Under the pieces are notes generated by a model. That model had not been told where the DNA came from, made no database searches, and worked only from the letters and a program-made list of their open reading frames with translations. A stretch of 64,000 bases of DNA from Hylemonella sp. (GTDB lineage Bacteria > Pseudomonadota > Gammaproteobacteria > Burkholderiales > Burkholderiaceae_C): positions 744,001 to 808,000 of the forward strand of contig NZ_JAPZSV010000003.1 in NCBI RefSeq assembly GCF_027532185.1, in the 5' to 3' direction. Of this stretch, positions 1 through 64,000 are shown piece after piece (the first letter of the stretch is position 1; every line of letters begins with the position of its first letter). Made by a program: the position numbers and the translations under genes.

Positions 1-889
1 GGTAAGTCGCCGGCACTGCCGCACGCAGCTCGGCATCGCTGTCGTACAGCTCCAGGCAGTAGAGCCCGGCCCACACGCCCGGCGCAGGCCGCTGTCGCAG
101 CCAGACCGCGCCATCGCGTGTCTGCGCCCATAGCAGCCAGAGCGACTGGGCCGTGCGCTTGAGCTTGCGTGTCTTGACGGGATAGTGTTCGGGCCGCTCT
201 TCCTGAAGGGACACGCAGAACCCGGCCGCAGGACAGGCCGTACAGGCCGGCTTGCGCGGCAGGCAGACGGTGGCGCCCAGGTCCATCACCCCCTGGGTGT
301 AGCGCGGCATGGTGTTGCTCAGATCGCGCTGCGGCAGGAGCTCGGTGGCGAGCTGCCACAGCGCGCGTTCGTTCGCCCCCTGGGCCAGATCAGCACCAAA
401 GCCCAGCACCCGCGTGAGCACGCGCTTCACATTGCCATCGAGGATGGCGACCCGCTCGCCAAAGCAGATCGAGGCAATGGCTGCCGCCGTGGACGGGCCG
501 ATGCCCGGCAGTTCCTGCAGCTGCGCCGCCGTGTGCGGGAAGACGCCGCCATGCCGCGCCACCACTTGGACGGCACAGGCGTGCAGGTTGCGCGCACGGC
601 TGTAGTAGCCCAGGCCGCTCCAGAGCGCCAGCACGTCATCCAACCCGGCCGCGGCCAGGGCTTGCACATCGGGGAAACGCTGCAGAAAGCGCGCGTAATA
701 GTCACGCACCGTGACCACCTGGGTCTGCTGCAGCATGATTTCCGACAGCCAGACGCGGTAGGGATCACGCGTGCCCTGCCAGGGCAGATCCCGGCGGCCG
801 TGGCGGGCCTGCCAGCGCAGCAGCTGCTTGGCCCAGCCCTCGGGCAGTTTCACACGGAAAAGGGACGCCGGAGAACGCGGTCGGCTCAC
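1..889 (-). CDS. mutY: A/G-specific adenine glycosylase MutY (3' part runs off the window)
   Basis: MutY removes adenine mispaired with 8-oxoguanine, the second line of the GO base-excision repair system. About 296 residues are visible and the C-terminus lies beyond base 1. Reading the minus strand gives the family landmarks: catalytic Glu50 in WLSEIMLQQTQV, a helix-hairpin-helix ELPGIGPSTAAAIAS near residues 126-140, catalytic Asp151 in ILDGNVKR, and a [4Fe-4S] loop with cysteines 209, 216, 219 and 225 in the classical C-x6-C-x2-C-x5-C spacing. The start is a GTG whose bases overlap the TGA of the upstream dynamin-like gene (GTGA), so translation is probably coupled. The overlapping ATG-started frames here are shadows. 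Confidence 0.95.
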   Translation of the reverse strand, partial: MSRPRSPASLFRVKLPEGWAKQLLRWQARHGRRDLPWQGTRDPYRVWLSEIMLQQTQVVTVRDYYARFLQRFPDVQALAAAGLDDVLALWSGLGYYSRARNLHACAVQVVARHGGVFPHTAAQLQELPGIGPSTAAAIASICFGERVAILDGNVKRVLTRVLGFGADLAQGANERALWQLATELLPQRDLSNTMPRYTQGVMDLGATVCLPRKPACTACPAAGFCVSLQEERPEHYPVKTRKLKRTAQSLWLLWAQTRDGAVWLRQRPAPGVWAGLYCLELYDSDAELRAAVPATY

Positions 890-2856
890 GAGGCCTGCAA
901 CTCGGCCGCCACCGTGTCCTTGGGCTTGGTGACGTCCTGGGCGCGGATCAGGTAGGCCGTGAGCTCGAGCAGCTTGGTGTCCAGCTGGTTCAGGGCCTTG
1001 AACTGGCCATCGATCTCGCCGATGCGCTCGTCCAGGCCGCCGGCGGCCTGCTGGATGCGATCGATGGCCTCCAGGCGGCGGCTGAAATTGCGGCGACGCT
1101 CGCGCAGCTGCGCGTCAAGCTGGGCCGCGGCCGATTTGCTCCAGAGCTCGACATCACCGAGCGCGGCCTGGTAGACGCTGCGCAGGCGCGTCGCCAAGGC
1201 GCGTACCAGACGGTCGGCGAACTCGGGCTGGGCCAGGCGGAAGGCGTTGCCCAGGCCCAGGTATTGCAGATGACCGCGCTCGACCTGGTCGAGGCTGTCG
1301 ATATAGGGCTGCATCTTCGGCTCCGCCGGCGGCTGCAGGGAGAAGCCTTGCTCGGCATTGAGCTGCTTGAACGAGGCATCCAGCATGGTCTGGATCTCGG
1401 CCGTGAGCGCCTGCACATGGCGCAGGTTTTCGCGCAGGCGGTCGAAGGTATCACCGTAGGACTTCTTGACGCCGAGCTTGAGGCCCGTCTGCAGCAGCGA
1501 CTGCATGAGCTGGTTCATCTCGCGCTTGAGGTTCTTGCTGCTCAGCAGGCCGAACACATCGCGCAGCAGCTTGAGGTGCACCGAGCGGACGGCGTGGATC
1601 TTGGCGCCAGCGCGGTCGAATTCGGCCTGTTCCTGCGAGATGCGCAGTCGCATGTGCTTGATGACGGCCGCGTTCTTGCCCTGCAGGCCCTTGAGCTCGA
1701 GCATCTGCTCGTTGAGATCGCGGCGGCGGATGTTGAGTACGCGACCCACCTCCAGCTGCAGATCGGAAATGCCGACGGCCACGGCAGCGCCCAGGATGCG
1801 CTGGCGCTGACCCATGATGCGCTGCGCCAGCACCTCCTCCAGCGCGGGCAGGCAGCTGGCCTGCAAGAGCTTGGCGTCGTCGGTGACCTTGCCGACCAGA
1901 CCCTTCTGGGCCGACACGGGCAGCACCTGCTCGCGGGACAGGCCGAGGATCTCGGCCGTGGTGGCGCGTTGACGGTCGATCTGCATCTGGATCTGGGCCG
2001 GCGAACTCAGCGCATCCCAGAGCGAATCGATCTTGTTGAGCACGACCAGGCGTGTGTCGGTACCGACGGCCGACTCGGTGATCAGGTGCTCGCGCCAGAT
2101 CTCCAGATCGGACTTGGTGACCCCGGTATCGGCGCCCAGGATGAACACGACGGCATGGGCCTGGGGCACCAGACTCACCGTCAGCTCGGGCTCGGCGCCG
2201 ATGGCGTTGAGCCCCGGCGTGTCCAGGATGACCAGACCCTGCTTGAGCAACGGATGCGCGATGTTGATCAGGGCATGGCGCCACTTGGGCACCTCGACCC
2301 GGCCCTGGGCATCCTGCAACGGTGTATCGCCCGGATTCTGGCTGCTCCAGAAACCCAAGGCACGCGCCTCTTCCAGCGAGACGCGGCGGGTCTCGGAGAC
2401 CTTCTCCAGCGCCATGGCCAGCTGCTGGGGATCGTTGACGTCGAGATCGACACGGGTCCACTTCTCCGGGACCATGCGCCACTCCATGAGTGACTGCGGC
2501 TGCAGGCGGGTTTCGATGGGCAGCAGGCGCAGGCAGGGCGGCACCTCGGCGTCGTAGCCCATCTCGGTCGGGCACATGGTGGTGCGCCCGGCGCTGGCCG
2601 GCATGATGCGCCGCCCGTAGCCGGCGAAGAAGATCGCGTTGATCAGTTCGGACTTGCCGCGCGAGAACTCAGCGACGAAAGCCACCATGACCTTGTCGGC
2701 GCGTACCTGCATCTCCAGGCGGTGCAGGCGCTCCTCGACAGCAGCGTCCAGCAGATCGTGGTCCTTCATCCACTCGCCCAGCAGCTTCAGGCGCAGCGCA
2801 AACTCGCGCCGCCAGTTCCCGTGCTGGTCAAACTGTTCGTTGAAAGAGGTAGCCAA
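886..2856 (-). CDS. Dynamin-family GTPase
   Basis: A 656-residue bacterial dynamin-like protein, a family of large GTPases that tubulate or fuse membranes; the specific role of this one is unknown. G1 is near residues 62-69 (AEFSRGKS), G2 follows at GRTTMCPTE, G3 is LDTPGLN and G4 is NKID. The first glycine of the canonical GxxxxGK[ST] loop is alanine here. The C-terminal half is helical and rich in charged residues, with no obvious transmembrane stretch. It sits between mutM, 70 bases upstream, and mutY, which overlaps its stop by 4 bases. An AT-rich stretch around 2895-2925 is the probable promoter area and also holds a short inverted repeat (CTATC-5-GATAG). Confidence 0.85.
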   Translation of the reverse strand: MATSFNEQFDQHGNWRREFALRLKLLGEWMKDHDLLDAAVEERLHRLEMQVRADKVMVAFVAEFSRGKSELINAIFFAGYGRRIMPASAGRTTMCPTEMGYDAEVPPCLRLLPIETRLQPQSLMEWRMVPEKWTRVDLDVNDPQQLAMALEKVSETRRVSLEEARALGFWSSQNPGDTPLQDAQGRVEVPKWRHALINIAHPLLKQGLVILDTPGLNAIGAEPELTVSLVPQAHAVVFILGADTGVTKSDLEIWREHLITESAVGTDTRLVVLNKIDSLWDALSSPAQIQMQIDRQRATTAEILGLSREQVLPVSAQKGLVGKVTDDAKLLQASCLPALEEVLAQRIMGQRQRILGAAVAVGISDLQLEVGRVLNIRRRDLNEQMLELKGLQGKNAAVIKHMRLRISQEQAEFDRAGAKIHAVRSVHLKLLRDVFGLLSSKNLKREMNQLMQSLLQTGLKLGVKKSYGDTFDRLRENLRHVQALTAEIQTMLDASFKQLNAEQGFSLQPPAEPKMQPYIDSLDQVERGHLQYLGLGNAFRLAQPEFADRLVRALATRLRSVYQAALGDVELWSKSAAAQLDAQLRERRRNFSRRLEAIDRIQQAAGGLDERIGEIDGQFKALNQLDTKLLELTAYLIRAQDVTKPKDTVAAELQAS

Positions 2857-2926
2857 ATCTGTCCCCTAGACGCACTTCAGGTCATTTTGCAAACATTCAA
2901 TATAACACCTATCTTGTTGATAGTCC

Positions 2927-3742
2927 TCATGTTTTCTGACAATGAGGGCAGAAAAACGTTGCGCGCTGGCCCTGCCGGATGGCCTTGATCGGGGTGCCGC
3001 AGACCTTGCAGGGCAGGCCCTCACGGCCATAGACCTTGGCGTCGAACTGGAAGGTGCCACGTTCGCCCACCGCGTTCGAATAGTTGCGCAGGGTGGTGCC
3101 GCCGGCCGCCAGTGCCCGGCCCAGCACCTCGCGGATCGCCGCGTGCAGGCGCCCAGCACGCGGGCGGCTGATGCGCGCCGCGCTCAGCGTGGGCCGGATG
3201 CCCGCGAGGAACAGCGCCTCTGAAGCGTAAATATTGCCCACACCCACCACCACATCGCCGGCCAGCAGCACCTGCTTGATCGCAGCCCGGCGTGCCTTGA
3301 GCCCTGCGACGAAGGCCTCCAGATCGAAGGTCTCGCCCAGAGGCTCCATCCCCAGCCCGCCCAGCAACTTGCGCGCTGTGGAGGCCTCCTCACCATCGGC
3401 CCAGACCACGGCCCCGAAGCGGCGCGGGTCGTTCAGGCGCAGCAGGCCGCGCGTGGTGGCCAGCTCGAAATGGTCATGCACACCACGTTGCGGCAATACC
3501 GGCGCAAAGCTCAGGCTGCCGGACATGCCCAGATGCAGCAATAGCAAGCCCTCGTCCAGGTCGAGCAGCAGGTACTTGCCGCGCCGGCGCACACCACGCA
3601 CCGTCTGCCCGGCCAACCGCGCCGGTGGCACCCCCAGTGGCCAGCGCAAGGGCTTGCCCAGCCAGGCCGACTGGATGCGCGCACCCGCGATGCGGTCTGC
3701 AAAACTCAGGCGTGTGGCTTCGACTTCCGGCAATTCGGGCAT
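2927..3742 (-). CDS. mutM: Formamidopyrimidine-DNA glycosylase MutM (Fpg)
   Basis: Excises 8-oxoguanine and formamidopyrimidines and nicks the strand by beta,delta-elimination. The 271-residue protein begins MPELPEVE, so the catalytic Pro2 and Glu3 are in place, and this fixes the start at the internal ATG although the frame is open about 50 codons further upstream. The C-terminal zinc finger is complete: cysteines 245, 248, 265 and 268 (C-x2-C-x16-C-x2-C). Length is normal for the family. It is divergent from the TPR gene, with 49 bases between the start codons, and lies upstream of the dynamin-like gene and mutY, which run the same way. Confidence 0.97.
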
Positions 3743-3775
3743 GGGACACGGAGGCAAGGGAAACAAGGCTTGGAT

Positions 3776-3782
3776 TATTATG
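3776..3782. promoter_or_regulatory. Overlapping divergent -10 candidates between mutM and the TPR gene
   Basis: TATTAT at 3776-3781 lies 10 bases before the plus-strand ATG at 3792. On the minus strand CATAAT (3782-3777) lies 34 bases before the mutM ATG. No convincing -35 box was found on either side. It is proposed from position and AT content only. Confidence 0.35.
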
Positions 3783-3791
3783 GGTTGCAAT

Positions 3792-5531
3792 ATGTCCTCA
3801 CGCCTGCGCCTCCTTCCCCTGCTGCTGGCCGCTGCCCTGACCGCGCACGCGCAACAGCAGGAGACCTCCGCCCCACCCAGCCCGCCCGCCAATTCAGCCC
3901 TGGATGGCGAACTGTTCTACCAGCTGCTGCTGGGGGAATTCAGCACCCAGCGCGGCGAGGCCGGGGTGGGCTACTCCCTGGTGCTCGACGCGGCCCGCAA
4001 GACCAACGATGCCAGGCTCTACCAGCGTGCGGTCGAGATCGCCCTGCAATCGCGCGCTGGCGAGTCGGCGCTGCAGGCCGCGCGGGCCTGGAAGCAGGCG
4101 CAGCCGGCCTCGCGCGATGCCAACCGCTATGTGCTGCAGATCCTGATCGGCCTGAACCGGCTGGGAGAGATCGTCGAGCCCCTCAAGCGCGAGGTCGCGC
4201 TGGCCGAAGCCCGGGAGCGCAACCTGGTCATCGTCACCCTGCCCGCCTATTTCGCGCGCACCAACGACAAGAAGCTCGCGGCCGACCTGCTGGAACAGGC
4301 CCTGGCGGACCATCTGGGCAGCACACAAACCGGCGCCCCGGCTTGGAGTGCCGTGGGCCGCATGCGGCTGGAAGCGGGCGACCCCGCAGCTGCGCTGGAG
4401 GCCGCGCGCCGTGGCCAGGCCCTGGATGCGCGCGCCGAGGGGCCGGTCCTGCTCGCGCTGACGCTGATGTCCCCGCAGCTGCCCGCGGCTGAGGGCATCG
4501 TGCGCAAGCACATGGAAGGCCGGCCCCAACCGGCCGTGCGCCTGGCCTACGCGCGCGCGCTGCTCGACGCACAACGCTACGCCGAAGCCGGTACCCAGGT
4601 GCAGGCCGTGACGGCCGAAAAGCCCGACCACGCGGAAGCCTGGCTGATCCGCGGCACGCTGGAACTGCAGGACAACCGCCTCGACGCCGCAGAGAAATCG
4701 CTGCTGCAGTTCCTTGATCTCATGCAATCGCGCCGCAATGCCCAAGGCGTGGAGGAACCGAGCCGAGCCCTGGCCCAAGCCTACCTGGCGCTGGCCCAGA
4801 TTGCCGAGCAGCGCAAGGATTACAAGCAGGCCGAGGCCTGGCTGTCGAGGATCAGCAGCCCCGAGGACCTGGTCCGTACCCAGAGCCGGCGCGCCGGCAT
4901 CCTGGCACGCCAGGGCAAGATCGACGAGGCACGCGAACTGATCCGCAACCTGCCCGAGCGCTCGCCAGCCGATGCACGCGTCAAGCTCTCGACCGAAGTG
5001 CAACTGCTGCGCGACAACAAACGCTACGCCCAGGCCTACGAGCTGCTGGCCGAAGTCACGCAACGCGAGCCGCGGGACTATGACCTGCTCTACGACAAGG
5101 CCACGCTGGCCGAGAAGCTGGGGCGTACCGACGAGATGGAACGCATCCTGCGCGGCATCATCGCCGAGAAGCCCGACTACCACCACGCCTACAACGCGTT
5201 GGGCTACTCTCTGGCCGATCGCAATGTGCGCCTGGCCGAGGCGCGCAAGCTCATCCTCAAGGCACTGGAGTTCGCGCCCGACGATCCATTCATCACCGAC
5301 AGCCTGGGCTGGGTCGAGTTCCGCCAGGGCAACAAGAATGAAGCATTGCGTGTGCTGCAGAAGGCCTACCGGGCCCGCCCGGACGCGGAGATCGCCGCGC
5401 ATCTCGGCGAGGTCTACTGGAGCCTGGGGCAGCGCGAGCAGGCTCTGAGCGTCTGGCGCGAAGGCCTGCAGCTCAACGCCGAGAACGAGACCCTGGTGGA
5501 GACCCTCAAGCGTCTGCGGGTCAAACCGTGA
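3792..5531 (+). CDS. Periplasmic tetratricopeptide-repeat protein
   Basis: A 579-residue protein with an N-terminal signal peptide (hydrophobic [10 protein letters not shown], probable cleavage after AHA) and helical TPR repeats through most of its length, clearest in the C-terminal third (for example [16 protein letters not shown] and [20 protein letters not shown]). TPR proteins are scaffolds for protein contacts; the partner is unknown. Lying directly before lolB, with a 4-base GTGA overlap, suggests envelope or lipoprotein work, but that is inference. Two in-frame starts are possible: ATG 3780 adds four residues, and ATG 3792 gives a cleaner signal peptide and is preferred. The same frame is open far upstream over mutM, as an antisense artefact. 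Confidence 0.85.
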
Positions 5532-6028
5532 GTCCCCACCGCCGTCGGCTGAACGCCGCGCTGGCCAGCCTGGCCACCCTGTGGCTGGCGGGCTGCGCGC
5601 AACCGGTCCTGCGTACGCAGGACGCGTCCCGGGGCTACTGGCGCGGCCGCCTGGCCCTGCGGATCGATGCCCTGCCCGAACCTACGTCCTTTTTTGCGAA
5701 CTTCGAACTCAGCGGTGCTGCCGACGCTGGCGAGTTGTTGCTGTCCAGCCCCATAGGCACCACCCTGGCCCAGCTGCGCTGGAGTCCGCAGTCTGCCCTG
5801 CTGCGCAACAACGGCCAGACCCGGGCCTTCGACAGCCTCGACGCCCTGGCCGTCGAGGCCACCGGCACCGCCATCCCGATCGCCGCCCTGTTCGAATGGC
5901 TGCAAGGTCGCGATGCCCTCGCCGACGGCTGGCAAGCTGATCTGACCCAGCTCCCGGCGGGCCGCCTGCTGGCGCGCCGCGCGCAGCCCACCCCGGTCGC
6001 CGAACTTCGCCTCATCCTTGAACCCTGA
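5528..6028 (+). CDS. lolB: Outer-membrane lipoprotein receptor LolB
   Basis: LolB accepts lipoproteins from LolA in the periplasm and inserts them into the outer membrane. The 166-residue product starts at a GTG that overlaps the TGA of the TPR gene, and carries a lipobox LAGC with the acylated cysteine near residue 23. The remainder matches LolB in layout (YWRGRLALRID, then FELSG and ELLLSSPIGTTLAQLRW). Its position just before ispE is the usual arrangement in beta- and gammaproteobacteria. Confidence 0.9.
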   Translation: MSPHRRRLNAALASLATLWLAGCAQPVLRTQDASRGYWRGRLALRIDALPEPTSFFANFELSGAADAGELLLSSPIGTTLAQLRWSPQSALLRNNGQTRAFDSLDALAVEATGTAIPIAALFEWLQGRDALADGWQADLTQLPAGRLLARRAQPTPVAELRLILEP

Positions 6029-6030
6029 GA

Positions 6031-6055
6031 CATGGCCGCGATAATCGCGGCCATG
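6031..6055. repeat. Perfect 25-base palindrome across the ispE start codon
   Basis: Two 12-base arms, CATGGCCGCGAT and ATCGCGGCCATG, are separated by a single A. The right arm contains the ispE ATG (6053) and the centre contains GATAAT (6040-6045), a -10-like hexamer 7 bases before the ATG. As RNA the stem would have to open a few central pairs to form a loop. It could be an operator, a start-codon-sequestering hairpin, or just a promoter with a fortuitous dyad. Confidence 0.6.
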
Positions 6056-6916
6056 CAGTCGCTCCACGACATTCCGGCTCCGGCCAAGCTGAACCTCTTC
6101 CTGCACATCACGGGGCGACGCGCCGACGGCTACCACCTGCTGCAATCGGTCTTCATGCTGATCGACTGGGCCGACACCCTGCACTTCGAGCGGCGCACGG
6201 ATGGCCGACTCAGCCGCGAAGATCTGCTGAACCCGCTGCCTGCGGATGACTTGATCCTGCGCGCGGCACGCGCGCTGCAAACCGCGACCGGCACCCCGCA
6301 GGGCGCACACATCGGCATCGAAAAGCGCCTCCCGGCCCAGGCCGGCATGGGCGGTGGCTCTTCAGACGCCGCCTCCACGCTGCTGGCACTCAATCGCCTC
6401 TGGAGCCTGGGCCTCACGCTGGACCAGCTCTGCACCATCGGCCTGCAACTCGGCGCGGACGTGCCCTTCTTCCTGCGCGGCCACAACGCCTGGGTCGAGG
6501 GCATCGGCGAGCAGATCACCCCCGTGCAGCTGCCTCGACGCCCGGTGCTGGTGGTCAAACCGGAGGCGGGGCTCGAAACCCGGGCCATTTTTTCAGACCC
6601 CGCGTTGAAGCGCGACAGTATTCCTGCTACAATCACAGGCTTTGCTGCAGACCCGCAGGCTTTCTTGAACGAAGCCCGCAACGACCTGCAGCCTGTCGCC
6701 CAGCGGCTCTGCCCGGGTGTCACGCAAGCACTGGATTGGCTCGCCACGCTGGGGCTTGAGGGACGGATGACAGGCTCAGGAAGTGCCGTGTTTGCGTGGG
6801 CACCGCCCGAGCTAAGTGTTCCGAAGGCGCCGGACACGATGCAGGCCCGGTTGTGCTGCAGCCTGGAGGCTCACCCGCTTTGCGGTTGGGCGGCCAGCGA
6901 TAGTTTCGGTGGGTAG
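6053..6916 (+). CDS. ispE: 4-diphosphocytidyl-2-C-methyl-D-erythritol kinase
   Basis: GHMP-family kinase that phosphorylates the 2-hydroxyl of CDP-methylerythritol in the MEP isoprenoid pathway. The 287-residue protein has the substrate-side motif PAPAKLNLFLHITGRRADGYH near the N-terminus, the GHMP ATP-binding loop AQAGMGGGSSDAAS and a C-terminal MTGSGSAVFAW. The start at MQSLHDIPAPAKL is preferred over an ATG seven codons upstream because it matches the usual family start; no Shine-Dalgarno sequence precedes either. The gene carries an internal promoter candidate (6605-6633) and is followed by tRNA-Gln. Confidence 0.95.
   Translation: MQSLHDIPAPAKLNLFLHITGRRADGYHLLQSVFMLIDWADTLHFERRTDGRLSREDLLNPLPADDLILRAARALQTATGTPQGAHIGIEKRLPAQAGMGGGSSDAASTLLALNRLWSLGLTLDQLCTIGLQLGADVPFFLRGHNAWVEGIGEQITPVQLPRRPVLVVKPEAGLETRAIFSDPALKRDSIPATITGFAADPQAFLNEARNDLQPVAQRLCPGVTQALDWLATLGLEGRMTGSGSAVFAWAPPELSVPKAPDTMQARLCCSLEAHPLCGWAASDSFGG
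6605..6633 (+). promoter_or_regulatory. Sigma-70-like promoter inside ispE
   Basis: TTGAAG (6605-6610), a 17-base spacer and TACAAT (6628-6633) make a near-consensus promoter inside the ispE coding region, about 300 bases before tRNA-Gln and 425 before prs. Escherichia coli prs is also transcribed from a promoter inside the upstream ispE gene, so the position is plausible. Confidence 0.55.
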
Positions 6917-6940
6917 CCGGTTCCGGTTGCCAACCTGTGT

Positions 6941-7017
6941 AGGGGAGTCGCCAAGTTGGTTAAGGCACCGGATTTTGATTCCGGCATGCGAGGGTTCGAG
7001 TCCTTCCTCCCCTGCCA
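6941..7017 (+). tRNA. tRNA-Gln (anticodon TTG)
   Basis: The 77-base gene includes an encoded CCA. The acceptor stem AGGGGAG pairs with CTCCCCT, followed by discriminator G and CCA. The anticodon stem CCGGA/TCCGG encloses loop TTTTGAT, so the anticodon TTG is at 6975-6977. The T arm holds the usual GGTTCGAGTCC. It lies between ispE and prs, 40 bases before prs. Confidence 0.97.
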
Positions 7018-7057
7018 AATTTTTCTGGGTCACTAGTCGCTCATCGCTGGATCGTTC

Positions 7058-8035
7058 ATGCAGGTCGCTCCGTCCCCGGATTTCATGATCTTCACGGGCA
7101 ATGCCAATCCGGCATTGGCCGCCGACATCGCCAAACACCTCGGCATCTCCCTGGGGGCTGCCACCGTCGGCCGTTTCTCGGACGGCGAGGTCACGGTCGA
7201 GATCAACCAGAACGTGCGTGCCCGCGACGTCTTCGTCGTGCAGTCCACCTGCGCGCCGACCAACGACTCGCTGATGGAGCTGCTCATCATGGTCGACGCG
7301 CTCAAGCGCGCCTCGGCCGAGCGCATCAGCGCTGTCATCCCCTACTTCGGCTACGCCCGCCAGGACCGTCGCCCGCGCTCCACCCGCGTGCCGATCACCG
7401 CCAAGGTCGTCGCCAACATGCTGCAGGCCGTGGGTGTGGCGCGCGTGCTGACCATGGACCTGCACGCCGACCAGATCCAGGGCTTCTTCGACATTCCTGT
7501 TGACAACATCTATGCGTCGCCCGTGCTGCTGGGGGACCTGCGCCAGAAAAAGTACGAGGACCTGATCGTGGTCTCGCCCGATGTGGGCGGCGTGGTGCGC
7601 GCGCGCGCGCTGGCCAAGCAGCTCAACTGCGACCTGGCCATCATCGACAAGCGTCGCCCGCGCGCCAATGTGAGCGAAGTGATGCACGTGATCGGCGAGA
7701 TCGAAGGCCGCAATTGCGTGATCATGGACGACATGATCGACACCGCCGGCACCCTGGTGAAGGCGGCCGAGGTGCTCAAGGAGCGTGGCGCCAAGAACGT
7801 CTACGCCTATTGCACGCACCCCATCTTCTCGGGCCCGGCCATCGAGCGCCTGTCCAAGGGCACGGCCCTGGACGAGGTGGTGGTGACCAACACCATCCCG
7901 CTGAGCCCGGCCGCTGCTGGCTGCGGCAAGATACGGCAGCTCAATGTGGCGCCGCTGATCGCGGAGACCATCCACCGCATCGCCAAGGGCGAGTCGGTCA
8001 TGAGTTTGTTCTCGGAGCAGGACGACCTGTTCTGA
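7058..8035 (+). CDS. prs: Ribose-phosphate pyrophosphokinase (PRPP synthetase)
   Basis: Makes phosphoribosyl pyrophosphate from ribose-5-phosphate and ATP, the precursor for nucleotides, histidine, tryptophan and NAD (so it also feeds nadC in this window). The 325-residue protein shows [20 protein letters not shown], the ATP-side [11 protein letters not shown], the metal-binding [13 protein letters not shown] and the PRPP loop [13 protein letters not shown]. Length is slightly above the usual 315 because of a short N-terminal extension before MIFTGNANP (ATG 7085), which is a possible alternative start. A strong terminator follows. Confidence 0.96.
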
Positions 8036-8046
8036 GGCAAGAAGCG

Positions 8047-8071
8047 GCCCGCGCCTCGCGTGCGGGCTTTT
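8047..8071 (+). terminator. Rho-independent terminator after prs
   Basis: GCCCGC (8047-8052) pairs with GCGGGC (8062-8067), extended by two inner pairs, and is followed by TTTT. It closes the prs transcript before rplY. Confidence 0.75.
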
Positions 8072-8120
8072 GTTGAACCGGAGCCACACTGGTCGCGGTG
8101 GGTTCCTGATGGAGTAAGTT

Positions 8121-8780
8121 ATGAAATTCGTCGCCTTTGAGCGCGCCAAGCAGGGTACGGGTGCGAGCCGCCGTCTGCGCAACACGGGCCGCACGCCCGG
8201 TATCGTCTACGGTGGCACCGCCGAGCCGCAACTGATCGAAGTCGATCACAACGCGCTGTGGCATGCCCTGAAGAAGGAAGCCTTCCACTCGTCCGTCCTG
8301 GACATGGAACTGAATGGCAAGAGCAACAAGGTTCTGCTGCGCGACGTGCAGATGCACCCCTACAAGGCCCTGGTGCTGCACATCGATTTCCAGCGTGTGG
8401 ACGCCAACACCAAGCTGCACATGAAGGTGCCGTTCCACTTCAGCGGCGACGAGAACTCGCCGGCCGTCAAGACCGACGGCTGTATCGCCAACCACGTGAT
8501 GACCGAAATCGAGGTGCTCTGCCTGCCGGCCGACCTGCCCGAGTTCATCGCTGTGGACCTGAGCGGCCTGAAGAAGGGTACGTCCCTGCACCTCTCCGAC
8601 ATCAAGCTGCCCAAGGGCGTGACCGCCGTGACCCACGGCAAGGCCAACCCGGTTGTGGTGTCTGTCGTGTCTGTCGCTGGCGCCGATGCGGCTGAAGCCG
8701 CCCCGGCGGCTGAAGCTGCTCCGGCTGCAGATGCCAAGGCCGCCGCTCCGGCTGCCAAGGCCCCCGCCGCCAAGAAGTAA
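8121..8780 (+). CDS. rplY: 50S ribosomal protein L25, general stress (CTC) type
   Basis: Binds 5S rRNA in the large ribosomal subunit. The 219-residue protein is the long, two-domain form: an N-terminal L25 domain ([19 protein letters not shown]) and a C-terminal beta domain, ending in an Ala/Pro/Lys-rich tail (repeats of AAPAAEAAP and PAAKAP). E. coli L25 is only about 94 residues and lacks the second domain and tail. GGAG stands 7 bases before the ATG. The gene is bracketed by two terminators, so it is probably expressed on its own. Confidence 0.95.
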
Positions 8781-8796
8781 GCCCTCTGCGCTTGCT

Positions 8797-8829
8797 GACA
8801 ACGGCTCGCTTCGGCGGGCCGTTGTCTTT
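8797..8829 (+). terminator. Strong terminator with UUCG tetraloop after rplY
   Basis: A 13-pair stem (GACAACGGC-T-CGC with GCG-G-GCCGTTGTC) is capped by TTCG closed by a C-G pair, the extra-stable tetraloop form, and followed by TTT. It ends 38 bases before the pth start. Confidence 0.85.
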
Positions 8830-8854
8830 GGTGCGGCAGTCGCCGCGATCCATC

Positions 8855-8860
8855 GATAAT
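8855..8860 (+). promoter_or_regulatory. -10 box of pth (probably leaderless mRNA)
   Basis: GATAAT lies 6 bases before the pth ATG (8867) and just after the rplY terminator, with no Shine-Dalgarno sequence between. The expected transcription start would be at or next to the ATG. Confidence 0.5.
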
Positions 8861-8866
8861 CCGCGC

Positions 8867-9499
8867 ATGATCAAACTGTTTGTCGGCCTGGGCAACCCCG
8901 GCCCCGAGTACGAGGCCACCCGCCACAACGCCGGCTTCTGGTGGATCGACGCCGTGGCCCGCGAGCTCAAGGTGAACCTGAGCATGGACAAGGGCTACCA
9001 CGGCCTGCTCGCGCGCACCACCGTCAAGGGGCAGACGGTCTGGCTGCTCGAACCCCAAACCTTCATGAACGCCTCGGGCAAATCGGTCGCGGCACTGGCG
9101 CGCTTCTTCAAGATCAAGCCCGAGGAGATCCTGGTCGCCCACGACGAGCTGGACATCGTGCCCGGCCAGGTCAAACTCAAGCTCGGCGGCAGTCACGCCG
9201 GACACAACGGTCTGCGCGACATCCATGCCCAGCTCGGCACCGACGACTACTGGCGCCTGCGCATCGGGGTGGGACATCCCGGCGTGAAGTCCGAAGTCGT
9301 CAACTGGGTGCTGAAAAAACCCTCGCCCGAGCACCGTACGGCCATCGAGGAGTGCATCGCCCGCTCTCTCAAGGCTCTGCCCGATCTGCTGGCCGGTGAC
9401 GTGGCCAAAGCGACCATGCTGATCCACACCAGCAAGCCCCCGCGGCCCAAGCCTGCGCGACCGGCCGATCTGCCCCCCAAGGAAGGAGAGCCCGCATGA
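8867..9499 (+). CDS. pth: Peptidyl-tRNA hydrolase
   Basis: Releases tRNA from prematurely dropped peptidyl-tRNA. The 210-residue enzyme starts [21 protein letters not shown], containing the essential Asn and the catalytic His of TRHNAG. The substrate-contacting residues of [11 protein letters not shown] and HDELDI and the [13 protein letters not shown] loop are all present. A proline- and lysine-rich tail follows the domain. The start at MIKLF is set by homology; 25 further codons are open upstream but overlap the terminator. The stop overlaps the next ATG (ATGA). Confidence 0.96.
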
Positions 9500-9870
9500 A
9501 GACGCTGTCACACCTGCTCGCGATCATCGCACTCGGTCTCTGCACCGGCCTGCAGGCCGAGACCGTCTACCGCTGCGGCAACAGCTACAGCCAGACCCCC
9601 TGCCCTGGCGGCAACGCCATCGACACCACGGACAGCCGCACGCCCGAACAGCGCAAGGCCCATGAAGCCAGCGTGAAACAGGAAAGGCGCACCGGCGATG
9701 CGCTGGAAAAAACCCGGCTCAAGGAAGAGGCCGCCACGCGCAAGGCGCTCGAGCAGGCCGAGAAGGCGCAGCGCGATGCCGACAAGGCGGCACAGAAAAC
9801 TGCCGAAAAGAAAAAAAGCAGCGGCAAGGAAAAGATCCCGGCCTACCGGGCGCCGCCAGCCAAGAACTGA
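9496..9870 (+). CDS. DUF4124-type small secreted protein
   Basis: A 124-residue protein with a signal peptide ([15 protein letters not shown]) followed by the short DUF4124 core [18 protein letters not shown], with two cysteines that could form a disulfide, and a long charged helical tail rich in Lys, Glu and Ala, likely a coiled coil. Function is unknown. It overlaps the pth stop by 4 bases. Its TGA directly abuts the stop codon of the convergent ferredoxin gene, giving TGATCA. Confidence 0.8.
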
Positions 9871-10197
<327 letters not shown>

Positions 10198-10884
10198 TCA
10201 GGCGCTATCGGCAGCCGGCAGCGCGTCGCACGCACGCGCCAGGCGCTGCTGGTCGTAGACCGGCTGGGGCGGCAGATCGGCCAGGTGACGCGTATCGGCC
10301 CAGTCCAAGATCTCGATGCGCCCGTCGCGCAGGCGCACACGGTTGATCCCGGCGTTGGGAATCTCGCTCACACGCGGCCCCGACAGGGAAAGGCCGCGCG
10401 CACTGCGATAGACCATGTCAAGCACGCCGCCATGCGTGACCACGGCCACGGTCTGGCCTGCATGCCGTTGCGCCAGGCCCTGCACGGCGGCCAGCACGCG
10501 GGCATGGAAGTCCCGGACACATTCACCACCGTCAAAGGCGTAGTGCTCGTCGAAGCGTACCCACTGGGCCCAGGCCTCGGGGTGCTGCTGCTGGATCTCG
10601 GGCACGCGCAGGCCCTCGACCATCCCGAAGTGCTGCTCACGCAAGCCGGCCTCCAGCGCAGGCTCGGCATGGCCGGCGCGTTGCGCCAGCGCCTGAGCCG
10701 TCTGCAGGGCACGCTGGAGATCACTGCTGACCAGTGCGTCCATCGGCTGGGCCGCCAGACGCTCGGCCACACGGCGCGCCTGCTCCAGGCCCGTGGCATT
10801 GAGCGGCACATCGAGCTGACCCTGAAAACGCAGCTCGCGATTCCAGTCGGTCTCGCCGTGGCGGATCAGGATCAGTTCGGTCAT
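10198..10884 (-). CDS. Histidine phosphatase family protein (GpmB/CobC-like)
   Basis: A 228-residue branch-1 histidine phosphatase. The phospho-accepting histidine is in LIRHGETDWN (RHG at residues 8-10), the acid Glu is near 86-92 (LREQHFGMVEG), and the second catalytic histidine lies in VVTHGGVLDMV. These enzymes remove phosphate from small molecules; the substrate cannot be told from sequence. It shares direction with coaD, 74 bases upstream. Confidence 0.85.
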   Translation of the reverse strand: MTELILIRHGETDWNRELRFQGQLDVPLNATGLEQARRVAERLAAQPMDALVSSDLQRALQTAQALAQRAGHAEPALEAGLREQHFGMVEGLRVPEIQQQHPEAWAQWVRFDEHYAFDGGECVRDFHARVLAAVQGLAQRHAGQTVAVVTHGGVLDMVYRSARGLSLSGPRVSEIPNAGINRVRLRDGRIEILDWADTRHLADLPPQPVYDQQRLARACDALPAADSA

Positions 10885-10890
10885 GCGTCA

Positions 10891-10896
10891 ATTATG
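10891..10896 (-). promoter_or_regulatory. -10-like box immediately before the histidine phosphatase
   Basis: On the minus strand CATAAT is followed by 6 bases and then ATG, with no Shine-Dalgarno sequence. The arrangement matches ispE, pth and hemA in this window. Confidence 0.4.
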
Positions 10897-10941
10897 CGAC
10901 GCAGGCATGGCAGCCCGATGACAGCCGGACCACGGCTTTGC

Positions 10942-10959
10942 AACCGGATGCTTCCGGTT
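10942..10959 (-). other. Stem-loop at the 3' end of coaD
   Basis: AACCGGA-TGCT-TCCGGTT, a 7-pair stem with a 4-base loop that includes part of the coaD stop codon. There is no T-run after it, so it is more likely an mRNA end stabiliser or Rho-assisted element than a classical terminator. Confidence 0.4.
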
Positions 10960-11459
10960 CAGCCGCGGCCCAGGCTGCGGATCTTTTCCTGCAGGCGTGT
11001 GGCCACGATGGGGTCGACGAATTTCTCGGCCTCGCCGCCCAGGGTCGCGATCTCGCGCACCAGCGTGCTGGAGATGAACTGGTAGGCCGTTCCAGGGGTG
11101 AGAAAGACCGTCTCCACATCCGGCATGAGGCTGCGGTTCATGCCGGCCAGCTGGAATTCGTAGTCGAAGTCGGTCACGGCGCGCAGGCCGCGGATCACCA
11201 CCTTGGCCCCGCGGCCGACGGCGAAGTCGCGCAGCAGGCCGGTGAAGCTCTCGACCGAAACATTGGGCTGGTCGTGCATGACCTCGCGCACCATGCCGAT
11301 ACGCTCCTCCAGCGTGAACATGGTCTTCTTGTGGTGCGCCGCCGCGACGCCCACGATGACCCGGTCAAACAGCTGGGCCGCCCGGCGGATCACATCGGAA
11401 TGCCCCAGGGTCATGGGGTCGAAAGTACCGGGATAGACGGCAAGCACGCTGCGGGACAT
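10959..11459 (-). CDS. coaD: Phosphopantetheine adenylyltransferase
   Basis: Penultimate enzyme of coenzyme A synthesis: joins 4'-phosphopantetheine to ATP. The 166-residue protein has the nucleotidyltransferase start AVYPGTFDPMTLGHSDVI, the substrate loop GLRAVTDFDYEFQLAGMN and the ISSTLVREI signature. AAGGAG lies in front of the ATG and a CATAAT word further upstream on the minus strand. Family length is normal. The often-seen neighbour rsmD is absent; a structured repeat-like element separates it from nadA. Confidence 0.96.
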   Translation of the reverse strand: MSRSVLAVYPGTFDPMTLGHSDVIRRAAQLFDRVIVGVAAAHHKKTMFTLEERIGMVREVMHDQPNVSVESFTGLLRDFAVGRGAKVVIRGLRAVTDFDYEFQLAGMNRSLMPDVETVFLTPGTAYQFISSTLVREIATLGGEAEKFVDPIVATRLQEKIRSLGRG

Positions 11460-11548
11460 GGGGCGACTCCTTGTTCGCGCCGATTATGCCGTTCCAAGCC
11501 CGTTAGCGAGGAGCGCCATCAGGAGGGAAGGAGCAAAGCCACATGGCC

Positions 11549-11628
11549 GGCGCTCCCAGGGCTCCCGCGGAACTGGCTACGCCAGGCCGCTGGGAGCGCC
11601 CCCTTGAGGGGGAGACGCGTAGCGTCTC
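11549..11628. repeat. Structured intergenic element with three stem-loops
   Basis: Between coaD and nadA lie: an 11-base inverted repeat GGCGCTCCCAG/CTGGGAGCGCC (11549-11559, 11590-11600) enclosing a small hairpin CTGGC-TAC-GCCAG; then CCCCC-TTGA-GGGGG (11599-11612); then GAGACGC-GTA-GCGTCTC (11612-11628). Neighbouring stems share bases, so alternative folds compete. The last two modules resemble intergenic sequences I recall as frequent in Comamonadaceae genomes; that is memory, not a search. It could act as the nadA transcript end. Confidence 0.6.
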
Positions 11629-11642
11629 GGGGGTGCGCCCTG

Positions 11643-12758
11643 TCATGCCGCCCCGATGTTCGGCACCAGACCGCTCACGGGCTGGCCGGCCTTGAGCGCG
11701 GCCGTAAACGCCAGCATGCGGTCGATGGGCACACGGGCCCGCGGGATCAGCGCGGGATCCACATGGATCTCGTTGCTGCCCTGCTGCAGCACCTGGGCCA
11801 CGCCTGCCAGACCGTTCATGGCCATCCAGGGGCAGTGCGCGCAGCTCTTGCAGGTGGCGCTGTTGCCAGCCGTCGGGGCCTCAATGAAGGTCTTGCCCGG
11901 GTTGAGGGTGCGCAGCTTGTGCATCATGCCCTTGTCGGTGGCCACGATGAACTCGGGCGCGTCGAAGGTCTGGGCCGCCTTGAGAATGCCGGACGTGGAG
12001 CCCACGGCATCGGCCAGGGCGACGACCGCTGCGGGCGACTCGGGGTGCACCAGCACCTTGGCCTTGGGATGTTCCTTCTTCAGCTCTTCCAGTTCGAAGG
12101 CCTTGAACTCGTCATGCACGATGCAGGAGCCGTTCCACATCAGCATGTCGGCACCGGTCTCGCGCTCGATGTAGCCCCCCAGGTGGCGGTCCGGCGCCCA
12201 GAGGATCTTGTGACCCTGGTCCTTGAGCGCACGCACGATGTCAAGCGCGCAGCTGGAGGTGACCAGCCAGTCGGCACGTGCCTTCACGGCCGCGCTGGTA
12301 TTGGCGTAAACCACCACCGTGCGGTCGGGATGGGCATCGCAGAAGGCGCTGAATTCATCGATGGGGCAGCCCAGATCCAGCGAACAGGTCGCATCAAGAT
12401 CAGGCATGAGCACGCGCTTGTGCGGCGAGAGGATCTTGGACGTTTCGCCCATGAAGCGCACGCCCGAGACCACCAGGGTCTGCGCAGCATGGTCACGGCC
12501 GAAGCGGGCCATCTCCAGCGAGTCACTGACGATGCCGCCGGTCTCCTCGGCGAGGTCCTGCAGGTCCGGGTGCACATAGTAGTGCGAGACCATGACCGCG
12601 TTCTTCTCCTTGAGCAGGCGGCGGATCCTGTCCTTGAGCGCGGCGCGCTCGGTGGGTGAGGGCTCGACAGGCACGCGCGCCCAGGCGTGGTGCGTCGAAC
12701 AGACCGCCCCCTCGGGCTGCTCGTATTCGACGTCGATCACTTTGGCTTCGATATTCAT
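11643..12758 (-). CDS. nadA: Quinolinate synthase A
   Basis: Condenses iminoaspartate with dihydroxyacetone phosphate to quinolinate using an oxygen-sensitive [4Fe-4S] cluster. The 371-residue product shows [25 protein letters not shown], the SSCALD cysteine and the C-terminal [13 protein letters not shown]. The ATG at 12758 ([14 protein letters not shown]) is chosen because GGAG precedes it by 6 bases; an in-frame TTG five codons upstream is less likely. It follows nadC in the same direction. nadB, which supplies iminoaspartate, is not in the window. Confidence 0.96.
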
Positions 12759-12806
12759 GACAGCTCCGCACAACGCGGTTTCAGTGGAGACTCGCCTGCA
12801 CGCAAG

Positions 12807-13679
12807 TTAGTCTGAACTGAAGCGCATGGAGAAATCCACCGCTTTCACATCCTTGGTCAGTGCACCGATGGAAATGCGGTCCACGCCGGTAGCCGCGATG
12901 TCGCGCACAGTGCCCAGGTTCACACCACCCGAGACTTCAAGGATGGCGCGCCCAGCATTGATGCGCACGGCCTCGCGCAAGGTCGGCAAGTCCATATTGT
13001 CCAGCAGCACCATGGAGGCTCCTGCCTGTAGGGCTTCTTGCAACTGGGCCAGGGTCTCGACCTCGATCTCGACGAACTTGGCCGTCGGCGCCACCGCCGC
13101 GGCGCGTCGCAGCACGGCCGTCACACCACCTGCGGCGGCAATGTGGTTTTCCTTGATCAGCACGGCGTCGTAAAGACCGATGCGGTGATTGAGTCCACCA
13201 CCGCAGGTCACGGCGTACTTCTGCGCCATGCGCAGACCCGGCAGGGTCTTGCGCGTGTCGACGATGCGGGCACGGTTGCCCGGGACGCTGTTCACGGCCG
13301 CCACGTACTCTGCAGTCTTGGTGGCCACGGCACTGAGCAGTTGCAGGAAATTCAGCACCGTACGCTCGGCCGTCAGCAGACCGCGCGCCGGCCCGGTGAT
13401 CTCCAGCACCACCTGGTCGGCCGTGCAGCGCTGACCATCACGCACCCACCAGCTGGCCTGTGCCCCGGGCACCACCTGCTGCAAGGCGGCTTCGGCCCAA
13501 GCAGCGCCGCAGATCACCGCGCTCTCGCGGGCCAGGATGCGGGCATGCGCCTGCTGCGCAGGATCGATCAGGCCCGCGGTCAGGTCACCAGCCCCCAAGT
13601 CCTCGGCCAGCGCGCGTGCCACATCGTCCTGCGCGAGACGGCGCAGCACGGGTTCAGAAAAATCGAAAACGGCAGTCAT
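12807..13679 (-). CDS. nadC: Nicotinate-nucleotide pyrophosphorylase (carboxylating)
   Basis: Converts quinolinate and PRPP to nicotinate mononucleotide, linking nadA and prs products. The 290-residue protein has TAERTVLNFLQLLSAVAT, the quinolinate/PRPP-site TRKTLPGLRMAQKYAVTCGG, KENHI, EVETLAQL, VLLDNMD and EVSGGVNL, all in the family order. It starts only 6 bases after the DUF1854 gene ends, so it is probably on the same transcript as the cyanophycin-linked ABC exporter. nadA follows after 48 bases. Confidence 0.96.
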   Translation of the reverse strand: MTAVFDFSEPVLRRLAQDDVARALAEDLGAGDLTAGLIDPAQQAHARILARESAVICGAAWAEAALQQVVPGAQASWWVRDGQRCTADQVVLEITGPARGLLTAERTVLNFLQLLSAVATKTAEYVAAVNSVPGNRARIVDTRKTLPGLRMAQKYAVTCGGGLNHRIGLYDAVLIKENHIAAAGGVTAVLRRAAAVAPTAKFVEIEVETLAQLQEALQAGASMVLLDNMDLPTLREAVRINAGRAILEVSGGVNLGTVRDIAATGVDRISIGALTKDVKAVDFSMRFSSD

Positions 13680-13685
13680 GGGGGT

Positions 13686-14180
13686 CTATTTGAAGCGATC
13701 GAGCAGGCGCCGGCTCTCGCGATCCAGCGCTGTCATGTCGCGAATCAGGTACTGGACGCCATGGGAGTCCGTGACGAGCAGGGTGTGGCCGAAGAGGCGG
13801 CGGATGTCCTCGTCACCCTTGAGCACAAACTGGGTCTCACCGCGGTCGGTGCGCACCTGCCAGGTGCTGGGCGTGGCAAAGCTGCTCACCGACAGGATGG
13901 CCTGGATCTCGGGCATGAATTCACGCTCGGCCAGCGCAGCACGCACCAGGCCCTGAGCCGGCTCGGGCAGGGCTGCCAGTTCGGGAATCCAGGCCAGCTC
14001 GTGACCGTCGGCATCGAGCAAGGAAATGTCCTGCTCGGGCGCCTGGATGGGGAAGGCGCGCACAGGCACCACGCCCTCATGCACGCTGCCGTCGGCACCG
14101 CGCAACACGAGCTTGCCCCAGGCGTTGCGCGACAGGCCATCGGCCACGCTGCGCAGATCGGAAACCGTGCGAGGGTTCAT
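13686..14180 (-). CDS. DUF1854 protein of the cyanophycin-locus ABC exporter
   Basis: A 164-residue soluble protein of the DUF1854 family; molecular function is unknown. The centre has QDISLLDADGHELAWIPEL, and the C-terminal half is a beta-rich stretch ending in LVTDSHGVQYLIRDMTALD. Its ATG overlaps the stop of the ABC exporter gene by 4 bases (ATGA), so the two are almost certainly co-translated. As I recall, public family catalogues link DUF1854 proteins beside this type of ABC exporter to cyanophycin loci, which fits the divergent cphA genes here. No signal peptide is seen. Confidence 0.8.
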   Translation of the reverse strand: MNPRTVSDLRSVADGLSRNAWGKLVLRGADGSVHEGVVPVRAFPIQAPEQDISLLDADGHELAWIPELAALPEPAQGLVRAALAEREFMPEIQAILSVSSFATPSTWQVRTDRGETQFVLKGDEDIRRLFGHTLLVTDSHGVQYLIRDMTALDRESRRLLDRFK

Positions 14181-16438
14181 TTGGCGTCGTCCTTGCGGTC
14201 GGGATTGGGGCCGGGATCAGCATCGTCCATATCGGTGTCCACGTTGCGGGCCTGGGCTTGGTAGAGGTTGTAGTAGGCCCCCTGGCGCGCCATGAGCTCG
14301 TCGTGCGTGCCCTCCTCCACCACCTGACCGCGGTCCAGCACGATCAGGCGGTCGGCGCGCTGCAGCGTGGACAGGCGGTGCGCGATGGCAATGGTCGTGC
14401 GGCCCTGCACCAGGTTGTCCAGGGCCTTCTGGATCTCCTTCTCGGTCTCGGAGTCCACCGAAGCCGTGGCTTCGTCGAGGATGAGGATGCGCGGATCGAT
14501 CAGCAGCGCGCGCGCGATCGAGATGCGCTGGCGCTCGCCGCCCGACAGGCCCTGGCCGCGCTCACCGACGATGGAGTCATAGCCCTGGGGCAGCCGCAGG
14601 ATGAACTCGTGCGCGTGGGCGGCACGGGCTGCGGCGATGATCTGCTCGCGCGTGGCCTCGGGCTTGCCGTAGGCGATGTTGTCGGCGATGGTGCCGAAGA
14701 AGAGGAAAGGCTCCTGCAGGACCAGGCCGATGTTGCGGCGGTACTCGGCCACGGGCAGGGAACGGATGTCCACGCCGTCGATGCGGATGGAACCTTCGGT
14801 GACGTCGTAGAAGCGGCAGATCAGGTTGACCAGGGTGCTCTTGCCGGAGCCGCTGTGCCCCACGAGGCCCACCATCTGGCCGGGCTCGATGGTGATGTCG
14901 ATGCCGCGGTTGACCTCACGGTTGCCATAGCGAAAGCCCACGTTGCGTACCTCGATGCGGCCCTGCACCTCCTTCAGATGCACGGGCTGGGCCGGCTCGG
15001 GCACGCTGGAGACATGGTCCAGGATGTCGAAGATGCGCTTGGTGGCCGAAGCCGTGCTCTCGGACCAGGAGACGATGCGGCTCATGGAATCGAGCCGGCC
15101 GTAGAAGCGGCTGATGTAGGCGATGAAGGCCGTGAGCACCCCCACCGTGGTCTGTTCGTGCGCCACGAGCCAGACGCCGAACGCCCAGACCACCAGCAGG
15201 CCGATCTCGGTCAGGAAGGACACGCTGGGCGAGAACAGGGCCCAGATGCGGTTGATGCGGTCGTTGACGGCGAGGTTCTGGCGGTTGGCTTCGTGAAAAC
15301 GCGCGGATTCACGCTTTTCCTGGGCGAAGGCCTTGACCACGCGGATGCCGGGGATGGTGTCGGCGAGCACGCTCGTGACCTCGGACCAGACCCGGTCGAT
15401 CTTCTCGAAGCCCGTCTTGAGCTTGCGCCGCACGGCGGCGATCAGCCACATGATCACGGGCAGCGGCACCAGGGTGGCCACGGCCAGCCAGGGGTTGATC
15501 GAGAACAGGATGACCGCCGTCATCAGCAGCATGATGAGGTCGGTGAAGAAATCGAGCAGGTGCAGGGAGAGGAAGACGCAGATGCGGTCGGTCTCGCTGC
15601 CGATGCGCGTCATCAGATCGCCGGTGCGCTTGCCGCCGAAGTATTCGAGCGAGAGGCGCAGCAGGTGGTCGTAGGTCGTGGTGCGCAGATCGGCGCCGAT
15701 GCGCTCGGACACCAGGGCCAGGATGTAGGTCTTGGCCCAGGTCAGGCCCCAGGCCACCAGCGCGGCCAGGAAGAGACCGCCGAGGTACCAGCCCACCAGC
15801 ATGGGATCGATGGCCTGGCCGTTCTGGTAGGGCACCAGCACGTTGTCCATCAGCGGCATGGTCAGGTAGGGCGGCACCAGGCTGGCCGCCGTGCCCAGCA
15901 GCGTGAGCACAAAACCCAGCAAAAGCTGGCCCTTGTAGGGCCGGGCGAAGCGCCACAGGCGCAGCAGGGTCCAGGTCGAGGCCGGAACGGGCATCGGCTC
16001 GACATCGATCGGGCCCTCGTCGGTGATGGGCGGCGGCAGCGGCTGGCCCGTGCTCAGGCTGTGCAGGCGGCGCTGCACCTGCTCGGCCAGGCGCGCCGCG
16101 TGCAGGTTCTGGCCCAGGGTGTGGCACCAGTGGGCCAGGCGGCCCTGGGCATCCGACAGTTCAAGATGGCCGACCCCGGCATGGTCATGCCGGGTCAGCT
16201 GGAGGCCGGCCCGGTAGTCCCAGCTCTGCCAGGCGGTCTGCCCGGGTTCGCGGGCCAGCAGACGGCTTTCGGTGGCCACCAGCAGGCCGCGGCCAAAGCA
16301 CAAACGGCTGTCGAGGTCAACCTCCAGCACGGCCTGGACGTTCTCCCCAGGGTGCAACTGTGTTTTGATGTTGGCCAGCCCTTCTGCCGGAAGGTCGGTG
16401 AAAGATAATGGGAAGGCCGACGGTGTCGCGCGGGTCAT
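14177..16438 (-). CDS. ABC exporter half-transporter with extra N-terminal domain, cyanophycin-locus type
   Basis: A 753-residue fusion of transmembrane and ATPase domains. Residues 1-150 form an unusual beta-rich N-terminal domain; six membrane helices span roughly 165-450 (for example [45 protein letters not shown]). The ATPase domain has Walker [10 protein letters not shown], signature LSGGERQRI, Walker [10 protein letters not shown] and the H-loop AHRLST. The tail is acidic. It would work as a homodimer exporter; the substrate is unknown. It is divergent from the cphA genes with 96 bases between starts, and overlaps DUF1854. Co-occurrence with cyanophycin synthesis suggests a role in that metabolism, by inference. 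Confidence 0.88.
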
Positions 16439-16534
16439 GGAATCCAGAGCCTGGGTAGAGATTTGCTCACACCGATTGTCCCCGTTTTACGTTTTCCATA
16501 CCGGAGACTCATTGCATGTGCTGTAGAGACGGCC

Positions 16535-18751
16535 ATGTCAGAGAGCAAGATCACCGCAGGCCGGCGCCAGCCCCTGCCTAGTTTCATGAGCAAGAACCAA
16601 CTTCAAATTCTGCGAGTCCGCCATCTGCGTGGCCCCAACATATGGACCTACCGGCCGGTGATCGAAGCCTGGCTGGACCTGGGAGCGCTGGAGGACAAGC
16701 CCTCCAACAAGATCCCCGGATTTTACGAGCGTTTGACGACCCTGCTGCCCGGGCTGCTGCAGCACCGCTGCGGCGTGGGCGAGATCGGCGGCTTTCTCGA
16801 GCGCCTGCGCGAGGGGACCTGGGCCGGCCACATCCTGGAGCACATCTGCCTGGAACTGCAGACCCTGGCCGGCATGGCCACGGGCTTCGGCCAGACCCGC
16901 AGCACCTCGCAGCGCGGCGTCTACAAGATGGCCTTTCGCACCCGGCAGGAAGAAGTGGGCCGCGCCGCGCTGCAGGCTGGGCACGCGCTGCTGACCGCCG
17001 CCATCGAAGATCAACCCTTTGACGTCGCCGCCACCGTGGCCCGCCTGCGCGAGCTCTGTGACCGCCACTACCTGGGGCCGAGCACGGCACACATCGTGGA
17101 CGCCGCGACCGATCGCCGCATCCCGCACATCCGCCTGAACGATGGCAACCTCGTCCAGCTCGGCTATGGCACCCGCCAGCGTCGCATCTGGACGGCCGAG
17201 ACCGACCAGACCAGCGCCATCGCCGAAGGCATTGCCAGCGACAAGCAAATGACCAAGGAACTGTTGGCCAACGCCGGCGTGCCCGTGCCCGAGGGTGAGG
17301 AAGTCGACAGTCCCGAGCAGGCCTGGAGTGTGGCGCAGGACATTGGCCTGCCCGTCACCGTCAAGCCCACCGATGCCAACCACGGCCGCGGCGTCTTCAC
17401 CGACCTGCACACGCGCGAGGACATCGAGAAGGCCTGGCGCGCCGCCGACGCCGAGGGCAGCGGCGTGCTGGTCGAAAAGTTCATCGAAGGCGATGCCCAC
17501 CGCCTGCTCGTCGTCGGCCGGCGCGTGGTGGCGGCCACCAAGGGCAAGGTGCAGACCGTCACGGGTGACGGCCGCTCCACCATCCTGCAGCTCATCGACG
17601 CGCAGATCAACAGCGACCCGCGCTGCGGCGAGGAGGAAGAGTTTCCGCTGGAGCCGCTGATTCTGGACAAGGAGCCGATCTCCCAGCTCGAACTCGCGCG
17701 CCAGGGCTACACGGGCGAGTCCGTGCCCCCCTCCGGCCAGGTCGTGCTGATCCGCCGCCACGGCGACCTGGCTTATGACGTCACCGATCTCGTGCACCCC
17801 CAGGTCGCCGCTGCCGCGGCGCTGGCTGCGCGTGTGGTGGGCCTGGACATCGCGGGCATCGACCTCGTCACGCCCGACATCGCCCGACCCCTGGCCGAGC
17901 AGGGCGGCGCCATCATCGAGGTCAACGCCGGCCCCGGCCTGCTCATGCACCTCAAGCCAGCCGAGGGCCGGCCGCGCAATGTGGGGCAAGCCATCGTCGA
18001 GCACCTGTTCCCCGGCAACGACCAGGGGCGCATCGCCATCGTGGGCATCACGGGCACGCGCCACACCACGCGCATCGCGCGCCTGGTCAACTGGCTGCTG
18101 CATATCAGCGGCACACAGGTCGGCCTGGCCTGCCGCGACGGCTACTTCCTCGGCGAGCGCCAGGTCGACGCCAAGGACAGCGCCAACTGGGAGACCGGCC
18201 AGCGCCTGCTGATCAACCGGTCGCTGGATGCCGCCGTCTTCGAACACACCCACCAGGCCATCCTGAGCGAGGGCCTGGCCTACGACCGCTGCACCGTGGG
18301 CGTGGTGACCGACCTCGACGGCCTCGAAGAACTTGGCGAGTTCTACATCGACCATATCGACCAGCTCTACAAGGTGGTGCGCACCCAGGTCGACGTGGTG
18401 CTGCCCACGGGCACGGCCGTGCTCAACGCCGCGGATCCGCGCGTGGTCGAGATGGCGGACCTGTGCGACGGCCAGGTCATCTTCTACGGGCCCGACGCCC
18501 AGCTGCCGGCCATTGCCGCGCAACGTCAGGCGGGGCTGCGCAGCGTCTACCTGCGCGAGCGCCACATCGTGTTGGCCCAGGGCCAGGACGAGATCAGCGC
18601 CATCCCCCTCGACAGCCTGGCCCCGACCAAGGCCGCCCGTCCCGAGATGGTCATGGCCGCCGTGGCCGCGGCCTGGGCCCTGGACGTCAAACCCGAACTC
18701 ATCGGCGCAGGCCTGCGCACCTTCAAGGCCAACCTCTCCAGCGATCACTGA
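16535..18751 (+). CDS. Cyanophycin synthetase paralogue with degenerate, truncated Mur-ligase domain
   Basis: A 738-residue CphA-family protein. The N domain (LRVRHLRGPNIW, NKIPGFYERL) keeps an HxxEH motif at His99-Glu102-His103 plus Glu107, matching the primer-generating hydrolase site described for cyanobacterial CphA1. The ATP-grasp domain looks intact: DANHGRGVF near 280-287, and EVNAGPGLLMHL near 462-473. The Mur-ligase P-loop is broken: GITGTRHTTR (504-513) instead of GTNGKTTT, and the protein ends before the C-terminal lobe. It should therefore not add arginine by the usual route. The layout recalls cyanobacterial CphA2, which polymerises beta-Asp-Arg dipeptides, but orthology is unproven. 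The start is ATG 16535; ATG 16586 (MSKNQLQ) is possible. Confidence 0.88.
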   Translation: MSESKITAGRRQPLPSFMSKNQLQILRVRHLRGPNIWTYRPVIEAWLDLGALEDKPSNKIPGFYERLTTLLPGLLQHRCGVGEIGGFLERLREGTWAGHILEHICLELQTLAGMATGFGQTRSTSQRGVYKMAFRTRQEEVGRAALQAGHALLTAAIEDQPFDVAATVARLRELCDRHYLGPSTAHIVDAATDRRIPHIRLNDGNLVQLGYGTRQRRIWTAETDQTSAIAEGIASDKQMTKELLANAGVPVPEGEEVDSPEQAWSVAQDIGLPVTVKPTDANHGRGVFTDLHTREDIEKAWRAADAEGSGVLVEKFIEGDAHRLLVVGRRVVAATKGKVQTVTGDGRSTILQLIDAQINSDPRCGEEEEFPLEPLILDKEPISQLELARQGYTGESVPPSGQVVLIRRHGDLAYDVTDLVHPQVAAAAALAARVVGLDIAGIDLVTPDIARPLAEQGGAIIEVNAGPGLLMHLKPAEGRPRNVGQAIVEHLFPGNDQGRIAIVGITGTRHTTRIARLVNWLLHISGTQVGLACRDGYFLGERQVDAKDSANWETGQRLLINRSLDAAVFEHTHQAILSEGLAYDRCTVGVVTDLDGLEELGEFYIDHIDQLYKVVRTQVDVVLPTGTAVLNAADPRVVEMADLCDGQVIFYGPDAQLPAIAAQRQAGLRSVYLRERHIVLAQGQDEISAIPLDSLAPTKAARPEMVMAAVAAAWALDVKPELIGAGLRTFKANLSSDH

Positions 18752-18752
18752 C

Positions 18753-21332
18753 ATGGAAGTCCAACGCATCCGCGCCCTGCGCGGCCCCAATCTGTGGAGC
18801 CACCACACCGCCATCGAAGCCGTGGTGCACTGCACCCCCGCCGAGTGCGAACTAAGCCCGCGCCAGAACTTCGGCCTGCGCCTGCGCGCGCGCTTCCCGC
18901 AGATCCTGCCGCTCAATCCCACGGGGCATGATGAGACCGTGCCGCTAGCCCATGTGCTGGAGCTTGCGGCCCTGGGCCTGCAGGCCCAGGCGGGCTGCCC
19001 CGTGACCTTCAGCCGCACTACACCCACCGTGGAGCCCGGCGTCTACCAGGTGGTGGTCGAGTACAGCGAGGAGGCCGTCGGCCGTCTGGCGCTGGAACTG
19101 GCCCAGGAGCTGTGCAAGGCCGCACTGGAAGACACGCCTTTCGATCTCGATGCCGCCCTGTCCAGGCTGCGCGAGCTCGACGAGGACGAACGCCTGGGCC
19201 CGAGCACAGGCTGCATCGTCGATGCGGCCCTGGCCCGCGGCATCCCCTACCGCCGCATGACGCGCGGCAGCATGATCCAGTTCGGCTGGGGCAGTAAGCA
19301 GCGCCGCATCCAGGCGGCCGAGATGGACGTCACCAGCGCCATCTCCGAATCGATCGCCCAGGACAAAGAGCTCACCAAGAAGCTGCTGGCCAGCGCGGGC
19401 GTACCCGTGCCGCTGGGCCGCGAGATCACCTCGGCAGATGAAGCCTGGGCCGCCGCCGGAGAAATCGGCCTGCCCGTCGTGATCAAGCCCAAGAATGGCA
19501 ACCAGGGCAAGGGCGTGACGGTCAACATCACCACCCGCGAGCATCTGCTGCGGGCCTTTGCCGCCGCCGCCGAATTCGACAACGAAATCCTGGTGGAGCG
19601 CTTCCTGCCCGGCAACGACTACCGGCTGCTGGTCGTGGGCAACAAGCTCGTGGCCGCATCACGCCGTGACCCCCCCACCGTGGTCGGTGACGGCGAGCAC
19701 ACCATCCGCGAGCTGGTCGAAGAGGTCAACAAGGACCCGCGCCGCGGCACCGGGCACTCGACCTCGCTGACCAAGATCCGTTTCGACGACATCGCCCTGG
19801 CCTGCCTGGCCGGTCAGGGCATGGATGCGGACTCCGTGCCGCCCAAGGGCCGCCGTGTCTCGCTGCGCCACAACGCCAATCTGTCCACCGGCGGCAGCGC
19901 CACCGACGTGACCGACGACGTGCATCCCGAAGTGGCACACCGCGCCATCGTCGCGGCCAAGATGGTGGGCCTGGACATCTGCGGCGTGGACATGGTCTGC
20001 GACAGCATCCTCAAGCCGCTGGAAGAACAGGGCGGCGGCATCGTCGAGGTGAACGCAGCGCCCGGCCTACGCATGCACCTCTCGCCCTCCTACGGCAAGG
20101 GCCGCCCCGTGGGTGAAGCCATCATCAACGCCATGTTCCCCGAAGGCGAGAACGGACGCATCCCGCTGGTGGCTGTGACCGGCACCAACGGCAAGACCAC
20201 CACCGTGCGCCTGATCGCCCACCTGCTGCGGCAGAAGCAGCTGCGCGTGGGCATGACCAGCACCGATGGTGTCTACATTGACGGCGCCCGCATCGACACC
20301 GGCGACTGCAGCGGCCCCAAGAGTGCACGCAATGTGCTGCAGCACCCGGATGTGGACGCGGCCGTGCTGGAAACCGCGCGTGGCGGCATGCTGCGCGAGG
20401 GCCTGGCCTTCGACCGCTGCGACGTGGCCGTGGTCACCAACGTGGGCCAGGGCGACCATCTGGGCCTGAACTTCATCACCACGGTCGAGGACCTGGCGGT
20501 GCTCAAGCGCGTGATCGTGCAGAACATCTCCGAGACCGGCACCGCCGTGCTCAACGCCGCCGACCCCATCGTCGCGGCCATGGCCAGCCACTGCCGCAGC
20601 GGCAAGATCACCTATTTCGCCGCCGACCCCCACCACCCGGTCATGGCCACGCATCTGGCCCAGGGCAAACGCGTGGTCTATGTGGATCAGGGCCACCTGG
20701 TCGCCGCCGAAGGCGGTACGCGCCACACCCTGCCCCTGGCCGAGGTGCCGCTGACCCTGGGCGGCAGCATCGGCTTCCAGGTCGAGAACGTCATGGCTGC
20801 CGTGGGCGCGGCCTGGGCCCTGGGCCTGGACTGGTCGCTGATCCGCCAAGGTCTGGCCAGCTTCGACAACGATGCCAACAACGCTCAGGGGCGCTTCAAC
20901 CTGTTCCGCTACAAGGGCGCGACGGTGATCGCCGACTATGGCCACAACCCCGACGCCATGCAGGCCCTGGTGCAGGCCGTGGGGGCCATGCCGGCCCAGC
21001 GCCGTGCCGTGGTCATCAGCGGCGCCGGTGACCGACGCGACGAGGACATCCGCGAGCAAACCCGCATCCTGGGGGACGCCTTCGACCACATCGTGCTGTT
21101 CGAGGATGCCTGCCAGCGGGGCCGCGCCGACGGCGAGGTGCTGGCCCTGCTGCGTGCCGGCCTGGGCGAAGCCCGGCGCGCGCGCGAGGTCCACGAAATC
21201 CACGGTGAGTTCAAGGCCATCGACACCGCCATGGACAGGCTGCAAGCCGGTGACCTCTGCCTGATCCTCGTCGATCAGGTCGAGGAAGCCCTCGCCCACA
21301 TCGCGGCGCGCGTGGCGCGCGACGGCGCCTGA
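18753..21332 (+). CDS. cphA: Cyanophycin synthetase CphA
   Basis: Makes cyanophycin, the aspartate backbone/arginine side-chain storage polymer, without a ribosome. The 859-residue protein has an N domain (RIRALRGPNLW), an ATP-grasp domain for Asp addition (KPKNGNQGKGV near 246-255, EVNAAPGLRMHL near 432-443) and a full Mur-ligase domain for Arg addition (GTNGKTTT at 477-484, DYGHNPDA in the C-terminal lobe). The N domain has HxxEL (His67, Glu70, Leu71) where the hydrolase HxxEH would be, and Gly75 where the downstream Glu should be, so primer hydrolysis is probably lost. It starts 1 base after the stop of the upstream paralogue. The frame is open for 140 more codons upstream, but that part is antisense-like. 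Confidence 0.95.
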   Translation: MEVQRIRALRGPNLWSHHTAIEAVVHCTPAECELSPRQNFGLRLRARFPQILPLNPTGHDETVPLAHVLELAALGLQAQAGCPVTFSRTTPTVEPGVYQVVVEYSEEAVGRLALELAQELCKAALEDTPFDLDAALSRLRELDEDERLGPSTGCIVDAALARGIPYRRMTRGSMIQFGWGSKQRRIQAAEMDVTSAISESIAQDKELTKKLLASAGVPVPLGREITSADEAWAAAGEIGLPVVIKPKNGNQGKGVTVNITTREHLLRAFAAAAEFDNEILVERFLPGNDYRLLVVGNKLVAASRRDPPTVVGDGEHTIRELVEEVNKDPRRGTGHSTSLTKIRFDDIALACLAGQGMDADSVPPKGRRVSLRHNANLSTGGSATDVTDDVHPEVAHRAIVAAKMVGLDICGVDMVCDSILKPLEEQGGGIVEVNAAPGLRMHLSPSYGKGRPVGEAIINAMFPEGENGRIPLVAVTGTNGKTTTVRLIAHLLRQKQLRVGMTSTDGVYIDGARIDTGDCSGPKSARNVLQHPDVDAAVLETARGGMLREGLAFDRCDVAVVTNVGQGDHLGLNFITTVEDLAVLKRVIVQNISETGTAVLNAADPIVAAMASHCRSGKITYFAADPHHPVMATHLAQGKRVVYVDQGHLVAAEGGTRHTLPLAEVPLTLGGSIGFQVENVMAAVGAAWALGLDWSLIRQGLASFDNDANNAQGRFNLFRYKGATVIADYGHNPDAMQALVQAVGAMPAQRRAVVISGAGDRRDEDIREQTRILGDAFDHIVLFEDACQRGRADGEVLALLRAGLGEARRAREVHEIHGEFKAIDTAMDRLQAGDLCLILVDQVEEALAHIAARVARDGA

Positions 21333-21342
21333 GACCCGACGC

Positions 21343-22359
21343 CTAGCGGACTTCGGTGCCCGGTGTGCGGCCCATCAGGGCTGCCACCGCCTCGGCTGGC
21401 CGCATGCGGCCATCAAGCAGGGCCACCACGCACTGGGCGATGGGCATCTCCACACCCAGATCCTGCGCGCGCTGCACCACGGTGCGCGCGCAATAGACGC
21501 CCTCGGCCACATGGCCCAGCGAGGCCACGGCCTGGGCCAGGGTCTGCCCCTGGGCCAGGAGCAGCCCCACCTTGCGGTTGCGACTCAGGTCGCCGGTGGC
21601 GGTGAGCACCAGATCACCCAGGCCCGACAGCCCCATGAAGGTCTCGGCACGCGCGCCCAGCGCCAGGCCCAGCCGCGTCATCTCGGCCAGGCCACGCGTG
21701 ATCAGCGCGGCACGCGCATTCAGGCCCAGCCCCAGGCCGTCGCACAGACCGGTGGCAATGGCCAACACGTTCTTGACGGCACCGCCGACCTCCACGCCCA
21801 CCAGATCGTCGTTCTCGTAGACACGCAGGCTGGGGCTGTGGAAGGCCTGGACCAGACGCTCGCGCACGAGCGCATGGGCGCTGGCCGCCACCAGGGCCGT
21901 GGGCTGGCCGCGCGCCACTTCCTGCGCAAAGCTCGGACCGCTGAGCGCACCGGCACGCAGTTGTGGTGCCACCTGGGCCTGAACCTCGTGGGCCATCAGG
22001 CCCTGGGCGTCCTCGCCCGCGGGCTCGAAGCCCTTGCACAGCCAGGCCACGGGGGCCTCCACGGGGGCGATCTGCTGCAGCACACCGCGCAGCCCGGCCA
22101 TGGGCGTGCCGATCACCACGAGGTCCTGCCTGCGGCAGAGTTCCGCCAGAGCATCGACCGGGCCGTCCAGCACCTGCAGGGCCGCCGGCAAGGGCAGATC
22201 CGGCAGGTAGCGCGTGTTCACTCGCGCGGACCGCATGGCGGCCGCCTGCGCCGGGTCCCGGGCCCAGAGCGCCACCGCATGACCGCCCTGGGCGTTCTGG
22301 CTGGCGCTCACGGCCAAGGCCGTGCCCCAGGCCCCGGCACCGAGCACAAGTATCTTCAT
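21343..22359 (-). CDS. gpsA: Glycerol-3-phosphate dehydrogenase [NAD(P)+]
   Basis: Reduces dihydroxyacetone phosphate to sn-glycerol-3-phosphate for phospholipids. The 338-residue enzyme has the Rossmann start [37 protein letters not shown], the catalytic-lysine region [16 protein letters not shown], and [24 protein letters not shown]. It ends 10 bases from the convergent cphA stop with no terminator in the gap. secB lies 30 bases upstream, as in many proteobacteria. The ugp uptake operon supplies the same metabolite. Confidence 0.96.
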
Positions 22360-22389
22360 GGTCTGTGTGCTGCCTGCGGCGCAGATGCC

Positions 22390-22839
22390 TTACTGAACCT
22401 GGGCCGCCCCGTTGCCCTGCTGCTGTTGCTGCTCGTACAGGGCCTGGAAGTTGATCTCCTGCAGGTGCACGGGCGGGAAGCCGGCGCGCTGCACGATGTC
22501 GGCCACATTGCTGCGCAGATAGGGAAAGACGATCTGGGGGCAGACCACGCCCACGATGGGCCCCATCTGGTGATCGGGCAGGTTGCGGATCTCGAAGATG
22601 CCGGACTGCTTGGCCTCGACTAGGAAGACCGTCTTGTCGCCGATCTGGGTCTGCACGGTGGCGGTGACGGAGACTTCGAACACGCCCTCGGCCACAGGCT
22701 GGGCTTCGACGCCGAGCTGGATATCGACAGCGGGCTGCTCGCCCTGCAGCAGGATGGCCGGGGAATTGGGCTGCTCCAGCGAGGCCTCCTTGAGGTAGAC
22801 GCGCTGGATCTGGAAGACGGGTTCTTGCTGCTCGGCCAT
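22390..22839 (-). CDS. secB: Protein-export chaperone SecB
   Basis: A homotetrameric cytosolic chaperone that keeps precursors unfolded and hands them to SecA. The 149-residue protein has the conserved [29 protein letters not shown] and [32 protein letters not shown] in segments. It ends with a glutamine run and an AAQVQ tail. It lies between grxC, separated by a terminator, and gpsA. Confidence 0.96.
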
Positions 22840-22868
22840 GGATCTGCCTTGAAAAATGAAAGGTCAAA

Positions 22869-22904
22869 AAATGAAAGCCCGCCCGGTGGATACCGAGCGG
22901 GCTT
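22869..22904 (-). terminator. Terminator between grxC and secB
   Basis: On the minus strand AAGCCCGC-T-CGGT, loop ATCC, ACCG-G-GCGGGCTT, then TTTCATTTTTT. A 13-position stem with one T-G pair and T-rich tail. It ends the rhodanese-grxC transcript 29 bases before secB, so secB needs its own promoter or read-through. Confidence 0.8.
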
Positions 22905-22927
22905 GCGATCGGATCGCGGCGATTATC

Positions 22928-23188
22928 TCAGGCCGCCTGCAGCAGGGGCAGCAGGCCGCCCTGAGCGTCCAGGGCCATGAGGTCGTCACACCCCCCCACA
23001 TGGGTGGCGCCGATGAAGATCTGCGGCACGGTACGACGGCCGGTAATGCTCATCATCTGCTCACGCGCGGCCGGGTCGGCATCCACGCGGATCTCCTCGA
23101 TCTGCACGACGCCCTTGGACTTGAGCAACTGCTTGGCGCGGTTGCAATAGGGGCAGACCGCGGTGGTGTACATCTTGACGGCAGCCAT
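22928..23188 (-). CDS. grxC: Glutaredoxin 3 (GrxC)
   Basis: A small glutathione-dependent thiol-disulfide oxidoreductase of 86 residues. The active site is CPYC at residues 12-15, with the glutathione-binding TVP cis-proline motif (RRTVPQIFI) and the GGCDDL motif. It lies 3 bases after the rhodanese-like gene and is followed by a terminator. Confidence 0.95.
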
Positions 23189-23191
23189 GGT

Positions 23192-23599
23192 TCAGCCTTT
23201 CTCGACCGGCAGGCTGGCGGCACGCCAACCGGCCAGCCCCCCACCCAGGGATTGCGCCTTGGCATAGCCCAGGCCCTTGGCGATCCGGGCCGCGCTACCC
23301 GAGCGCGAACCGCTCTGGCAGGCGAAGATCACCGGCAGGTCCTTGTTCTTGACGACCGCCGGCAGCTGCTGGGCCAGTTGCGCCAGGGGAATGTTCTTGG
23401 CACCGCCCACATGACCGGCCGCGTACTCGGCCGGTTCGCACACGTCGATCACGACCGCCTTTTCACGGTTGATCAGCTGCACGGCCGCCGCAGCCGTCAA
23501 GGCACCGCCACCGCCGCTGCGGATGGTGGGCCAGGCCAGCATGAGGCCGGAGCTCAGGGCCAGCAGAATCAGGGCCCAGTTGTCGAGGATGAATTTCAC
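23192..23599 (-). CDS. Membrane-anchored rhodanese-like protein (YibN-type)
   Basis: A 135-residue protein with one N-terminal membrane helix ([16 protein letters not shown]) and a cytoplasmic rhodanese domain. The active-site loop is [11 protein letters not shown], with Cys near residue 94, so sulfur or persulfide transfer is plausible. The start is a GTG. The rhodanese-grxC-secB-gpsA order is a common proteobacterial arrangement. It is divergent from gpmA. Confidence 0.88.
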
Positions 23600-23614
23600 G
23601 GATTTCCTTGCAGG

Positions 23615-23645
23615 TTGCCGACAGGGGAAAGCGTGATTCTAAAAT
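23615..23645 (+). promoter_or_regulatory. Candidate promoter of gpmA
   Basis: TTGCCG (23615-23620) is followed 17 bases later by TCTAAA or 19 bases later by TAAAAT (23640-23645). The transcript would have an 85-base leader before the gpmA ATG. It is proposed by consensus match only. Confidence 0.4.
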
Positions 23646-23737
23646 GGCGGGCTGGCGGCCGCAGGGCCCGGGCCGCAAACCCCTACCCGCATCCGCCCTG
23701 CCCGTCACCGCTTCGTAACCTCTTTCCCCACGCGCTC

Positions 23738-24484
23738 ATGTACAAACTCGTGCTCATCCGCCACGGCGAATCGACCTGGAACCTGGAAAACCGCTTCACC
23801 GGCTGGACCGACGTGGACCTGACCCCCACTGGTGTCTCACAGGCCATGTCGGCTGGCAAACTGCTCAAGGCCGAGGGCTATGATTTCGACGTCGCCTACA
23901 CCAGCGTGCTCAAGCGCGCCATCCACACGCTCTGGTACTGCCTGGATGAGATGGACCGCACCTGGCTGCCCGTGGTCAAGCACTGGCGCCTCAACGAGCG
24001 CCATTACGGTGCCTTGCAGGGCCTGAACAAGGCCGACATGGCCCAGCAGTATGGCGAGGAGCAGGTGCTGGTCTGGCGTCGCAGCTACGACACCCCTCCG
24101 CCAGCACTGGAGGCGAGCGATCCGCGCAGCGAGCGCAGCGACCGACGCTACGCGGGCCTGCAGCCAGAGCAGATCCCGCTGACCGAATGTCTCAAGGACA
24201 CGGTGGCGCGTGTGCTGCCCTTCTGGAACGAGTCGCTGGCCCCGGCCATCCGGTCCGGTCAACGGGTGGTGGTGGCAGCGCACGGCAACTCCATCCGTGC
24301 GCTGGTCAAGTATCTGGATGGCATCTCCGACCAGGACATCGTGGGCCTGAACATCCCCAACGGCATCCCCCTCGTCTACGAACTCGACGCCCAGCTCAAG
24401 CCCATCCGCCACTACTACCTGGGCGACGCCGAGGCCGCAGCCCGTGCGGCGGCAGCGGTGGCCACCCAGGGCAAAAAGGCCTGA
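23738..24484 (+). CDS. gpmA: 2,3-bisphosphoglycerate-dependent phosphoglycerate mutase
   Basis: Interconverts 3- and 2-phosphoglycerate in glycolysis and gluconeogenesis. The 248-residue protein begins [20 protein letters not shown] with the phosphohistidine at residue 9; [16 protein letters not shown] and the second histidine in [18 protein letters not shown] are in place. The start is set by homology: no Shine-Dalgarno sequence precedes it, and the same frame is open far upstream over the minus-strand genes, an artefact. A short Ala-rich tail ([17 protein letters not shown]) extends beyond the family core. Confidence 0.95.
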
Positions 24485-24633
24485 AGCGTCGTCCCCCAGC
24501 GGCCTTGCAGGGTGCTGGCCCGCCCCCATTTGGGGCAGGTCAGCGCCAACTCACACAAATTGTCACCAGCGGCCGGAACCCCGGCGGCCAGGACGCTTCC
24601 AAGCGTGTATATTGAAGCGACGAGGGTATATCC

Positions 24634-26070
24634 ATGGGTCAGAAACTGAAAATTGCAGGCTGGATTTCGCTGGGGGTGCTCGCTGGCGCGCTCACCACCG
24701 TCTCGCTGCAGACGGTGGCGCGCAACAGCGTGGCACCGCTGCCGCTGGAAGAACTGCAACAGCTCGCCGCGGTCTTCGGCATGATCAAGACCGACTACGT
24801 CGAACCGGTCGATGAGAAGAAGCTCATCACCGACGCGATTTCGGGCATGGTCTCCAGCCTCGACCCGCACTCGCAGTACTTCGACAAGAAGTCCTACAAG
24901 GAATTCCGTGAAGGCACGGCCGGCCGATTTGTGGGTGTGGGCATCGAGATCACGCAGGAAGACGGCCTGGTCAAGATCGTCTCGCCCATCGAGGGCTCGC
25001 CCGCCTACCGCGCCGGCCTCAAGACCAACGACCTAATCACCCGCATCGACGACACCGCCGTCAAGGGCCTGACGCTCAACGAGGCCGTCAAGCGCATGCG
25101 CGGCGAGCCCAACACCAAGGTGGTCCTGACGATCTTCCGCAAGGAAGAGAACCGCTCTTTCCCGGTGACCATCATCCGCGAGGAGATCAAGACCCAGTCG
25201 GTCAAGGGCAAGATGGTCGAGCCTGGTTACGGCTGGATCCGTCTGAGCCAGTTCCAGGAGCGCACGGTCGAGGACTTCGTGCGCAAGGTGGAAGAGCTGT
25301 ACAAACAGGACCCCGCTCTCAAGGGCCTGGTGCTGGACCTGCGCAACGACCCGGGCGGCCTGCTCGACGCGGCCGTGGCCGTCTCCGCGGCCTTCCTGCC
25401 CGAGAACGTGACCGTGGTGTCCACCAACGGCCAGCTGGCCGAGAGCAAGTACACCTTCAAGGCCGCGCCCGAGTACTACCAGCGCCGCGGCAGCGGTGAC
25501 CCGCTGCGCCGCCTGCCCGCTGCAGTCAAGAAGGTGCCGCTGGTGGTGCTGGTCAACGAAGGCTCTGCCTCCGCCAGCGAAATCGTGGCCGGCGCCCTAC
25601 AGGACCACAAGCGCGCGACCATCATGGGCAGCCAGACCTTCGGCAAGGGCTCGGTGCAGACCGTGCGACCGCTCGGCCCCGACACGGGCCTGAAGATCAC
25701 CACGGCGCGCTATTACACGCCGGCTGGCCGCTCGATCCAGGCCAAGGGCATCCTGCCCGACGTCATGATCGACGAGACCGCCGAAGGCAATGTCTTCTCC
25801 GTGCTGCGCACCCGCGAAGCCGATCTCGACAAGCACCTGAGCAACGGCCAGACACCGGAGCAGAAGGACGAGGCGCGCGAGAAGGCCCGTGACGCCGCCC
25901 TCAAAAAGCTGGAAGAGGATGCCAAGAAGCCAGCCTCCGAGCGCCGCCTGCCCGAGTTCGGCAGCGACAAGGACTTCCAGCTGCAGCAGGCGCTCAACCA
26001 GCTCAAGGGCCTGCCTGTGCTGGTCAGCAAGACGCTGACCGAGCGCAAGGAAGAGACGAAAGAGAACTGA
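24634..26070 (+). CDS. ctpA: Carboxyl-terminal processing protease, S41 family (CtpA)
   Basis: A periplasmic serine protease of 478 residues with an N-terminal signal or anchor (WISLGVLAGALTTVSL). It has a PDZ domain (GRFVGVGIEITQEDGLVKIV, GSPAYRAGLKTNDLI) and the S41 catalytic core with LDLRNDPGGLL, the serine in NEGSASASEIV and the lysine in GSQTFGKGSVQT. The C-terminal 120 residues are charged and variable. GAGG precedes the ATG by 9 bases. The 149-base gap before it contains a C-rich/G-rich weak hairpin near 24524-24535 and a TATATT at 24608, but no clear promoter or terminator. Confidence 0.93.
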   Translation: MGQKLKIAGWISLGVLAGALTTVSLQTVARNSVAPLPLEELQQLAAVFGMIKTDYVEPVDEKKLITDAISGMVSSLDPHSQYFDKKSYKEFREGTAGRFVGVGIEITQEDGLVKIVSPIEGSPAYRAGLKTNDLITRIDDTAVKGLTLNEAVKRMRGEPNTKVVLTIFRKEENRSFPVTIIREEIKTQSVKGKMVEPGYGWIRLSQFQERTVEDFVRKVEELYKQDPALKGLVLDLRNDPGGLLDAAVAVSAAFLPENVTVVSTNGQLAESKYTFKAAPEYYQRRGSGDPLRRLPAAVKKVPLVVLVNEGSASASEIVAGALQDHKRATIMGSQTFGKGSVQTVRPLGPDTGLKITTARYYTPAGRSIQAKGILPDVMIDETAEGNVFSVLRTREADLDKHLSNGQTPEQKDEAREKARDAALKKLEEDAKKPASERRLPEFGSDKDFQLQQALNQLKGLPVLVSKTLTERKEETKEN

Positions 26071-26101
26071 CCCCCAGGCTGCCCTCCCGTTCGCTCCGCC
26101 A

Positions 26102-26143
26102 CCCCCTTTCCAGGGGGCGGCATCAGCGGCCCGGCAAAGCCGG
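26102..26143. repeat. Structured intergenic element with two stem-loops
   Basis: CCCCCT-TTCC-AGGGGG (26102-26117), followed by CCGGC-AAA-GCCGG (26131-26143), in the 128 bases between ctpA and the moeB-like gene. The C5/G5 hairpin module resembles that of the 11549-11628 element, and the second module is a sequence I recall as widespread between Comamonadaceae genes (unverified). There is no T-run. Confidence 0.55.
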
Positions 26144-26198
26144 TTCCGCCATGCCCCGCGACTGAATGCCAACCCTCGCGGCGGTTAGGATGCCCACC

Positions 26199-26951
26199 AT
26201 GAACGACGACCAACTGCTGCGCTACTCGCGGCACATCCTGCTCGATGACATCGGGGTCGAGGGCCAGCAGCGTATCCTTGACAGCCATGCCCTCGTGATT
26301 GGTGCCGGCGGGCTGGGCTCGCCCGTGGCCCTCTATCTCGGCTCGGCCGGCGTGGGTCGGCTCACCGTGGTCGACCACGACACGGTGGACGTGACCAACC
26401 TGCAACGCCAGATTGCCCACACCATGGCCCGTGTGGGCGCGCCGAAGGTCGACTCCATCCGTCAGGCCGTGACAGCACTGAATCCCGAGGTGCGAGTGCA
26501 GACCGTGCAGCAGCGGGCCGATGCGACGCTGCTGACCGAGCTCGTGGCAGCGGCCGACGTGGTGCTGGACTGCAGCGACAACTACGCCACGCGACAGGCC
26601 GTCAACGCCGCCTGCGTGCAGCAGGGCAAGCCCCTGGTCTCAGGCGCGGCGATCCGCTTCGACGGCCAGCTGGCGGTCTACGACCCGCGCGACGCCACCT
26701 CCCCCTGCTACGCCTGCGTCTTCGACCCTCGCGAGAACTTCGAGGAAGCCCTCTGCGCCACGATGGGCGTGTTCGCGCCGCTCGTGGGCATCATCGGCAC
26801 CTTGCAGGCCGCCGAGGCGCTCAAACTGCTCAGCGGCGCCGGCACACCTCTCACCGGTCGCCTGCTCATGCTCGACGGCCGGCACATGGCCTTCAACGAA
26901 GTCCAGCTGCCACGCAACCCGGCCTGCCCTGTCTGCGGCCAACCCCATTGA
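26199..26951 (+). CDS. moeB: ThiF/MoeB-family adenylyltransferase
   Basis: A 250-residue E1-like enzyme that adenylates the C-terminal glycine of a small sulfur carrier (MoaD or ThiS). It shows RYSRHILLDDIGVEGQQ, the nucleotide loop GAGGLGSPVALYLGSAGVG, DHDTVDVTNLQRQ, DCSDNYATRQAVN and the Cys of CATMGVFAPLVGI, and ends with CPVCGQPH, which together with an earlier CYACVF gives the four zinc cysteines. Whether it serves molybdopterin or thiamine synthesis cannot be told without its partner. ATG 26199 is preferred because AGGA lies 7-9 bases ahead. Confidence 0.88.
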   Translation: MNDDQLLRYSRHILLDDIGVEGQQRILDSHALVIGAGGLGSPVALYLGSAGVGRLTVVDHDTVDVTNLQRQIAHTMARVGAPKVDSIRQAVTALNPEVRVQTVQQRADATLLTELVAAADVVLDCSDNYATRQAVNAACVQQGKPLVSGAAIRFDGQLAVYDPRDATSPCYACVFDPRENFEEALCATMGVFAPLVGIIGTLQAAEALKLLSGAGTPLTGRLLMLDGRHMAFNEVQLPRNPACPVCGQPH

Positions 26952-27062
26952 GCGTGGGTGCGCTGTGGCGAAGGCCCGATTTGCGGGCCTGAAGCCGGCG
27001 AATTCGCCGTCCTGCCGGGCGGGGCTCCTGTTAGACTTTGTCACCCGAAGCCGGACATCCCC

Positions 27063-27824
27063 GTGACCATCCCCGCCTCCCCCTCGCTGGATCTGCACGC
27101 TCTGCGCCTGGACGACGCGCACGCGTTGCTCGAGCACGGTGGTACGGAGCTGCCCGCGCCGGAACAGGGCGCCGCCGCCTATCTACAGAGCATCATCGAC
27201 GGCCTGTGCGAGCTCTCGCTGCGCGACCCCCTGACCGGCCTGGCGAACCGGCGTCACTTCCGCGCCGTGCTCTCGCGCGAGATCGAAATCGTCGCGCGTT
27301 CGGGCAATTCGGCGCTGCTTCTGATGCTCGACATCGACCACTTCAAGAAGATCAACGACAACCACGGCCATGTGGCCGGCGACCGGGTGCTGCAGGCCGT
27401 GGCCAGGTGCATCAGCAGCTGCGTGCGGCCGCAGGACACCGTGGCGCGTTACGGTGGTGAAGAGTTCGCCATCGTCATGCCCGACTGTCAGGCCGCCTAC
27501 GGCGAGACCGTGGCCGAGCGCATCCGCCAGTCGATCGCTGCCCTGGACATCCCGGTCTCCCCCATCCTGAATCTGCAGATCACCACCAGCGTCGGCGGTG
27601 CCTTCGCCCCGGTCTGGGTGCGCTCCACCGCCGACATCTGGATCGAACGCGCCGACACCCAGCTCTACCTGGCCAAGGCCCAGGGCCGCAACCAGGTCTG
27701 CATCGACCACCAGCAGGTGATCTCTGTCAGCGCAGAAGAAAAGAGCCTGCTGTTCGGCAGCCTGGCCGCAACGGAGAGCGCCTGGGGTGAACTGGGCGAC
27801 AACCACACACCGAGGTTCAGCTGA
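27063..27824 (+). CDS. GGDEF-domain diguanylate cyclase
   Basis: A 253-residue soluble protein: about 60 N-terminal residues without a recognised sensor, then a complete GGDEF domain with SLRDPLTGLANRRHF, DIDHFKKINDNHGHVAGD and the catalytic RYGGEEFAIVMP. An RxxD inhibitory site (RPQD) stands five residues before GGEEF, so product inhibition by c-di-GMP is expected. A 35-residue tail follows. The start is taken as GTG 27063 (VTIPASPSLDL); the frame is open 35 codons further but that part looks non-coding. The 111-base gap before it holds hairpin AGGCCCG-ATTTG-CGGGCCT (26972-26990) and palindrome CGGCGAATTCGCCG (26996-27009). Its TGA overlaps the next ATG by 1 base. Confidence 0.87.
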   Translation: MTIPASPSLDLHALRLDDAHALLEHGGTELPAPEQGAAAYLQSIIDGLCELSLRDPLTGLANRRHFRAVLSREIEIVARSGNSALLLMLDIDHFKKINDNHGHVAGDRVLQAVARCISSCVRPQDTVARYGGEEFAIVMPDCQAAYGETVAERIRQSIAALDIPVSPILNLQITTSVGGAFAPVWVRSTADIWIERADTQLYLAKAQGRNQVCIDHQQVISVSAEEKSLLFGSLAATESAWGELGDNHTPRFS

Positions 27825-28654
27825 TGAGCGAGGAACTGAACAAGGACAAAGCGGCACCGACGGCCGTCCCCCTCAAGCCCCTGGGCAAGGTCCTGGCCAT
27901 CACCAGTGGCAAGGGCGGCGTGGGCAAGACCTTTGTGTCGGCCAACCTGGCCGCTGCGCTGGCGCGCCGCGGCCTGCGCGTGCTGGTGCTCGATGCCGAC
28001 CTCGGCCTGGCCAACCTCGACGTGGTGCTCAACCTCTACCCCAAGACCACGCTGCACGACGTCTTCACCGGCAAGGCCAAGCTGGAAGACGCCATCATCA
28101 AGGCGCCGGGCGGCTTCTCGGTGCTGCTCGCGGGTTCGGGCATGGTCGAGTACTCGCGTCTCACGCCCGAAGTGCGCGACGAATTCCTGCGCGTGATGGA
28201 AAGCCTGGTGCCGCGCTTCGACGTCGTGCTGCTGGACACCGGCGCCGGTATCTCCGACGTGGTGCTGTTCGCGGTCTCACTGGCCTCCGAGGTGCTGCTC
28301 GTGGTCACGCCCGAGCCGACTTCGCTGACCGACGCCTACGCCACCATCAAGGTGCTCGTGGGCCAGCAAAAGCGCCAGAACATCCGCATGATCGTCAACC
28401 AGACCGCCCGCCCCGGCGACGGCCGCGCCATCACCGTGCAGCTGCAGCAGGTGGTGGACCGCTTCGTGCCGGGCGAGCCTGGCAAGCCGGTGAAGCTGGT
28501 GCACGTGGGCGACATCCCGGTCGATCCATCGGTGCGTCAGGCCATCATGCGCCGTCAGCTGCTGATGCAGGTCACACCGGGCTGCCCTGCCGGCCTGGCC
28601 CTGGTACAGCTGGCGGGCAAGATCGAGGACACGGTCATCCCCAAAAACGGCTGA
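27824..28654 (+). CDS. MinD/ParA-family (FlhG-like) ATPase
   Basis: A 276-residue P-loop ATPase with the deviant Walker A SGKGGVGKTFVSANLAA, VLDADLGLANLDVVLN and the LDTGAGIS switch. MinD/FlhG proteins position cellular structures through membrane-linked ATP cycles. The DQAxxLR N-terminal motif of classical FlhG is absent, no clear C-terminal amphipathic membrane helix is visible, and there are no min or flagellar genes nearby, so the cargo is unknown. It is coupled to the GGDEF gene (TGATG, 1-base overlap), tying it to c-di-GMP signalling. Confidence 0.85.
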   Translation: MSEELNKDKAAPTAVPLKPLGKVLAITSGKGGVGKTFVSANLAAALARRGLRVLVLDADLGLANLDVVLNLYPKTTLHDVFTGKAKLEDAIIKAPGGFSVLLAGSGMVEYSRLTPEVRDEFLRVMESLVPRFDVVLLDTGAGISDVVLFAVSLASEVLLVVTPEPTSLTDAYATIKVLVGQQKRQNIRMIVNQTARPGDGRAITVQLQQVVDRFVPGEPGKPVKLVHVGDIPVDPSVRQAIMRRQLLMQVTPGCPAGLALVQLAGKIEDTVIPKNG

Positions 28655-28672
28655 GGCGGCCAGAGCCGCCTC
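28653..28672. terminator. Stem-loop between convergent genes
   Basis: GAGGCGGC-CAGA-GCCGCCTC begins within the stop codon of the MinD-like gene and lies 28 bases from the BLUF gene end. An 8-pair perfect stem but no T-run, so it is only a possible bidirectional transcript end. Confidence 0.4.
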
Positions 28673-28699
28673 CATCGCTGACCTCCCCGGCGGGGGCCG

Positions 28700-29122
28700 T
28701 CAACTCCGACCGATGATCGAGGCTGTCGCCATCAGCTCTTCGAGCAGGGCCAGCGACACCTTGCCCGACACCGCATAGGGATCAAGCTCGGGCTTCTCGG
28801 AGTACTTCAACACGATGGACGTGTTGATGCGCGCCAGATTGACCTGGCCCATGGTCCAGCCGCCAAAACGTCGTTCCGTGACTTCCTCGTAATGCAGCAG
28901 CACCACGTCCTTGTGGCGTGGATCACGCTGAATGTGGCCGTACAGGTCGCTGACCGGACTGCGCCCGCCCTCGATGGCCTGCAGGAAGATGCCGCCGCCA
29001 TAGCAGAGGATGCCGGTGATGCCGCAGGTCGGGTTGTACTGGCGCGACTGGGTGAGGATGTTTTCAATGGCCGCCGGGCTGGCGTCGACGGCGCGGCTGG
29101 CGTAAAGGAGACGGACCAACAT
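28700..29122 (-). CDS. Short BLUF-domain blue-light sensor
   Basis: A 140-residue protein that is essentially one BLUF domain, the FAD-binding blue-light photoreceptor. The flavin-contact residues are present: Tyr in VRLLYASRA near residue 7, Asn in QYNPTCG, Gln in FLQAIEGG and Trp in GGWTMGQ. There is no fused output domain, so it must signal by protein contact. It starts 2 bases after the folE stop and must be co-translated with folE. The frame is open upstream over folE on the same strand, but that part is out of frame with folE and not coding. Confidence 0.9.
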   Translation of the reverse strand: MLVRLLYASRAVDASPAAIENILTQSRQYNPTCGITGILCYGGGIFLQAIEGGRSPVSDLYGHIQRDPRHKDVVLLHYEEVTERRFGGWTMGQVNLARINTSIVLKYSEKPELDPYAVSGKVSLALLEELMATASIIGRS

Positions 29123-29124
29123 GT

Positions 29125-29853
29125 TCAGGACCTTTGAGGAATCAGCGACAGGAATTCGCGGCGCAGCGTCGGGTCCTTGAGGAACACACCGCGCATGACC
29201 GAGTTGATCATCTTGCTGTCCATGTCCTTGACTCCGCGCCAGGCCATGCAGTAGTGGCTGGCCTCCATGACGATGGCCAGGCCGTCGGGCTGGGTCTTTT
29301 CCTGGATCAGGTCGGCCAGCTGCACCACGGCCTCTTCCTGGATCTGGGGCCGGCCCATGATCCATTCGGCCAGGCGCGCGTATTTGGACAGGCCGATCAC
29401 ATTGGTGTGCTCGTTGGGCATGACGCCGATCCAGATCTTGCCGATCACCGGGCAGAAGTGGTGGGAGCAGGCACTGCGCACCGTGATCGGGCCGACGATC
29501 ATGAGCTCGTTGAGATGCTCGGCGTTGGGGAACTCGGTGATGCTCGGACCCTGCACATAGCGGCCCTTGAATACCTCGTTGACATACATCTTGGCCACAC
29601 GACGTGCGGTATTGGCCGTGTTGTGGTCGTTCTCGGTATCGATGACCAAGCTGTCGAGCACCTGCCGCATGCCCTGTTCGACCTCGTCGAGCAGCTTTTC
29701 CAGTTCACCGGGTTCGATGAACTCGGCGATGTTGTCGTTGGCATAGAAACGGCGCCGCGCAGCCTGCAGCCGCTCCCGGATCTTCACGGAGACCGGCGTG
29801 CCTTCGTTGGCGGCATCCGTCGGGGTCATGGGGCTCAGGCTCTTCTTCAGCAT
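29125..29853 (-). CDS. folE: GTP cyclohydrolase I
   Basis: Converts GTP to 7,8-dihydroneopterin triphosphate, the first step to folate and pterins. The 242-residue enzyme carries the zinc ligands in SACSHHFCPV and in SHYCMAWRG, plus GLSKYARL and the C-terminal MRGVFLKDPTLRREFL. The N-terminus is uncertain: ATG 29853 (MLKKSLSPM) or ATG 29829 (MTPTDAANEG). nudB, the next step of the pathway, lies three genes upstream in the same direction, and a BLUF sensor follows directly. Confidence 0.95.
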   Translation of the reverse strand: MLKKSLSPMTPTDAANEGTPVSVKIRERLQAARRRFYANDNIAEFIEPGELEKLLDEVEQGMRQVLDSLVIDTENDHNTANTARRVAKMYVNEVFKGRYVQGPSITEFPNAEHLNELMIVGPITVRSACSHHFCPVIGKIWIGVMPNEHTNVIGLSKYARLAEWIMGRPQIQEEAVVQLADLIQEKTQPDGLAIVMEASHYCMAWRGVKDMDSKMINSVMRGVFLKDPTLRREFLSLIPQRS

Positions 29854-29931
29854 GACGCTATGGTAACAGCGAATCCAATACCCCCATACTTGGCTCAGAG
29901 TCAATCCCGGCAAGCCATCAAAGCTATCAAA

Positions 29932-31155
29932 TCAATAGCGTCGCCCGATCAGGAACAGCGCGAGGCGCAGCGCACCGAAAGCCAGCCGGTCCAGCAGGCG
30001 CTGCTGCCAGGGCCGGTGCGCATATTCCTGAGGATCAATGCGCCGACCTTCGTGGTCCATGGCACGGATCAGACGGGCGCGCAGCTGCTGGGCAAAAGCC
30101 GCATCCTCGATCACCACATTGGCCTCGCGTGCGAGCAGCAGACTCAGCGGATCAAGGTTGGACGAGCCCACCGTGGCCCAGCGCCCGTCGATCACGGCCA
30201 CCTTGGCATGCAGGAAGCTCGGCGAGTATTCGTGGATCTCCACGCCGGCCCGCAACAGCGGCGCGTAGACCGGCCGAACGGCATGGAACTGCATGAAGTA
30301 CTCGTAACGCCCCTGCAACAGCAGGCGCACGCGCACCCCACGCTGTGCCGCCAGCGCCAGGGCCCGGCGCAGCTTGCGCCCGGGCAGGAAATAGGCGTTG
30401 GCAATCACGATTTCCTCACGGGCCTCGGCGATGGCCTTGCGGTAGGCCTTCTCGATGCGGGTGCGGTGGCGCAGGTTGTCGCGCAGCAGCAGGGCCGCGC
30501 GCATCCCCGCGGGACGGCCCGCCGCCGGTGGCGTGCCGTGCGGAGCGTCGAGTTGCTGGCGCTCCTGCTCGAGCATGCGCCAAGCGGTGATCCAGTCGGC
30601 CTCGCGAGCCTTGCGGCCGGCCTGCACGCGCCACCAGAACTGCACCATGACCTCGTGCACCTCACGCACCAGCGGCCCAGTGACGCGCACGGCAAAGTCC
30701 AGCCGGGGTGCCGTCAGCACGCCATGGTTGGGGTCGTACCAGTCATCCAGCACATTGATGCCGCCGCAGAAGGCCACGCGGCCGTCGACCACGCAGAGCT
30801 TGCGGTGCAGGCGGCGCCAGCGGCTAGGGATCAACAGGCCCAGCCGGCCCAGGGGCTGGAAGATGCGCCACTGCACACCCGCAGCGTCCAGGCGCTGCGC
30901 CCAGTCGGCCGGCAGCGTCGGCGTGCCCACACCATCCATCACGAGATGGACAGCCACGCCGCGCCGCGCGGCTTGGGCCAGCACGTCCACCATCTGCTCG
31001 CCGGCGGAGTCAGCCGCGAAGATATAGGTTTCGATCCGTACTTCCCGTGCACTGCGCGCGATGGCCTCGACCAGCGCCGGGAACAGCTCTTCCCAGCCTT
31101 GCAGCAGATGCACATGGTGCCCCGCTTGCATGGAAGGCAGGCGCCGGTCCCTCAT
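29932..31155 (-). CDS. clsB: Cardiolipin synthase B (ClsB/YbhO type)
   Basis: A 407-residue phospholipase-D-superfamily enzyme that condenses phosphatidylglycerol or phosphatidylethanolamine to cardiolipin. Two HKD motifs are intact: HRKLCVVDGRVAFCGGIN in the first half and HAKVAVIDGRWATVGSSN in the second. The C-terminus has a hydrophobic LRLALFLIG. The ATG overlaps the stop of the EEP gene by 4 bases, matching the E. coli ybhP-ybhO pairing. The ATG at 31155 is chosen for this overlap rather than further upstream. Confidence 0.93.
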   Translation of the reverse strand: MRDRRLPSMQAGHHVHLLQGWEELFPALVEAIARSAREVRIETYIFAADSAGEQMVDVLAQAARRGVAVHLVMDGVGTPTLPADWAQRLDAAGVQWRIFQPLGRLGLLIPSRWRRLHRKLCVVDGRVAFCGGINVLDDWYDPNHGVLTAPRLDFAVRVTGPLVREVHEVMVQFWWRVQAGRKAREADWITAWRMLEQERQQLDAPHGTPPAAGRPAGMRAALLLRDNLRHRTRIEKAYRKAIAEAREEIVIANAYFLPGRKLRRALALAAQRGVRVRLLLQGRYEYFMQFHAVRPVYAPLLRAGVEIHEYSPSFLHAKVAVIDGRWATVGSSNLDPLSLLLAREANVVIEDAAFAQQLRARLIRAMDHEGRRIDPQEYAHRPWQQRLLDRLAFGALRLALFLIGRRY

Positions 31156-31886
31156 GCCGGCAGGCCGAATTCGGCGATCAGGGGCAGGTGGTCCGACATG
31201 CGCCACCAGACGCGGCCGCGCGGAACCTCCACGCGCAGGGGCTGCAGGCCGCGGGCGTAGACGTAGTCCAGCTGCACCAGGGGCAGGCGGGACGGAAACG
31301 TCGGGTGCCGGGCCGGGCGGAAGGTCTGCAAGCCCATGGCCGTGAAATGCCGATGCACCCGTTCGCCCCAGTCGTTGAAATCGCCCGCCACGATCAGCGG
31401 TGCATCGGCCGGGACCTCGCGGGCGATATAGCGGTCCAGCTGGGCCGCCTGCCGCTCGCGGCTGGCCCGGATCAGACCCAGGTGCACCACGATCACGTGC
31501 AGGGCCCGGCCATCGATGACCACCTCACTGTGCAGCAGGCCGCGCTGCTCGAAGCGGTGATCCGACATGTCCTCGTGCTGATGCGCCAGTACCGGCCAGC
31601 GCGAGAGCATGGCGTTACCGTGCTCGCCGTGACGCGTGTAGGCATTGGTGCGGTAGACCGCCTCGTAGCCCTCGGGCGCCAGGAAGTCGGCCTGCGGCAT
31701 CTCGGGCCAGCGGCTGAAGTACTCCTCTTCACGCCGGTGCAGCTTGCGCACCTCCTGCAAACAGATGATGTCGGCATCGAGCTGTTCCACGGCGAGGCCA
31801 AGGTTGTGGATCTCCAATCGCCGGCGCGGCCCCAGGCCCTGCACGCCCTTGTGAATGTTGTAGGTGGCGACACGCAGGGTCTGCAT
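31152..31886 (-). CDS. Endonuclease/exonuclease/phosphatase-family hydrolase (YbhP type)
   Basis: A 244-residue EEP-fold metal-dependent hydrolase. The fold's catalytic landmarks are visible: VATYNIHKG, DIICLQEVRKLHR with the metal Glu, VVHLGLI, VAGDFNDW and the C-terminal SDHLPLIAEF. The substrate is unknown; linkage to clsB suggests a lipid phosphodiester or phosphate ester, by inference. nudB lies 6 bases upstream on the same strand. Confidence 0.9.
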   Translation of the reverse strand: MQTLRVATYNIHKGVQGLGPRRRLEIHNLGLAVEQLDADIICLQEVRKLHRREEEYFSRWPEMPQADFLAPEGYEAVYRTNAYTRHGEHGNAMLSRWPVLAHQHEDMSDHRFEQRGLLHSEVVIDGRALHVIVVHLGLIRASRERQAAQLDRYIAREVPADAPLIVAGDFNDWGERVHRHFTAMGLQTFRPARHPTFPSRLPLVQLDYVYARGLQPLRVEVPRGRVWWRMSDHLPLIAEFGLPA

Positions 31887-31892
31887 GGGGTC

Positions 31893-32366
31893 TCAGTTCA
31901 GCGCAGGAGCTGTGGCGAAGCGTGGCAGCAGGAGGCAGGCCTCGGCGTTGCTGGGCGAGAAGCAGCGCTCGGCCGCCTCACGCCAGGGCAGCCAGCAGCT
32001 GGCGGTGTGCTCGCGCGGGCTCAGTGTGACGGGGGTGCCGGCCGGCACGCTGAGGCTGAACAGGTGCTCGGTGTTGTGGGTCACGCCGGGCGCATAGCGC
32101 CAGCGCCACCGGGGATAGATCTCGTAGACGTTTTCCAGACCCCAGTCGACCAGACGATGGCCCGGGGCTCGCACATCGATGCCGGTCTCCTCCAGGACCT
32201 CCCGCGCCGCCGTGCTCTCGTAGGACTCGTCCGGATGGTCCTTGGAGCCGGTGACCGACTGCCAATACTCGTCGGCATCGGCGCGGCGGATCAGCAGTAC
32301 ATCGAGCGCCGGGGTGTGGATCACCACCAGCACGGATTGCGGGATCTTGTAAGGGGCAGCGTCCAT
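31893..32366 (-). CDS. nudB: Dihydroneopterin triphosphate diphosphatase
   Basis: A 157-residue Nudix hydrolase that removes pyrophosphate from the folE product. The Nudix box lies at GSKDHPDE...REVLEETGI, with one extra residue between the first Gly and Glu compared with the strict GX5E pattern. The ATG 32366 (MDAAPYKIP) is preferred over an in-frame TTG two codons upstream. The start sits only 4 bases from the aspS terminator stem, leaving no room for a Shine-Dalgarno sequence. It lies directly after aspS, as in many proteobacteria. Confidence 0.92.
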   Translation of the reverse strand: MDAAPYKIPQSVLVVIHTPALDVLLIRRADADEYWQSVTGSKDHPDESYESTAAREVLEETGIDVRAPGHRLVDWGLENVYEIYPRWRWRYAPGVTHNTEHLFSLSVPAGTPVTLSPREHTASCWLPWREAAERCFSPSNAEACLLLPRFATAPALN

Positions 32367-32370
32367 GTAC

Positions 32371-32397
32371 AAAGGGCGCCCCTGCAGGGCGCCCTTT
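32371..32397 (-). terminator. Perfect stem-loop between aspS and the nudB start
   Basis: AAAGGGCGCCC-5-GGGCGCCCTTT, an 11-pair perfect stem with a 5-base loop. On the minus strand the stem ends in TTTGTA, so it looks like an aspS terminator, but it runs to within 4 bases of the nudB ATG and may also control nudB translation. Confidence 0.7.
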
Positions 32398-32439
32398 GAT
32401 TCTGCCTCAAGCCCGGGTGGAGCCTGGAGCGGCCTGCGC

Positions 32440-34233
32440 TCAGGCCGGTTGCGGGTTGCGCAGCTTGATGTGCAGCTCGCGCAGCTGCTTCTCGTCCACC
32501 GGGCTAGGCGCCTGCGTGAGCAGGCACTGGGCGCGCTGGGTCTTGGGGAAGGCGATCACGTCGCGGATCGACTCGGCGCCCGTCATCAGCGTCACGATGC
32601 GGTCCAGGCCGAAAGCCAAGCCGCCGTGCGGCGGGGCGCCGTACTGCAGCGCGTCGAGCAGGAAGCCGAACTTGAGCTGGGCCTCCTCGGGCGTGATCTT
32701 GAGCGCGTCGAAGACCTTCTGCTGCACGTCGGCGCGGTGGATACGCACGGAGCCGCCGCCGATCTCCCAGCCGTTGAGCACCATGTCATAGCCCTTGGCA
32801 ATGCACTTCTCGGGGTCGGTGGCCATCCAGTCCTCGTGCCCGTCCTTCGGCGCCGTGAAGGGATGGTGCACGGCGGTGTAGCGCTGGGCTTCCTCGTCGA
32901 ACTCGAACATGGGAAAGTCCACCACCCACATCGGCGCCCAACGGCTCTCGAACAGGCCGTTCTTCTTGCCGAACTCGCTGTGGCCGATCTTGATACGCAG
33001 CGCGCCGATGGCGTCGTTGACGATCTTAGCCTTGTCGGCGCCGAAGAAGATCAGGTCGCCATCCTGGGCGCCTGTGCGCTTGAGGATCTCGGCGATGGCC
33101 GCGTCGTGCAGGTTCTTGACGATGGGCGACTGCAGGCCGTCACGGCCCTTGGCCACTTCGTTGACCTTGATCCAGGCCAAACCCTTGGCACCGTAGATCT
33201 TGACGAACTCGGTGTAGGCGTCGATCTCGCCACGGCTCATCTCGCCGCCGCGCGGCACGCGCAGGGCCACCACACGGCCACCCTTCATGGTGGCAGGGGT
33301 GGAGAAGACCTTGAAGTCCACATCGGCCATGACGTCGGTGAGTTCGGTGAACTCAAGCTTGACGCGCAGGTCGGGCTTGTCCGAGCCATAGCGGTGCATG
33401 GCCTCGGCGTAGGCCATGACCGGGAATTCGCCCAGATCCACGCCAAGCACGTTCTGGAACACGCTCTTGATCATGCCCTGGAACATGTCGCGGATGTCCT
33501 GCTCGGTCAGGAAAGAGGTCTCGATATCGATCTGCGTGAACTCCGGCTGGCGGTCGGCGCGCAGGTCCTCGTCACGGAAGCACTTGGTGATCTGGTAGTA
33601 GCGGTCGAAACCGGCCACCATGAGCAGCTGCTTGAAGAGCTGGGGCGACTGCGGCAGCGCGAAGAACTGGCCGTCGTGCACGCGGCTGGGCACGAGGTAG
33701 TCGCGTGCGCCCTCGGGCGTGCTCTTGGTGAGCATGGGCGTCTCGATGTCCACGAATCCGTTGGCATCGAGGAACTTGCGTACCTCCATGGCCACCTTGT
33801 AGCGCAGCATCAGGTTGTTCTGCATGTAAGGACGGCGCAGGTCCAGCACGCGGTGTGTGAGTCGCGTGGTCTCGGAGAGGTTGTCCTCGTCGAGCTGGAA
33901 GGGCGGCGTGACCGAAGGATTGAGCACCGTCAGTTCATGGCACAGCACCTCGATCTTGCCGCTCTTGAGGCTGTCGTTGGTGGTGCCGGCCGGACGCGCG
34001 CGCACCAGGCCCTTGACCTGGATGCAGAACTCGTTGCGCAGGTCCTCGGCGGCCTTGAACATCTCGGGGCGATCGGGGTCGCAGACCACCTGCACATAGC
34101 CTTCGCGGTCGCGCAGGTCGACGAAGATCACGCCACCGTGGTCGCGCCGGCGGTTGACCCAGCCGCACAGGGTGACGGTTTGACCCAGCAGGGCCTCGGT
34201 CACGAGACCGCAGTAGTGGGAACGCATGGCCAT
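32440..34233 (-). CDS. aspS: Aspartyl-tRNA synthetase
   Basis: Class IIb synthetase charging tRNA-Asp. The 597-residue bacterial-length protein has the N-terminal OB anticodon-binding domain ([22 protein letters not shown] in segments), motif 2 ([21 protein letters not shown] in segments), the GAD insertion domain in the middle and motif 3 ([15 protein letters not shown]). Whether it is discriminating or also charges tRNA-Asn cannot be decided by eye. It lies 13 bases after the DUF502 gene and is followed by a strong stem-loop. Confidence 0.97.
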
Positions 34234-34246
34234 AAGGCTTTCTCTT

Positions 34247-34897
34247 TCAGGGTAAGGCAGCCGGCTCTTGCGCAGCCGGCTTCATATGCGGGTTCTTCGG
34301 CCCGCCGGGGACGATGACGCCCATGGAAATCACATAGGTCAGCGCCTCGTCCACGCTCATCGCGAGCACGATGCAATCGCTTTTCTTGAGCATGACGAAG
34401 TACCCGCCTGTGGGGTTGGGCGTGGTCGGCACGTAGACGCTGAGGTACTCGCCGGGCAGATGGTTCACCAGATCGCCGCCGGGGGTACCCGTGACGAAGG
34501 CGATGGTCCACATGCCCTCACGCGGCCACTGCACGAGCACGGCCTGGCGAAACGCATTGCCCTTTTCGGAAAACAGCGTGTCCGAGACCTGCTTGACACC
34601 GGAGTAGATGGAACGCACCACCGGGATGCGGTGCAGGAGCGCGTGCCACCAGCCCAGCAGGCGGTTGCCGATGTAGTTGGACGTCAGCGCGCCCACGAGC
34701 AACACCACGCCCAGGGCGAAGATCACGCCCAGCCCCGGAATGTGCAGGCCCAGCCAGCGATCCGGCTGCCAGGCCTCGGGCAGGATGTTGAGGGTCTGGT
34801 CCAGGGTGGAGATCACCCACTCGAGCACCCAGACCGTGATGCCCAGCGGAGCGAGCACCAGCAGGCCCGAGAGCAGCCATTTGCGGAATTTGGCCAT
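34247..34897 (-). CDS. DUF502-family inner-membrane protein
   Basis: A 216-residue protein with two membrane segments ([22 protein letters not shown] and [23 protein letters not shown], given here in part) and a soluble C-terminal domain ([26 protein letters not shown]). Family function is unknown. It is packed between fmdB (5-base gap) and aspS (13 bases). The start is ATG 34897 (MAKFRKW); a TTG five codons upstream would overlap the fmdB gene. Confidence 0.85.
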
Positions 34898-34902
34898 CGG
34901 CT

Positions 34903-35211
34903 TCAAGCGCAACCGCAGCCCGTGCCGCAGCTGTGACCGGCAGCGGGCGCGGCCGCAGGCGCGGCCTCACTGGTCGTCCCCGGCGCCGAGGCGGCAGCAG
35001 GAGCGGCCGAACCGGAAGCCGCGGAGGCGCCGCCACGGAAGTCGGTCACGTACCAGCCGCTGCCCTTGAGCTGGAAGCCGGCCGCCGTGACCTGTTTGCG
35101 GAAGGTGGGCTGGCCACAGGCCGGGCAGTCGCTCAGCGCGGGGTCGGAAATTTTCTGCAGCACATCCTTGGCGGCGCCGCAGGATTCACATTTGTAGGCG
35201 TAAATAGGCAT
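34903..35211 (-). CDS. FmdB-family zinc-ribbon protein
   Basis: A 102-residue protein starting MPIYAYKCESCG, with a zinc ribbon made by CESC and CPAC, and a low-complexity tail rich in Ala, Ser, Pro and Gly that ends CGTGCGCA with three more cysteines. FmdB proteins are putative regulatory or redox zinc ribbons of unknown function. It heads the tightly spaced fmdB-DUF502-aspS run. The ORF could extend 33 codons upstream, but MPIYAY is the invariant family start. Confidence 0.88.
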   Translation of the reverse strand: MPIYAYKCESCGAAKDVLQKISDPALSDCPACGQPTFRKQVTAAGFQLKGSGWYVTDFRGGASAASGSAAPAAASAPGTTSEAAPAAAPAAGHSCGTGCGCA

Positions 35212-35246
35212 GGCTCGAAGGAGGTGGAGGGTCGAATCAAAGGCAG

Positions 35247-35265
35247 CCCGCCCCTCAGGGGCGGG
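35247..35265 (-). other. GC-rich stem-loop between the symporter and fmdB
   Basis: CCCGCCCC-TCA-GGGGCGGG, 8 perfect pairs. No T-run follows, so it may be a weak terminator for the symporter transcript or a structure in the fmdB leader. Confidence 0.4.
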
Positions 35266-35337
35266 TACCGATGGAAAACCGTCAATTATAGGCGGGGCAC
35301 CCGGAATCAAGTGCCGTCGCCGGCCCGAGCCCAGGCC

Positions 35338-36783
35338 TTACTCGACGCCGGCCAGCTTGTGGTGCCCGGCGTGGCGATTGGCAATGGCCTGCGGGCCAAG
35401 GGAGCCGATCAGCATGCCTGCCAGAGCGGCCAGCACGCCGGCGAGCTGGGCCGGGAATTCCTCGCCGGCCGGGGTGATCAGGAAAATCCCCCACGTCAGG
35501 ATGCCCAGCACGATGGAGAACAGCGCCCCCTGGGTGCTGGCCTTCTTCCAGTACAGGCCGAAGGTCAGCGGGATGAAGGCCCCTACCAGGGTGATCTGGT
35601 AGGCGCCGGACACCATTTCGTAGATCGAGGTGCCCTGCATCTGGATGGCGTAGATCAGCACCAGCACACTGAAGACCAGCACCGTGATGCGCATGGTCTT
35701 GAGCTCCTGCTTGTCACCCATGTGCGGGTTGAACTGGCGCCAGATGTTCTCGACAAAGGTCACGCTGGGCGCCAGCAGGGTCGCCGAGGCGCAGGACTTG
35801 ATGGCCGAGAGCAGCGCGCCGAAGAAGAGCACTTGCATGATGAAGGGCATCTTCTCCATGACCAGGGTGGGCAGCACCTTCTGCGGGTCCTCCTGGATCA
35901 GCTTGTCCGCCTGCTCGGGCATGATGATCAGGGCACTGACCACCAGGAACATGGGCACAAAGGCGAACAGGATATAGAGCGCGCCACCGATCATGGCCCC
36001 GCGCGAGGCCGACTTGACGCTGTCGGCCGACATGACGCGCTGGAACACGTCCTGCTGGGGGATGGAGCCCAGCATCATGGTGATGGCCGCGGCGATGAAG
36101 AAGACGATGTCCTTGAAGGTCGGCTCAGGGAAGAAGGCGAACATGTCGCGGCTGACCGCCAGCGCCACCACCTTGTCGGCCCCACCCACCATGTTGCCGG
36201 CAAACACCGCGAGGATGCTCAGGCCCAGCACCAGGATGATCATCTGGATGAAATCGGTCAGCGCCACCGACCACATGCCGCCAAACAGCGTGTAGGCCAG
36301 CACCGACACCACACCGATCACCATGCCCACCGGAATGCTGATGGTCCCGCCCGACAGCAGGTTGAACACCAGACCCAGGGCCGTGACCTGGGCCGAGACC
36401 CAGCCGAGGTAGCTCAGCATGATGATGAGCGAGCAGACGATCTCCACGCTGCGGCCATAGCGCTCCCGGAAGAAGTCACTGATGGTCAGCAGGGTCATGC
36501 GGTAGAGCTTGGCCGCGAAGAACAGCCCCACCAGGATCAGGCAGGAGCCGGCCCCGAACGGGTCTTCCACCACACTGCCAAGGCCGCCCTCGACGAACTT
36601 GGCCGGGATGCCCAGCACCACCTCGGAGCCGAACCAGGTGGCGAAAGTGGTGGTGACGATCATGAACAGCGGCAGCTTGCGCCCGGCAATGGCGAAATCA
36701 GCCGAGTTCTTGACCCGTTTGGCGGCCCACAGGCCGACCGCAATGGTCACCAGAAGGTAGACGATGACGAGGGTCAGCAGCAC
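35338..36783 (-). CDS. Sodium:solute symporter (SSS family)
   Basis: A 481-residue inner-membrane transporter with about 12-13 hydrophobic helices, showing SSS traits such as ADFAIAGRKLPLF near residue 30, TTFATWFGSEVVLG and FGGMWSVALTDFIQMIILV. The solute (organic acid, amino acid or other) cannot be assigned. The start is GTG 36783 because AAGGAG stands just before it; a GATAAT word lies further upstream. It is followed after about 125 bases by fmdB. Confidence 0.88.
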   Translation of the reverse strand: MLLTLVIVYLLVTIAVGLWAAKRVKNSADFAIAGRKLPLFMIVTTTFATWFGSEVVLGIPAKFVEGGLGSVVEDPFGAGSCLILVGLFFAAKLYRMTLLTISDFFRERYGRSVEIVCSLIIMLSYLGWVSAQVTALGLVFNLLSGGTISIPVGMVIGVVSVLAYTLFGGMWSVALTDFIQMIILVLGLSILAVFAGNMVGGADKVVALAVSRDMFAFFPEPTFKDIVFFIAAAITMMLGSIPQQDVFQRVMSADSVKSASRGAMIGGALYILFAFVPMFLVVSALIIMPEQADKLIQEDPQKVLPTLVMEKMPFIMQVLFFGALLSAIKSCASATLLAPSVTFVENIWRQFNPHMGDKQELKTMRITVLVFSVLVLIYAIQMQGTSIYEMVSGAYQITLVGAFIPLTFGLYWKKASTQGALFSIVLGILTWGIFLITPAGEEFPAQLAGVLAALAGMLIGSLGPQAIANRHAGHHKLAGVE

Positions 36784-36860
36784 CGTGTTCTCCTTGTTGC
36801 TAGTCGTATGCGATGGGCCGAGATTATCCCCAGAACCTGCCTGACGGAACAGTCAAATCC

Positions 36861-38429
36861 CTAGAACAGCTGGAAGCGGATCAGCATCTGGACCACGATC
36901 AGACCCAAAGCAAATCCGATGCCCGCGTAGATGATGGCCTGGAGCAGCCGATTGGTGCGGCGCTGCTCGGCCAGCAGTTCCTCGAGCTCGCGCCGATCGC
37001 GGCCACGGGCGCCGTGCCGCAGGTAGTCGTGCAGCAGGCGCGGCAGGTCGGGCAGCAGCTTGGCATAGCGCGGCGCCTGGTTCTTGAGTTCCTCGAACAG
37101 CCGGCGCGGGCCGATCTGGTCGGCCATCCACTTTTCCAGAAAAGGCTTGGCCGTGCTCCAGAGGTCCAGGTCCGGATCGAGCTCTCGCCCCAGGCCCTCG
37201 ATGTTGAGCAGGGTCTTCTGCAGCAGCACCAGCTGCGGCTGGATCTCCACATGGAAGCGGCGCGAGGTCTGGAACAGACGCATGAGCACCATGCCCAGGG
37301 ATATCTCCTTGAGCGGGCGGTCGAAATAGGGTTCGCAGACGGCGCGGATGGCGGCCTCGAGCTCGTCGACCCGGGTCTGCGGCGGCACCCAGCCCGATTC
37401 AATGTGCAGCTCGGCGACGCGCTTGTAGTCGCGGCGGAAGAAGGCCGTGAAGTTCTGCGCCAGGTACTCCTTGTCGTACTCGGTCAGCGTGCCCACGATG
37501 CCGAAGTCGAGCGAGATGTAGCGCCCAAAGGTGGCCGGATCGGTGCTGACGAAGATGTTGCCCGGGTGCATGTCGGCATGGAAGAAGCCGTCGCGGAAAA
37601 CCTGGGTGAAGAAGATGGTGACGCCGTCGCGCGCCAGCTTCTTCAGGTCGACCCCGGCCTCGCGCAGACGCGCCGTCTGGCTGATCGGGATGCCCTTCAT
37701 GCGCTCCATCACGATGACCTCGTTCTGGCAATAGTCCCAGATCATCTCGGGGATCAGCACCAGGTCCAGCCCCGCCATGTTGCGGCGCAGCTGGGCGGCG
37801 CTGGCGGCCTCGCGCACGAGGTCCAGCTCGTCGTGCAGGTATTTGTCGAACTCGGCCACCACCTCGCGCGGCTTGAGGCGTTTGCCGTCAGCCGAAAGAT
37901 TCTCCACCCAGCCGGCCATCATCCGCATCAGGCTCAGGTCTTTCTCGATCACGGGCAGCATGCCCGGGCGCAGCACCTTGACGGCCACCTCGCGCTCGGC
38001 GCCGTCACGCCCGACCAGCTTGGCGAAATGCACCTGGGCAATGGAGGCGCTGGCCACCGGTTCGCGCTCGAACTGGCTGAAGATCTGCCCCACCGGCTTG
38101 CGGAAGGCGCGCTCAATGGTGGCGACGGCAATGTCGGAGCTGAAAGGCGGGACGCGGTCCTGCAACCTGGCCAGTTCGTCGGCAATGTCGGGGGGCAGCA
38201 GATCGCGCCGGGTCGAGAGCACCTGGCCGAACTTGACGAAGATGGGGCCCAGCCGTTCCAGCGCCTCGCGCAGGCGCACGCCACGCGGTGCATTCAGGTT
38301 GCGCCCGACCGAGACGATGCGTGCGATCACGCGCAGCCAGGGCTTCTGGAAGCTGGTCAGCACCAGCTCGTCCAGGCCGTAGCGCAGGACGATCCAGACG
38401 ATGTAGGCGCCGCGCAGCAGCCGGGTCAT
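36861..38429 (-). CDS. ubiB: Ubiquinone biosynthesis kinase-like protein UbiB
   Basis: An atypical protein-kinase-like ATPase needed for ubiquinone synthesis, thought to help extract lipid intermediates from the membrane. The 522-residue protein has the KxGQ motif ([11 protein letters not shown]), the Ala-rich loop region [13 protein letters not shown], the kinase core [12 protein letters not shown] and DFGIVG, and C-terminal membrane helices ([19 protein letters not shown]). It overlaps ubiJ by 4 bases, matching the ubiE-ubiJ-ubiB order of E. coli. Confidence 0.95.
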
Positions 38430-38962
38430 GAGGCGGCTCCGGGGGCCGCTTTCTTCACCCAGCCGCGCAGGACCTCCAGGGTGCGGCGCACGGCCTGGGC
38501 CAGACCATGGGCCGGGGCATCGCCGACGATGCGGGCCAGGTCTTCCTCCAGATCCCAGCGCACATGGTCGACCAGCCAGTTGACCTCGGCCGCCAGCTGC
38601 ACATCGCCTTCGATGCGCACCGGTGGCTTGTCACCGGCCAGGGCGGCCTGCACGAGGGCGGCGGGAGAGTTTTCGATGATGGCCAGCGTCAGGTCCGAAG
38701 GCGTGTCCGTGGCCGCCAGGTCCAGCAGACCGGCGGGCGTGAGCTGCAGCTTGAAGCCGAACTCGCGCCACTGGAACAGCACCACCCGGCCTTTCTGACG
38801 GGCCAGGCGACTCATGGCCTCTTGTTCCTGCATCAGCACATGGTTGAGCAACAGCACGATGCGACGCTGTACCTCCTGCGCGGCCCAGGCGGGCGGCTGC
38901 ACGGTGGTGACCAGCTTCTGGAAGGCGTCTTCCAGCAAAGAAAAAGGGGACTGTGTTGCCAT
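38426..38962 (-). CDS. ubiJ: Ubiquinone biosynthesis accessory factor UbiJ
   Basis: A 178-residue protein with an SCP2-like lipid-binding domain (residues about 15-120, [17 protein letters not shown] to [14 protein letters not shown]) and a C-terminal helical stretch. UbiJ is part of the soluble Ubi complex that organises aerobic ubiquinone synthesis. Assignment rests on the fold pattern and on position between the ubiE side and ubiB. Confidence 0.85.
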
Positions 38963-38993
38963 AGTCCCCGATTATTGATTGAAAGAAGGCCGT

Positions 38994-39956
38994 TTACTGC
39001 AGGGCCTGCACTCCGGCCACGAGCCAGCCGCGGCTGCCGTCCTTGGGCTTGGTCATGTTCCAGACCTCGCGGAAGGGGCTGGGCCCGGCATGGCGGTCCT
39101 CGCGGATCATGCCCGAGAACTCCACGCTGGCCATGTACTCACCGCCGAGTTCCTCGATGCCCAGCAGCTGGGCCTGCAGCATCTGCACTTCGGTCAGGTT
39201 GAGGGCGCCGCCGGTGTGCTGCTCGCGCTCGGCCAGCTGGGCGCTGATCTCGTCCAGCATCTCGTCCGTCATCATGGCGCGCAAGGTGGCCATATCGGCC
39301 TGGTCCCAGGCGGCCTGCAGCAGGATGAAGTTGCTCTTGGCGGCCTTGAGGAAGCCTTCGGCGTCAAAACCGGCCGGCACGCTCCAGTCACTGGCCAGCG
39401 CCGAGCCGATCACCACCCCGCGCCCCGCCGAGCCGTCAAAGGCGGTCTGGGAACGCTCCCACGGGCGGGCCGAGGCGTCATTGCCCACGTTTTCGGGGCG
39501 GTAGCCCGGCTGGGCCGTCGCCGCATCGGCGGCGCCCGCACCCTGGAAGGCGTAGGCATGGCGGGCCTGGGCCGGACGCCGGCTGCGCATGAACCAGCCG
39601 AACGCCAGCATGGCCAGCATGACGACCAGGGCGATCAGGATGAACTGGCCGAAGGCTTCGCCCAGACCCAGGGAGCTGGCCAGCCAGGCCAGGCCCAAAC
39701 CAGCCGCCAAGCCGGCGAGCATGCCACCCCAGGGCTTACGAGGCGCAGCAGCAGGCGCAGGCGCGGCGGGTTTGGCGGGCGCGGCCGCCGCGGCATTCTG
39801 GGTCGGCGCGGCTGGCGCCGCGGGAGGCGTGGCCTCGCGCTGCGTCACGTTGCTCGATTGCTTGCCGACCGACTTGCCACCGCCCAGGCGTTTGGCCTCG
39901 GCGTCCACGGCACTCAGGACCAGCACCAGCGACAGGGCGATAGACAGGAATTTCAT
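38994..39956 (-). CDS. Tim44-like domain membrane protein
   Basis: A 320-residue protein: signal-like N-terminus (FLSIALSLVLVLSAVDAEA), an Ala/Pro-rich linker, two membrane segments (GMLAGLAAGLGLAWLASSLGL and FILIALVVMLAMLAFGWFM, in part) and a C-terminal Tim44-like domain (FDAEGFLKAAKSNFILLQAAWDQAD in segments). In mitochondria this domain binds membrane and the import motor; in bacteria its role is unknown. It lies inside the ubi cluster, between ubiE and ubiJ. ATG 39956 is chosen because the signal-like segment follows it. Confidence 0.85.
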   Translation of the reverse strand: MKFLSIALSLVLVLSAVDAEAKRLGGGKSVGKQSSNVTQREATPPAAPAAPTQNAAAAAPAKPAAPAPAAAPRKPWGGMLAGLAAGLGLAWLASSLGLGEAFGQFILIALVVMLAMLAFGWFMRSRRPAQARHAYAFQGAGAADAATAQPGYRPENVGNDASARPWERSQTAFDGSAGRGVVIGSALASDWSVPAGFDAEGFLKAAKSNFILLQAAWDQADMATLRAMMTDEMLDEISAQLAEREQHTGGALNLTEVQMLQAQLLGIEELGGEYMASVEFSGMIREDRHAGPSPFREVWNMTKPKDGSRGWLVAGVQALQ

Positions 39957-40017
39957 ACGTGCTCCAGAAGAATCCGACGGTCGTGCCACACCCCGAAAGT
40001 AACGCAAAACAGGTGTG

Positions 40018-40749
40018 TCAGCACTTGATTCCAACATGAAGCGCCACCACACCGCCAGTCATGTTGTGAAAATCCACATGGCCGAATCCGGCTTTGAGCA
40101 TCATGGCCTTGAGTTCAGCCTGCCCCGGATGCATGCGGATAGATTCGGCCAGGTAGCGGTAGCTGCTGGCGTCGCCGGCCACCAGCCGGCCCAGCTGCGG
40201 CAGCACCTTGAAGGAATACCAGTCGTAGGCCTTTTCCAGCGGCGGCGCCACCTTGGAGAACTCCAGCACCAGCAGCTTGCCACCGGGCTTGAGCACGCGG
40301 CACATCTCGGCCAGGGCCTGGTCCTTGTGCGTCATGTTGCGCAGGCCGAAGGCCACGCTCACCAGATCGAAATGCTGGTTGGGGAAGGGCAGCTTTTCGG
40401 CGTCGCAGACCACGGTGGGCAGCACCACGCCAGCGTCGAGCAGGCGGTCGCGCCCCACGCGCAGCATGGCCTCGTTGATGTCGGTGTGCACCACCTGACC
40501 GGTCTTGCCGACCTTTTGGGCAAAAGCCAGGGCCAGGTCGCCCGTGCCGCCCGCGATGTCCAGCGCGCGGTCGCCCTCCTTCAGATGGGCCACCGTCACG
40601 GTGTAGGCTTTCCAGAGCCGGTGCAGGCCGCCCGACATCAGATCGTTCATGAGGTCGTACTTGGACGCGACCGAGTCGAACACGCCGCGCACGCGCCGCG
40701 CCTTCTCGCGCTCGTCCACCGTCTCGAAACCGAAATGCGTCTGGCTCAT
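40018..40749 (-). CDS. ubiE: Ubiquinone/menaquinone C-methyltransferase UbiE
   Basis: SAM-dependent methyltransferase of the quinone ring. The 243-residue protein has [19 protein letters not shown], the SAM loop [32 protein letters not shown] and the C-terminal [14 protein letters not shown]. The start is the ATG at 40749 (MSQTHFGF); the longer open frame upstream overlaps DUF971 and is not coding. An 8-base gap separates it from DUF971. Confidence 0.96.
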
Positions 40750-40757
40750 GGTCGTGC

Positions 40758-41171
40758 TCAATGGTGGCCGCAGCCGTGGCCGGCCTTCTCGGGCATGGGC
40801 GCATCGCGATCCACGCCCGCCGCCTGCAGGCGGGCCTCGTAGTCGGCCCAGAAGCGGTCCTGCTGTGCGCCGAGCTGGTAAAGGTAGTCCCAGGTGTAGA
40901 TGCCGCTGTCGTGGCCATCGGTGAACGTGGGCTTGACCCCGTAGTTGCCAACGGGCTCCAGGCCAACGAGGCCGACCTCGCGCTTGCCGGTCTGCAGCAC
41001 TTCCTGGCCCGGGCCGTGGCCCTGCACCTCGGCCGAGGGCGAGTACACGCGCATCAGCTCGAAGGGGATGCGAAAGGTCTGGCCATCGGAAAAGCTGATC
41101 TCCAGCACGCGCGACTTGCTGTGCACCGTGAGGTCCTGTGGTGTCGGGGTATCGGCTTGCAAACCTGCCAT
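40758..41171 (-). CDS. DUF971 (GBBH-like N-terminal domain) protein
   Basis: A 137-residue protein of the DUF971 family, related to the N-terminal domain of gamma-butyrobetaine hydroxylase ([55 protein letters not shown] in part). It ends in a metal-binding-like HGCGHH. Such proteins often neighbour ubiE or iron-sulfur genes; the function is unknown. It lies between the FAD/Fe-S oxidoreductase (17-base gap) and ubiE (8-base gap). Confidence 0.85.
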
Positions 41172-41188
41172 GAGGGTCTCCGTTCTGC

Positions 41189-44100
41189 TTAAACGAGCAC
41201 GCGCTCGATGCCGCCGGCGTTGGCCGCGGCCACGTATTCGGGCATCCAGTCCTCACCGAGGATCTGACGCGCCATCTCGACCACGATGTAGTCGGCCTCC
41301 AGCAGGCCGTTCTGAAGATCGTTGCCGTAGCGGTTCAGGCCCTGCAGGCAGCTGGGACAGCTGGTCAGGATCTTGACGTTGTCCTTGGCCCCGACCAGAC
41401 CGGCCTCGCGCAGCGCGACCTCGCCCTTGCGGATCTCCCCCTCCTTACGGAAGCGCACCTGGGTCGACACATCGGGTCGCGTCACGCCCAGGGTGCCGGA
41501 TTCGCCGCAACAGCGGTCGCTCTTGAGCACGTTGTCCTTCGCGTCGCCGGCCAGCAGCGTGCGGACCGTCTTCATCGAGTCGCCCTGCTTCATCGGGTTG
41601 TGGCAGGGCTCGTGGTACAGATAGCCGCCCTGGGCGCCACTGAGCTTGATGCCCTTCTCGAGCAGGAACTCGTGGATATCGATGATGCGGCAGCCCGGGA
41701 AGATCTCCTCGAACTTGTAACCCTGCAGCTGGTCGTAGCAGGTACCACAGCTCACCACCACGGTCTTGATGTCCAGGTAGTTCAGGGTGTTGGCCACGCG
41801 GTGGAAGAGCACGCGGTTGTCCGTGATCATCTTCTCGGCCTTGTCGAACTGGCCGCTGCCGCGCTGCGGGTAGCCGCAGCACAGGTAACCCGGCGGCAAC
41901 ACGGTCTGCACGCCTGCGTGCCAGAGCATGGCCTGGGTAGCCAGGCCCACCTGGCTGAACAGGCGCTCCGAACCGCAACCCGGGAAATAGAACACCGCCT
42001 CGGTCTCGGCCGTGGTGGCCTGCGGGTCGCGGATGATGGGGACGTAATCGGCGTCCTCGATGTCCAGCAGGGCCCGCGCCGTCTTCTTAGGCAGACCACC
42101 GGGCATCTTCTTGTTGATGAAGTGAATCACCTGCTCCTTGATCGGCGCGGTGCCCACCGTGGCCGGCGGGCGGGCGGTCTGCTTCTTCGCCACCACCCGC
42201 AACAGCTGGTTGGCCAGACGCTGGGCCTTGAAGCCCACGTCCACCATGGCCGAGCGCATCAGCTTGATGGTCTCGGGGTTGGTGGCGTTGAGGAAGAACA
42301 TGGCCGCGGCATTGCCGGGGCGGAAGGATTTCTGCCCCATCTTGCGCAAGAGGTTGCGCATGTTCATCGACACATCGCCGAAGTCGATCTTCACCGGGCA
42401 GGGCGACAGGCATTTGTGGCAGACCGTGCAATGGTCGGCCACGTCCTCGAACTCCTGCCAGTGCTTGATGGAGACGCCGCGGCGGGTCTGCTCTTCATAG
42501 AGGAAGGCTTCGACCAGCAAGGACGTCGCGAGGATCTTGTTGCGCGGGCTGTAGAGCAGGTTGGCGCGCGGCACGTGCGTGGAACACACGGGCTTGCACT
42601 TGCCGCAGCGCAGGCAGTCCTTGACGCTGTCGGCGATGGCGCCAATGTCGCTCTGCTGCATGATCAGCGACTCGTGGCCCATGAGGCCGAAGCTCGGCGT
42701 ATAAGCTTGGCTCAGGTCCGCGGGCAGCTCGGCGTCGCGCAGCAGCTTGCCGCGGTTGAAGCGGCCCTGCGGGTCGACGCGCTGCTTGTAGTCGGCAAAG
42801 GGTTGCAGCTCGGCGTCGCTGAGGAACTCCAGCTTGGTGATGCCGATGCCGTGCTCGCCCGAGATCACGCCGTCCAGCGAGCGCGCCAGCGCCATGATGC
42901 GCTTGACCGCGCCGTGGGCGGCCTGCAGCATCTCGTAGTCGTCGCTGTTGACGGGGATGTTGGTGTGCACATTACCGTCACCGGCATGCATGTGCAGCGC
43001 TACCCAGACCCGGCCCTTGAGCACGCGCTGCTGGATGGCGTTGCACTCGGCCAGCATGGGCTCGAAAGCGCGGCCGGTGAAGATGTCCTGCAGCGGCGCG
43101 CGGATCTGCGTCTTCCAGCTCGCACGCAAGGTGTGGTCCTGCAGCTGGGGGAAGAGTTCGTCCACGCGGTCCAGCCAGTCCTGCCACTGGGCGCGCACGC
43201 GACGCACCAGCTCGCGAGCCTGGGTGATGCGCTCTTCCATGAGCTCGGCCGAAGGCGCCTCATTGGCCTCGTCGAGCTTGCCGATGTCCAGCAGGTGCGT
43301 GAGGCCACCCTCACCGAAGAACAGTTCCAGCTCGTCGCAGAGCTTGAGCTTGTTGCGCAGCGAAAGCTCGATGTTGATGCGCTCGATGCCGTCGGTGTAC
43401 TCGGCCATGCGCGGCAGCGGGATCACCACGTCTTCGTTGATCTTGAAGGCGTTGGTGTGCTTGCTGATCGCAGCCGTGCGCTTGCGGTCCAGCCAGAACT
43501 TCTTGCGCGCGTCGGCGCTGATGGCGATGAAGCCCTCGCCGCTGCGCGAGTTGGCGATGCGCACCACCTCGCTGGTGGCGCGCGCCACGGCGTCGGTGTC
43601 GTCACCCACGATGTCGCCGATCAGCACCATCTTGGGCAGGCCGCCGCGCTTGCTCTTGGTGGCATAGCCCACGGCGCGCAGGTAGCGGTCATCCAGATGC
43701 TCCAGGCCGGCCAGCAGCACGCCGCTGCGCTTCTGCTCGGCAAACATGAAGTCCTTGATCTCGACAATGCTCGGCACGGCATCGCGCGCATGACCGAAGA
43801 ACTCCAGACAGACGGTGCGCGTGTGCGCCGGCATGCGGTGCACCACCCAGCGCGCGCTGGTGATCAGGCCGTCGCAGCCCTCTTTCTGCACACCGGGCAG
43901 CCCGCTGAGGAACTTGTCGGTGACGTCCTTGCCCAGGCCCTCCTTGCGGAAGCTCGGACCCGGGATGTCCAGGCGCTCGGTCTTCACGAGCTTCTTGCCG
44001 TCGGCCTCGAAATACTTGAGCTCGAAGCTCGCCACATCCGCGTCGTGGATCTTGCCGAGGTTGTGGCCGATGCGCGTGACTTCGAGCCAGCCCGCGTCGG

Positions 44101-45082
44101 GCGTGACCATGCGCCAGCTCGCCAGATTGTCCAGCGCCGTGCCCCAGAGCACGGCCTTCTTGCCGCCGGCGTTCATGGCGATGTTGCCGCCCACGCAGGA
44201 GGCCTCGGCAGACGTGGGGTCCACCGCGAAGACAAAGCCCGCACGCTCGGCCGCATCGGCCACGCGCTGCGTGACCACACCGGCCTCGGTCCAGATGGTC
44301 GGCACGGGCTTGTCCAGGCCGGGCAGCTGCAGCATCTCGACCTCGGTCATGGCCTCGAGCTTTTCGGTGTTGATCACCGCGCTCTTCCAGCTCAGCGGCA
44401 CCGCGCCACCGGTGTAGCCCGTGCCGCCGCCCCGCGGAATGATGGTCAGACCCAGCTCGATGCAGCCCTTGACCAGGCGGGCCATCTCGGCCTCGCTGTC
44501 GGGCGTGAGCACGACGAAGGGGTACTCGACGCGCCAGTCGGTCGCGTCCGTCACGTGCGAGACACGTGAGAGTCCGTCAAATTTGACGTTGTCCTTGGCC
44601 GTCAGACGACTCAGCACGCGCTGGGCCTTGCGACGCAGGGCAGCGATCTCGCGGAAGGACAGATCGAAAGCCTCCACCGAACGGCGGGCCGCGTCCAGCA
44701 GCTCGCCCACCAGGGCGTCACGCTGCGGATCGGCCTCGGGCGTGCGGCGCTTCTGCACCTCGCCCAGGCGGTGGTGCAAGGCCTCGACCAGCAGCTGGCG
44801 GCGCTTGGGGTTGTCCAGCAGGTCGTCCTGCAGATAGGGGTTGCGCTGCACCACCCAGATGTCACCCAGCACCTCGTAGAGCATGCGGGCCGAACGGCCG
44901 GTACGGCGCTCCTCGCGCAACTGGTTGAGCACCTCCCAGGCGCGGCGCCCCAGCAGGCGCATCACGATCTCGCGGTCGGAGAAAGAGGTGTAGTTGTAGG
45001 GGATTTCGCGGATGCGCTCGTGGCCGTGCAGCGCCTGGCCGGCGGTGTCCACAAATTGGTCTAGCGGAGTCGGTGCGTTCAT
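41189..45082 (-). CDS. Giant FAD/[4Fe-4S] oxidoreductase (DUF3683 + FAD-linked oxidase + CCG domains)
   Basis: A 1297-residue fusion. The order is: N-terminal DUF3683-like segment (about 1-170); vanillyl-alcohol-oxidase type FAD domain ([19 protein letters not shown]); FAD-oxidase C-terminal domain with [15 protein letters not shown] and SGEHGIG; two [4Fe-4S] sets [11 protein letters not shown] and [12 protein letters not shown]; then GlpC/HdrD-type CCG domains ([46 protein letters not shown]). The layout is like D-lactate or glycolate dehydrogenase with the electron-transfer subunit fused on, so it probably oxidises a 2-hydroxy acid into the quinone pool. The substrate is unknown. The start at [10 protein letters not shown] is preferred over an upstream in-frame ATG. 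Confidence 0.9.
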
Positions 45083-45267
45083 GGAAACCTGATATTTCAG
45101 CCAGAACACCGGCTGAGGCCAGATGTTACCGCAGTGCAACATGGGCAGAACGCCCCCCGGTATAGCCCCTCATGGAAACCCCGAATCCTCAAGAGGGCGT
45201 CATGCGGGCTTAATCGCTTTGTCACATTTCAGGCCTAGCCTGACGGCTTTATTTATCAGGAGAACCC

Positions 45268-46587
45268 ATGAAACTCAGCGCCAAATTGACCGCAGCCGCC
45301 CTCTCGGCCATGCTGCTCGCCCCCGCCGCGCAGGCCCAGACGGAAATCCAGTGGTGGCATTCCATGGGCGGCGCCCTGGGCGAATGGGTCAATGACCTGG
45401 CCAAGGACTTCAACAGCAGCCAGAAGGACTACAAGATCGTCCCCACCTTCAAGGGCAGCTATGACGAATCGATGACGGCCGCCATCGCCGCCTTCCGTGC
45501 CGGCAACGCCCCGCACATCCTGCAGGTCTTCGAAGTCGGCACCGCGACCATGATGGCCAGCAAGGGCGCCATCGTGCCCGTGGCCGAGGTCATGAAGAAG
45601 GCCGGCGTCACCTTCGATCCCAATGCCTATGTGCCGGCGGTCGCGGGCTACTACACCGCCCCCAACGGCCAGATGCTGAGCTTCCCCTTCAACAGCTCGA
45701 CCACCGTCTTCCACTACAACAAGGACGCCTTCAAGGCCGCCGGCCTCGACCCGAGCAAGCCGCCCAAGACCTGGCCGGAAGTGGCGCTGGCCGCGGCCAA
45801 GCTCAAGGCCTCCGGCCACAAGTGCCCGTTCACGACCAGCTGGGTGAGCTGGACCCAGCTCGAGAGCTTCTCGGCCTGGCACAACACCGAGTTCGCCACC
45901 AAGGGCAATGGCATGCGTGGCATCGACGCCCGCCTGAGCTTCAACTCGCCGCTGCACGTACGCCACATCGAGAACCTGGGCAACATGGCCAAGCAGGGCC
46001 TGTTCGTCTACAAGGGCCGCGGCAACGCCGCCGACGCCACCTTCGTTTCGGGTGAGTGCGCCATGACCACGGGCTCCTCGGCCCTGTACGGCAACATCAA
46101 GCGCAACTCCAAGTTCGAGAGCGGCATTTCCACCCTGCCCTATTACCCCGACGTAGCCGGCACCCCGCAGAACACCGTCATCGGCGGCGCCAGCCTGTGG
46201 GTCATGGCCGGCAAGAAGGCCGAAGAGTACAAGGGCGTGGCGCAGTTCTTCGCCCACCTGTCCAAGGCCGAGGAAGCCGCCAAGAGCCACCAGCGCACCG
46301 GCTATCTTCCCCTGACCAAGGCCTCCTACGAGCTGACCGAAAAGTCCGGGTTCTACAAGCAGAACCCCGGCACTGACGTGTCGGTGGAGCAGATGATCCG
46401 CAAGACCACCGACAAGTCGCGCGGCATCCGCCTGGGCAACTTCGTGCAGATTCGCACCATCAACGACGAAGAGCTGGAGCAGGTCTGGGCCGGCAAGAAG
46501 ACGGCCCAGGAAGCCCTGGACACGGCCGTCAAGCGCGGCAACGAGCAACTGGAGCGCTTCCAGAAAGCCAACCAGGGCAAGATATAA
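45268..46587 (+). CDS. ugpB: sn-Glycerol-3-phosphate ABC transporter, periplasmic binding protein
   Basis: The 439-residue binding protein captures glycerol-3-phosphate and diesters in the periplasm. Signal peptide KLTAAALSAMLLAPAAQA is cleaved before QTEIQWWHSMGG. Family landmarks are FNSSTTVFHYNKDAF, TSWVSWTQLESF and YYPDVAGTPQNTVIGGASLWVMAG in segments. AGGAG lies 6 bases before the ATG. The 185 bases upstream, divergent from the FAD/Fe-S gene, show no clear promoter. A stable hairpin follows the stop, probably raising its share of the operon mRNA. The ugpBAECQ order is complete. Confidence 0.95.
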   Translation: MKLSAKLTAAALSAMLLAPAAQAQTEIQWWHSMGGALGEWVNDLAKDFNSSQKDYKIVPTFKGSYDESMTAAIAAFRAGNAPHILQVFEVGTATMMASKGAIVPVAEVMKKAGVTFDPNAYVPAVAGYYTAPNGQMLSFPFNSSTTVFHYNKDAFKAAGLDPSKPPKTWPEVALAAAKLKASGHKCPFTTSWVSWTQLESFSAWHNTEFATKGNGMRGIDARLSFNSPLHVRHIENLGNMAKQGLFVYKGRGNAADATFVSGECAMTTGSSALYGNIKRNSKFESGISTLPYYPDVAGTPQNTVIGGASLWVMAGKKAEEYKGVAQFFAHLSKAEEAAKSHQRTGYLPLTKASYELTEKSGFYKQNPGTDVSVEQMIRKTTDKSRGIRLGNFVQIRTINDEELEQVWAGKKTAQEALDTAVKRGNEQLERFQKANQGKI

Positions 46588-46636
46588 ATCGTCCCCGGAA
46601 GGCGCTACAGTTCCGGCTGACCTTCCGTGCCTCGTG

Positions 46637-46669
46637 ACACCGCCCGGTAACGCTGTTCCCGGGCGGTGT
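46637..46669 (+). other. Intercistronic hairpin between ugpB and ugpA
   Basis: ACACCGCCCGG pairs with CCGGGCGGTGT (11 pairs) around an 11-base loop, in the 101-base gap. There is no strong T-run. Such hairpins after binding-protein genes commonly protect the 3' end and reduce expression of the downstream genes. Confidence 0.55.
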
Positions 46670-46688
46670 TGCCTTTGATTCCTGACTT

Positions 46689-47570
46689 ATGGAAAAACGC
46701 GTCCGATTTCGCTCCGCCTGGCTGCCCTGGCTGCTGGTGGCGCCCCAGATGGCCATTGTTCTGGTCTTCTTCTTCTGGCCTGCCGCGCAAGCGCTGTACC
46801 AGAGTGTGCTGCAGCAGGATGCTTTTGGCACCACGACCGAGTTTGTCGGTCTGGAGAACTTCGAGCGTCTCTTCGCCGACGCAACCTATCTGGCGTCGTT
46901 CAAGACCACCGCCTTCTTCTCCGTACTGGTCGCCGTCTGCGGGCTGAGCATCGCGCTGCTGCTGGCCGTCATGGCCGACCGGGTGATCCGCGGCGCCGGC
47001 GTCTACAAGACCCTGCTGATCTGGCCCTACGCCGTGGCACCAGCCGTCGCTGGTGTGCTGTGGGTGTTCATGTTCGCCTCGCCCATGGGCGTGGTGGCCT
47101 ACGCCCTGCAGTTCATGGGCGTGGAATGGAACCACATGCTCAAGAGCGACCACGCCATGGCGCTGATCGTCATGGCCGCGGTGTGGAAACAGATCTCCTA
47201 CAACTTCCTCTTCTTCCTGGCCGGCCTGCAATCCATCCCGAAAAGCCTGGTCGAGGCTGCCGCCATCGACGGTGCCTCGCCCTCGCGCCGCTTCTGGACC
47301 ATCGTGTTCCCGCTGCTCTCGCCCACCACCTTCTTCCTGCTGGTCATCAACGTGGTCTACGCCTTCTTCGACACCTTTGCCATCGTCGACGCGGCCACCC
47401 AGGGCGGCCCGGGCAAGGACACGGCCATCCTGGTCTACAAGGTCTATTACGACGGCTTCAAGGCGCTGGACATGGGCGGCTCGGCCGCGCAATCGGTGAT
47501 CCTGATGGCCATCGTCATCGTGCTCACCGTCATCCAGTTCCGCTACGTCGAACGCAAGGTGCAGTACTGA
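46689..47570 (+). CDS. ugpA: sn-Glycerol-3-phosphate ABC transporter permease UgpA
   Basis: A 293-residue inner-membrane permease with six predicted helices ([40 protein letters not shown] and others, in part) and the EAA coupling loop [24 protein letters not shown] in segments. It pairs with UgpE. There is no clear Shine-Dalgarno sequence. It follows the hairpin after ugpB and precedes ugpE by 10 bases. Confidence 0.94.
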
Positions 47571-47580
47571 AAGAGCCACC

Positions 47581-48435
47581 ATGATCGAACGACGCCCCCT
47601 CCTCGACCTCCTCGCCCACGCCATCCTCATCGGCGGTGTGGCCATCGTGGCTTTCCCGGTCTACCTGACCCTGGTGGCCTCCACCCAGTCCGCCCAGGAG
47701 ATCGCCCAGAGCCGGCCGCTCTCGCTGCTGCCGGGCACGCACTTCTGGGAGACCTATCGCCTAGCCCTGTTCGGCGGCGAAACCAGCATGGGCAGCAAGC
47801 TGCCGGCGGGGGCGCCGATGATGATGGTCAGCCTGATCAGTGCGCTCGTGATCGCCATCGGCAAGATCGTCATCTCGCTGCTGTCGGCCTTTGCCATCGT
47901 CTACTTCCGCTTTCCGGCACGTGGGCTGGTGTTCTGGATGATCTTCATCACGCTGATGCTGCCGGTCGAGGTCCGGATCGGACCCACTTACGAGGTGGTC
48001 TCCAGCCTGGGCATGCTCAACAGCTACGCCGGCCTCACCGTGCCGCTGATTGCTTCGGCCACGGCCACCTTCCTGTTCCGCCAGTTCTTCCTCACGGTGC
48101 CCGACGAGCTCGTGGAGGCCGCTCGCGTGGACGGTGCCGGCCCCATGCGCTTCTTCAAGGACGTGCTGCTGCCCATGTCGGCCACCTCGATCGCGGCGCT
48201 GTTCGTCATCCAGTTCATCTACGGCTGGAACCAGTACCTCTGGCCGCTGCTGGTGACCACCAACGAATCCATGTACCCGATCGTGCTGGGTATCAAGCGC
48301 CTGATCGCCGGCGAGGCCTATACCGAGTGGAACGTGGTCATGGCCACGGCCATGCTCGCCATGATTCCGCCGGCGCTGGTCGTCATCCTCATGCAGAAAT
48401 GGTTCGTCAAGGGCCTGGTCGACACCGAGAAATAA
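47581..48435 (+). CDS. ugpE: sn-Glycerol-3-phosphate ABC transporter permease UgpE
   Basis: A 284-residue second permease, with hydrophobic helices (LLAHAILIGGVAIVAFPVYL, LISALVIAIGKIVISLLSAF) and the EAA loop LVEAARVDGAGPMRFFKDVLLP. It ends with VILMQKWFVKGLVDTEK, the typical tail of the subfamily. 10 bases after ugpA and 12 before ugpC, so one transcript. Confidence 0.94.
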   Translation: MIERRPLLDLLAHAILIGGVAIVAFPVYLTLVASTQSAQEIAQSRPLSLLPGTHFWETYRLALFGGETSMGSKLPAGAPMMMVSLISALVIAIGKIVISLLSAFAIVYFRFPARGLVFWMIFITLMLPVEVRIGPTYEVVSSLGMLNSYAGLTVPLIASATATFLFRQFFLTVPDELVEAARVDGAGPMRFFKDVLLPMSATSIAALFVIQFIYGWNQYLWPLLVTTNESMYPIVLGIKRLIAGEAYTEWNVVMATAMLAMIPPALVVILMQKWFVKGLVDTEK

Positions 48436-48447
48436 AGAGCAGAAGTT

Positions 48448-49463
<1,016 letters not shown>

Positions 49464-49467
<4 letters not shown>

Positions 49468-50210
49468 GCAAGCACACAACCGCCTGGCCCTACCCGCGCT
49501 GGGTCGCGCACCGCGGTGCCGGCAAGCTAGCCCCCGAAAACACGCTGTCCGCCTTTCGCCTGGGCGCGGCTCACGGCTACCGCATGTACGAATGCGATGT
49601 GAAGCTCAGCGCCGACGGTGTGCCCTTTCTGCTGCACGATGCCACGCTGGAGCGCACGAGCAGCGGCCGCGGTATTGCTGGGGAACAGACCTGGCACGCA
49701 CTCTCGCAACTCGACGCCGGCAGCTGGCACAGCCGCGCCTATGCGGGCGAACCCCTGCCCACGCTGCAGGCCATCGCGGCACACTGCCTGCGCAACCAGC
49801 ATCTGCTCAACATCGAAATCAAGCCCACGCCGGGCACCGAACGCCACACGGGCGAAGTCGTGGCCCGCAGCGCGGCGCAGCTCTGGGCCGGTGCGGACGT
49901 GCCGCCGCTGCTGACCTCCTTCCAGCCGGATGCGCTTGAGGGTGCACGCAGCACAGCACCCGAGCTGCCGCGTGGTCTGCTGCTGGACACGCTGTGGAAC
50001 GGCTGGCTGCAGAAGGCGCAGGACCTGGCGTGCGTGGCCGTGGTCTGCAACCACGCGCTATGGGATACCAGCACCGTGGCGCAGGCGCGCGGCGCCGGTC
50101 TGCGCTGCCTGTGCTACACCGTCAACGACGAGTGGGCCGCCGAGCGCCTGCTGGCCCTGGGCATCGACGGCATCATCACCGACCGCGTTGACCTGTTCAG
50201 CCCGGCCTGA
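49464..50210 (+). CDS. ugpQ: Glycerophosphodiester phosphodiesterase UgpQ
   Basis: Cytoplasmic enzyme that cuts imported glycerophosphodiesters to glycerol-3-phosphate and an alcohol. The 248-residue protein has [18 protein letters not shown] with the catalytic His and metal Glu, [24 protein letters not shown] and a C-terminal [16 protein letters not shown] start in the GTGA overlap with ugpC. It is the last gene of the ugp operon; no terminator is obvious in the 89 bases before the next gene. Confidence 0.94.
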
Positions 50211-50299
50211 GCCAGGTCAACGGCCGGCCCGCGCGCCGCGTTGTCTGGACTGGGCCGGTGCGCTCGCCGCACCGTGCCCGCCAACCACAGGAGTTCCTC

Positions 50300-50842
50300 A
50301 TGAAAAAAGCCCTCCTCACCCTCGCGCTGTGCGCAGCCAGTGCCGGCCCCGCACTGGCCCAGCACTGGTACGGCGCCGTCGACATCGGCACGCTGAACAT
50401 GCGCAACACCATCTACGCCGACCCGGGCTCGGTCACGGTCTCGGGGGGCTACCGCTTCAGCCCCAACCTGGGTGCGGAAGCCGGCGTGACCGCCATCGGT
50501 GACACGACCTTCGTCAACAACAACGGCAGCCGCACCGCACGCCAGGGCGACATGCGCTTCCTCGCAGTCGGCTTCCTGCCGATCAACCCCAACTTCGAGT
50601 TCTTCGGCAAGGCCGGCCTGGGCCTGCACACAGCACGCGTGCGCGGCAGCGGTGCCTACGACGGCACCACGGGCCCGCACACCACCACCAACGTGATCGT
50701 GGGCGCGGGCATCCAGCTCAACTTCAACCAGCGCTTCGGCATGCGCATCCAGTACGAGCACCTGGGCAAAGCCAAGTCCAGCGAGAACGACTCGGGCGCG
50801 GACATCAGCCGCGTCTCGGTCGGTGGTGTGCTCAACTTTTGA
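50300..50842 (+). CDS. Outer-membrane beta-barrel protein, copy 1
   Basis: A 180-residue secreted protein with signal peptide KKALLTLALCAASAGPALA, then alternating strands of a small beta barrel (HWYGAVDIGTLNM, VTVSGGYRFSPNLGAEAGVT, FGKAGLGLHTA) ending ISRVSVGGVLNF with the C-terminal Phe used by the Bam machinery. OmpA/OmpW-like fold; function unknown. Clearly a paralogue of the next gene (shared YGAVDxGT, SGGYR, FGKAG, QYExLG). AGGAG lies just before the ATG. A strong terminator follows. Confidence 0.82.
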   Translation: MKKALLTLALCAASAGPALAQHWYGAVDIGTLNMRNTIYADPGSVTVSGGYRFSPNLGAEAGVTAIGDTTFVNNNGSRTARQGDMRFLAVGFLPINPNFEFFGKAGLGLHTARVRGSGAYDGTTGPHTTTNVIVGAGIQLNFNQRFGMRIQYEHLGKAKSSENDSGADISRVSVGGVLNF

Positions 50843-50861
50843 TAGCACGCCATGCACATCG

Positions 50862-50887
50862 AGGCCGGGCTCTGCCCGGCCTTTTTC
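50862..50887 (+). terminator. Rho-independent terminator between the two barrel genes
   Basis: AGGCCGGGC-TCT-GCCCGGCCT, a perfect 9-pair stem, followed by TTTTCTTT. It ends the first barrel gene's transcript, so the second has its own promoter. Confidence 0.88.
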
Positions 50888-51007
50888 TTTATGCCCGCAG
50901 GGTCTGGGGGCATCACATTTGCTTACATCGCTCGGGGTTCAGGGCAGGACAATGCGGCCCGCGTTGCACCAGCGGCAACGTGTTCTTCAACAACGACAAG
51001 GAATGCC

Positions 51008-51526
51008 ATGAAAAAACTGCTACCCGCACTCCTGCTCTGCGGCGCCGTGCTGAGCCCCGCCGCGGCCCAAAGCTCGCGCTACTACGGCGCGGTCGATGTC
51101 GGCACCGTCGACTACAGCGGCCCTGGTAGCTACTCCAGCCCGGGCGCCCTCACCATCTCGGGCGGCTACCGCTACCGCGAGAACCTGGACTTCGAGGCCG
51201 GCATCACCCTCGTGGGCAACGCCAACGCCGACATTCCTGGCCGTGGCCGGGTCGATCTCAGTGAGCACATCGTGCACGCCGTGGCCATCGGCAAGGTACC
51301 GCTGAACCAGCAGGTGGCACTCTTCGGCAAGGCCGGCGTGGGCGTGCACGACGGCGAGATCAATGGCCTGCCCGACGACCTGATCTACGGTTTCGGCATA
51401 CAAGTGCGTCTGGATCGCGAGTTCACGTTGCGCGCCCAGTATGAAAGCCTGGGCCGCACGCAGCTGCCGGGCAACCAGACCGCAGACATGGACCGTCTGT
51501 CGATCGGTCTGGCCTACAACTTCTGA
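51008..51526 (+). CDS. Outer-membrane beta-barrel protein, copy 2
   Basis: A 172-residue paralogue of the preceding barrel: signal peptide LLPALLLCGAVLSPAAA, then YYGAVDVGTVDY, ALTISGGYRYRENLDFEAGI, VALFGKAGVGVHDGE and a terminal MDRLSIGLAYNF. The spacing of strands is the same as in copy 1, but loops differ. The 121 bases upstream after the terminator hold no clear promoter by eye. The stop codon directly abuts the convergent membrane-protein gene (TGATCA). Confidence 0.82.
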   Translation: MKKLLPALLLCGAVLSPAAAQSSRYYGAVDVGTVDYSGPGSYSSPGALTISGGYRYRENLDFEAGITLVGNANADIPGRGRVDLSEHIVHAVAIGKVPLNQQVALFGKAGVGVHDGEINGLPDDLIYGFGIQVRLDREFTLRAQYESLGRTQLPGNQTADMDRLSIGLAYNF

Positions 51527-51805
51527 TCAGCGCCGCCAGCCGCGGACCAGCAGCCACTGGCTGCTGGCCGTGGCCAGCACGAGCAGGGCATAGCCCATCA
51601 TCTTGCCGTCGCGCCCCAGCCACCAGAGGGCGAGCCCCAGCGCAGCGACACCGACCACGAAATTCACGAGCATCTGCCCCCACCAGGGCAGCAGTGCGGC
51701 CTTCGGCCTGAGGAGAAGACGGCCCAGCACAGGCAGAAGCAGCGCCAGCCCCAAGGCCGGCGCGGCGAAGTTGAACAGGTGGAACAGGATGTCGTGCAGG
51801 TTCAT
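51527..51805 (-). CDS. Small membrane protein of unknown function
   Basis: A 92-residue protein with three hydrophobic segments ([43 protein letters not shown] and [19 protein letters not shown], given in part). I do not recognise the family. The ATG at 51805 (MNLHD) is preferred; a start 15 codons upstream would run close to the hemA promoter. It is divergent from hemA and tail-to-tail with the second barrel gene. Confidence 0.6.
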
Positions 51806-51854
51806 GCCATGGGCTGCCAGAAACCCCGGGATCGGAGCTGGCAGCGGCAAATTT

Positions 51855-51860
51855 TATAAT
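51855..51860 (+). promoter_or_regulatory. Consensus -10 box of hemA
   Basis: A perfect TATAAT ends 7 bases before the hemA ATG (51868). Given the usual 6-8 bases from -10 to transcription start, the mRNA should begin at or next to the A of the ATG. No Shine-Dalgarno sequence and no good -35 box are visible. Confidence 0.6.
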
Positions 51861-51867
51861 GCGGGCC

Positions 51868-53127
51868 ATGGCAGTCTGGGCTTTGGGCATCAATCACACG
51901 ACCGCACCGCTCGATCTGCGCGGTCGGTTTGCCTTTGCGCTCGAACAGCTCCCCCCCACGCTGGAGGGTCTGCGCGGCGCGCTTTCACGCGCGCCCGAGG
52001 CCGCCATCCTCTCCACCTGCAACCGTACCGAGATCTATTGCGCCAGCGAACAGCTGGAGATCGCCCCCACGCTGCAGTGGCTGGCGCGTAGCGGCGGCGT
52101 CAGCGCTGAAGAGCTGCGCACCCACACCTACACACTCGAAGGCGGCCAAGCCGCGCGCCACGCCTTTCGTGTGGCCAGCGGGCTTGACTCCATGGTGCTC
52201 GGTGAACCGCAGATCCTGGGCCAGATGAAGGACGCCGTGCGCGTGGCCGAAGAGGCCGGCGCCCTGGGCACCACGCTCAACCAGCTGTTCCAGCGCAGCT
52301 TTGCCGTGGCCAAGGAAGTGCGCAGCTCCACCGAGATCGGCGCGCATTCCATCAGCATGGCCGCTGCGGCCGTGCGCCTGGCCGGCCATCTGTTCGAAGA
52401 CCTGCGCCAGGTGCGCATCCTCTTCGTCGGTGCCGGCGAGATGATCGAGCTGGCCGCCACCCACTTCGCTGCCAAGACGCCGAAGTCCATGGTCATCGCC
52501 AACCGCACGCTGGACCGCGGCGAGAAGCTCGCCAGCCGCTTCGGCGCGGAGACCATGCGCCTGGCCGAGCTGCCCGAGCGCCTGCATGAGTTCGACGCCG
52601 TCATCAGCTGCACCGCCAGCACCCTGCCGCTGATCGGCCTGGGCGCGGTGGAGCGCGCCCTCAAGCAGCGCAAGCACCGCCCCATGTTCATGGTGGATCT
52701 GGCCGTGCCGCGCGACATCGAACCCGAGGTCAAGCACCTGGGCGATGTCTACCTCTACACCGTGGACGACCTGGCCGCCGTGGTGCAGACCGGCCAGGCC
52801 AACCGCCAGGCTGCCGTGGCCCAGGCCGAGGTCATCATCGACGCTGGCGTGCAGAGCTTCCTGCACTGGATGGACCAGCGCAGCACCGTGCCGCTGATCC
52901 AGCAGCTCAATGCCCAGGCCGATGAGTGGCGCGCCGCCGAGATCGCCCGCGCGCGCAAGCTGCTCGCCAAGGGTGAGGACGTGGACACGGTGCTCGAAGC
53001 CCTGTCCAAGGGCCTGACGCAGAAGATGCTGCACGGCGCCCTGGCCGAACTGCACACGGGCGATGCCGCCGCACGCGAGCGCGCAGGCGCGGCCATCCAG
53101 CATTTCTTCCTGCGCAAAGAGCGTTAG
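51868..53127 (+). CDS. hemA: Glutamyl-tRNA reductase
   Basis: First enzyme of C5-pathway heme synthesis: reduces glutamyl-tRNA to glutamate-1-semialdehyde. The 419-residue enzyme has the catalytic Cys51 in [22 protein letters not shown], the NADPH loop [12 protein letters not shown] and a C-terminal dimerisation helix. ATG 51868 is chosen over ATG 51859, which lies inside the -10 box. The hemA-prfA-prmC order is the standard proteobacterial one. Confidence 0.96.
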
Positions 53128-53199
53128 CGGCGGTCGTCACGCTGCAGTCCTCCCGCGCGCACCGCCGTGCCGTGGGCCGTCCACCCAACGCCTCTTTGT

Positions 53200-54285
53200 A
53201 TGAAACCGTTTCTCCGGCAACAACTCGAACGCTACGCCCAGCGGCTTGACGAGCTGAACTTCCTGCTCTCGCGCGAGGACATCATGGCCGACATGGCCCA
53301 GTTCCTGGTGCTCTCGCGCGAGCACAACGAGGTCACCGCCCTCGCCGGCCGCTACGCGCGCTACCAGCAGCGCGAGGCCGATCTCGCGAGCGCACAGGAG
53401 ATGCAGGCCGACCCCGACATGGCCGAGATGGCGCGCGAGGAGATCGCCGCCGCCACCGCCGAGCTCACGCAGCTGGAGGACGAGCTGCAGCGCATGCTGC
53501 TGCCCAAGGACCCGGACGATGCTCGCCCGGCCTATCTCGAAATCCGCGCCGGTACGGGTGGTGACGAGTCCGCGCTGTTTGCCGGCGACCTGCTGCGCAT
53601 GTACACGCGCTACGCCGCCACGCGCGGCTGGAAGACCGAGCTCATGAGCGAGTCACCCAGCGAACTCGGCGGCTACAAGGAAGTGGTGCTGCGCATCGAG
53701 GGCGACCACGTCTATGGCGATCTGCGCTTCGAATCGGGCGGCCACCGCGTGCAGCGCGTGCCCGCCACCGAAACCCAGGGTCGCATCCACACCAGCGCCT
53801 GCACCGTGGCCGTGTTGCCCGAGCCCGACGAAGCCCAGGCCGTGCAGATCAACCCGGCGGACCTGCGCATCGACACCTTCCGTGCCAGCGGCGCCGGCGG
53901 CCAGCACATCAACAAGACCGACTCGGCCGTGCGCATCACCCACCTGCCCACCGGCATCGTGGCCGAGTGCCAGGACGACCGCAGCCAGCACCGCAACAAG
54001 GCCAAGGCCCTGCAGGTGCTGGCCGCGCGCATCCAGGAGAAAGAGCGCAGCGAGCGCGCCGCCAAGGACGCGGCGATGCGCAAGGGCCTGATCGGCAGCG
54101 GCGACCGCAGCGACCGCATCCGCACCTACAACTTCCCGCAAGGACGCCTGACCGACCACCGCATCAACCTCACGCTCTACAAGCTCGACCGCATCATGGA
54201 AGGCGAGCTCGACGAGGTGGTGGCCGCCCTGCGCCAGGCGCGCGAGGCCGAACAGCTGGCGGAGTTGGAAGTGGGCAACAGCTGA
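53200..54285 (+). CDS. prfA: Peptide chain release factor 1
   Basis: Recognises UAA and UAG stop codons and triggers peptide release. The 361-residue protein has the tripeptide anticodon PAT (188-190, in [12 protein letters not shown]) and the GGQ motif (233-235, in [14 protein letters not shown]). The N-terminal helical domain is complete. The start MKPFLRQQL is set by the family; codons further upstream read through the hemA spacer. The 81 bases before prmC hold no hairpin. Confidence 0.96.
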
Positions 54286-54366
54286 GCGCCTGAATCCCCC
54301 GGAAATAGGCCGGCGCCCTAGAATGCAGCTACATTTTCAGTAGCACACCACGTCGTCGGGACCCTC

Positions 54367-55188
54367 ATGCAGATCCAGCAAGCCCTGAACGCGGCCTGCT
54401 CCGCCCTCGGGCTGGAGCGGCTGGACGCGCAATTGCTGCTGCTGCATGCCCTGGGCCGGCCGCAGAACGACCGCGCCTGGCTGCTGGCCCATGACAGCGA
54501 CGCGCTCGACGCCGATGCGGAGATGCGCTACATCAACCTCACGCGTCGCCGTGCCGCCGGCACACCGCTGGCCTACCTCACCGGCCAGCGCGAGTTCTAT
54601 GGCCTGACCCTGCACGTCGACGCGCGCGTGCTCGACCCGCGGCCCGACACCGAAACCCTGGTCGACTGGGCACTTGAACACCTGCCGCCGCAGGGCTCGG
54701 TGCTGGACCTGGGCACGGGCAGTGGCGCCATCGCGATCGCGCTCAAGAGCCAGCGCCCTGAAGCGCTCGTGGGTGCGGTGGACGCCAGCGCCGAAGCCCT
54801 GGCCGTGGCCCGCGCCAATGCCGAACGCCTGCACCTGCCCGTGCACTTCCTGCAAGGCCACTGGCTCAGCGGCGTGCGCGGCCCCTTCGACCTCATCGTC
54901 TCCAACCCGCCCTACATCGCCGAAGACGATCCGCACCTGGACCACCTGGGCCACGAACCACGCATGGCGCTGAGCTCGGGCGCCGACGGCCTGGACGCGA
55001 TCCGCACCATCATCGCCGAGGCCCCAGCCCATCTGCAGCCCGGCGGCTGGCTGCTGCTCGAACACGGCTGGCAACAGGCCGAAGCCGTGCGCGCCCTGCT
55101 CACGCAGGCCGGCTTTGTGCAGGTGCAATCGCGCCACGACCTCGCGGGCATCGAGCGCTGCAGCGGCGGCCAGTGGCCGGGCGGCTGA
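54367..55188 (+). CDS. prmC: Release-factor glutamine methyltransferase PrmC
   Basis: Methylates the GGQ glutamine of RF1 and RF2, the product of the gene just upstream. The 273-residue enzyme has the SAM loop LDLGTGSGAIAIAL (113-126) and the catalytic NPPY (180-183, in LIVSNPPYIAED). Its N-terminal RF-binding helical domain is short but present (LAYLTGQREFYGL). It ends 9 bases from the convergent dnaE2 stop. Confidence 0.96.
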   Translation: MQIQQALNAACSALGLERLDAQLLLLHALGRPQNDRAWLLAHDSDALDADAEMRYINLTRRRAAGTPLAYLTGQREFYGLTLHVDARVLDPRPDTETLVDWALEHLPPQGSVLDLGTGSGAIAIALKSQRPEALVGAVDASAEALAVARANAERLHLPVHFLQGHWLSGVRGPFDLIVSNPPYIAEDDPHLDHLGHEPRMALSSGADGLDAIRTIIAEAPAHLQPGGWLLLEHGWQQAEAVRALLTQAGFVQVQSRHDLAGIERCSGGQWPGG

Positions 55189-55197
55189 GGCCCATCC

Positions 55198-58378
<3,181 letters not shown>

Positions 58379-58386
<8 letters not shown>

Positions 58387-59764
58387 AAGCCCCCTGCAGA
58401 AACCACGCCGGCTCGCCCGCGCTGCGGCGCCGGTAGACCCACAGCAGGCCCGCGTGCGGGCTCTGAGCCACGTAGTAGTCGCGCAGGGCCAGTTCCTCGC
58501 CTTCTGCTTCCGCACTCGATAACAGGCTCCACCAGCCGGCCTCCAGCCGCTCGGGGCCGGCGAGCAGGGTGAGTGCCCCCTGGTAGATGGGGCGCTCGCC
58601 TTGCACGGCCAGGCGCAGCGGTTCGCGCAGCAGCCAGGGTGGGTGCAGGCGCAGGTGGGATGGCAGCTTCGGCTTGCTCTTGCGCGGGCTCACAGGCGCC
58701 GTGGCCGCGGGCAACCAGCGTTGCATGTGCTGCGGGCGGTGGTCGGCGATCAATTGCCCGCGCAGCACTCGCTCCGCGCCTAAGCGCACGGAGACGCGCT
58801 CGATGAACTGCTGCAGGGTTTCGCCCTCGCGCCGTTCTTCCGGCAGCAGGCTGATGGACTGCGTGGCGAGCGCTTCCGTCTGCGGCGCTTCAAGGCGGAT
58901 GGCCACCACAGGGGCGGACAGCGTGGTGCGCGCGAGGTGCTCGCCCAGCAGGCGCGTGAGATGTGCCATGTCGCGCGTGGCTTCGGCGGTGCGGATGTGC
59001 AGGCTGCCGTTGCAGGCATCGCCGCGGCGCACGAGGTCGTGTTCCCAGTGCAGCGTCAACGCCACCACGCCGCGCTGGCGTGCTAGTAGCCAGGCCCCGA
59101 GTTGCACGAGCAGGCGACGCGCGCCGAAGAGCAGGCCCTCGGCCACCTCGATGCGGCCCATGAATTCCAGCCGGGCGCTGAAGGTTTCGGGCAGTGCGAT
59201 CCATTCAAACGCATCGGGGCGTTGGCCGTAGGCACGGTCCAGCGCCTCCAGCAGCGCGGCGCCGAAGCGGCGCGACACGCCACCGCGCGGCAAGGCGCGC
59301 ACCTGCCCCAGCCTGCGGCAACCCAGGCGCTGCAGTGTAGGGGCATGCACGTGCGTGACGCTGAGCGCGGCGATGGACAGAGCATCGAGCGTGCGCTGCA
59401 GGGCGGCAAGGGTGCAGGATTTCGCGGGGATGGGTTCCGCATGAGCTTCATCTTCCGCCGCCGCCTCTTTCACAGGTAGCGTGCGCAGCAGCGCGAGAGC
59501 GGCCAGCGCGGTGGGCGCTACCGCGAGGGCGCTGGCGCCCTGCTGTGTCGCCTCGCTACGCACACGCTGCAGCAGCGCGCGCTGGCCACCGAAGAGGCGC
59601 AGGCTGTCCTGCACCTCCAGCAGCACCGCCTCTTCCACCATGCAGACCCGGGGACTGAACTGCAGGGCCCACCAGGCGAGGGCCAGCTGTTCAGGCGCGG
59701 GGTCGGCGGCATCATGCGGCGGTGAGCTGGCGGATGCGGGCGCGCGCAGGGCGATCCACAGCAT
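58379..59764 (-). CDS. imuB: ImuB, catalytically dead Y-family polymerase subunit
   Basis: ImuB bridges DnaE2 to the beta clamp. The 461-residue protein starts MLWIALRAP and passes straight into LALAWWALQFSPRVCMVEEAVLLEVQDSLRLFGG (in segments), so the usual N-terminal palm segment is very short and the first catalytic Asp is absent. The VLLEVQDSLRLFGG site also lacks the second carboxylate pair of active Y-family enzymes. A clamp-binding Q-rich motif is expected near QTEALATQSISLLP. It overlaps imuA by 53 bases and dnaE2 by 8. Confidence 0.9.
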
Positions 59765-60452
59765 GATCGGTTTCCGTTGTGCGACGGCGCACGGGCTTGA
59801 GTGCGGCCAGCACGGGCAGCGGGGCATCGAGCGCCAGCGGCTGATCGCGCGGCGGGCCGCGGCGCTTGAGCAGCTGCAGCGCGAGCTGCGTACCCTCGCC
59901 GCACTGGACGGCCAGGCGCAGTGGTGCAGGCGAGGATTCGCGCTGCGCATCCAGCGGGCGCATGGCAAACACCAGCGCCTGGGACGTGTTGCCGCTGAGC
60001 TGCAGGCGGCGCAGCTGTTCGCTGCGCACCTGCGGCAGCCAGGCCAGCAGCGCGCCGATGTCCTTGCAGCGCAGCGCCTGCTCTGCGGCCCAGAGGCGCT
60101 CGGCCGGGGTGCGGGCCTCGATGCGCAGCACGCGATCGGGGGCGATGCCGAGGGCCGCGAGCACGGGCAGGTGCGGCAGATGCGGCGCGCCCACGAGCAC
60201 CAGTGGGCCGCGCTGGGCGGCGGCCTGCAGCGCGGGCAGCAGCAGGCGCCATTCGTGTTGGCCGCTTTGGGCTTGCAGGATTTCTGTCAATTGGCCCAAG
60301 GGCCAGCCGCCGCCGGGCAGCTCGGCGTCGAGCGCGGCGTGGCCGCTGGGCAGCACGGCCTGCGGCGTGCGGGCCAGCTGGTCGGCGCGCCAGACGCCCG
60401 CGAGTTCATCCGGGGACGGCGGGGCCTGGAGGGAGCGCAGCACGGCAGCCAT
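59712..60452 (-). CDS. imuA: ImuA, RecA/SulA-like mutasome component
   Basis: A 246-residue RecA-fold protein of the ImuABC mutasome. The landmark is VLPSGHAALDAELPGGGWPLGQLTEIL in segments, where RecA has its core; the Walker A is degenerate (AQSGQHEW), so ATP turnover is doubtful. It lies 9 bases after cho and its end overlaps the imuB start by 53 bases, forming a tight cassette. Confidence 0.88.
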   Translation of the reverse strand: MAAVLRSLQAPPSPDELAGVWRADQLARTPQAVLPSGHAALDAELPGGGWPLGQLTEILQAQSGQHEWRLLLPALQAAAQRGPLVLVGAPHLPHLPVLAALGIAPDRVLRIEARTPAERLWAAEQALRCKDIGALLAWLPQVRSEQLRRLQLSGNTSQALVFAMRPLDAQRESSPAPLRLAVQCGEGTQLALQLLKRRGPPRDQPLALDAPLPVLAALKPVRRRTTETDHAVDRPARARIRQLTAA

Positions 60453-60461
60453 AGCACGCCT

Positions 60462-61328
60462 TCACAGCGGCAGCAGCTCGGCCGTGCCCGAGAGCAGCGG
60501 GCGGCAGAGGATCTTGTAGCCGTCGGCATCGAAGCCGGCGGCGGGCTGGTCCAGCGCGCGCGCCTGGGCCAGGGTGTCGGCACTGCCCAGGTAGCACCAG
60601 TTGCGGATGACGTGGATCTGCGCCAGGCCTTCCTCATCACGCTCACGCAGGCCGATGGCGCCGGCATGCGGCCAGCAGGCCACGCGCAGGGTTTCAAGCG
60701 CTTCGATCAGGCGCTGCTGGTGTGCGGCCAGGGTTTCGTCGCCACGGCACACACCCGCGCACTGGTGCAGCGAGGCGCGGAAGCAGCCGCGCCCCGGGGC
60801 GAGCTTTTCCAGGCCGAGGGCGCCGTAGCAGAGCTTGTGCAGGTCGGCCAGGTGGCGCAGGCCGTCGAGCGCGGCGTGGCGGCTGCTGTAGAGGCCGAAG
60901 AGGTCGGGCGTGGTGGCGAAGTTGTGGGTACGCGCGTCCACCACCTCGGGGCGACCCGCCTCACCCAGACGCAGGGCACAGAGCTGGCGGCTGCGGCGCA
61001 GCTTCTGGTTGTAGAGCGGTTGCTGCTGCTTGATGAGGCTGGCTTCGAGCAGCAGCGCGCCCACCTCGCCCGCGGTGCGCTGGTGGGTGATACGGCGGGT
61101 CTGGCGCAGCATGCGCGCCTCGTCGGGGTTGCGCAGGTGCGAGAGCACGCGCGCGCGCAGGTTCACGCTCTTGCCGATGTAGAGCGGCAGCTGGTCCGTG
61201 GGCTCACCGTGGAAGGTGTAGACGCCGGGCAGGGGCGGCAAGGCCTCCACGCTCTCGCGCAGATGCTCGGGGTATTCATAGATGCGGGCCTCGTCGAATT
61301 CGGGGCGGCGGCGGGCGGGAATGTGCAT
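60462..61328 (-). CDS. cho: Excinuclease Cho (UvrC homologue)
   Basis: Cho makes the 3' incision in nucleotide excision repair, further from the lesion than UvrC. The 288-residue protein is only the GIY-YIG half: LPPLPGVYTFHGEPTDQLPLYIGKSVNLRARV in segments, with the catalytic Arg and Glu (EASLIKQQQPLYN) present, plus the cysteine-rich GRGCFRASLHQCAGVCRGDE segment of the family. It lacks the UvrB-binding and endonuclease V parts of UvrC. A LexA-type operator lies 68 bases upstream. It heads the cho-imuA-imuB-dnaE2 run. Confidence 0.92.
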   Translation of the reverse strand: MHIPARRRPEFDEARIYEYPEHLRESVEALPPLPGVYTFHGEPTDQLPLYIGKSVNLRARVLSHLRNPDEARMLRQTRRITHQRTAGEVGALLLEASLIKQQQPLYNQKLRRSRQLCALRLGEAGRPEVVDARTHNFATTPDLFGLYSSRHAALDGLRHLADLHKLCYGALGLEKLAPGRGCFRASLHQCAGVCRGDETLAAHQQRLIEALETLRVACWPHAGAIGLRERDEEGLAQIHVIRNWCYLGSADTLAQARALDQPAAGFDADGYKILCRPLLSGTAELLPL

Positions 61329-61395
61329 GGCAGTGAAGACGGCATCCGGGGCGAGGCACGGCCTGCGCAGCCCGGAAACGCATCTTGCCATAACA

Positions 61396-61411
61396 CTGTT
61401 GATAAAACCAG
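61396..61411 (-). promoter_or_regulatory. LexA (SOS) operator upstream of cho
   Basis: CTGTTGATAAAACCAG matches the CTG-N10-CAG core exactly, with flanking ACTG...CAGT(A) matching the extended SOS box. It lies 68 bases before the cho start, in the 206-base region shared with the divergent bfr gene. It should place cho and the imuABC genes under LexA. A -10-like TGTTAT lies directly next to it on the minus strand. Confidence 0.75.
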
Positions 61412-61534
61412 TAACCCTTGAAAAGCCTTACTGCGTCTGGTTTGCAATCAGATTCCTCAAGACCACGGGCTTGCAAGCTGCTCACTTTGCACGACAATGC
61501 AGGGGTCTGCCACAACAAAGAAAAGGAAGGTCCC

Positions 61535-62011
61535 ATGAAAGGTGACGCCCAAGCCATCGCCCATCTGCAGGCCCAGCTCAAGAACGAGCTGACCGCCATC
61601 AACCAGTATTTCGTGCACTACCGCATGCTCAAGCACTGGGGCCTGGACAAGCTGGCCAAGAAGGAATACGAGGAGTCGATCGGCGAGATGAAGCACGCCG
61701 ACCAGCTCATGGACCGCATCTTCACGCTCGACGGCCTGCCCAATCTGCAGGACCTGGGCAAGCTCAACATCGGCGAGAACGTGCCCGAGATCCTGCGCAG
61801 CGATCTGGCGCTGGAGACCGGCGCGCAGGCCACCATCAAGGACGGCATCGCCCACTGCGAGAAGGTACGCGACTATGTCTCGCGCGATCTGCTGCAGGAC
61901 ATCCTGGACGACACCGAGGAGCACATCGACTTCCTCGAAACCCAGATCGAGCTGATCGAGAAGGTGGGTCTGCAGAACTACCTGCAGAGCCAGATGGGCG
62001 AGATCTCCTGA
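61535..62011 (+). CDS. bfr: Bacterioferritin
   Basis: A 24-mer iron-storage protein with haem. The 158-residue subunit has the ferroxidase ligands Glu18 (LKNELTAINQYF), Glu51 and His54 (IGEMKHADQLMDRIF) and later EEHIDFLETQ, and the haem ligand Met52. GGAAGG precedes the ATG; the frame is open 39 codons more upstream but that is the promoter region. A bidirectional terminator separates it from bfd. Confidence 0.96.
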   Translation: MKGDAQAIAHLQAQLKNELTAINQYFVHYRMLKHWGLDKLAKKEYEESIGEMKHADQLMDRIFTLDGLPNLQDLGKLNIGENVPEILRSDLALETGAQATIKDGIAHCEKVRDYVSRDLLQDILDDTEEHIDFLETQIELIEKVGLQNYLQSQMGEIS

Positions 62012-62031
62012 AGCGCCAGGCGCTCCAAAAC

Positions 62032-62061
62032 AAAAGGGCTACGCAGTGCGTAGCCCTTTTT
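62032..62061. terminator. Bidirectional terminator between bfr and bfd
   Basis: AAAAGGGCTACGC-AGT-GCGTAGCCCTTTT plus one more T: a 13-pair perfect stem with A-run before and T-run after, so it can end both the plus-strand bfr and the minus-strand bfd transcripts. Confidence 0.9.
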
Positions 62062-62078
62062 GCTGGGGATGGAACTGA

Positions 62079-62312
62079 TCAGGCGGCCACGGCCAGCGGG
62101 ATGCTGCGGCCGACGCCGAGCTCCTGGCTCAGGTGGGCGATCTTGGGGCCGCCGCTGCGGCATTCGGACCAGAGCGCGCGGGCGCAGCCCTCGCACTTGC
62201 CGCACTGGGTGGCCACGCCCAACTCGAGCTGGATGTCGTCGAACGCAGCGCCGGCACGGGCGGCGCGCGCAATGGTCTGGTCAGAGACGCGATGACAGAC
62301 GCAAACAATCAT
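62079..62312 (-). CDS. bfd: Bacterioferritin-associated ferredoxin Bfd
   Basis: A 77-residue [2Fe-2S] protein that reduces bacterioferritin to release iron. The cluster cysteines are CVC near the start (residues 4 and 6) and CGKC near 37-40 (QCGKCEGCAR). A short tail with GVGRSIPLAVAA follows. Convergent with bfr. A Fur-like box lies 34 bases before the start. Confidence 0.92.
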   Translation of the reverse strand: MIVCVCHRVSDQTIARAARAGAAFDDIQLELGVATQCGKCEGCARALWSECRSGGPKIAHLSQELGVGRSIPLAVAA

Positions 62313-62345
62313 GGCGGGACAGGGTCGGGTTAAAAGCTTCGCAAA

Positions 62346-62360
62346 TGATAATGGTTCGTA
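62346..62360 (-). promoter_or_regulatory. Fur-like box upstream of bfd
   Basis: TGATAATGGTTCGTA: the left half TGATAAT is a perfect Fur half-site, the right half is degenerate (about 4 of 7). It lies 34 bases upstream of bfd and 140 before rpoH. bfd is usually iron-regulated, so a Fur site is expected here. Confidence 0.5.
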
Positions 62361-62441
62361 CTACAAATGCCAAGCCCATCCCCCTGCCCGGTCAGGGGTA
62401 TCGATCCGTCAGAACTGGCCAAAACCCCAGGAACTTTGTGT

Positions 62442-62468
62442 TTAGCACTCTCTCAAAGAGAGTGCTAA
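62442..62468. promoter_or_regulatory. CIRCE element (HrcA operator) upstream of rpoH
   Basis: TTAGCACTC-N9-GAGTGCTAA, an exact match to the CIRCE consensus, including the 9-base spacer. The spacer itself extends the dyad to 12-base arms around a CAA centre. It lies 32 bases before the rpoH start and a TAATAT (62466-62471) overlaps its right end, so HrcA bound here would block the rpoH promoter or transcript. Confidence 0.93.
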
Positions 62469-62500
62469 TATTTGTGCCTGCTTCCGAAAGGAGTCCTGGA

Positions 62501-63442
62501 ATGACCGCTCTGACTGCTAACTCCGGTTCCGCCCTGGCCGTTGCCAACCCTTGGGGCCTGGTGCCCCCCCTGGGCAATCTGGACGCCTATATCACGGCCG
62601 TCAACCGCATGCCCATGCTCACCCACGAGGAAGAGCAGGAGTACGCGCGCAAGTTCCGGGACACTGGGGATCTTGAGGCAGCCGGTAAGTTGGTGCTCTC
62701 TCACCTGCGTCTGGTCGTCTCCGTCTCGCGCCAGTACCTGGGCTATGGCCTGCCCCATGGCGACCTGATCCAGGAGGGCAATGTGGGCCTGATGAAGGCC
62801 GTCAAGCGCTTCGACCCCGACCAGGGCGTGCGTCTGGTCAGCTATGCGCTGCACTGGATCAAGGCCGAGATCCACGAGTACATCCTGAAGAACTGGCGCA
62901 TGGTCAAGGTCGCCACGACCAAGGCCCAGCGCAAGCTCTTCTTCAACCTGCGCTCCAAGAAGCAGGGCTACAAGGCCGATGCCGCCGCCGCGGATGCCGC
63001 CACCCACCGCGAGACCCTGAGCGAGCAGGAAATCGACCTCATGGCCCAGGAGCTCAAGGTCAAGCGCGAGGAAGTCATCGAGATGGAAACGCGTCTGTCC
63101 GGTGGCGACGTGGCGCTGGACCCGGGCCCGGGCGACGACGGCGAGGACAGCTTCGGCCCCATCGCCTACCTGGCCGACGCCAACCACGAGCCCACGGCCA
63201 TGATCGAAGCCCGCCAGCGCGACCGCCTGGCCAGCGACGGCATCAGCACCGCCCTGGCCACACTGGATGCGCGCAGCCGCCGCATCGTGGAGGAGCGCTG
63301 GCTCAAGGTCAACGACGACAACTCGGGCGGCATGACGCTGCACGAGCTGGCCGCCGAGTACGGCGTGAGCGCCGAGCGCATCCGCCAGATCGAGGTGGCG
63401 GCCATGAAGAAGATGAAGGCCGCGCTGGCAGAATACGCCTGA
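62501..63442 (+). CDS. rpoH: RNA polymerase sigma-32 factor (heat shock)
   Basis: Directs RNA polymerase to heat-shock promoters. The 313-residue sigma factor has region 2 (SVSRQYLGYGLPHGDLIQEGN, RLVSYALHWIKAEIHEYIL in segments), the RpoH box QRKLFFNLR and region 4 (MTLHELAAEYGVSAERIRQIE in part). AAAGGAG stands 7 bases before the ATG. A CIRCE precedes it, so basal level is probably set by HrcA. The upstream open frame belongs to the bfd region and is not coding. A terminator follows. Confidence 0.96.
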   Translation: MTALTANSGSALAVANPWGLVPPLGNLDAYITAVNRMPMLTHEEEQEYARKFRDTGDLEAAGKLVLSHLRLVVSVSRQYLGYGLPHGDLIQEGNVGLMKAVKRFDPDQGVRLVSYALHWIKAEIHEYILKNWRMVKVATTKAQRKLFFNLRSKKQGYKADAAAADAATHRETLSEQEIDLMAQELKVKREEVIEMETRLSGGDVALDPGPGDDGEDSFGPIAYLADANHEPTAMIEARQRDRLASDGISTALATLDARSRRIVEERWLKVNDDNSGGMTLHELAAEYGVSAERIRQIEVAAMKKMKAALAEYA

Positions 63443-63461
63443 CCTGGCACCCGCCGCAACC

Positions 63462-63493
63462 GGCCCCGACTTGTCCAGAGTCCGGGGCCTTTT
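63462..63493 (+). terminator. Terminator after rpoH
   Basis: GGCCCC-GACT pairs with AGTC-(C)-GGGGCC around loop TGTCCAG, with a single bulged C, followed by TTTT. It separates rpoH from the Bug gene. Confidence 0.75.
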
Positions 63494-63512
63494 CATTTCT
63501 GGAGCTGCAAGC

Positions 63513-64000
63513 ATGCGCTTGATCCCCTCGTCCCCGCTGCGTCGTGCCCTGCTGGCGCTGGCGCTCACCTCCCTCGCCCTGGGCAGCCAGGCCGCCGAGC
63601 CTTGGCCCAGCAAGCCGGTCAAATTGCTGGTGGGTTTTCCGGCCGGTACCTCGCCCGACCTTGTGGCCCGCACGCTGGCCGAACCGCTCTCCAAGGCTCT
63701 GGGCCAGCCCGTGGTGGTGGAGAACCGACCGGGCGCCGGCGGCAATATCGCGGCCGACCTCGTGGCCAAGGCGACCGATGGCCACACCCTGGGCGTGATG
63801 ATCAACGGCAACCTCACCATCGCCAAACTGCTCAACCCCAAGACGCCGTACGACCCAGCCAAGGATCTGGCCCCCATCAGCCTGATCGGCACCGCGCCGC
63901 TGGTGCTCTCGGCGCCGGCTGGTGCACCGGGCAGCGGCACGGCCGACTGGCTGGCTGCAGCGCGCAGCAGCGGCAGCAAATGGAGCTATGGCTCGCCGGG
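63513..64000 (+). CDS. Bug-family tripartite tricarboxylate transporter binding protein (5' part)
   Basis: About 162 residues are visible; the rest lies beyond the window. Signal peptide RRALLALALTSLALGSQAAE is followed by the family opening WPSKPVKLLVGFPAGTSPDLVAR and VVENRPGAGGNIAAD in segments, typical of TctC/Bug proteins, greatly expanded in Burkholderiales. Ligand unknown. GGAG lies 10 bases before the ATG. No permease gene is visible up to the window end. Confidence 0.92.
   Translation, partial: MRLIPSSPLRRALLALALTSLALGSQAAEPWPSKPVKLLVGFPAGTSPDLVARTLAEPLSKALGQPVVVENRPGAGGNIAADLVAKATDGHTLGVMINGNLTIAKLLNPKTPYDPAKDLAPISLIGTAPLVLSAPAGAPGSGTADWLAAARSSGSKWSYGSP

Follow-up and report, generated by a model that had tools for sequence, protein, structure and literature searches.

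Two adjacent cyanophycin synthetase homologues of Burkholderiales with a predicted division of active sites between them

Cyanophycin synthetase CphA1, as represented by SuCphA1 and TeCphA1 (PDB 7lg5, 7txv and 7wae), holds three sites on one chain; a Hylemonella sp. locus at which these sites appear to be divided over two chains raises the question as to what each of the two proteins can still do and whether both belong to one machine. The window, that is, the whole stretch of DNA analysed (64,000 nucleotides), carries on its + strand gene 1 (CphA′; 738 amino acids, ATG at 16535 to stop at 18751) and, after a spacing of 1 base, gene 2 (CphA; 859 amino acids, ATG at 18753 to stop at 21332). The tandem arrangement and its coordinates hold as the first-pass annotation had them, and the assignment to the CphA family is borne out by NCBIfam: NF010623 matches gene 1 with 1021.6 bits and gene 2 with 1263.4 bits, while TIGR02068 matches gene 2 with 1007.5 bits and gene 1 with 714.9 bits, below its cut-off of 850. 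A second in-frame ATG of gene 1 is found at 16586. Among named relatives, the one nearest to gene 1 comes from Curvibacter sp. PAE-UM (86% identity), and a search of the genome returned no further CphA of note, the other matches being weak (69 bits at most).

Residues are numbered according to SuCphA1/TeCphA1 and their roles are taken from the accessible text of PMC9262961 and PMC9427784. Among 100 Burkholderiales loci fetched as an order set, gene 1 was read in 90; nine loci have other types of CphA, and in L127, where the contig ends, gene 2 stands alone. The gene 2 alignment of the order also comprises 90 proteins, L121 being excluded owing to an open frame of more than 1300 residues, and counts given over 91 proteins of either kind include the window. 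A set of named loci (80 rows of gene 1 and 77 readable rows of gene 2) overlaps the order set and is not independent of it. Pooling both sets with the three pairs L232–L234, which come from a family that is not part of the order, gives 171 pairs, some genomes being counted twice; in all 171 the two genes are direct neighbours on one strand.

Gene 1 retains the metallohydrolase site of the N domain in full. H57, C59, H79, E82, H83 and E87 are each present in 90/90 proteins of the order alignment, and the site is complete in all 80 named loci and in the three pairs outside the order. In the window it consists of His77, Cys79, His99, Glu102, His103 and Glu107 (16763..16855, + strand), a full Cx19HxxEH that is also invariant in a 60-row alignment, so that the HxxEH motif first noted at His99, Glu102, His103 and Glu107 belongs to a fixed feature of gene 1. 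In comparison, the N-domain hydrolase motif is reported in 83% of CphA1 (PMC9262961).

The ATP-grasp domain of gene 1 had been described as retained, which is right for the ATP site and wrong for the aspartate pocket. K220, K261, R309, D431 and E450 are each kept in 90/90 of the order and His267 in 88/90; the corresponding P-loop of the window, with Lys277 (K261) and His283 (H267), lies at 17363..17392 (+ strand). The incoming aspartate of TeCphA1, however, is surrounded by Asn394, Ser396, Arg323 and Arg458 (PMC9427784), and Arg323, Ser396 and Arg458 are each found in 0/90 order and 0/80 named gene 1 proteins, a loss that had been overlooked. Arg323 is replaced by Gly in 86/90 (Gly337 in the window, 17543..17545, + strand) and Arg458 by Leu in 88/90 (Leu470, 17942..17944, + strand), a loop of the domain is deleted in 90/90, and Asn394 is aligned in 86/90, beside the deletion, where its equivalence is unsure. 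Outside the order the ATP-grasp residues of gene 1 are eroded further: Glu450 and His267 are lost in L232 and several residues in L234, whereas L233 lacks His267 alone of the residues checked. The hydrolase site is the sole catalytic feature that gene 1 retains in every row read. Within the order, the conserved ATP residues nevertheless exceed what a mere scaffold requires.

The Mur-ligase part of gene 1 is degenerate, as had been observed from its P-loop, GITGTRHTTR, and from its missing C-terminal lobe. Lys499 is present in 31/90 proteins of the order, with Thr in its place in the window (GTRHTTR, 18053..18073, + strand); the sequence of this loop differs from species to species. The last residue of the window protein that could be aligned corresponds to 729 of SuCphA1, and the alignment ends at 722–737 in 44 of 91 rows, beside the Mcore/Mlid border published at 723/724 (PMC9427784). 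The remaining lidless rows have scattered residues past the border, filling at most 17% of positions 735–860. Lid sequence persists in 10 of the 91 proteins, most of it in nine and about half in one; all ten have GK499T together with D585-H586, a combination found in 0/81 of the others, and the N-domain site is kept in lid-bearing and lidless proteins alike. Gene 1 of the window thus combines a kept N-domain site and ATP site with a lost aspartate pocket and the absence of both the Mur P-loop lysine and the lid.

Gene 2 presents the opposite pattern. A complete N-domain site occurs in 0/91 proteins, and in the window the helix remnant HVLELAALG (18951..18977, + strand) has HVLEL for the motif, Gly taking the place of E87, in agreement with the HxxEL and downstream Gly of the initial description. 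The aspartate residues R323, N394, S396 and R458 and the ATP-grasp residues K220, K261, R309, D431 and E450 are each present in 90/90, as are Gly495, N497, G498, K499, T500, T501, E558, D585 and H586 of the Mur-ligase site; Thr496 is present in 87/90. The window protein has its lid, GTNGKTTT (P-loop GTNGKTT at 20181..20201, + strand) and DYGHNPDA, and the full Mur-ligase domain ascribed to it is thereby upheld. The ligase residues checked are complete in the window except for two replacements, Glu215 by Ser and His267 by Gln. The latter (Gln251, 19503..19505, + strand), which had escaped the first reading, is general: the order has Gln in 88/90 and His in 2/90, and all 77 readable named proteins have R323, N394, S396 and R458 together with Gln267. 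Since replacement of His267 by Ala lowers the activity of CphA1 (PMC9427784), the aspartate-adding site of gene 2 may be weakened.

Judged by residues, the losses of the two proteins are complementary. The pair of the window jointly holds all the residues checked of the three CphA1 sites except Glu215, His267 being contributed by gene 1 only, and since the pattern recurs in 90 loci of the order and in 80 named loci (overlapping sets), it is not due to chance. Columns that are invariant at a threshold of at least 97% are distributed accordingly between gene 1 and gene 2: 36 and 18 in N, 65 and 71 in Gcore, 21 and 9 in Glid, 9 and 24 in Gomega, 15 and 67 in Mcore, and 0 and 53 in Mlid. As a control, 15 canonical CphA1 relatives placed in the same alignment (11 from outside the order and four from L038–L041) have complete N, aspartate and Mur sites in 15/15, Ser replacing Thr500 in two. 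Nine CphA proteins of another type (from L042, L045, L107, L129 and L136) have degenerate N sites and Gln267, with complete aspartate and Mur sites. In most proteins of both kinds in the order, another residue stands in place of Glu215, a residue that recognises the terminal arginine from across the Gcore dimer; this says little about the pair, because Gly is found there in 4/15 canonical relatives and Glu is aligned in 15/80 named gene 1 proteins. Trp672, a tetramer contact of SuCphA1, is conserved in neither gene. An exchange of one His per pair at position 267 was considered as a rule and rejected, the 89 pairs being H/Q in 85, R/Q in two and H/H in two.

Both proteins share the N-G-M fold of CphA1. 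The AlphaFold models (mean pLDDT 90.9 for gene 1 and 88.2 for gene 2) resemble CphA1; ranked by E-value, the top PDB hit is 7txv for gene 1 (Foldseek TM normalised to the query 0.86, 37% identity) and 7wae for gene 2 (0.93, 40% identity). Together with the sequence alignments, these whole-fold matches counter the objection that the differences in HxxEH and P-loop arise from misalignment. The sequences of gene 1 and gene 2 (31 of each, placed with 25 further CphA sequences in a FastTree tree) form sister clades (support 1.0 jointly, 1.0 for gene 1 and 0.957 for gene 2), and a tree from the G domain alone agrees (0.992, 1.0 and 0.968). The simplest reading of these sister clades is a single duplication that preceded spread through the order. 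Gene conversion is not supported as the origin of the lid in the ten lid-bearing gene 1 proteins, whose lids are 27–41% identical to the lid of their own gene 2; the mean identity of each to the other nine is 29–52%, in every case higher than its mean to the gene 2 lids of other loci. Reconstruction gives 20 lid losses by Dollo and 5 changes by Fitch parsimony, with a support of 0.28 at the common node, and no number is claimed.

The interpretation that we favour, at a probability of roughly 55%, is that after one old duplication of a CphA1-type enzyme its three activities were divided, the product of gene 2 acting as the polymerase and that of gene 1 as the primer-making partner. The ATP-grasp domain of gene 2 would add aspartate at the chain end and its Mur-ligase domain would add the side-chain residue (arginine in known CphA1); lacking a primer-making site of its own, gene 2 would elongate a primer, and the N domain of gene 1 would cut polymer into short primers. 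Having lost the aspartate pocket and the Mur site, gene 1 should not elongate; its Gcore and Mcore would chiefly provide a scaffold, still able to bind ATP and possibly the end of the chain but not to place aspartate. The two proteins would most likely assemble via their G and M cores, in the manner of CphA1 protomers. Gcore and Mcore form the oligomer contacts described for TeCphA1 (PMC9427784), and the retention of these oligomer-forming cores by gene 1 favours a mixed oligomer. The proposal of a split synthetase with complementary losses, already made from the first sequence inspection, gains support from residue retention across 90 loci, as does the idea of gene 1 as a possible source of primers.

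Published experiments indicate that such an arrangement can work. In SuCphA1, the N-domain substitution E82Q abolishes primer-free synthesis while keeping primer-dependent synthesis, and the isolated SuCphA1 N domain supplied in trans confers primer-free activity on TmCphA1 (PMC9262961). A SuCphA1 heterodimer engineered to have its functional N domain on one protomer and its functional G and M domains on the other equals the activity of an all-in-one heterodimer when primer is given and is somewhat less active without primer (PMC9262961). A natural split would parallel this engineered one. Against the interpretation stand the lower activity of the engineered split without primer, the Gln267 of gene 2, the conserved ATP residues of gene 1, the lack of a conserved Trp672 in either gene and the reported absence of detectable cyanophycin from R. 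eutropha H16. If the interpretation is true, the pair would exemplify clearly, in nature, how active sites can be lost in complementary fashion: a three-site polymerase would have become a ligase subunit and a hydrolase subunit, in many Burkholderiales.

Two genes on the other side of gene 1, absent from the first description, may bear on the fate of the product. A divergent ABC exporter (14177..16438, − strand; 1338.2 bits to NF052233, "cyanophycin metabolism-associated ABC transporter") is followed by a DUF1854 protein (13686..14180, − strand; 232.7 bits to NF052234, "cyanophycin metabolism-associated DUF1854 family protein"); NCBIfam thus already names both partners as associated with cyanophycin. 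Within the fetched stretches, the exporter accompanies 163 and DUF1854 158 of the 171 pairs. Some of the misses are contig ends, and in five genomes (G112, G137, G190, G198 and G369) DUF1854 is encoded elsewhere. A CphA match was found in 154 of 399 genomes of the order and DUF1854 in 137, every one of which is among the 154; in one DUF1854-bearing genome, G029, CphA is matched just once. The 17 genomes that match CphA but lack DUF1854 include nine with cyanophycinase and a canonical-type CphA (four of the nine were read) and seven with a single weak match; in the remaining one, G263, the contig ends in the transporter. At 1e-10, cyanophycinase was matched in 9/9 canonical-type genomes and in 15 of the 137 with DUF1854 and CphA, the other 122 giving no match at this threshold, and the Hylemonella genome itself has no match to cyanophycinase or to an isoaspartyl dipeptidase of IaaA or IadA type. 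The transporter matches MsbA, HlyB and peptide-export models below their cut-offs; the genomic context of distant ABC–DUF1854 pairs offered no hint as to substrate. These observations suggest a shared machine made from the two genes, the product of which may leave the cell.

The intergenic regions between transporter and gene 1 (154 regions) contain two NtrC-like sites (2.8 in shuffled sequence), two ArgR-like sites (1.8) and two sigma-54-like sites (0.2), counts that reveal no common signal. A frequent 8-mer of these regions was discarded as a regulator site, as it is not a palindrome, and was taken for a −10 box. A sigma-70 promoter scan of 16300–21500 gave 0 sites.

The division of labour originally suggested, in which gene 1 makes primers and adds aspartate (or Asp-Arg) and gene 2 adds arginine, is very improbable. 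It can draw on the ATP residues and His267 of gene 1 and on the Gln267 of gene 2, but the pocket required for aspartate is absent from gene 1 in all 90 proteins of the order alignment and complete in gene 2, which contradicts both the addition of aspartate or Asp-Arg by the one and, given the intact Mur-ligase site, the addition of arginine alone by the other; outside the order, L232 and L234 gene 1 also lack ATP or metal residues. That gene 1 is a functionless duplicate in decay is scarcely credible: a Mur P-loop that varies between species and a lid that is mostly gone would fit such a history, whereas a hydrolase site invariant in both samples, an open frame and constant company with gene 2 would not. 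More weight attaches to a separate depolymerase, which would trim or degrade the polymer of gene 2 while its G domain just binds chain and ATP. The hydrolase site is the one site of gene 1 kept in all rows read, and cyanophycinase is missing from most of these genomes and, together with the two dipeptidase types, from that of Hylemonella; however, N-domain hydrolysis is described as slow and endo-acting (PMC9262961), and gene 1 keeps the oligomer-forming cores and adjoins gene 2 in every pair, so that we regard a depolymerase of this kind as rather improbable.

Some features are left unexplained by the favoured division into polymerase and primer maker, namely the ATP site in the G domain of gene 1, the uniform replacement of its arginines by Gly and Leu, and the Gln267 of gene 2; along with the exporter and the missing cyanophycinase, they make it conceivable that the product is not storage cyanophycin. 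What the pair makes could instead be an isopeptide polymer or oligomer of related kind, carried out of the cell by the ABC transporter with DUF1854, the pocket of gene 1 being remodelled to couple a different amine to the chain end, for capping or attachment. Uniform substitutions and loop deletion beside persisting ATP residues are unlike random decay, and the CphA match in every DUF1854-bearing genome, the likeness of the transporter to exporters (below the model cut-offs), the rarity of cyanophycinase and the reviews reporting no detected cyanophycin in R. eutropha all point the same way. Yet the loss of Glu215 is not special to the pair, and gene 1 has lost ATP or metal residues in two of the three pairs outside the order, where the site is evidently not essential; such a product seems unlikely, if worth bearing in mind. 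In a more specific version, the chain is built by gene 2 and cut to a fixed length by the N domain of gene 1, the remodelled ATP-grasp pocket of which activates the end for an amine other than aspartate, and exporter and DUF1854 secrete the product; this would make the pair a two-subunit, export-linked isopeptide synthetase separate from storage cyanophycin, and we consider it doubtful. Under the preferred division of the three CphA1 activities, too, the adjoining exporter might handle a polymer or oligomer.

Comparison with known systems sets the pair apart. Gene 1 and CphA2 (PDB 7ta5 and 8fxh; 629 and 642 residues) are both CphA relatives that fall short of CphA1 in length, but the analogy drawn with CphA2 at the outset breaks down at the N domain: the motif is described as absent from CphA2 (PMC9262961) and is kept by gene 1, the sequence of which also scores higher against CphA1 (468 bits) than against CphA2 (181 bits). 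Loci L038–L041 and L238–L243 are tandem too, but there CphA is complete and the second gene matches the M part only. A published likeness is that with the "Group 1" clusters of Farmer et al. 2023 (PMC10687191), found in several activated-sludge taxa, which resemble the window in having two cphA copies and an ABC transporter without cphB; Accumulibacter expresses both copies evenly (PMC10687191). Tandem cphA with an ABC transporter and without cphB is therefore known already. The accessible text of PMC10687191 and of the R. eutropha reviews is silent on DUF1854, on the loss of active sites and on any division of labour, and no report of a partition of active sites was found in the literature searched, which is weak evidence of absence as its coverage of subscription journals is thin.

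R. eutropha H16 has two cyanophycin synthetase homologues and undetectable cyanophycin, according to the accessible text of two reviews citing Adames et al. 2013; cyanophycin was likewise lacking when the homologues were overexpressed or placed in E. coli, co-expression being unstated in these reviews. The full module is present at six other loci of Cupriavidus (L164, L170, L183, L186, L209 and L211), from which we infer that the H16 homologues are a pair of this kind. Each homologue alone being deficient, or the product being trimmed or exported, would be a possible reason for the missing cyanophycin. For the many proteins of this group annotated as "cyanophycin synthetases", the annotation, taken without product data, should not count as evidence of nitrogen storage. 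In Variovorax paradoxus EPS, the cyanophycin synthetase Varpa_1128 is listed with a 27.39-fold change in what is apparently a table of biofilm-induced genes.

The divergent ABC exporter and the DUF1854 protein encoded beside the CphA pair overlap by 4 bases at the level of their genes, and a gap of 96 bases separates them from the divergently oriented gene 1, the CphA' gene of the pair (window 13686-16534); a simple scan of this gap for a sigma-70-like site found none. The module is rearranged at six loci of other genomes (L056, L061, L065, L076, L114 and L122), where the transporter and DUF1854 genes lie ahead of gene 1 and are co-directional with the pair. More distant pairs of an ABC transporter and a DUF1854 protein, with identities of 38-40% and 27-33%, respectively, are encoded at L228:6929-9718, L229:7385-10223 and L230:2573-5304, and because no CphA was found in the fetched stretch around any of them, the transporter and DUF1854 protein may constitute a unit of their own.

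The Mur-ligase motif is intact in gene 1 of L060, L073, L075, L082, L095, L098, L101, L104, L109 and L111, which also retains the Mur-ligase lid, whole or in part; these versions apparently represent an earlier stage of the partition that leaves the N-domain hydrolase site to gene 1 and the ligase sites to gene 2.

Other arrangements of CphA genes were also observed. L042, L107, L129 and L136 harbor a second CphA system made of two full-length genes that face one another. In both, the N-domain site is degenerate and residue 267 is glutamine (Gln267, at the position of CphA1 His267); one of the two is adjoined by a cyanophycinase match, and this cyanophycinase might serve as a primer source for the system. 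At L038-L041 and L238-L243, a complete CphA is followed by a gene whose frame measures 579-720 aa between stop codons and whose match to CphA is confined to the Mur-ligase part, with a cyanophycinase match nearby in L038-L041.
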